28,884 nucleotides of DNA from a virus: positions 1-28,884 of the IMG/VR virus record IMGVR_UViG_3300009506_000145. One strand, 5' to 3'. The translations under genes were made by a program, and so were the position numbers. Shown piece by piece: positions 1-28,884 of the stretch (position 1 is the stretch's first letter; every line of letters starts with the position of its first letter). Under the pieces are notes generated by a model that was given only the letters and a program-made list of their open reading frames with translations, searched no databases and was not told the DNA's origin.

Positions 1-92
1 TTATCTTCTACCTCTACAATAGCGTCATACGCTACTTTAGTTACCTCACCCAACTCTTTAGCTTTCTCAATAATAGAAGTTAATGTTGCCAT
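1..92 (-). CDS. Partial CDS, 5' end only, unknown product
   Basis: An ATG at 92 opens a frame that runs leftward without a stop to the window edge, about 30 codons. The visible N-terminus, MATLTSIIEKAKELGEVTKV..., is a short, charged, probably helical stretch. An AAGGGGAA ribosome binding site lies about 5 bases upstream, which supports the start. It follows the spanin-like genes by 11 bases on the same strand, so it is probably co-transcribed with the lysis cassette. I do not recognise the family. Being next to the spanins makes a lysis or late virion role possible, but the sequence does not show it. Confidence 0.6.
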   Translation of the reverse strand, partial: MATLTSIIEKAKELGEVTKVAYDAIVEVED

Positions 93-103
93 TACTATTC
101 CCC

Positions 104-409
104 TTAATATTTATTTAATACTTTAGTTATACACTCTGATGTACTATCTCTCAGAAGTCTATTCCTCTTGTTAACATATAAGGACTTCCCTATCCATATA
201 TGTAATTCTTTAATATCTTCCGTGTAAGGAACTTCATCTGGTAGTTCCAACTCTGTAGCGTAGTTACATAGAAGTATTTGTAGTTTTATATTGTTAGCTG
301 TTTCTGATTCTATTGAGCTCTTTGACACGCTCGTACATGCTGTTAGTAGAATCAATCCGCTTAAGGCTATCACATTCCTTTTTATGTGCTTTGTAAAGTT
401 CTTTAGCAT
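104..409 (-). CDS. Rz1-like outer-membrane spanin lipoprotein
   Basis: The product is about 101 aa. A basic N-terminus (KNFTKHIKRN) leads into a hydrophobic segment ending in LILLTAC, a typical lipobox with the lipidated Cys near residue 25. The rest is polar and lacks a second membrane segment. The gene starts inside the preceding Rz-like gene in another reading frame, the usual arrangement of Rz/Rz1 spanin pairs. Spanins fuse the inner and outer membranes in the last step of lysis of Gram-negative hosts. I chose the ATG at 409; a GTG at 433 would add eight residues. It is longer and less proline-rich than lambda Rz1, so the call rests on the lipobox and the overlap. Confidence 0.7.
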   Translation of the reverse strand: MLKNFTKHIKRNVIALSGLILLTACTSVSKSSIESETANNIKLQILLCNYATELELPDEVPYTEDIKELHIWIGKSLYVNKRNRLLRDSTSECITKVLNKY

Positions 410-521
410 ACTTCTTCTGCCCTTCAATAACACTGTTAGTGTCTACCTTACTTTTCCTAGATTTCCATTCATTATAAATGTTAATAAGGAAAGTAAATAC
501 AGTTAAAAACTTACTTACCAT
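294..521 (-). CDS. Rz-like inner-membrane spanin candidate
   Basis: The product is 75 aa. A short hydrophobic stretch at residues 5-16 (FLTVFTFLINIY) could anchor it in the inner membrane, followed by a basic patch and a long polar, probably helical tail (EGQKKYAKELYKAHKKEC...) as expected of the periplasmic rod of an i-spanin. The start overlaps the end of the upstream gene by 11 bases and has a GAGGAG site 7 bases away. The lipoprotein gene begins within this gene in another frame. The membrane segment is short for an i-spanin, so the assignment depends mainly on the overlap with the lipoprotein gene. Confidence 0.55.
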   Translation of the reverse strand: MVSKFLTVFTFLINIYNEWKSRKSKVDTNSVIEGQKKYAKELYKAHKKECDSLKRIDSTNSMYERVKELNRIRNS

Positions 522-831
522 TCCTCATCTCCTCTTTAGTTGACAGTCTAATTAGGTTATTATTCATAATCCTAACACTGTCATCTAATGAACTAACTGC
601 TACAGTCAGTGCATGAAGGTTATTATTAAGGGATTTAACATCTTCTTCCACCCTAATAATCTTCTCCCTATCAACTGTAACTACATTACCTAATTTCTCT
701 ACCTCCTTCTTCACTGAAAATAACTCAGTTCTAGTGGAGGTTAGTCCACCAGACATATCAATATAGGCAGCAGTACCGCTCCCCAACAATGCTAACGCAG
801 CGATAACATTAGAAACTACACCAGTTGACAT
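511..831 (-). CDS. Small membrane protein with coiled coil, candidate holin
   Basis: The product is 106 aa. Residues about 5-25 (VVSNVIAALALLGSGTAAYI) form one hydrophobic segment. The remainder shows heptad-like spacing of hydrophobic residues (VKKEVEKLGNVV, IIRVEEDVKSLNNNLHAL, VRIMNNNLIRL), indicating a coiled coil. It begins one base after the 838-residue internal protein gene, using an AGGAA site inside that gene's end, and it runs into the Rz-like gene. A one-span protein directly before spanins suggests a holin or another lysis or virion membrane protein. No endolysin gene lies beside it in the window. The family is not recognised by sequence. Confidence 0.5.
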   Translation of the reverse strand: MSTGVVSNVIAALALLGSGTAAYIDMSGGLTSTRTELFSVKKEVEKLGNVVTVDREKIIRVEEDVKSLNNNLHALTVAVSSLDDSVRIMNNNLIRLSTKEEMRNGK

Positions 832-832
832 A

Positions 833-3349
833 TTATTTCCTCATACTGTTAAGTATTTCAAGTGTCTTATCATAGCCAACCTTGCTAAATGCTTCCCACT
901 CATTTTGTAGCGCCTTAACAGCAGACTTCTCTTGTTGTGGTGTAGGGCTATCAGACTCTAAGAATTTCCCAATCTGTGGGCGTTTATCTTTAAGTAGATA
1001 TTCACTTACTATTTTATCCTGCAGTTCTGATGTGAATGGTTCATCCATACCAATACCTAACTTCTCAGCAGCTTGTTTAAGTGTAGAGTAGATTATTTGG
1101 TATTGACCAACAGCAGATGACCTATCACCTGTAGGTATTCCAGCTTTCCTCTGTCCAGCTACAGCAGCCTTTTGTTCTGCAAGAACTTCACCTACTGTAT
1201 GTTCAGTTGGTTTAAATCCTGTAGAAAAATACTTCTTAGCTTTATAGTTGATAGAATCATATCCAGCAGGGCCAGCCTCCTTCTCAGATATGAACGAGTG
1301 GAACTCACTAGACTTTTTTGCTTGGGTTTCTCCCATAGTTACATCCTCTTTGCTTGTAGTAGTTACTTGTTCAGGTGCTCCCTCCACTTGCATCTTCTTA
1401 GGTGGGATAGCATTCATAATATCAACAATACTTCCATTGTAAGCTATCTCCTTAAGCCTATCCCTCTCCTCTAACGCTGTAGTCCTAGTTTCTAAGTCTT
1501 GCGCGTTTAGAGCTTCCTGTGTAAGTCTATCCATCTCATCATACAAGCCTTTCTTAGCAACTTGGAATGGGTTAGTCTCCCTTGATTGCCTAGCCGCCAT
1601 AGAGAACTCTTCACCACCACTCTTAGATACAGCCCCAATCCTGCCTTGGTTAATTGTTATAGCTGTAGCCATTTCAGGTGTTATGTGTGACACATCTACT
1701 TTAAGTAGTTTAGCCATGTCCTCTAACTTCTCTGGGTTAGCTTTATAAGTGTTATAGATATTGAATATATGCTTCTTATCTAAGTCACTAATGGTGATAT
1801 GTGAAGGAGTTTCAATATCTAAGTCCTCAGATGTACTCGCCTTCTTAAACAAACCACCACCATACAATGGAACTTTAGGTCGCTTAACAACATTGATACT
1901 AATATCCTCTGGAACTAACCCTTTAGATAGCATTGATTTTGAGAACGCTAGTGTTGAAGCTTCAAGTGTGCTGTCAGAGATTTTCAAAGAAGCATCTTTA
2001 TTAGCAGCTCTATAGCGCTTAAACTTCTCTCCCCAACCTATAGCAGCAGCGTCAGGGTTAAGTTCTACTAGCTCATTCATTGATTTTTGGTCGTATGTGC
2101 CATTATCAATTGCTTTGTTCACGCCTTCAACATACCCATTATACATATCACTATCTTTTCTAAGTAGGTATGATGGTACACTGATAGCCTCTTTCTCATT
2201 CATCCTTGGGCTATACGCTGTATCTTTATCATTAGTACTAGGGTCAAAGCCGATAATTAACTTCTTCATGCCAGATTGTGCGCTTGTTTTAACATCATTA
2301 CCATCACCAAACAGTGCCTTATAGATTGGGTTATCTCTTACCATTGCTGCTTGGTCTGCTGTATTTCTGTTGTACAAATCTTTAGCTAGGTCAGCAGCGA
2401 ACTGACTTCCACCATACTGGTTAGCTAATCTTATGGCTGTAAACTCTTTAGATGCTGTTAATAGGAACTCAGCATTCTGTTCTGCGTTTATGCTACTCAT
2501 TAGACTTAGGTATTCATGGTCATCGGCCATTGAATCTAAATCTGAGTACATAGAGTCTAAGTCACCCATAAGTGATTCATACTGCTGCTCATCAATTGTA
2601 AGGTTGCCATTAAGCCTAAGGCTAGAATCCAAATCCCTCTTGTGCCTATCCTTTAACATTTTAATTGATGTTTTATATTCCCTTGTCTGGTTAGCATCAA
2701 GACTCCCGCCACTATCTTTAACAAGTTTAATTAGGTCATTACTTAAATTAATTCTAGCATCAACAATTTGTGATTGTAGCGCTGAATAGAACCTATCAAA
2801 ATTACCTTCCTTGATATGCTTATTAACCTCTGCTTGCTCTTTTAATGCTACAGCTTGGTTACTAACAGCAATGCGTTTAGATGCCTCTTCATTTGTAATG
2901 TTAGAGCGTCTAGCTAACATATCAACTTCTTCACTATACTTGGCTTGGTTAGACTCTTGCATTGTAGGGGTTAGGAGGCCAGCGCCCCCTAACTGGCCAG
3001 ATACACCCCCGGTTCCACCAGAAGTGCCCCCCATAAATACAGCTTCAAACATGCCCTTAGCCCTATCAGCAGCCCAAGGAGCACTAGCCATTGACTTAGA
3101 CAACTCACTCCTAGCTCTGGCAGATGTTTCTGCAATGGAGGCACCTTGCCTACGAGCATTAGCAATTGTTTGGAATTTCTGTTGTAAACTTTTAAGCTCT
3201 TGTGATGCTGAATATTGAAACCCTGCCTCTACAGCCATTGGAGCTACAGCAGACGCGAATTGCACTACAGGGTTTACATCAACTGATGCTTGTTGTGGAG
3301 TAATACTACTACCACCTGTTTGACTTAATATTGGTTGGAACGTTGCCAT
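833..3349 (-). CDS. Internal virion (ejection) protein with C-terminal lysozyme-like domain
   Basis: The product is 838 aa, the last large virion gene of the late module. Residues about 1-670 are mostly helical, low-complexity and Ala/Ser/Lys rich, as in podovirus ejection proteins. Residues about 685-838 look like a lambda-endolysin type (GH104-like) muramidase: an E-bearing start (SEKEAGPAGYDSINY), then SSAVGQYQIIYSTL near 744, an FTSELQDKIVSEYLL helix, and NEWEAFSKVGYDK near the end. Such a domain would open peptidoglycan locally during DNA entry. In T7 the equivalent activity sits at the N-terminus of gp16. The start is TAATG-coupled to the upstream gene, with AAGGTGA as ribosome binding site. 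The enzymatic call is by motif resemblance only. Confidence 0.75.
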   Translation of the reverse strand: MATFQPILSQTGGSSITPQQASVDVNPVVQFASAVAPMAVEAGFQYSASQELKSLQQKFQTIANARRQGASIAETSARARSELSKSMASAPWAADRAKGMFEAVFMGGTSGGTGGVSGQLGGAGLLTPTMQESNQAKYSEEVDMLARRSNITNEEASKRIAVSNQAVALKEQAEVNKHIKEGNFDRFYSALQSQIVDARINLSNDLIKLVKDSGGSLDANQTREYKTSIKMLKDRHKRDLDSSLRLNGNLTIDEQQYESLMGDLDSMYSDLDSMADDHEYLSLMSSINAEQNAEFLLTASKEFTAIRLANQYGGSQFAADLAKDLYNRNTADQAAMVRDNPIYKALFGDGNDVKTSAQSGMKKLIIGFDPSTNDKDTAYSPRMNEKEAISVPSYLLRKDSDMYNGYVEGVNKAIDNGTYDQKSMNELVELNPDAAAIGWGEKFKRYRAANKDASLKISDSTLEASTLAFSKSMLSKGLVPEDISINVVKRPKVPLYGGGLFKKASTSEDLDIETPSHITISDLDKKHIFNIYNTYKANPEKLEDMAKLLKVDVSHITPEMATAITINQGRIGAVSKSGGEEFSMAARQSRETNPFQVAKKGLYDEMDRLTQEALNAQDLETRTTALEERDRLKEIAYNGSIVDIMNAIPPKKMQVEGAPEQVTTTSKEDVTMGETQAKKSSEFHSFISEKEAGPAGYDSINYKAKKYFSTGFKPTEHTVGEVLAEQKAAVAGQRKAGIPTGDRSSAVGQYQIIYSTLKQAAEKLGIGMDEPFTSELQDKIVSEYLLKDKRPQIGKFLESDSPTPQQEKSAVKALQNEWEAFSKVGYDKTLEILNSMRK

Positions 3350-6300
3350 TATTCACCTTCTTTAATACTTTTAATATGACTTCTAACAAGTGTGTTTGAA
3401 GTTAGTCCACCTTTATCTAGGTCAGTGTACTGAGCATTAATAATATCAGTTATTGTTTTAGACTCAACAGTAGTTTCATCCAATACCCTTTCACTTACCA
3501 TATCCCAAATAGCTTGTGCATCTTTAGGGTAGCGGTTGAACAGTACCTGCTTCCTTACACCTAATGCTTTCTGAGCTGCCAACACTTCGTCCTCACTAGC
3601 ACCTTCTTTACTTGTTGTTTGTACAAAACCTAATATCAACTTAATAGTTGATTCAGCAATTGCTTTACGATGCTTGGTTAAATCTGACAGTGCTTCCTTA
3701 CCTTTATACACATCATTGATTGTATCTAATTGGAAGCCAGCAGCCCTAGCTAGAATGGTTTGTAAGTTTTGACCTTCGACATCAACACTACTACCACCCC
3801 TGCGTCTCATAATAGGGTCAATACCCGCAAGTTCTATAGCAGCCAATACACTCCTACTACCTGCTGGCATATCGGCCATACTGCGTCCTAGAGAGCTTAC
3901 AGTGGCCATTATAGTGGATAGCTTATCATCACTGTACATTGTGTTTACAGCCCCATTCCACAAATCTGAAAGTATTTCCCCAGACCTAGTAATAGTATTG
4001 AATGACGCACCAGTTACACTCTCTGACAAAGGTTGACCTTCACTACCTAACATATTCTTAAACTCTTTAGCTAGGTTAGGAGAAAGTGCAAGACGTTCAG
4101 ATAGTAGTGAGTTAATGCCAAGTTCATCATTGAAAGCCCATCCTACCAATCCCTTCTTGATAGCTGTAGCTTGTTCATATGTAGCTTCCTCACCATATAT
4201 TGTCTTTGTCAGGTAATCACCCACATCGCCAAACATAGATGCACCAGCACTACCAAACAATACTACTTGCCCACCTATCAATTGAGCCTTCTCAGTCTTA
4301 GTAAACCAATCCCCAGCAATAGCTTCTAGATATTTTGTATAGATTTGTTTGAACTGTGTACCAACACCAATAAGACCTTTTTGGTAAGCTGCTTTATTAG
4401 CATTACCCATATTGAATCTCAATTGTTCAGACCTAGCTAACACATCTGCCATATCTTTATCAGTATACTTAAATGCACTACCTTTAACTTTCTTAACGTC
4501 CTCTAATGCTGTAAAGAATGAGATGCGCATATTAGCCAGTTCCCCAATCTTATACGGAGTTTGACCAGCTTCTACAATACCGTGCATAGTTCTTCTTATA
4601 ACTCCAGCATCATAAGGAAGTTTGTTATAAAGTGAAGCTGCATCTGAGTTAGCATTAATGATGCTATCCTTCATTCCAGATCTAGTCCAGAAATCATAGT
4701 CCTTAACAAGACTACCATCCTTAATACCCATCTTAGATGCTATAGTATCAATAACTTTACCAGCTATTCTCTCATTACTAGATAGGTCTAGAGCACTAGC
4801 AATAAGCCATTTATGTAATGACTTAGAGGCACTTACAGGGCTAATGCTTAGTGCAGCAGTTGCACCTGAGGCTTGCACTGCAATCTGTGCTAGGTTGAAC
4901 GCCCCTAGTGTAAGGTTATATGTTGCAGATTTGAGTAGGTTTGTAGGGTTAGAGTCATCAATACCATACATGAATTTAGCTATATTGGTATTCTTAACAC
5001 CTAAAGTTCTGCCACCTTTATCAAACCTCTTAGCAATGTTAGAAAATAAACCTTTAATATACTGCTCACCTTTAGTTGGCACTCTTGATAAATGCTCTAT
5101 TTGGTCATATGATGCCAGTAGTTGAGTCTTAATACTTTCATCAATATCAGCATTAGATATTAATGCTCTAGCACTTACCCAATTACGTTTAACTTCTGGT
5201 CCAATCTGTGGTATAGATGCAGCCTCATTTAATACCCTAGCTTTAGCTTCCATCCTCCACTCACCCATAGCCACCCTATCTGCTGTAATAGCGAAGTACT
5301 TCTGTAATGAGTTAATAGAATCAACCCTGTTAGCATCATCTTCAACATCACCTACATACTCAATAGCACTACTAGAGCGTTTACCAGTAATAAGTCCACC
5401 ATTAATTTGGATAGTGTCATCATCCCAAGCTTTACCAACTTGACCTTCAGCTTTAATTGAGTATAATTCTTTGTCAAACTTTCCACCAGACTCTATAGCA
5501 GACTTCTCTACTTTAGCTAGGTAGCTACTAACTTCAGTGTGTGTAGGGCCATAAGCTATGGTCTTCTCTACTTCCTTCCATCTACCATCAACCAATACTT
5601 TAGTCTTCTTCTTTAAGAAGAAGTTAGCATTCTTCCTAATCTTAGGTAGGTAGTTTGGAACCTTACCTAAAACACCCTCATTAGGAATATCACTAATACC
5701 TCTTTTATGCACTAGAGCGTACTTGGTCATGCCATCACTACCATTAAACCAACCTAACTCACTGTTAGCCCTACTTCCTGTAATGACGTACCCTTTGGCG
5801 TACATATCGTCAATATCTTTCTTACTGACCTCTTCTATAAAATCTAGTGTGCCATCCTCATTGAATATACTTATCTTCTTACTACCACCATCCAATACAA
5901 AAGCTCTATAACCATCCGCACTATCATTATAAGTTTTAGCATAATGTACATCGTCACCAATGCTTACCTTCTTAGCACCTGACAGTTGTAAATATCTAGC
6001 TAGGTTGAGGTCATTAAGTTTATGCCCATCATCTAGTGTGCGCCTAATACCAGCAAATGCAGCATACTCCTTATCAGAAAGTTTAATACCACCAATACCA
6101 TCATGTACTAACGCTTGATAAGATACATCAATATCCTTGCCATCTACTTCCCTCATAAGCATATCTAACTTTTTAAGACTGGCCTTACTACCTTTAATTG
6201 GTTTTAACGCACTGTCAACAGCAGCAGAGTAGGATTTAAGAATGCGTGAGCTAGAGAATAGTGAGGCTTCAGCAGCTTGTACAAACAACTCTCTATCACC

Positions 6301-7677
6301 AGTTAGTAGGAAGTTAGGTGATAGTGCCCCTCTAATAGCTGCCTTAGTCAAACTCCCTTTAGTGATATTCATCCTACCTAAATCATCAGATACAAACTCT
6401 TGAGTGTATGATTGCTCTTCAACCTTACCACCTTTATTAATCTTGTAATTAATCTGGTAGTCTTCAAGTCCTTTAACAATGTTAATATCTTCAATATCAA
6501 CATCCTTCCCAAGATTGTTTTTGAACTTAACCATTAGATTTTTAAGGTCAACCTCATCTGGCGATATTGTGTATGAGTAGATGTTATCCATACGTCCAAG
6601 TGCTTCTGATACACCTTCCATCACAGCTCTATACTCTTTCTGAGCACCCTCTGGCATACCTTTAAACACCTTACCAATATCCTTCACAGGAAGCCCTGTA
6701 GTGGCTGCATCTCCAACAGAAACACCTACATCCTTACCTACCTTAGGGTTATTCTTAACTGCCTCAGATAAGGCTCCTACGACCTCTGGGTGCTTAACCT
6801 TTGCTAAGTTCCTAAGTGTACTTAAACCTTTACCAGCATTTAAAATCTTTCTACCAATACCTAAAGTTGTGGCTACAATACCTAGCTTCTCTGCTGTTTG
6901 CCATACTGCCTCACTTTCTGGGTCTGTGCTAATAATACGTTGTAGTTGATCTAGTTGTTGTAGGTAGTTATCAGAATCACTTTTGTTAATAGCTGGCAGC
7001 AATACTGTAGCGTCAAAATAAGCTCTATCGCCTACGCTTAAACTATTACGGAAATTACTAAGATTTATTTGACCCTCAACACTATCTATAAAGTTAGAAA
7101 AGTCTTGCCTATTGCCCTCAACTTCACCAACTGTTACACCCATATTAAGTGCATCATCTGGTACAATTACCATACCTGCGAAATCCAACAGTGCATCGGA
7201 GAATCCATAGTCATCCATACTTTGTTGTAACATATAGGTAGTGGCTAGGTCTACTGCTGCAGAGCCAATCTCTTCATCAGTTGCATACGCAGAGTTTGGA
7301 AATCCTCTCAGATATGCCATATACTTACCAACTAATGTATCAGACATTTCCAATGCCTTAGCTTGTAAGTCTGGGGCTATGCCAACAATCTCTCTAATAA
7401 TATCTTGTCTTTCAGATGGGGTAATCTCTAGATGTTGTACAATAGTATCGTTAACATCCTGTACTAACGCCTCCCCCCTTTCATGTTGAATCTGTTCACT
7501 ACCTTTAGAAGATGTTGTTGCAACAGCACTAGCTAAATCTACACCGTTAGCAATTGCTAAAGCACCTTCCTCTCTAACTACTTGAGTGTCTCTGGCATAT
7601 GAAGATAGTATACTATCTTCATACATATTACCACTAACAGTTGATGTAGTTCTAGTTTGTGTTGTTGTTATTGGCAT
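3349..7677 (-). CDS. Giant internal virion / DNA ejection protein
   Basis: The product is 1442 aa, the largest in the window. It lies between the gp14-like gene and the 838-residue protein, the place of T7 gp15/gp16 ejection proteins. The sequence is mainly helical. A long weakly hydrophobic stretch begins near residue 915 (LGAFNLAQIAVQASGATAALSI); another near 1110-1140 contains AQLIGGQVVLFGSAGASMFG. These could insert into the envelope when the protein leaves the virion. I see no polymerase motifs and no lysozyme motif. It starts directly after the upstream stop (TAAATG) with AAGG close by. The role is inferred from size, order and composition. Confidence 0.7.
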   Translation of the reverse strand: MPITTTQTRTTSTVSGNMYEDSILSSYARDTQVVREEGALAIANGVDLASAVATTSSKGSEQIQHERGEALVQDVNDTIVQHLEITPSERQDIIREIVGIAPDLQAKALEMSDTLVGKYMAYLRGFPNSAYATDEEIGSAAVDLATTYMLQQSMDDYGFSDALLDFAGMVIVPDDALNMGVTVGEVEGNRQDFSNFIDSVEGQINLSNFRNSLSVGDRAYFDATVLLPAINKSDSDNYLQQLDQLQRIISTDPESEAVWQTAEKLGIVATTLGIGRKILNAGKGLSTLRNLAKVKHPEVVGALSEAVKNNPKVGKDVGVSVGDAATTGLPVKDIGKVFKGMPEGAQKEYRAVMEGVSEALGRMDNIYSYTISPDEVDLKNLMVKFKNNLGKDVDIEDINIVKGLEDYQINYKINKGGKVEEQSYTQEFVSDDLGRMNITKGSLTKAAIRGALSPNFLLTGDRELFVQAAEASLFSSSRILKSYSAAVDSALKPIKGSKASLKKLDMLMREVDGKDIDVSYQALVHDGIGGIKLSDKEYAAFAGIRRTLDDGHKLNDLNLARYLQLSGAKKVSIGDDVHYAKTYNDSADGYRAFVLDGGSKKISIFNEDGTLDFIEEVSKKDIDDMYAKGYVITGSRANSELGWFNGSDGMTKYALVHKRGISDIPNEGVLGKVPNYLPKIRKNANFFLKKKTKVLVDGRWKEVEKTIAYGPTHTEVSSYLAKVEKSAIESGGKFDKELYSIKAEGQVGKAWDDDTIQINGGLITGKRSSSAIEYVGDVEDDANRVDSINSLQKYFAITADRVAMGEWRMEAKARVLNEAASIPQIGPEVKRNWVSARALISNADIDESIKTQLLASYDQIEHLSRVPTKGEQYIKGLFSNIAKRFDKGGRTLGVKNTNIAKFMYGIDDSNPTNLLKSATYNLTLGAFNLAQIAVQASGATAALSISPVSASKSLHKWLIASALDLSSNERIAGKVIDTIASKMGIKDGSLVKDYDFWTRSGMKDSIINANSDAASLYNKLPYDAGVIRRTMHGIVEAGQTPYKIGELANMRISFFTALEDVKKVKGSAFKYTDKDMADVLARSEQLRFNMGNANKAAYQKGLIGVGTQFKQIYTKYLEAIAGDWFTKTEKAQLIGGQVVLFGSAGASMFGDVGDYLTKTIYGEEATYEQATAIKKGLVGWAFNDELGINSLLSERLALSPNLAKEFKNMLGSEGQPLSESVTGASFNTITRSGEILSDLWNGAVNTMYSDDKLSTIMATVSSLGRSMADMPAGSRSVLAAIELAGIDPIMRRRGGSSVDVEGQNLQTILARAAGFQLDTINDVYKGKEALSDLTKHRKAIAESTIKLILGFVQTTSKEGASEDEVLAAQKALGVRKQVLFNRYPKDAQAIWDMVSERVLDETTVESKTITDIINAQYTDLDKGGLTSNTLVRSHIKSIKEGE

Positions 7678-8202
7678 TTACCTTGTTCCCCCAAATGTAG
7701 GTACACTAGATGATGGTGGTGACATACTCCAAGTAGGTACTGGTTGTTGTGTAGTTTGTTCACTGAATACACTATCCCACCCACCAATCTGGTTGAAAAT
7801 ACTTCCAGCCAATTGACCTACACCTTGACTGTACATCTGCCTAGTTTGACTACTTGCAATTTGCTCATTATAGCCAGAAATTCTTTGTGCGCTAGATGCC
7901 GTCTCACCTAAGAAGGATAAGTTAGATTGCAGTTGTTGTGTAATTGACCCTAGAGCTTGACCTTCTGATGTACTACCTTCAGTACCGCCATACACTGATG
8001 CCTGCTCTATCGCAGCTCCCCTAATCCTAGCTTCCCTAACAGCCATTCTCCTTTTTCTAGCATCCTCTAATGTCTGTATTTTAGTCTGCTCCTTCCTAGC
8101 CTTACTTTGTATTCTTTTCTGCTTTTCACTCTCATTTATACTATATGCTGTCGATGCCAACGATATAATAGCTAACCCTGTTGCCATAACATATGCCCCC
8201 AC
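7678..8202 (-). CDS. T7 gp14-like internal virion protein
   Basis: The product is 174 aa. A hydrophobic N-terminus (VMATGLAIISLASTAYSI) is followed by a long basic helix (EKQKRIQSKARKEQTKIQTLEDARKRR) and a Gln/Ser/Gly-rich tail. This layout is typical of the T7 gp14 family, which is ejected into the outer membrane as part of the DNA channel. It sits between the gp13-like protein and the giant ejection protein, matching T7 order. The start is uncertain: a GTG at 8202 has AAGG 6 bases upstream, while an ATG at 8187 lacks a clear site and would remove five residues. Either start overlaps the preceding gene. Confidence 0.7.
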   Translation of the reverse strand: MGAYVMATGLAIISLASTAYSINESEKQKRIQSKARKEQTKIQTLEDARKRRMAVREARIRGAAIEQASVYGGTEGSTSEGQALGSITQQLQSNLSFLGETASSAQRISGYNEQIASSQTRQMYSQGVGQLAGSIFNQIGGWDSVFSEQTTQQPVPTWSMSPPSSSVPTFGGTR

Positions 8203-8462
8203 TCTTTACCTTCAAACTCAAATCTTCTTAATAATTTGAATCCATTTAATTCTGCAAAATGTATAGATGGGGTGTAAGCATATATTTTACCTACACCCCT
8301 ATTAATGCACTCATCACTGAGGTGCTTAAATACTGCACAGGAGTGTATGATAGCTGACTTACACTTAGATTTTAAATCACAATGTAAATACCAATCACCA
8401 TCATACTTTTCCATACAATACTTAATTATATCATCCTCATAAGCTAAATAAATATCAGACAT
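8172..8462 (-). CDS. T7 gp13-like / GNAT-fold small virion-module protein
   Basis: The product is about 96 aa. The C-terminal part (KIYAYTPSIHFAELNGFKLLRRFEFEGKEWGHMLW) has the order seen at the end of GNAT-type acetyltransferases: strand, helix with an N..F..GF turn, then strands. T7 gp13, in the same place between gp12 and gp14, is similar in layout. The conserved acetyl-CoA binding loop is not evident, so catalysis is doubtful. The ATG at 8462 has GGAAG 5 bases upstream and overlaps the upstream stop by 8 bases. An ATG at 8474 would add four residues. A role in virion assembly is likely from position. Confidence 0.55.
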   Translation of the reverse strand: MSDIYLAYEDDIIKYCMEKYDGDWYLHCDLKSKCKSAIIHSCAVFKHLSDECINRGVGKIYAYTPSIHFAELNGFKLLRRFEFEGKEWGHMLWQQG

Positions 8463-10857
8463 TTGAACTTCCATCAAATTCCAAAGCCCAACCTAATAAC
8501 TGTAAATCTTTACCAGCTTCAGTGCTAAACTTAAGTGATAAAGATTTTCCACAACCTCTAAGTTTATTCTTAGTGTATAGTTTATCCATACCTGAAGCCT
8601 CAGCATATGTGGAAATAGGGTTCTCAGGAAATGCGAACCTCTTTAATCTATACGCTTGAAACTCTCTACCCCACTTATTACTCTTAATTGAATATGTAAA
8701 ATCCCATTGAGATTGAATTAAGCAAGAGGATTCATTATAGATGTAGGTATCTACTTCATCATCACCATAGAACTTCTCAGTAATATTGAAATACGTCATT
8801 ATGTGCGGAGCTTGCTTCTGCCTTATATTGTCACCAGCACTATAAAATGAAGTTAACAGGTAAGCCTCTGCATCATTACCTAACCCAGTATAATTCCAAT
8901 CAATGAATCCTGTATCTGTATACTTAGAAAAGAACATCTTATTAATAATATTATCTTCTTTATCACCTGATACAGTTACATAAACAGTTTCCCTTGTGGA
9001 ATAATCTTTGGACAGGGAACTTGACACTACATTTGATGTATCAGCCACAACATTATCACTACCTACAACAACATTACCTGTAGTTGAACTTAACTTATAA
9101 GGTTCCTTACTAATCATGCCCAACACTCTTGGGACATTTTCTATGGCGTCAGGATTACTTATTTCGTACTTAGAGAACGCACCAGATGTAGCATCAAATA
9201 TAAGTTCTTTAGTTGTTGTTGTAGATAAGAGGTTTATGTTAATACCATATACCCAATGTACCTTCCTTTCAAAACCATCATATATCCCAACACAATCCTC
9301 TTTATGTTCATATGGTATTTCATCATACAGTCTTTGAATTGTATTGGTAGTGATATTCTGTGAGGATATTCCAGAGGATTGATTTATACTTATGACATAT
9401 ATACCATCCTCAGCCCAGTACATTACATTACCATCAACCTCTACTATAGACTCTTGTGATATTGCACCCCTATCTGTAACCTTACTTACGAAGTTAGTGG
9501 TTGCTGTAAAGTTTGAGTCAGAGCCACCACTAATACTCCATACACCATTTTCACAGAATACTAGCAGTACATTAGATACACTAACAAGGTTAAGTATTCT
9601 CCTAGCACCACCAATCCTTATTAGTCCACCATCAGTATCTAGTAGGTCACCTGTAGCTGTGTTTGTTGGATCACCTGACGCATAACATCTATTAATATCA
9701 TCTAGGCTATTAATAACTTGTGAGTACGCCACATAAGATGACAGTTTAGGGCTTCTACTATCACCGTCAACAACTTCATCCGTAAACCCAGCATAGAATA
9801 CTCTACCAGCGTATTGACCTACAACCAATGGACCTGATGTGGAATAATCTTTTGGTAATGTTATAGGCAAACTAAATGGAGATGTTTTTATGTATGGTGT
9901 GGTTCTTGCAGCACTACAATTGTAATAAGAGCTTTCTCTACTACTACCCCTATCTAACAGGTCAATAATGAATGCACCTTTAGCGGCAGCCTCCTTAGCT
10001 ATCTCATTCTTCCTATAGAACACTATTAGGTCGTTATTGTTACTATCATCTTTTATATCAGCCGTACTCTCTTCAGGGAATGTAGCTGAGTTAGATGGTA
10101 TAGTTAAGTATGTTGGGCCACTAGTCCAATATTTATTACCTTCGTGTAAATAGATAAGTGGGTCTACACCATTAAACAACCTATTGAAACCTTGGTTCCT
10201 AATGTTATATAAATGCTTACCACCTGTTAAAGTAGGTGCTCCAAATCTATCACTTACTTTATCTTCTTCACTTAGAATATTGTAAGGGTCTAACCACCTA
10301 TCAACATACTCAGGGCTATTTACATCTACAAGTTCTCCATCAACTGTACATATTGACTCAACACCAAATGTATCACGGACTTTAAGTGTTTTACTTGTTT
10401 CTGTAATATTTCCATCATCGTCTGTGTACAGGATCTTAACACTTTTACTGCCATCAGCAATGATTAAATAACCATCAACTGATGTCATACTAACTTTATT
10501 TAAAGTGCTTGAGGTTAACTCTATACTATCAATATAATCTAATGAGAATGAATCAAATATATAGATTACATTACCTAAAGATATACATGAGTAATTTAAC
10601 CCTTGTTTACCTCCAACATTGCTCCATGTAGCTGTTGTTGGGCTTCTATCATAAATTCCATCAGTCGATGCAATATCTATCTCACCATACTCTGTGGACT
10701 TATCTATGCCATAGCGTCTATTCCTACTTCCATCCTTATTCAGTATGAAGTTAGATTCATCTCTTGATGCCATAGGTGGGAAGTTTAATGGGCTTGCTTC
10801 TGTAACTATGCCTTGTACAGCTTGGTTAAACTCAACTACTTGCTTTTGTCTTGCCAT
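8455..10857 (-). CDS. Tail tubular protein B / nozzle (T7 gp12-like)
   Basis: The product is about 800 aa. The N-terminus, ARQKQVVEFNQAVQGIVTEA followed by SPLNFPPMASRDESNFILNKDGSRNRRYGI, is the characteristic opening of podovirus nozzle proteins. The body is beta-rich with many short strands. Six copies of this type of protein form the lower end of the stubby tail and hold the fibres. The start at 10857 (MARQKQ) is chosen over an upstream start at 10911 because of an AGGA site close by and because it matches the family's beginning. It overlaps the preceding small gene by 26 bases. Confidence 0.85.
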   Translation of the reverse strand: MARQKQVVEFNQAVQGIVTEASPLNFPPMASRDESNFILNKDGSRNRRYGIDKSTEYGEIDIASTDGIYDRSPTTATWSNVGGKQGLNYSCISLGNVIYIFDSFSLDYIDSIELTSSTLNKVSMTSVDGYLIIADGSKSVKILYTDDDGNITETSKTLKVRDTFGVESICTVDGELVDVNSPEYVDRWLDPYNILSEEDKVSDRFGAPTLTGGKHLYNIRNQGFNRLFNGVDPLIYLHEGNKYWTSGPTYLTIPSNSATFPEESTADIKDDSNNNDLIVFYRKNEIAKEAAAKGAFIIDLLDRGSSRESSYYNCSAARTTPYIKTSPFSLPITLPKDYSTSGPLVVGQYAGRVFYAGFTDEVVDGDSRSPKLSSYVAYSQVINSLDDINRCYASGDPTNTATGDLLDTDGGLIRIGGARRILNLVSVSNVLLVFCENGVWSISGGSDSNFTATTNFVSKVTDRGAISQESIVEVDGNVMYWAEDGIYVISINQSSGISSQNITTNTIQRLYDEIPYEHKEDCVGIYDGFERKVHWVYGININLLSTTTTKELIFDATSGAFSKYEISNPDAIENVPRVLGMISKEPYKLSSTTGNVVVGSDNVVADTSNVVSSSLSKDYSTRETVYVTVSGDKEDNIINKMFFSKYTDTGFIDWNYTGLGNDAEAYLLTSFYSAGDNIRQKQAPHIMTYFNITEKFYGDDEVDTYIYNESSCLIQSQWDFTYSIKSNKWGREFQAYRLKRFAFPENPISTYAEASGMDKLYTKNKLRGCGKSLSLKFSTEAGKDLQLLGWALEFDGSSNV

Positions 10858-11023
10858 TCTTCCTAACCCTCTTAGGTTTATTAACTCTATCAATAGCCCT
10901 AATAGCTTCACTGTAGTTAGAATACTTCCCTCGAAGATTTAGGTGTACTGTACCTCTACCATTATACTTAACTGTTACGAATCTTAGTGGACTTTGCTCT
11001 AAAATATATTCTTTATACTCCAT
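10832..11023 (-). CDS. Small basic protein between the tail adaptor and nozzle genes
   Basis: The product is 63 aa, with a short beta-like N-terminal half (YILEQSPLRFVTVKYNGRGTVHLNL) and a very basic C-terminus (NKPKRVRKNGKTKASS). The start codon forms TGATG with the stop of the gp11-like gene, and AAGGGTAGGTG upstream is a strong ribosome binding site, so translation is coupled. Its end overlaps the nozzle gene. I do not recognise the family. The position suggests a minor tail or assembly protein; the basic tail could contact DNA or an acidic partner. Confidence 0.6.
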   Translation of the reverse strand: MEYKEYILEQSPLRFVTVKYNGRGTVHLNLRGKYSNYSEAIRAIDRVNKPKRVRKNGKTKASS

Positions 11024-11838
11024 CACCTACCCTTATTAAATTTCCAACTTCCTCCACCTTTAATAGAATTCCTACCATATGATGGGTATACTGGCTCATC
11101 ACTTACTTTCCAAGCCTTACGAGATAGCCATTGTTGTTGGCGTCTAGATTGTTGTTCAGCTTTAGCATTTTGCATTTGTTTTAACACTAGGAAACAAGTA
11201 GATTTAGCCTCAGCTAATAGCGCTGGAAATGCCTCTGATGGTAAGAATGGCACGAAGGTATCAATAGGACGCCATGATGGTTCCACATACGCCATTACCT
11301 GCGTCTTACTGGATTGTAGTGTATCATCTACTTGGGAGTCATAAGAGTCAAAGAATAGGTACTCATCATCAAAAGTGGTATAGTATTGTGGGGCTTTATC
11401 TGTTTGGATTATCAACTCAACAAAATCTTCCTGAACCATGAGGAAGTTTTCTTTAGAGTTGTCTCTAGAATTAGTTAAGTTTAAGAACTCCTCTGGAGTT
11501 AGGTATTGCACATCTCTGTACATTCTCCTAATACTAGCATCATCATCAAAGGGATTATCCTCATTTGTCAATCCCCTCTTATCATACTTAACAAACAGTA
11601 ATTCCTTTACATTCTCACCAAGTCTCATCTTAGTAGGTTTATCACCATCAGTTGACGCTTGAAGTTGAATTAATTTTTTAAGGTGTGGCCAATTCCTACT
11701 GCCAAGCATTTCATAATAAGTTGTCTTAATGATTTGAGCTACTTGCATAGATTCGATAGTGTCATTAACTGAGTTTACCTCATCACTATCCATATCATTA
11801 AGAATATCTTGTACCATGTTTAGTAGCGTCATCTTCAT
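11023..11838 (-). CDS. Tail tubular protein A / head-tail adaptor (T7 gp11-like)
   Basis: The product is 271 aa. The opening TLLNMVQDILNDMDSDEVNSVNDT and the downstream IIKTTYYEMLGSRNWPHL are the signature of podovirus gatekeeper/adaptor proteins (T7 gp11), which form a 12-mer ring under the portal. The C-terminus keeps the usual RRQQQWLSRKAW helix. The length is usual for phages outside the T7 genus. AAGGA lies 8 bases upstream of the ATG. It sits before the nozzle gene as in T7, with one small gene between. Confidence 0.85.
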   Translation of the reverse strand: MKMTLLNMVQDILNDMDSDEVNSVNDTIESMQVAQIIKTTYYEMLGSRNWPHLKKLIQLQASTDGDKPTKMRLGENVKELLFVKYDKRGLTNEDNPFDDDASIRRMYRDVQYLTPEEFLNLTNSRDNSKENFLMVQEDFVELIIQTDKAPQYYTTFDDEYLFFDSYDSQVDDTLQSSKTQVMAYVEPSWRPIDTFVPFLPSEAFPALLAEAKSTCFLVLKQMQNAKAEQQSRRQQQWLSRKAWKVSDEPVYPSYGRNSIKGGGSWKFNKGR

Positions 11839-11839
11839 A

Positions 11840-12583
11840 TTATAATTCCTTAATCAACTCTAAACTAACGCTACTATCAACAATAGTTATATTACCAGTG
11901 TTGGTAGAAGCCATATAAATACTAACAACATCGTCAGAGCTAAGTGTTAAATTCTGACTAACTGGAATAGTAGTAAGCCCACTTGCATTAGATACAACAC
12001 CTACACACCTCTTAGCTTGTAGTGAGTCATCAACAGCAATCTTAATACCAACTTCAGTAAGTGCTACAGAGTGTGAAACTGTTACATAACCACTAACTTT
12101 CCAAGTGCCATCACTGGAGGCAATAAGCCCTTTATTAGTTGAATCAAATGATAAATCATTACTGATACCGCTATCTAACGCGTAGTACAATATTTTAGAA
12201 TAGTCAGAATTACTTGAAAGGTCAGTTGTTACTGCTGCTGTAATGCCAACGCTTGTAGCATTGTTTGTAATATCCATTACACCAGATGTTGTTTTTATAC
12301 TAGCCCAAGTAATATCACCACTGCCATCAGAATAAGGTACTTGGTTCAATGTTGCTGTATCTTGCCCGCTTATCTGGACAATATCCCAAGATAAGTTACC
12401 ACCACCAGTTGAGTATGGGATAGTACCAATTGCTGCGCTTGATTGCCCACTTATCTTTGGTACAGCCCAACTACCGCTACCAATGCCATCTGCTACATAA
12501 GTTGTACCTTGCACTGCGGTTGACACACCTTTAGGTTCATGTAGTTGACCCTCAGTAATATCCTTATGTTGAATATCTGCCAT
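11840..12583 (-). CDS. Head-fibre / capsid decoration-like protein with tandem repeats
   Basis: The product is about 247 aa. It begins MADIQHKDITEGQLHEPKGV, a motif I associate with phage head-fibre and small fibre proteins. Two tandem repeats of about 30 residues follow: KISGQSSAAIGTIPYSTGGG.LSW and QISGQDTATLNQVPYSDGSG.ITW. Residues about 110-247 are beta-rich (GTWKVSGYVTVSHSVALTEV, VSIYMASTNTGNITI), resembling a C1q/TNF-like jelly roll. I chose the ATG at 12583, with GGAG 5 bases upstream; the longer frame back to 12625 would run through the terminator hairpin. The position after capsid and decoration genes supports a capsid surface location. Host-surface adhesion is inference. Confidence 0.65.
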   Translation of the reverse strand: MADIQHKDITEGQLHEPKGVSTAVQGTTYVADGIGSGSWAVPKISGQSSAAIGTIPYSTGGGNLSWDIVQISGQDTATLNQVPYSDGSGDITWASIKTTSGVMDITNNATSVGITAAVTTDLSSNSDYSKILYYALDSGISNDLSFDSTNKGLIASSDGTWKVSGYVTVSHSVALTEVGIKIAVDDSLQAKRCVGVVSNASGLTTIPVSQNLTLSSDDVVSIYMASTNTGNITIVDSSVSLELIKEL

Positions 12584-12593
12584 ATAATCTCCA

Positions 12594-12631
12594 CAAACAA
12601 AAAAGCGGAGGGGCCATAAGACCACCCCCGC
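12594..12631 (-). terminator. Rho-independent terminator
   Basis: On the minus strand GCGGGGG(U)GGUC, loop UUAU, GGCCCCUCCGC forms an 11-bp stem with one bulged U, followed directly by six U residues. It lies between the decoration-like gene and the head-fibre gene, inside an otherwise continuous late operon, so it probably lowers rather than ends downstream expression. The ribosome binding site of the next gene starts just past the U-run. Confidence 0.85.
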
Positions 12632-12637
12632 TCAATA

Positions 12638-13108
12638 TTAATTAGCTTTTACACAGGTAACAACAAGAGTTGCCTTACCAGTTGTAGCATCTGACGTTGG
12701 TGTAGTACCACCAAGAGTAACACCAATAGTAGTGTTAGCTGCAAGTACATCAGCCCAAGTACCAGTCAGTGTAGAGGTGAGGTCATACAAACCAGTAGCT
12801 TCAGCTTGCGCCTCACTAACAACCAGGCCATTAGTTACCTCTGTACCATTAGTACCAACCAGAATGGTTGGAGTGGTGCCACCAAGGTCGAATACTTCAT
12901 CAACCTTCAGCAGTACCTCAATTGGCTTACTACCTGCTGGGATAACTACTGGTGCAACCTCGAAGCCATCACCTACAAATTCACCATCTAGTTCGATGAT
13001 GTATTCAACTCGCGTACCAGAAGTACGTTTAATGCCAATAGTACGATCTACTTTACGAGCGCCGTATTGCACACTAACCCCACGCAATGGGGCTTCAGAA
13101 AAACTCAT
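12638..13108 (-). CDS. Probable head decoration / capsid-stabilising protein
   Basis: The product is 156 aa and lies 10 bases after the major capsid exon 2, with AAGGAG 6 bases before the ATG. The sequence is beta-rich and rich in Gly/Thr/Val (VVIPAGSKPIEVLLKVDEVFDLGGTTPTILVG), as in small capsid decoration or immunoglobulin-like capsid proteins. Codons look more biased toward the preferred set than in neighbouring genes, like the capsid gene, suggesting high expression. A terminator follows at once, so capsid and this protein would share the most abundant transcript. No specific family is recognised. Confidence 0.6.
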   Translation of the reverse strand: MSFSEAPLRGVSVQYGARKVDRTIGIKRTSGTRVEYIIELDGEFVGDGFEVAPVVIPAGSKPIEVLLKVDEVFDLGGTTPTILVGTNGTEVTNGLVVSEAQAEATGLYDLTSTLTGTWADVLAANTTIGVTLGGTTPTSDATTGKATLVVTCVKAN

Positions 13109-13118
13109 AAACTACTCC

Positions 13119-13803
13119 TTAAAATTTAGTAGCTGAAGTGATGTAGATACCAAGAGTATCAACACGTTGAGGGCCAAAGCCCCAGCGAGCGGAAGTAACA
13201 AACTCATCACGTTTATAGTCTTTATTACGTTCCCCTTCAACACTAGGCATTTGACGCCATGCAGCCATAATAGGTTTAGTGTTGTCATCGAGTACGGACA
13301 TAAACACGTTAGCTACTGCATCAGTAACAGCAGTAGTGCCATCACTAAAGTCACCTTTATCCAGACGGTTAGAGGTGATGATATTCCAGCCATAGAAGTT
13401 GTACAGGAATTGGTGATCACGCTCGAAACCATTACTCAAGATAGTCTTAGCAAACTCACCAACATCGTTGGAGATACTAACTTTGCCATCCAATGTACCA
13501 CCACATACAGGATCAAGGATAGCTACACGGCCAGCATAAGGTACGTTAGCTTTATCAAAAGCTACCTTCATCTTAATCAGGTCAGCTAGGTTCAGTGTAT
13601 TTTCACTACCAACAGTAGCAACAGTAGAGGCAATACGGTGTGCAAAACCATTTACTTCGTTAGGGTCTGCATCAGTTTGGGAGGTGTTACATACTTCCAA
13701 GAACCGTGTCTCAAAGTTCTCTTGGATAGCACGGGTAGCTTCAGCAGAGCGCTGAGCCATGAGGGATTCTACTTGAGCACCATCTTGACGTAGCTTATCT
13801 GTA
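13119..13803 (-). CDS. Major capsid protein, exon 2
   Basis: This is the 3' part of the major capsid gene, about 228 residues from TDKLRQDGAQVESLMAQRSA to ITSATKF. It contains capsid-like helices (EATRAIQENFETRFLEVCN), an NVPYAGRVAILDP segment and a C-terminal GFGPQRVDTLGIY strand. Read alone, the frame appears to begin at an ATG at 13814, but those first four codons are intron sequence. Joined to exon 1 at 14710/13803 it gives ...DAWYV-TDKLRQ... without frame change and a 316-residue protein with HK97-type features. The preferred codons indicate high expression. Confidence 0.85.
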
Positions 13804-14709
13804 CATTTATACATTTCAGTATATCAGACTATAACATCCCCGTAGGGCTTTTGGATTTAGTCGTTGCGGGTAACTTCAATTCTTTTAATTGCAAGTGAAT
13901 ATCACTATTCCCTTCATAACTAGCTCCATTTCTTCTGAAATGCTTACCAGTATTCAAACAATCAAGAATTAGGTCTGCTTGTTCCTGCTTAATTTTAAGA
14001 TGTTTCTTAAAGAAGCCTAAAACCTGCTTACCTTTATTTACGCTTAAAGATAGATTCCATTTACATACATCACCTTGTTTAGTTATATAACCACCAAAAG
14101 CTTTCTTCATTAGTAGAAGTCCTGCCTCTTGTGTGTAATGGCTAACAACAGCTAGTTTGAATTCTATATTTCCATCTTTTTTCCTAAAGGAGGAGTATAG
14201 ACATCCATCACCATCTATGTATCCAGCCATCCATTGCCTTGATGGGTAGTTCTTTTCTGGTGATTTCTCTTTTCTAGCATCTTGTATTTGACATCTAACC
14301 TTCTTAATGTCATCAACTGTTGTACCTTTCAGTGACAATAGTAAATCTACTACTTGTCTTTTTATAACAAGGTGTCTCTTAATAATATTCATAAACATTT
14401 CAGCTTTGGTGCCATGCAGAGAGATGTATGAACACCCTTTACCTTCTTTAACCTCAACAGAATACTCTCTCGTGAGCTCCTCAAACACCTCAGTGTGTTT
14501 CTGGTAAAGTGTTGCTTTAATGTTTATGTAATAAGAACCATTCTCTCTTTTTATTGGCCATATATCGAAACTGCCATCAGCATCGAATAGACCTGCGTAA
14601 TATTTGACATTTTTCATTAGACTACTGTCCTGTATATCCGTCTGTTTTCCCTCGTGTTAGCGTTAGCCTCCACGTTATTTACCAAAGTTTAACGTACGCT
14701 ACTTAGTTA
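13804..14709 (-). mobile_element. Group I intron in the major capsid gene
   Basis: This 906-nt intron splits the capsid gene after codon 88/89. Exon 1 ends GTACGT (14715-14710) and pairs with the intron sequence GCGTAC (14699-14694), giving a 6-bp P1 with the required U.G at the 5' splice site. The intron ends with G at 13804. P7-like segments are ACAGGACAGTAG near 14622-14633 and TTATAGTCTGAT at 13823-13834, close to the phage td-type core. An endonuclease ORF fills most of it. Splicing restores a continuous capsid frame. P3, P4 and P6 were not fully folded. Confidence 0.85.
13829..14617 (-). CDS. LAGLIDADG homing endonuclease encoded in the intron
   Basis: The product is 262 aa with two LAGLIDADG motifs, YAGLFDADGSF (residues 7-17; catalytic acid D14) and MAGYIDGDGCL (130-140; D137). 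It is thus a monomeric double-motif enzyme that would cut intronless capsid alleles and spread the intron. The stop codon lies inside the predicted P7 3' strand (TTATAGTCTG), so translation to the end would compete with core folding. The start at 14617 has only a weak upstream site, as often seen for intron ORFs. Codon use is more AT-rich than in the capsid exons, consistent with separate origin. It could also act as a maturase; nothing here decides that. Confidence 0.9.
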   Translation of the reverse strand: MKNVKYYAGLFDADGSFDIWPIKRENGSYYINIKATLYQKHTEVFEELTREYSVEVKEGKGCSYISLHGTKAEMFMNIIKRHLVIKRQVVDLLLSLKGTTVDDIKKVRCQIQDARKEKSPEKNYPSRQWMAGYIDGDGCLYSSFRKKDGNIEFKLAVVSHYTQEAGLLLMKKAFGGYITKQGDVCKWNLSLSVNKGKQVLGFFKKHLKIKQEQADLILDCLNTGKHFRRNGASYEGNSDIHLQLKELKLPATTKSKSPTGML

Positions 14710-14975
14710 ACGTACCAAGCATCACCTACATAGTCAGTGATACTAAGAGTTACCTCACCAGTATCAATTGGGTTGTAAGTGAATGGGGTATCTTCAGATA
14801 GCTCTTGAAGTGTGGCAGCACCAATAGTTTTGATGTGAAGTGTTTCGCCAGATCCGAAATCAGATACGTTTCGATAGAATGTTTCTGGCAAGAGGCCGTC
14901 ATGCAGGTTAGTGAGGATGAATGAGCTATATTGCTCTGCCTCAATAAACGCACGAGTATTAGAAGTTAATTGCAT
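14710..14975 (-). CDS. Major capsid protein, exon 1
   Basis: This is the N-terminal part of the capsid protein, 88 complete codons plus two bases, from MQLTSNTRAFIEAEQYSSFI to SITDYVGDAWYV. Without splicing the frame adds one Asn and stops at 14703. The AAGGA site 8 bases upstream and the 10-base gap to the scaffold gene fit a normal late gene. The ITDYVGDAWYV|TDKLRQDG joint reads like an uninterrupted capsid sequence, which supports the splice sites. The mature product is the HK97-fold shell subunit. Confidence 0.85.
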
Positions 14976-14985
14976 TTAACCATCC

Positions 14986-15723
14986 TTATGTAATATTATA
15001 TTTCTTAAATACAGCTTCCTGATGTTTACGCATCTCTTCAGCTAATTCTTTAGATGTTGCTCCAAACAATACAGACTTTTCTGACTTTTGAACAGGTTGA
15101 TATTCTCTGTCATCGCTATACATGGAAGTTGTATTATGACTTGATGTGGTGATATTCACCTTAGATGGAGTGGTTTCAAACATTGTCAAGACAGCTTTAG
15201 GGCTTTCTGACGCAAGAGTGTTAAACATCTCTTTAGTTAATCCCAGTTCAGATGCCTTAGAGTAAAACACCTCTTCAGCTTTATCACCGAACTTCTCCTT
15301 CATAGTTTGAGTGACAGTGTTAATATTGGTTTTACGCTTACTCTCAATCTCTTTAGTTGATAGCATACGCTCCAATAACGCTGTTACATCTTCCTCACCA
15401 AGACCTACTTTGGATGGTGTTCCTTGTTGCTCTTGTGAGTTCTTTAGACCTTCAATAGTTTCCTCAACAGTTTTCATTTTAAGAAGTTGTTCACGCAGAT
15501 TATTGATTTCTTCATCCTTACTAGAAAGTTCACCTTTCAGTTGTGGGATGTATTCTTGAGCGTTACGCAACCCTTCAAGTGCCTTAGGCAGTGAGTCGTA
15601 TTTCTGGTCACCTTTCTCATTCTTAATGCTAGCTAGCAAGTCTGCAAAACTGTCATCAGATTGAATTGTTTGTGTCTGGGTAGACGCCTCATTATTTTCT
15701 TCAAATAGTGACTGGTCAGTCAT
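14986..15723 (-). CDS. Capsid scaffolding protein
   Basis: The product is 245 aa, highly charged, with an acidic Gln/Thr-rich N-terminus and a coiled coil at about residues 60-95 (LKGELSSKDEEINNLREQLL). A basic C-terminal helix (ELAEEMRKHQEAVFKKYNI) is typical of the coat-binding end of scaffolds. It stands directly before the capsid gene and after the portal, the standard assembly order. AAGGA lies about 6 bases before the ATG. Scaffolds template procapsid assembly and then leave. No protease motif is seen. Confidence 0.85.
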   Translation of the reverse strand: MTDQSLFEENNEASTQTQTIQSDDSFADLLASIKNEKGDQKYDSLPKALEGLRNAQEYIPQLKGELSSKDEEINNLREQLLKMKTVEETIEGLKNSQEQQGTPSKVGLGEEDVTALLERMLSTKEIESKRKTNINTVTQTMKEKFGDKAEEVFYSKASELGLTKEMFNTLASESPKAVLTMFETTPSKVNITTSSHNTTSMYSDDREYQPVQKSEKSVLFGATSKELAEEMRKHQEAVFKKYNIT

Positions 15724-15753
15724 TACTTATTCCTTATTAATTTATTTAAGTTA

Positions 15754-15786
15754 GTTAGGAGTGGTAGTAATTCTAACACCCCTAAC
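15754..15786 (-). other. Hairpin in late transcript before the scaffold gene
   Basis: GTTAGGGGTG and CACTCCTAAC, in minus-strand RNA, form a 10-bp stem with one G.U and a 13-nt loop. In the plus-strand sense that pair becomes an A-C mismatch, so the structure favours late mRNA. No U-run follows, so it is not a terminator. It could be a processing or stability site for scaffold and capsid message. Confidence 0.5.
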
Positions 15787-15808
15787 TTAATACTAATATA
15801 TATACTAA

Positions 15809-15851
15809 TAGTATATACCAAGATTTTTTATGTTATTCTACAAAATATTTT
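15809..15851 (+). repeat. 43-nt dispersed repeat, late-module copy
   Basis: TAGTATATAC, 18 bases, then TCTACAAAATATTTT. The same arrangement with the same spacing occurs at 27213-27255; 35 of 43 positions agree without gaps. Both ends contain palindromes (GTATATAC and AAAATATTTT). This copy sits between the small gene after portal and the scaffold gene, in the largest gap of the packaging and head gene block. Confidence 0.65.
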
Positions 15852-16086
15852 ACAATAAATTTAAAACCTCTTTTAATGCCCTCATATACCCTACACTATC
15901 TGCTTGTTCATAAGCCCAACTAGCATTCTCATAATTACCCTTACTTAGTGTATTAGAGAGGTTAGAGTTGTATTTATTGTTAATAATTTCTGTAAGACGT
16001 TCTCTTAATCTTAACGCGTTAGTGAAATGTTGCTCGAACTCTTCTGCGTCATCTTCACTCATTCCAGCAGTCCAAGTAGTTTTCAT
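15850..16086 (-). CDS. Small acidic helical protein between portal and scaffold
   Basis: The product is 78 aa, largely helical (DDAEEFEQHFTNALRLRERL) and ends in WAYEQADSVGYMRALKEVLNLL. The start overlaps the portal stop as ATGA, so translation is coupled. Small proteins of this kind occur at this position in other podoviruses, but I cannot name a function. A role in head assembly is a guess from position. Its stop overlaps the 43-nt repeat. Confidence 0.65.
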   Translation of the reverse strand: MKTTWTAGMSEDDAEEFEQHFTNALRLRERLTEIINNKYNSNLSNTLSKGNYENASWAYEQADSVGYMRALKEVLNLL

Positions 16087-17816
16087 GGAACCATCTCCTG
16101 TGATTGCTCTACCTGAATGTCCTCTTGTACTTGTGACACTAATCTTGCTGTCTCAGCGTCCTCAAACACACCTACATTGGGTTTAAATAGTTGATACCTA
16201 TCTAACCCTAGGCTATCACTAACAAGGTCTGAAAGAGCCTTTTTACTCATATGTGGCATGAGTGTTTGTCCCATAGGACTACTCATCAACATATTGAGGT
16301 TTTGCATTAATTGTGCCTGTGCTGCAAAATGTCTTGCACCAATTGGTCTGATTTTACCAAGGGCAGTAATATCCTCTTTAGTTACACTGATGAAGTTCTG
16401 TACACCATAGTCATCATCCATTACACCTACAACATCAATTGTGTCCATATTACGTCTAGCTACTTCTAGCATAGCATTAAGGCAATTCTCCAACAATTCA
16501 GTTTCAAAGCTAGTAATCTTCTCTTGGAAGATGCGACCAGCTTTATTCTGCAATTGCTGCACCTCAAAGGCCGTTTTCTCACCGGGAGTCCTAATACCCA
16601 TAGCTTCACTAGGGGCACCTGCATATTGCTCCATACGAGCTTCTATGGCGCTAATTTCGTTAGCTGCTGAGATAACACCATTCATACCAGATGTTAGTTC
16701 TCTTACACCACCATTCTCATCTGTGTGGATAAGCTCACCCGGACCCCATCTGAACTGTTCTACCTCACCTCTAACCTCTAGTGGTGGATGAACAACTAAA
16801 TCCATTGCGTCAGCTTTAAGGTTTTCTAGGTGATCGATACGATATTGCAATCCAACTAAGTTATCTAATGGCCCCATAGACCACAAGTTATCTGGACGTG
16901 ACCTCCATCCAACATGATATATTGGCGCTCTACCTAACCAAGAAGGTATGTCACCATCTCTTACAACAGTAGACCTATCCATAACAGTGATAATCTTGTT
17001 ACGCTCTACGGTATCCCCTACCCTAATATCACCAAAGAACTCAAGAATCTCTACATAGTCGCTCATGTAGTATTCTTTAAGGTTACCAAAACCATCTGCA
17101 GTAAATGCTTCTGCTTTGTCATTATCTTCAATTGAATAGCTACCTAACTTACGGATAATCTCTTTACGTTTCTTAAGGGCATCTTTATAGAAATATGAAT
17201 CAGGTTCATCCTCAGACATATTCATAATTTCACCAATTGTCTTAATACTTCGTATAATCTTGAAACTATCTTCAAATGTGTCAGCCAAGGGGTTAAACAC
17301 AACATCTAATGGAGAAATACGGATAACCTTAGGGCCACTATAGCCTTGTACAGTTTCTCCATTATCAAGCGTTTTAGACGTACTCTCGTAGCTAACAGTT
17401 GCGAAGGCATTACCGTAGTCAATGTAGTCATATAACAACTTACTCATAATACGCCTAAAACCACCTTCTCTAGTTTTATTAAGCATATAACCTTCAATAG
17501 CATTAGCCTTATCTACATCAGCACTGTCAAGTGTATACGCTTGCCATTTAAGCCAATTGTCATTAGGAAATAATGAAGATAAGTAATTGCTGTGTAGATT
17601 ATCTCTAATCTGACATAGTTTAGGTAATGTAGTTTTATTCTTCCAAGGAAGGCTACTATTAGATGTAGTTGTAGTGTCAGTAGCAAAGATATAGTTTCTA
17701 AGCTCCTTCCACTCTCCAACCTTAGTTTTCTTCTGTTGATAAAATTTATCCCACAGGTAAACAATCTGTGCGGCCTTATCTTCAACGTTAAGTAATTCTG
17801 CCACTTTAATTGACAT
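16083..17816 (-). CDS. Portal protein
   Basis: The product is 577 aa, in the size range of podovirus portals. Features are an N-terminal helix with AAQIVYLWDKFYQQKKTKVGEW, then LPKLCQIRDNLHSNYLSSLF, a beta-rich middle with PKVIRISPLDVVFNPLAD, and a helical C-terminal part (GEKTAFEVQQLQNKAGRIFQ) typical of the crown and stem. The dodecameric ring at one vertex passes DNA during packaging. The start overlaps the terminase stop as TAATG, with GGAGG 9-10 bases upstream. Order terS-terL-portal-scaffold-capsid supports the call. Confidence 0.9.
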   Translation of the reverse strand: MSIKVAELLNVEDKAAQIVYLWDKFYQQKKTKVGEWKELRNYIFATDTTTTSNSSLPWKNKTTLPKLCQIRDNLHSNYLSSLFPNDNWLKWQAYTLDSADVDKANAIEGYMLNKTREGGFRRIMSKLLYDYIDYGNAFATVSYESTSKTLDNGETVQGYSGPKVIRISPLDVVFNPLADTFEDSFKIIRSIKTIGEIMNMSEDEPDSYFYKDALKKRKEIIRKLGSYSIEDNDKAEAFTADGFGNLKEYYMSDYVEILEFFGDIRVGDTVERNKIITVMDRSTVVRDGDIPSWLGRAPIYHVGWRSRPDNLWSMGPLDNLVGLQYRIDHLENLKADAMDLVVHPPLEVRGEVEQFRWGPGELIHTDENGGVRELTSGMNGVISAANEISAIEARMEQYAGAPSEAMGIRTPGEKTAFEVQQLQNKAGRIFQEKITSFETELLENCLNAMLEVARRNMDTIDVVGVMDDDYGVQNFISVTKEDITALGKIRPIGARHFAAQAQLMQNLNMLMSSPMGQTLMPHMSKKALSDLVSDSLGLDRYQLFKPNVGVFEDAETARLVSQVQEDIQVEQSQEMVP

Positions 17817-19381
17817 TAATTAATACCTCCAAACCTTCCATTGAAACTGATTACATTGTCCATGAAAGAATCTTTAATTGAATTTGTTTTAGGTCGTATA
17901 GCAATCTCTACCGCGCAAGCTAGGGCATCTTTTACATCGTCATGTGGTGGCCTAGCCAACACTAACTCTTCTTCCAATACTGGAGTAAAACCACCTTTAA
18001 AATGCCATACAGACATATTCTCATACCTATGTTCAAGTGCAGCAGCTATACGCTCTTCCTTAGTACCCTCATGTCTTGATGGCCTATGCTCATCAATACT
18101 TAACACCATACCATCACGCCTAATATGGTCTTTAAGGTCATTAACGATAATTTGTTGTGCTACAGTAACTTCCGCCCTAAGTTTCTTAAATTCCCATTTA
18201 GAATGTAATTGAGACACCCTATTAAAATACTCAGAGATTTGGTCTGTCTTAAATCTATCAATATCTAGAATATAAATAAATCCATCACAATCAACACCAA
18301 TTACAACAATAGCTGTACTGTCTGCCTTTTTACTTAATGAGAATGCAAAGTCAATAGCTGCGTATACATTTAATCTTTTATCTTTGAAATACCATTTTCC
18401 AGATTTTTGCTCTATAAACTTTCTATCATAATATTGGAACTTACCTCTATCAACACGATTAGAGGTTGGGTCGTTAGGGTCATTGTAATATTGTGCGTAG
18501 AATTGTGTTGTATCTTCATACTCAGCTTTAATCCTAGCTAAGATGTTTCTATTAAAGCCAAATGATTTACCATCTGCCCTAGTAGTTCTATCCCATAGGA
18601 ATGTACCATCTTCCTCTACTACATGTTCTTTAATATCCCAAATAGGAATTTCCTTTTCTATATCACCATCATCAGTATAGACGTAAGCCTTCTGTCGCTT
18701 CCATACATCGTAAATATCGGCTGGATGATACCTAGTACCACAAGCTTTAGTAAAACCCTCTGCTACGCGAATAGAGGCCATCTGTGACATAGCATCAGTA
18801 ACCTTCTTCCTTCCATCCTCTGTATAAGCGTTATCGGGTACAACAACGTCATCTGCTACAATTACATCAGCGTGCCACCCTGTCGTGTTAGTTGTAAGGC
18901 CAGCAGTAGAGATAGTCCAATCACGAATACCTTCTTGTTTACGTTTTGGGTGGTCTACAGCCATCTTACTAACTGACCACTTCTCCCTCTTACCTTCTTC
19001 TGGATGAATCATGTCAGGAAAATATCGTGTATAAACTTTAGATGTAAGTATATTTTTAATATCATATAGTTGCTTTTCTGCCAACTCAGCAGTAGCCGAG
19101 ATATACAAAATTGTAGTTTCTGGATATTTTGTAATATACCAAGCACACCATACAGCAACGCAATGACTCTTCATATGCGCACGAGGTAGAAGTAGTAATT
19201 GGTTAGTATTATTATTACTTTGTAACCATTTAAATACATCTTTATGAACTTCTCCATACACCCTGTGTGGGTTTACCAATTGTGCGAAATAATGTAAATC
19301 ATCTAAAGCCAGCTTTCTAATTTCCTTGGCAGATTCAGGCATATTATCTAATTTAAATTTAGCCTGTTCTTCCCAACTCAT
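17816..19381 (-). CDS. terL: Terminase large subunit (packaging ATPase and nuclease)
   Basis: The product is 521 aa. The ATPase part has an atypical Walker A, LLPRAHMKSH (residues 65-74), a Walker B, ADVIVADD (171-178), and LYISATAELAEKQ in the expected region. The RNase H-like nuclease has AAIDFAFS (D344), a second acidic strand YILDIDRF (near 370), and HDDVKDALA (D481, D482, D485). It cuts concatemeric DNA and drives it through the portal. TAATG coupling to the small subunit is visible. It is complete with all expected motifs. Confidence 0.95.
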   Translation of the reverse strand: MSWEEQAKFKLDNMPESAKEIRKLALDDLHYFAQLVNPHRVYGEVHKDVFKWLQSNNNTNQLLLLPRAHMKSHCVAVWCAWYITKYPETTILYISATAELAEKQLYDIKNILTSKVYTRYFPDMIHPEEGKREKWSVSKMAVDHPKRKQEGIRDWTISTAGLTTNTTGWHADVIVADDVVVPDNAYTEDGRKKVTDAMSQMASIRVAEGFTKACGTRYHPADIYDVWKRQKAYVYTDDGDIEKEIPIWDIKEHVVEEDGTFLWDRTTRADGKSFGFNRNILARIKAEYEDTTQFYAQYYNDPNDPTSNRVDRGKFQYYDRKFIEQKSGKWYFKDKRLNVYAAIDFAFSLSKKADSTAIVVIGVDCDGFIYILDIDRFKTDQISEYFNRVSQLHSKWEFKKLRAEVTVAQQIIVNDLKDHIRRDGMVLSIDEHRPSRHEGTKEERIAAALEHRYENMSVWHFKGGFTPVLEEELVLARPPHDDVKDALACAVEIAIRPKTNSIKDSFMDNVISFNGRFGGIN

Positions 19382-19890
19382 TATCTATAATTCTCCATAC
19401 GAGCAATATCAGCGCCATACTCATCTTCGATGGCAGCCCTAATCTTAAGTTCTTTCTCTACATCCTGTTTAGTTGGACGTCCAGCTCCACGCTTGCACCA
19501 TTCCTTTCCTGTAATATATTTTACAGCAACCATGTTAGGCTTATTTTCATCAAAGGCCATACCTAATGCACAACCTACCATATCACTTACCATCTTAACT
19601 TCTAACTCATCTCTCCACTTATCAACCATATTCTTAAAGAGTTTATTGTTAGTTATACGTTTCCAATGGTCCCACCCACATAAATACGTAATAGCGAATT
19701 GATACTCTGTTGGGTCACAAGCTTCCAGATAAAGTCTTTTTAATGATGGGTATACTTTACCTTCATACTCATAGTCCTCATCCTTCATTGTGTAAACAGC
19801 AGTATCTTTATCATAGTTCACTTCAAGAAACAATGATTGTGTCATAGGACGCCCCATAACATCCTTTAATCTACTTTTATCTATCTTCAT
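19381..19890 (-). CDS. terS: Terminase small subunit
   Basis: The product is 169 aa. A central helical region (FAITYLCGWDHWKRI) is followed by a C-terminal KRGAGRPTKQDVEKELKIRA segment that is common in podovirus small terminases. It lies directly before terL, the usual order. The small subunit forms a ring that recognises packaging sites and loads DNA onto the large subunit. The ATG at 19890 has AGGT about 7 bases upstream. No clear helix-turn-helix was placed by eye. Confidence 0.85.
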   Translation of the reverse strand: MKIDKSRLKDVMGRPMTQSLFLEVNYDKDTAVYTMKDEDYEYEGKVYPSLKRLYLEACDPTEYQFAITYLCGWDHWKRITNNKLFKNMVDKWRDELEVKMVSDMVGCALGMAFDENKPNMVAVKYITGKEWCKRGAGRPTKQDVEKELKIRAAIEDEYGADIARMENYR

Positions 19891-19898
19891 ATAGTTAC

Positions 19899-20021
19899 CT
19901 ATTTCTTTTTATATCCACTAGCGTAAATAGCTTTTCCTTGCTTCTCAGCTTGTTTTCTTGTTGGGTAGATTTTACCACTCTTACTCCACCTTCAACCACC
20001 TTTAACCTTATTTACTGGCAT
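19899..20021 (-). pseudogene. Small conserved phage ORF interrupted by in-frame UGA (readthrough or pseudogene)
   Basis: A perfect GGAGGTGA site 2-4 bases before the ATG at 20021 opens MPVNKVKGG, then UGA at 19994-19992. The same frame continues with RWSKSGKIYPTRKQAEKQGK and AIYASGYKKK to a TAG at 19901-19899. The downstream part has the pattern (SGK.YPTR.QAE.Q..AIYASG) of tiny proteins that I have seen in terminase regions of other phages, where an aromatic residue would stand at the UGA. No alternative start exists after the UGA. Either the gene is dead, or UGA (followed by A, a leaky context) is read as Trp, or it is a sequencing error. Confidence 0.6.
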
Positions 20022-20103
20022 ATCACCTCCAAATAGGTGAAGGCCCAGTAATGGGCCAACACGCAATTATCCTTATAGGTTATTGTTTGAGATTAGGCGC
20101 TAA

Positions 20104-22263
20104 TCAACTCAATCGTGTTAGCGTTACATTAGAGCTATATGTATTAACCCCGCTATCGAGTGTAACTGTCAGTTGACCTCCATCAGTGCTGAACGCATAA
20201 GTAATTACTGGTTCATTTCCTGATGTTGTAGCTGCAACAGGGAGCTCGATAGCGGTTGCGTCACCGCCTTCACGTCTTGCTACAATTATAGTTCGTTGTA
20301 TATATGTATAACCTGCTGAGACATTTCTGGTTACAACATCAAGTTGGTATGAAGCTCTTGAGTATGTGGATATTGCGTTGACGGTAAAGACAGTGTCATC
20401 TGTGCCAGTGTATGAACCTGTGTTAATTCTATCGTAGACTTCGCCGTAATTCTTATACCCTTTATTTCCAACAGCTTCGTTAATAGTGAGAGAACCAGAC
20501 CCAGCTTTCAATACAAGACCTGCCACATCACAACCAATCATTCTATCCACGGTAAGCGACCCGCCACCAGTTGTATAGACGACATTAGCCGTAGATCCTG
20601 TTAATTCAGATGAACTGATGCACCCTATTGTTGATGGGCTATTATCACAAGCAATTACAGAAGCAGGTGACAGGTAGTTCCCTCCGTTATCATCAGCGCC
20701 AATTGCAGTGTCGATGCCAATTAGTTGGAAGTTAGGATTATCACCTCCGGTCATTTCAATATGAGCATCTTGCGCTGGCAACAATTCAGCTAGACGACCG
20801 TTTCGCCTGAATTTTGTAGCGTTTACAATCAGACCAGCGTCACCTCCAACAAGTAGACCACCATACCCGTTACGGTCAATAACTCCACCTATAATCTGGT
20901 TGCTTGCAGCATTGCCATACGCGTTAACACCACGCTCGCCATTCCACTCAATTTTATTACTAGTGTAAGTTGAATCATTGGCTCCAGCCGTAATACGTAT
21001 CCCATCATATGTATTGGCATTTATCGTACAAAAAGATACTTTTGAGTCCACCAAACCAGTTATACCCTGGGCATTACTAGCAAAGTGACATAATAATGAC
21101 TCAACGCCGCCAAGTGTACTAAGAGAACCAAGGCCATTACTAAATCCATAGATACTGGTCATAAACAAATACGGAGCATAACAGGTGGAGTCAGGAAGAA
21201 AGTTAACTGACTTGCCATTTCCAAACCAAGATGTATGGAAAAATCGACAATACTTCCCGAATTTGATAAATGTCGCTTCGGACGTATCGTAGGCAATACC
21301 ATTAAGTCCTGTGAACGATGCAAGGTCTGAACAAGTATATTTCCATTTTCTATAGCCAGTAATCGTTGTCTTATCCTGAGTTGTAAGACCGCCAAGTAAA
21401 TAGTAAGTAATACAGGGATCGACCACAATATCTGTAGATAAATTAAAAGCACACTGAAAGGCAAGTTTATCTGTAGATGCCGTAGCTGACCCACTACCAA
21501 CAGCACCAAACCATCCGGTGTGAACTTTTGGAGAGGCTGTACCATCCCAGCCTTCAATCTGACGCACCCAACACCCAACAGTCACCGCCACGCTCGCAGA
21601 CGCGATATAAATACCCTGCTGAGTATCGACAGCTACCTCTGTTGTAAAATCACCCAAAGTCCACACAAACTGGCCAGAGCGACCACCTAGTGATAGAGTG
21701 GCAACCTGCCCCTCTTTAATAGGAGTTATAAGTTGTAGTTGTGCTATTGAATGTACTACACCATCTTCAAATACAGAGATATTGTATATCTCATGCGTAC
21801 CACCACCACTATCTGTCAATGTTACAACACCATTAACTTCAGCACTTATAGATGTAACAGTAGCACTTACACCTTCTAGAGATTTGTATGTAATTTCATC
21901 TGATAAGTCATAAAAATAATGTTGGCCAGTGAATGTACCAGCATTAAGTAGTGATACATCATCAACAGTTGTATTATTACTTATCGCAACACTTTGGATA
22001 TAAACTTCTTCAGAATCTACAAATTCTGTGGATGGACTTATATACCTCCCATTTAATTTTAACCTACGAGCTGATACTGTATCTGCGTTAAGGATGTCCT
22101 CCCCATTCATATCCAAATCGTTTCCCATTGTATTGGGTTCACCACTTGGATTACCTCTATACAATACACTCCCATTTAATGCTTCAGCAATAAGATCAAA
22201 ATTATCATTCATTACATTAAGATCGTTATTATTACTGATAGTTGAGAATTCTATTTTACTCAT
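20104..22263 (-). CDS. Tail spike with beta-helix, candidate polysaccharide depolymerase
   Basis: The product is 719 aa. Residues 1-75 are a tail-binding anchor (SVLYRGNPSGEPNTMGNDLDMNG) shared with the neighbouring fibre. HTGWFGAVGSGSATASTDKL (249-268) marks the usual entry to a right-handed beta-helix of tailspike enzymes. About 350-600 shows short repeated turns (NTYDGIRITAGANDSTYTSN, GGVIDRNGYGGLLVGGDAGL) as in pectate-lyase-like folds. The last 80 residues form a beta-rich trimerisation-type tip. It probably binds and cleaves host capsule or O-antigen; catalytic residues cannot be named by eye. GAGG lies 6 bases before the ATG. Confidence 0.8.
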   Translation of the reverse strand: MSKIEFSTISNNNDLNVMNDNFDLIAEALNGSVLYRGNPSGEPNTMGNDLDMNGEDILNADTVSARRLKLNGRYISPSTEFVDSEEVYIQSVAISNNTTVDDVSLLNAGTFTGQHYFYDLSDEITYKSLEGVSATVTSISAEVNGVVTLTDSGGGTHEIYNISVFEDGVVHSIAQLQLITPIKEGQVATLSLGGRSGQFVWTLGDFTTEVAVDTQQGIYIASASVAVTVGCWVRQIEGWDGTASPKVHTGWFGAVGSGSATASTDKLAFQCAFNLSTDIVVDPCITYYLLGGLTTQDKTTITGYRKWKYTCSDLASFTGLNGIAYDTSEATFIKFGKYCRFFHTSWFGNGKSVNFLPDSTCYAPYLFMTSIYGFSNGLGSLSTLGGVESLLCHFASNAQGITGLVDSKVSFCTINANTYDGIRITAGANDSTYTSNKIEWNGERGVNAYGNAASNQIIGGVIDRNGYGGLLVGGDAGLIVNATKFRRNGRLAELLPAQDAHIEMTGGDNPNFQLIGIDTAIGADDNGGNYLSPASVIACDNSPSTIGCISSSELTGSTANVVYTTGGGSLTVDRMIGCDVAGLVLKAGSGSLTINEAVGNKGYKNYGEVYDRINTGSYTGTDDTVFTVNAISTYSRASYQLDVVTRNVSAGYTYIQRTIIVARREGGDATAIELPVAATTSGNEPVITYAFSTDGGQLTVTLDSGVNTYSSNVTLTRLS

Positions 22264-22280
22264 TCTACCCTCTTATTAAA

Positions 22281-23957
22281 TTATACAGCTTCCCAATAAG
22301 CTATTCCATCACTACCACATTTTAATACAGATTCTACAGATGGCGCAGTAGATGGGTATACAACCTCACCTACAGTTACATCATCATCAAATGTTGTAGG
22401 CATAAGTATGTTAAATGGTGTTGTACTACTACTACCTGATGACAGTGTTAAGGAATCAACAATATAGTTATATGTAAGCTGTACATTATATGTTGTAACG
22501 TCAGACACATCTTTAATAAGTTGTAAGGATGCCCCAGAAGTACCACCAGTTAATTGTACACTCCTTACATAACTATCACCTATTAATCCAGACTCAGAAT
22601 CCCCATCAATAACTATTCTGTTGGCATTTACTGTTAAATCATAAGTAAGTGGATCTATAGTTTGTGTGAATAACGCACCTGTAGCGTAAGGACGGTATAT
22701 ATAAACATAATCCCCAGATGATGATGATATTGTATTATCTAATACATCTAAGTTCCCACCTAATTGTGGTGTAAGGTCTTCCACAAGGTTTGATAGTTTT
22801 CCAGAAAGTAGGTTATCTACTTCAGTCTCAGTATAGTAGAAATCATCATAGTCACCATCTTCTGGTACTACATCACCAGTACGTCCATTAAAACTAGATA
22901 CACCAATATCTACTACCGATTGGCTAATTGTAATAGCTCTACTTTCTGTACTACCTTCCATATAAAATGTAAGGGTTGGGTTAAGTCCAGTAGTTGTCTT
23001 ATACGCGTAAATACGGGTGATAATCACATCACCAGCAACACCAGACGCTCCTCCAACAATATCCTTACTCAGTACAATGTTAGATCTAGTAGTACCAACA
23101 CTAACTAAATTAGATGTACCTAGTGATGTTTCAGTATCATCTGTGTGTAATACCGCAGCAGTGACATATACTGTAACATTGTCAGTAGAGGATACCATAT
23201 CTAATGTATAACGTGTGTTAGTATCGCCAACAGTAATATCAGATGTAAGTGCTGCCTCCCTAGCCCATTGCCCAACTAATACCGGAGCACCTGCCACAGT
23301 ACAAGTAACAACTGCTGTAGATTCAGCTTCAGTAGATCTACTAAATGTAACAGTGTCATATCCTGACTTTAACGCTGAGTCATTATCTGTAAACCATACA
23401 GTTGTTGAGGAGGGCAGTTCAGAGGGGAGTAGGTATTGTGGGTGGGGGTCTGATGCAGCTTCATGTTCCGCAATACTGTCAGGGTTTAGTGCAAGTTCAG
23501 TACCATCTGACGCATATACAATATCATCCCCCGGTAATCCTGATGGTCCTGTACCACTATTACCTGTAACAAAATACACTTCACTATGAACACCTACATC
23601 ACTAGAAGTATAGTCTCTATGATATGTTATAGTTTTAATACCGGAGTTATCTATATAGTTATAAGCTAACATATCACTAAAGCTATCAACACTAACTTCT
23701 GTAATATTAGCTACTACTAAGTCGTTAGGTATTACCTCATCTCCTTGAATGCGTAATGTTGTTACATTTATTTCATTAACATTCAATAAATCATTACTAT
23801 TCAAATCAATATCATTATTGGAATGGTTAGGTTCTCCAATAGGATTATCCCTATACATTACCTTAGAGTTAAGTTCCTCCTCCAATAACTGAAAATTATT
23901 ATTTATTCCACTTAAGTCATAACCTGACCTAATATCTTTTAATGTTATCTTTGACAT
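22281..23957 (-). CDS. Tail fibre with shared anchor domain
   Basis: The product is 558 aa. The first 75 residues match the spike anchor (SKVMYRDNPIGEPNHSNNDIDLN). A short collagen-like piece (TGPSGLPGDD, near 136-145), EHEAASDPHPQYLLP (164-178) and VSSFNGRTGDVVPEDGDYDD (about 360) are widespread tail-fibre motifs. The end (VLKCGSDGIAYWEAV) is typical of a fibre tip. AGGAGA lies 4 bases before the ATG. It is the first gene of the late module on this strand, 17 bases before the spike gene. It probably works as a second receptor-binding protein or as an adaptor that carries the spike. Confidence 0.8.
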   Translation of the reverse strand: MSKITLKDIRSGYDLSGINNNFQLLEEELNSKVMYRDNPIGEPNHSNNDIDLNSNDLLNVNEINVTTLRIQGDEVIPNDLVVANITEVSVDSFSDMLAYNYIDNSGIKTITYHRDYTSSDVGVHSEVYFVTGNSGTGPSGLPGDDIVYASDGTELALNPDSIAEHEAASDPHPQYLLPSELPSSTTVWFTDNDSALKSGYDTVTFSRSTEAESTAVVTCTVAGAPVLVGQWAREAALTSDITVGDTNTRYTLDMVSSTDNVTVYVTAAVLHTDDTETSLGTSNLVSVGTTRSNIVLSKDIVGGASGVAGDVIITRIYAYKTTTGLNPTLTFYMEGSTESRAITISQSVVDIGVSSFNGRTGDVVPEDGDYDDFYYTETEVDNLLSGKLSNLVEDLTPQLGGNLDVLDNTISSSSGDYVYIYRPYATGALFTQTIDPLTYDLTVNANRIVIDGDSESGLIGDSYVRSVQLTGGTSGASLQLIKDVSDVTTYNVQLTYNYIVDSLTLSSGSSSTTPFNILMPTTFDDDVTVGEVVYPSTAPSVESVLKCGSDGIAYWEAV

Positions 23958-24034
23958 ATGTCTCCTAGTTTATATAAACGTTCACTTCGTTCACGAGAAA
24001 TTATTTACTATCTACCTCTTTCCCTGTTGGCATA

Positions 24035-24050
24035 ATTTTTGTTAGAAAAT
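24035..24050 (+). repeat. 16-nt near-palindromic element, copy 1
   Basis: ATTTTTGTTAGAAAAT. It agrees with copies at 26187-26202 and 28840-28855 at 14 of 16 positions, with both variable positions purines. ATTTT and AAAAT are inverted arms around a six-base centre TRTTRG. Confidence 0.6.
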
Positions 24051-24080
24051 ATTTAGGTGTAATGTAACATATCACAGCTA

Positions 24081-24103
24081 CCCCCTAACCCCCTTCCTCC
24101 CCC
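24081..24103 (-). other. G-rich tract in divergent region
   Basis: On the minus strand the tract reads G5-A-GG-AA-G5-TTA-G5. Three runs of five G plus one GG could form a two-layer G-quadruplex. It stands between the first two palindromes. Confidence 0.5.
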
Positions 24104-24304
24104 TAACACTTTGAATGAGAATCATTTGTATTTAACATTCCCTTCGGTCATGAGAATACTAATGAGAATGGTTGATATTTACATTCACTGCGTTCATGAG
24201 ACTACTTTCACATTCACTATACACATAACCCTTTGTTTTGATTGGGGTTTATATTGTTTTTCTACGCCTTTGGCGAGAATTTCAAACTTTTTCTATTGCC
24301 CCTA

Positions 24305-24333
24305 TTGACACCCCATGCAAACCGTGTTTTAAT
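24305..24333 (+). promoter_or_regulatory. Sigma70-like early promoter
   Basis: TTGACA at 24305-24310, 17 bases, then TTTAAT at 24328-24333 (TAATAT with a 19-base spacer is an alternative). It would start a transcript about 40 bases before the first small early gene. Confidence 0.6.
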
Positions 24334-24381
24334 ATATCACATATTCGGACACACAATCACTTTTATGTATAGGGGCGTTGA

Positions 24382-24462
24382 ATGTGGGATAGAATAGAGC
24401 TGTTTGGGGGGAGACCCAAGCGTAAAAACAAGCGTAAAAGGTTAACTGCAAGGGGCAAGTGA
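24382..24462 (+). CDS. 26-residue basic peptide, first early ORF
   Basis: The ORF encodes MWDRIELFGGRPKRKNKRKR and then LTARGK. AGGGG lies 6 bases before the ATG, and the stop is followed at once by the next gene (TGATATG), so the two are translationally linked. The C-terminal two thirds is strongly basic, which would suit binding to RNA, DNA or an acidic host protein. It lies just after a sigma70-like promoter. I do not recognise it. It could also be a leader peptide. Confidence 0.5.
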   Translation: MWDRIELFGGRPKRKNKRKRLTARGK

Positions 24463-24463
24463 T

Positions 24464-24646
24464 ATGACAAGCGAACAAGTTAAATGGGCAAAGCTACATG
24501 ACTGGTTTATCTATTGCGTTGAAATGGGTATTGACAAGTTTGAGGTAGTATGTAATGATGGCTATGGAATTCCATCAGGTGAATGGGTGGAAAGGGTTAT
24601 TACCTTCTCTGACTTCAACGCGATGAAAGAGTGGGCAGGGTATTGA
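24464..24646 (+). CDS. Small early protein, unknown
   Basis: The product is 60 aa, acidic and rich in aromatic residues (KLHDWFIYCVEMGIDKFEVVCNDGYG). AAGGGG lies 8 bases before the ATG. It is the first early gene of normal composition and follows the basic peptide by one base. A position directly behind the early promoter is typical of phage proteins that alter host functions, but no family is recognised. Its stop codon lies inside the -35 box of the next promoter. Confidence 0.65.
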   Translation: MTSEQVKWAKLHDWFIYCVEMGIDKFEVVCNDGYGIPSGEWVERVITFSDFNAMKEWAGY

Positions 24647-24671
24647 CACTAGTTAAATGTTAGTATAGGAT
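24643..24671 (+). promoter_or_regulatory. Sigma70-like promoter overlapping the end of the 60-residue gene
   Basis: TTGACA at 24643-24648, 17 bases, TAGGAT at 24666-24671 (four of six). It would start RNA into the gene-free region. Confidence 0.5.
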
Positions 24672-24849
24672 GTTTAGTCATGGGTAGGGGGAAATGTTAA
24701 TCCTCTTATCTATGCCCAAGCAGTCTTATGTGAGTAGATGGTAGTGGTGAAACTCCACTTAAATAGGGGTCAGCGCAAGCGTTAGCAGCCTAAGCCATCT
24801 ATCGGAATTATACCTTATGGGTTGACCTAATCACACAATACGAGAGGGC

Positions 24850-24878
24850 TTGACAAGCGGTAGAAGTTGTTGTAAGCT
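24850..24878 (+). promoter_or_regulatory. Tandem promoter unit 1
   Basis: TTGACA at 24850-24855, 17 bases ending GTTGTTG, then TAAGCT (weak -10). It is followed by GTAGGTATCAACTGCCT, a short hairpin, and an A-rich stretch leading into the next unit. Confidence 0.45.
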
Positions 24879-24918
24879 GTAATGGATTGTAGGTATCAAC
24901 TGCCTATTAAAATAAAGG

Positions 24919-24946
24919 TTGACAATAGTCCTATAGCTGTTACTAT
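24919..24946 (+). promoter_or_regulatory. Tandem promoter unit 2
   Basis: TTGACA at 24919-24924, 16 bases, TACTAT at 24941-24946. Downstream are GGAG/CTCC and CAGTT/AACTG hairpins and the A-rich lead AAACTAAAGG into unit 3. Confidence 0.6.
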
Positions 24947-25001
24947 AGGGAGGTGTGGAGTTAAGATACTCTCCTACAGTTACCTAAACTGAAACTAAAG
25001 G

Positions 25002-25030
25002 TTGACAAATAGTAAAGGTTGTTGTACTAT
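25002..25030 (+). promoter_or_regulatory. Tandem promoter unit 3
   Basis: TTGACA at 25002-25007, 17 bases ending GTTGTTG, TACTAT at 25025-25030. Downstream are GGGGT/ACCCC and GGTTT/AAACC hairpins. The AAGGTTGACA context is identical to unit 2. Confidence 0.65.
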
Positions 25031-25492
25031 TGGTTGGGGTTTCAGTACCCCGTAGGTTTCAACTTAAACCAAAACTAAAAACTGAATCACTATTGTCAGT
25101 GGGAAGCGACAGTGTTATAGTTACTCCCACAAGCTAGGACAGAGACTAGCGACAGGCCATGATTGCCACTTCTCTGACAGGACACTGAATAGATGGGGGG
25201 CTAGTAGCTAAGCTGCTAGTGTACGAAATAACGTTAGCCACTTCTCCATTGAATAGGTGCCTGCGAAAACCTAACCAATCGCGTATAGTGTAGAAAGTAC
25301 ACTTGTTAATCGCTTGCAATTGGTGAAGGGTGACGGGAGATAGGATTGATTAGGCCATTATGGTTGCGTTCTATATCTACTAGGGGCGACAACGTAGCAA
25401 ACAATTAATTGTATTGTTTACAGCGTCAATCTATTGGTAGGTAGTGAACTATTCCCTCTAATGGAGCTACTTAATCTAAGCCTATCATGCCA

Positions 25493-25574
25493 GTATTGTC
25501 TGACACTAAGCATGGGATTTGGTTTACAATCTCAACCATGTGAGGGTGGAAGGTAGAGGGTAGTCAGACAATAC
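25493..25574 (+). other. Long inverted repeat hairpin
   Basis: GTATTGTCTGAC (25493-25504) and GTCAGACAATAC (25563-25574) are perfect 12-bp arms around 58 bases that hold CATGG/CCATG. It is the strongest structure in the gene-free region and lies 66 bases before the next gene. Confidence 0.7.
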
Positions 25575-25640
25575 AAACTAAATAGTCTTAATGTTAGGGC
25601 TATTTACTTTGTACAACTGGTAATTAAGTAAGGAAAAGTT

Positions 25641-26153
25641 ATGACTAATATCAAACTGAACAAGCGCCAACAATCTATTGTATTGAGCGCAAACAACCTA
25701 AAGAACGCAAGTCGTGAAGCTGTACGCCAATTTGAATTGGTATTGCTGGAGTATTGGAATATTGGTGGTGAAGTAGGGCGTTCATGCAATCCAGAGGATA
25801 TTCAATTCTTCCTCAATGCGTACAAACGTAACACTCACTGGTGTAATGCTGCCAGATTGCTCCTTAAGCAATATGCCCCTGTCGATGTTAAGAAGAAAGG
25901 GGATGGTTATACTGTAACCAACAAGAAGAACATTACCAAGAAAGCTAAGATTGCTTTTCGTGCTGAGGTAAGAAAGCTGATTGCTTTAGAACTCAATACA
26001 CTCCTTCACCATCCATCTATTAAGACTGACATTGCTTATGACTGGAACAATCGTAGGGCTGGATTAAAACGCCAACTAGAAGAGGCTGTAAAGAATAATG
26101 TCTCTATTGAAGAGATTATGTCTACTGTCAATGAAGTGTTTAAGGCAGCTTAA
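25641..26153 (+). CDS. Early protein, unknown (170 aa, basic, helical)
   Basis: The protein is basic with helical segments (NNLKNASREAVRQFELVLLEYW, KAKIAFRAEVRKLIALELNTLL). A Lys-rich linker lies near residue 85 (DVKKKGDGYTVTNKKNITKK) and splits it into two parts. Residues 47-70 (CNPEDIQFFLNAYKRNTHWC) hold two Cys. AAGGA lies 6 bases before the ATG. It is the first long early gene after the structured region, so its expression would depend on that leader. Nucleic-acid binding is possible from charge; no family is recognised. Confidence 0.75.
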   Translation: MTNIKLNKRQQSIVLSANNLKNASREAVRQFELVLLEYWNIGGEVGRSCNPEDIQFFLNAYKRNTHWCNAARLLLKQYAPVDVKKKGDGYTVTNKKNITKKAKIAFRAEVRKLIALELNTLLHHPSIKTDIAYDWNNRRAGLKRQLEEAVKNNVSIEEIMSTVNEVFKAA

Positions 26154-26186
26154 TATCCACACATTAATGGAGTAGTCGATACACAC

Positions 26187-26202
26187 ATTTTTATTGGAAA
26201 AT
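26187..26202 (+). repeat. 16-nt near-palindromic element, copy 2
   Basis: ATTTTTATTGGAAAAT, 8 bases before the ATG at 26210. It would overlap the ribosome binding region of the next gene (GGAA), so binding here could control translation or transcription start. Confidence 0.6.
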
Positions 26203-26209
26203 TTAAACA

Positions 26210-26668
26210 ATGATTATTGAAAACAGTGAAATGCTTACTATCAAACAGATGGTTGATAGTGGAATGAAAGATGAAGCCACATTCCTAGCCTTACTTATCC
26301 TTACTGAGCCGGATAAGGTTGAGTTTTATGATAACAGGAATAATAAGTGGACTCGTAAAGATTCAAGTCCCGGTTCAAAGCATACAATACACTGCAATGT
26401 ATGTTATAGGACAAAGCAAGTGATGTGTGAACTAGGTGGTGTTAAGTTCCCACTACCTGTAAGTAGTCCATTAAAACGTGGGGATAAGTACTACTACACT
26501 TCTCTTTGTCAGGGTGAGTTTATGTGTTATGGTTACACTTGGGATAACGATGGTACTGATAAAGCATCACTTAAAGGTGGTTTTATCCAACTAACAAAAC
26601 AAGGTGCAGAACTTCAAGCTAAAGCAATGAGTGAAGCCCTTAGAATAGCTATTAAAGAAGCTAAGTAG
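26210..26668 (+). CDS. Early protein, unknown (152 aa)
   Basis: The N-terminal part is helical (MLTIKQMVDSGMKDEATFLALLIL). A middle CNVC motif near residue 63 with a further Cys near 72 and CQGEFMC near 100-106 could bind metal. The tail is a helix (AELQAKAMSEALRIAIKEAK). The ribosome binding site is weak (GGAA about 9 bases upstream) and overlaps the 16-nt element. A start at Met8 (26231) is possible. It precedes the tRNA genes on the same strand. No family is recognised. Confidence 0.7.
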   Translation: MIIENSEMLTIKQMVDSGMKDEATFLALLILTEPDKVEFYDNRNNKWTRKDSSPGSKHTIHCNVCYRTKQVMCELGGVKFPLPVSSPLKRGDKYYYTSLCQGEFMCYGYTWDNDGTDKASLKGGFIQLTKQGAELQAKAMSEALRIAIKEAK

Positions 26669-26675
26669 TAACAAT

Positions 26676-26752
<77 letters not shown>

Positions 26753-26757
26753 TATTA

Positions 26758-26834
26758 GGCCCTTTAGCTTAATTGGTTAAAGCAACTAGCTCATAACTAG
26801 GAGATTGCAGGTTCAAGTCCTGTCGGGGTCACCA
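26758..26834 (+). tRNA. tRNA with CAU anticodon, probably Ile2 (lysidine type)
   Basis: The tRNA is 77 nt with encoded CCA; anticodon CAT at 26792-26794. The acceptor GGCCC.../...GGGGTC with discriminator A resembles bacterial tRNA-Ile2 more than elongator tRNA-Met. A normal first pair (G1-C72) rules out initiator tRNA. If lysidine is added at C34, it reads AUA. The seventh acceptor pair is T-C and A27 faces G43, two mismatches. Confidence 0.85.
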
Positions 26835-26861
26835 ATTATATGACGCAATAAGGAAACAACT

Positions 26862-27014
26862 ATGATTGTTAAATGTAAATGTAAACATGAAGTACAAGAC
26901 CAAACTTATGGTAATGGTATGCGTGTATGTAATACCACTACTGGTAAAGCTCCTGATGGTCATGTAGAGGTACGCTGTACTGTATGTGGTAATAAGTTAA
27001 TCGTTAAGAAATAG
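26862..27014 (+). CDS. Small zinc-ribbon-like protein (50 aa)
   Basis: MIVKCKCKHEVQDQTYGNGM... has CKC near the N-terminus and CTVCGNK near the C-terminus, two cysteine pairs suited to bind one zinc. Similar very small proteins with C.C...G.G.RV.N....CTVCG are common in phages, but no function is established to my knowledge. AAGGA lies 8 bases before the ATG. It follows the tRNA genes by 27 bases and is probably part of the same transcript. Confidence 0.75.
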   Translation: MIVKCKCKHEVQDQTYGNGMRVCNTTTGKAPDGHVEVRCTVCGNKLIVKK

Positions 27015-27024
27015 GGGACTTATT

Positions 27025-27204
27025 ATGATTAGTATATTAGTATACTTAGTAGTTACCTTAGCTATAGTTGCTCACTGTCATAGTGAGTATAAGTATTATG
27101 TTAAGTTGTATTGTAGTAGGAAGTGGGTTAAGATAGAGTATATTATTCTATTCTTACTACTCCAATCCATTCTAACCCTTCTAACTATCTCTATAACATA
27201 CTAA
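27025..27204 (+). CDS. Small membrane protein with two spans (59 aa)
   Basis: Two hydrophobic segments, ISILVYLVVTLAIVAHC (2-18) and IEYIILFLLLQSILTLLTIS (37-56), flank a basic tyrosine-rich loop (EYKYYVKLYCSRKWVK). The loop charge predicts a cytoplasmic loop with both ends outside. GGGGA lies about 7 bases upstream, 10 bases after the previous gene. The role is unknown; superinfection exclusion or another membrane effect is possible for an early small membrane protein, but not shown. Confidence 0.65.
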   Translation: MISILVYLVVTLAIVAHCHSEYKYYVKLYCSRKWVKIEYIILFLLLQSILTLLTISITY

Positions 27205-27212
27205 GTAAATAC

Positions 27213-27255
27213 TAGTATATACTAACTTTTTTAATGAATCTCTACAAAATATTTT
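27213..27255 (+). repeat. 43-nt dispersed repeat, early-module copy
   Basis: TAGTATATAC, 18 bases, TCTACAAAATATTTT, matching 15809-15851 with identical spacing. It lies in the 74-base gap before the 56-residue gene. Confidence 0.65.
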
Positions 27256-27278
27256 CAACTAATTTCTAAGGAAATGTA

Positions 27279-27449
27279 ATGACTAAACGTCAACTAAAGA
27301 AGATTAAAGGTATGAATGATGCAACTAAGTTTGCGTTACAATCTGGACATAAACCTCCAGTATATGTTAACTTAGCTAAACCAAATGAACTACCAAGGTA
27401 TGCTAAAGTTGCTAAAGGTGTGCCTTACGTTAATCCTAACAATTTCTAA
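27279..27449 (+). CDS. Small basic early protein (56 aa)
   Basis: The product begins MTKRQLKKIKGMNDATKFAL and continues with proline-containing pieces (HKPPVYVNLAKPNELPRYAK). The net charge is clearly positive. AAGGA stands 7 bases before the ATG inside TTTCTAAGGA, and the same TTTCTAAGGA word ends the gene and serves the next one, a small local repeat. Family unknown. Confidence 0.65.
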   Translation: MTKRQLKKIKGMNDATKFALQSGHKPPVYVNLAKPNELPRYAKVAKGVPYVNPNNF

Positions 27450-27458
27450 GGAGCTATT

Positions 27459-27953
27459 ATGGGTAAGGTTAAAACATTGAATGAAATGGAAGCTAAACTT
27501 AAAGAGCTTCAAGCTAATGTTGACGCGTTGAAGAAAGATATTGCGTCAGATAATGAACGTGTGTTTGGGTTTAAAGTTAAACCGTATAGTGGGGAAGAGT
27601 ACTACCTACCAAGTATTACAGAAGTAGTTAAGAGACATTGGGCTAACGTAGAAATATGTCCACACTACGACCTACCACTATTTAAAACTAAGGAAGAAGC
27701 TGAATCTTTCTCTGACGCGTTGAGAACAATGTTGTTGTTGCGTACAATGGATGGCATTGTTAGTGGGGATTTTGGTGTCGATAAGGAGTATATCTGTTTT
27801 TATGATGGTAAGGTTGCAATACCATCTTGGAAGTACAGAAGGGATTTAATCTCACCTGCTTTTGACACAAAAGAGTCTGCACAAAAAGCTATTGACATTA
27901 TTGGTGAGGATAGGCTTACCAAGATGTTTAAAGTATTGGGAGCCATTTCCTGA
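27459..27953 (+). CDS. Early protein with N-terminal coiled coil (164 aa)
   Basis: Residues 6-32 (TLNEMEAKLKELQANVDALK...) form a coiled coil. The middle has PSITEVVKRHWANVEICPHYDLPLF, and the C-terminus FDTKESAQKAIDIIGEDRLTKMFKVLG resembles a short helical module (F.T...A..AI..IGE..L...FK) that I have seen at the end of diverse phage proteins that differ in their front parts. It is probably oligomeric through the coil. AAGGAG lies 6 bases before the ATG. Function unknown. Confidence 0.75.
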   Translation: MGKVKTLNEMEAKLKELQANVDALKKDIASDNERVFGFKVKPYSGEEYYLPSITEVVKRHWANVEICPHYDLPLFKTKEEAESFSDALRTMLLLRTMDGIVSGDFGVDKEYICFYDGKVAIPSWKYRRDLISPAFDTKESAQKAIDIIGEDRLTKMFKVLGAIS

Positions 27954-27970
27954 CACATTCACACATAATT

Positions 27971-28038
27971 GGTAGGGTAGCCTACCTAACACATAGATAT
28001 GCCTTACAATAGCCTCTCAGAGACTCTCAGGGGCTATT
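27971..28038 (+). other. Two hairpins in an intergenic gap
   Basis: GGTAGG/CCTACC (27971-27986) and AATAGCCTCT/AGGGGCTATT (28008-28038, 10 bp with one G.U). Neither is followed by a T-run, so mRNA processing sites (for example RNase III) are likelier than terminators. ATAATTGG occurs before the first and after the second hairpin. Confidence 0.5.
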
Positions 28039-28059
28039 ACGCATATAATTGGAGGTGGT

Positions 28060-28172
28060 ATGACAAAACTACAGAGATTAGTTATTGAAATTTTCAATGG
28101 GAATAGCACCATCCTAAGAGTGTTACAGTAGGTGAGTTAATCGCTATTGTAAATGGTTCTGAGAGTAAGTAG
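28060..28172 (+). pseudogene. Small ORF apparently split by a frameshift
   Basis: GGAGG precedes an ATG at 28060 that encodes 23 residues (MTKLQRLVIEIFNGNSTIL...) and stops at 28131. A shift by -1 after Ile18 (28111-28113) gives PKSVTVGELIAIVNGSESK and a stop at 28172, just before the next gene's AGGAGG site. The combined 37-residue product reads as one plausible protein. No classical slippery heptamer is visible, so a deletion or insertion is likelier than programmed shifting. Confidence 0.45.
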
Positions 28173-28180
28173 GAGGATTT

Positions 28181-28324
28181 ATGGTAATTATAAGACGTAG
28201 CCCTTGTCGTGTGGCTTGGTGGGTGATGTTTGGTGATGCACTGCTAGATGTAAAATACACTAAGGAAGAGGCTAACGAGGTAGCTGTAGACCTTAATCGT
28301 AAATATAAGCACGTTCTGCAATAG
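28181..28324 (+). CDS. Small early protein (47 aa)
   Basis: The product begins MVIIRRSPCRVAWWVMFGDA and continues LLDVKYTKEEANEVAVDLNR. The last part (YTKEEANEVAVDLNRKY) has the form of a short strand-turn-helix seen in small phage proteins where an amphipathic helix follows. AGGAGG 4 bases before the ATG is one of the strongest ribosome binding sites in the early region. No family recognised. Confidence 0.65.
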   Translation: MVIIRRSPCRVAWWVMFGDALLDVKYTKEEANEVAVDLNRKYKHVLQ

Positions 28325-28334
28325 GGGAATAGTA

Positions 28335-28556
28335 ATGGGTATTAAATGTGAATTTAATAATAATCCAACTGCAAGTAAACCATATCCAAAGTTGATGAAA
28401 AGTAGTACTGGTATGATAGCTATAATGCAGTCTGATAGTAAAGGTTTTGTTATTAAGTGCTTAGATGGGCACTGGAAAGTTGGTGATTATAGTAGTGCTT
28501 GGAATATGAATAATCTTCATGATTACAATGGAACGGTTACATTAAGTAATGAGTAG
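28335..28556 (+). CDS. Small early protein (73 aa), unknown
   Basis: The product is rich in Asn, Ser and Lys, with a short beta-like core (GMIAIMQSDSKGFVIKCLDG, HWKVGDYSSAW). The layout, a strand pair followed by W..G.YS..W, resembles small phage proteins that fold as one compact beta domain, but I cannot name a family. AGGGGA lies 6 bases before the ATG. The end overlaps the next gene by 8 bases. Confidence 0.65.
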   Translation: MGIKCEFNNNPTASKPYPKLMKSSTGMIAIMQSDSKGFVIKCLDGHWKVGDYSSAWNMNNLHDYNGTVTLSNE

Positions 28557-28812
28557 TGTAAACACATACCACCACTCATACCATAGGGTGTACTACCCGA
28601 TAGAGCGTGGCTACCGTATGGAACCTTATCAACTTCCAAATTGGATACACTTAACTATAACTAATGATGGAGGAAGTAAATACCTTACAGTGTATTCAAA
28701 GATACATGTCAACAAGGAGGTAAGGGTTGAGCCTAGCTATAGTAGTGACTTTACTGACAGTGAAATCATCAAAGATTTAAGTGGAAAGGTGTTTCATATG
28801 TTCCTAAAATAG
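28549..28812 (+). CDS. Small early protein (87 aa), unknown
   Basis: The start lies within the end of the previous gene (ATGAGTAG), so translation is probably coupled. The N-terminus is rich in His and Tyr (NTYHHSYHRVYYPIERGY), the middle is beta-like (NWIHLTITNDGGSKYLTVYS), and the C-terminus is acidic then helical. The His/Tyr-rich opening is unusual; a start at Met24 (MEPYQL) would remove it, but I see no ribosome binding site for that. No family recognised. Confidence 0.6.
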   Translation: MSSVNTYHHSYHRVYYPIERGYRMEPYQLPNWIHLTITNDGGSKYLTVYSKIHVNKEVRVEPSYSSDFTDSEIIKDLSGKVFHMFLK

Positions 28813-28839
28813 TGGGATTATGGGATGGTCAAATTGGTA

Positions 28840-28855
28840 ATTTTTATTAGAAAAT
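28840..28855 (+). repeat. 16-nt near-palindromic element, copy 3
   Basis: ATTTTTATTAGAAAAT. The last 72 bases of the window hold this element and no supported gene; an 18-codon frame from 28825 runs through it but is not convincing. Confidence 0.6.
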
Positions 28856-28884
28856 TTTATCCATTTTTAAAACATGGGTGAGAA

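Follow-up and report, generated by a model that had tools for sequence, protein, structure and literature searches.

To our knowledge, few cases of functional extruded phage DNA hairpins have been described, those of coliphage N4 above all. REP elements are noncoding imperfect palindromes with internal mismatches and a GTAG/GGAG flank. The early promoters of N4 are template-strand hairpins with a GNA loop (PMC4496689), and N4 reads them with a virion RNA polymerase (vRNAP) of its own; GNA and GNNA are also known as extra-stable loops of DNA mini-hairpins (PMC4686876; PMC6479982). The stretch of DNA analysed here (the window) is a virus record of 28,884 bases, probably a fragment, with three 17-nt palindromes in the divergent gap between its late and early genes. 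Like the N4 promoters, these have a C-G-closed GNA triloop, lie on the early-template strand and stand in the control region upstream of the early genes; unlike N4, in which the stems are perfect, GC-rich and 5-7 bp long (AAGAAGC-GGA-GCTTCTT), they have five Watson-Crick pairs broken by tandem G.A, with AC or CC as inner pairs, and the uninterrupted 5-7 bp stem with a GC-rich central heptamer is absent. They share with the extra-stable d(GCGAAGC)-class mini-hairpins the C-GNA-G loops and the sheared G.A geometry expected from sequence, but add a tandem GA step and occur in natural phage control DNA. All three have a GNA loop closed by C-G, and a stem with two or more G-C pairs adjoining the loop, part of the definition in PMC4686876, is found in hairpin 2 only. 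The control region of the Zobellviridae phage ICP2 has the same genome plan as the window, with sigma-70 (TTGACA) promoters annotated in the divergent gap, but is without tandem-GA hairpins, of which none was found in either ICP2 or T5S1.

Judging from its terminase, portal and internal virion protein, which place it near the Zobellviridae, the window is a piece of a marine ICP2/CW02-type podovirus. Its terminase shares 73% identity with that of KZY1, a metagenomic phage, and 67% with that of ICP2, and its internal virion protein is nearest to that of CW02; the relatives used below are approximately 60-70% identical to the window in the portal protein, and megablast of positions 16000-24500 against phages returned no matches. 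With gene borders drawn by a simple open-frame rule rather than by a trained gene finder, the late genes are read leftward from 23957, the early genes rightward from approximately 24464. A sigma-70-like promoter directed toward the early genes lies 115-318 bp to the right of the hairpins, and a scan for intrinsic terminators (a GC stem followed by a T run) found none. Two tRNA genes, Arg-TCT and Met-CAT, are located in the early region (26676-26834, plus strand), and were the sole matches to Rfam 15 at gathering score in the window (at 26676-26831), with none at the hairpins. The major capsid gene is split into separate frames (13119-13814, 13829-14617 and 14703-14975, minus strand), with 80% identity to KZY1 in the first 89 residues and 60% in the last 226; an HNH endonuclease frame stands between two capsid parts, an arrangement like that of an intron or homing insertion, and no intron match to the split gene was found in Rfam.

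The three 17-nt palindromes (Table 1) are real and far from chance. They were confirmed to the base and are as the sequence-only reading had described them, with a TC/TC mismatch (GA/GA on the minus strand) kept in all three, minus-strand loops of C-GAA-G, C-GAA-G and C-GCA-G, and outer pairs (CG/CG, CA/TG) and inner pairs (AC/GT, CC/GG on the minus strand) that change together. The common pattern of the minus strand, which is the late-sense strand, is NNT-GA-NN-GNA-NN-GA-ANN with covarying stems. The architecture with all five pairs occurs three times in the window, compared to a mean of 0.005 and a maximum of 1 in 600 dinucleotide shuffles, and NNN-GA-NN-GNA-NN-GA-NNN with all five pairs did not occur in 3000 shuffles of the gap. 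Standard DNA energy rules, which give sheared G.A steps no credit, assign 0 to -2 kcal/mol to the sites, not above shuffles, and RNA folding of the sites is likewise not above shuffles. Hairpin 1 is centred 30 bp upstream of the start codon of the tail-fibre-like gene (23957) and its end is separated by approximately 12 nt from the AGGAG of this first late gene, which lies downstream of it.

Table 1. Control-region features of the window, and stems of hairpins in related phages (identified by contig)
Feature	Position	Strand	Basis or content
Hairpin 1, CGTTCACTTCGTTCACG; minus strand CGT-GA-AC-GAA-GT-GA-ACG	23979-23995	-	sequence, shuffle scan
Hairpin 2, CATTCCCTTCGGTCATG; minus strand CAT-GA-CC-GAA-GG-GA-ATG	24136-24152	-	sequence, shuffle scan
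Hairpin 3, CATTCACTGCGTTCATG; minus strand CAT-GA-AC-GCA-GT-GA-ATG	24182-24198	-	sequence, shuffle scan
Fourth, unlike hairpin, TTCT-a-CGCC-TTT-GGCG-AGAA (plus-strand letters)	24260-24279		sequence, folding
Two diverged ~47-bp tandem units, AATGAGAAT...TATTTA-hairpin-GAGA	24114-24207	+	holds hairpins 2 and 3
Conserved block, GGGGGTTAGGGG-N10-TGCATT-N10-ATTTTCTA..AAATT (TGCATT-like)	24034-24093	-	relatives
First late gene, tail-fibre-like, 558 aa	22281-23957	-	open frame
Sigma-70-like promoter TTGACA-17-TTTAAT, toward early genes	24305-24333	+	by eye; below the rule of the scan
Hairpin sequence CATGAACGCAGTGAATG			counterpart of the AG/ANG reversed controls
L027 extended stem, GCATTTC-TGAATGTAATGAA-GAAATGC (GCATT..AATGC)			
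L070 extended stem, GAATA-TGAATGTAATGAA-TATTC			
L050 extended stem, CTTAATC[a]G-TGAGTGTAACGAA-CGATTAAG			
L062 extended stem, CTTAAG[t]G-TGAGTGAAACGAA-CCTTAAG			

A fourth palindrome had been grouped with these three, but is of another type: its loop is TTT/AAA, it has no TC/TC mismatch, no GNA loop and no G.A pairs, and it is the sole one of the four that is stable by standard folding. The trinucleotide AGA had been described as always following the palindromes; it does follow each of the three 17-mers, but is not specific to hairpins, and the wider repeat GAGAA is present also at 24115 and 24162 without a hairpin. Hairpins 2 and 3 belong to the two units of a diverged tandem repeat (24114-24160 and 24161-24207), so their independence is incomplete. 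Within the same 47-bp period as the hairpins, AATGAGAATCATT (24114-24126) and AATGAGAATGGTT (24161-24173) are Fur-box-like.

Paired changes are few among three copies, and the strong covariation is that of the relatives. In 80 portal-anchored contigs the same architecture is found with other stems, mostly in noncoding gaps. Such hairpins are located in the divergent region of L052, L059 and L040 and in the gap between the portal and scaffold genes of L027, L050, L056, L062, L066, L070 and L078, where in several relatives they have the sense orientation; since the position shifts between relatives, the element is not required at any single location. The stem continues past the 17-mer, in a part of the sequence that was not used for finding it, in L027, L070, L066 and L012; it also does so in L050, L059 and L062, where a single base bulges out on the 5' side. 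The wider class of GNA/GNNA hairpins is represented also in the control regions of KZY1, CW02, L043, L052 and L059. That of CW02, a relative in culture on Salinivibrio costicola, is a plain GNNA hairpin, GTGAC-GCAA-GTCAC, located 68 bp upstream of the first late gene. Use of the tail-fibre N-terminus as an anchor led mostly to unrelated tail genes, with the exception of L462 (the same contig as L059), which has the conserved G-rich block and a hairpin. In the portal-scaffold gaps of L050, L056, L062, L063 and L078, tandem-GA hairpins with the one-base 5' bulge adjoin runs of tRNA genes; the portal-scaffold gap of the window contains another long hairpin (15724-15849).

In an alignment of 12 sites, 95% of the cells are paired and double changes number 20, with a score of 0.88 versus 0.25, a covariation count that is inflated because the relatives were picked partly by pairing; the letters T, GA, G.A, GA and A are invariant in these sites and the stem letters vary. 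An unbiased test counts every TGANNGNANNGAA core, pairing not being a criterion: both inner pairs are present in 9 of 11 noncoding cores versus 8 of 44 coding cores (p = 1.5e-4), and all nine of the paired noncoding cores are on the late-sense strand. In a survey of loops that covered 61.5 kb of noncoding sequence from these phages, GNA accounts for 18 of 40 C-G-closed triloops versus 42 of 272 in coding DNA (p = 5e-5) and GNNA for 12 of 37 C-G-closed tetraloops versus 28 of 288. Where a noncoding GNA hairpin has two mismatches, the most frequent combination is GA/GA (7 of 27, the next having 3). Plain GNA hairpins have a weak strand bias (24 late versus 11, counted by hand from the list). In viral contigs, where noncoding means outside reading frames of at least 60 aa, noncoding sites make up 34 of 92 distinct cases for the paired core GTGAACGNAGTGAAC, 1 of 77 for the unpaired GTGAACGNAGTGAAG, and 2 of 96 for a palindrome of reversed polarity, which keeps all Watson-Crick pairs and changes GA to AG and GNA to ANG, all among the first 120 matches listed per scan, which makes this a comparison of location, not of abundance. 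Because the reversed control is rarely noncoding, pairing is not sufficient; it also makes a difference which polarity the loop and the G.A step have, a sign that a strand really folds. From these counts of pairing, strand, location and polarity, selection for a folded single strand with a GNA loop and putatively sheared G.A pairs is well supported; the proposals of the sequence-only reading that paired changes reflect selection for structure and that the sites are GNA loops with tandem G.A are both supported. A general enrichment of the core in bacteria was considered and rejected, the core being no commoner than the reversed control in 470 genomes (274 gammaproteobacterial and 196 clostridial). 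The exact motif of the window has two matches in viral contigs, both coding, and therefore is no spreading sequence; a literature search for the core letters gave no match.

With a probability of roughly 0.5, the palindromes are single-strand DNA hairpin elements of the early/late control region that can be extruded and that are not promoters of a phage polymerase. The observed non-randomness, paired changes, constant GA/GA and GNA letters, noncoding location and late-sense strand are those of an element in which the late-sense strand would form a mini-hairpin that has a GNA loop and, within its stem, a sheared tandem G.A step. The fold would act as DNA, extruded by negative supercoiling or formed when replication exposes the strand; the divergent gap, which is expected to gather negative supercoils from two outgoing transcription units, would be a natural site of extrusion, and, next to the promoters for host RNA polymerase and the conserved G-rich block, the extruded hairpin could serve for binding or insulation. 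Elements of this kind are scattered through the noncoding gaps of the phage family. Against this reading stand the standard DNA energies at the level of shuffles, the lack of tandem-GA hairpins in ICP2 and T5S1, the shifting position, and the core being no commoner than its reversed control in bacteria. The hairpins stand on both sides of the conserved block, which also occurs in the divergent control region of other Zobellviridae, in L040 (4617), L059 (5660), L020 (297), L062 (70), L066 (221) and KZY1 L090 (2219, -), and could function as a late promoter, as an origin or as the site of a regulator. The G runs of the block could form a quadruplex.

The same letters could be read in RNA, as hairpins in the 5' leader of the late mRNA that act on the translation of the tail-fibre gene or, in relatives, of the scaffold gene, or on the stability or processing of the message. 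This is a serious rival, because the strand bias of the paired tandem-GA cores and the preponderance of G.T over A.C among stem mismatches (5 to 0) fit RNA as well as DNA; the nearness of hairpin 1 to the AGGAG of the first late gene and the sense orientation of portal-scaffold hairpins in several relatives are in its favour. RNA prefers GNRA loops. Since 8 of the 12 GNNA loops closed by C-G are GNTA, not of this RNA type, these loops were counted for DNA over RNA, and the folding of the sites as RNA at the level of shuffles, the lack of a match to Rfam families and the virus-wide core, which has no clear sense bias (13 sense versus 9 antisense), also weigh against a leader function, so that an RNA element is possible but rather doubtful. 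A dimeric protein that binds the dyads and GAGAA repeats as double-stranded DNA would explain why three dyads, recurrent GAGAA boxes and a tandem unit of 47 bp are assembled in a control region, but a dimer site should keep the letters of its half-sites, and here there are paired changes around a constant, asymmetric GA/GA and GNA centre, and noncoding DNA has no enrichment of the reversed palindrome, in which the pairs are the same; duplex operators are accordingly an unlikely account. Still less probable is a dispersed element of the REP kind, mobile or repetitive, that has no function in the phage, which the window hairpins resemble as noncoding imperfect palindromes with internal mismatches, and which would suit the repetition of the core in a few bacteria (Blautia 10:0 and Pseudidiomarina 8:0 over the control): the stems differ by site, so that copies have not spread as one sequence, there is no conserved sequence beyond the core, the flanks in the window are TTCT/GTCT rather than GTAG/GGAG, and no REP transposase was seen. 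In these Blautia (G043) and Pseudidiomarina (G042) genomes, the 10 and 8 occurrences of GTGAACGNAGTGAAC, with none of the reversed control, have the appearance of dispersed chromosomal hairpins of the same design.

The sequence-only reading had offered hairpin promoters of the N4 type as one function, noting itself that the stems differ from those of N4, as they do in being broken by GA/GA and in their inner pairs, and that no N4-like polymerase is in the window. The orientation is indeed that of N4, each hairpin lying on the template strand of the rightward early transcription, and the hairpin scan applied to N4 recovered three N4 hairpins (at 90, 557 and 4546 of the early region), all on the minus strand. 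A homology search with the N4 vRNAP domain had no match in the window, itself a fragment, and 18 related records, N4 as positive control being found; T7-type PF00940 had no match in the window and 20 related records, and, because it had none in 14 control genomes, the search was extended to T7 and N4 as positive controls, both of which were detected. A sigma factor is annotated in CW02 and KZY1, and the Zobellviridae are said to have no RNA polymerase of their own (PMC9960094). The same hairpins occur within late operons of relatives, where an N4-type promoter would read antisense. Given the lack of a detected polymerase, the sigma-factor and promoter annotations and the antisense late hairpins, promoters read by a virion RNA polymerase are very improbable. 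The internal virion protein (1442 aa) was considered as a hidden polymerase and set aside, having no Pfam or PDB match and no relative in viral_contigs; it may be a highly diverged polymerase.

The locus thus presents a covarying set of hairpins with the loop class of N4 in a family in which no polymerase of its own was detected. Tentatively, a phage family that relies on the host polymerase might possess, in its control region and gene gaps, a structural code of DNA hairpins with sheared GA and a GNA loop (YGARYGNARYGAR with free covarying stems), the shape of which under supercoiling, rather than a dedicated polymerase, would mark the late-sense strand; related motifs would be in use in many viruses. 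If the hairpins are used as RNA, they would be an undescribed late-leader element; if they are used as DNA, hairpin function would be separated from the N4-type polymerase, and would have a sequence signature that can be searched for.
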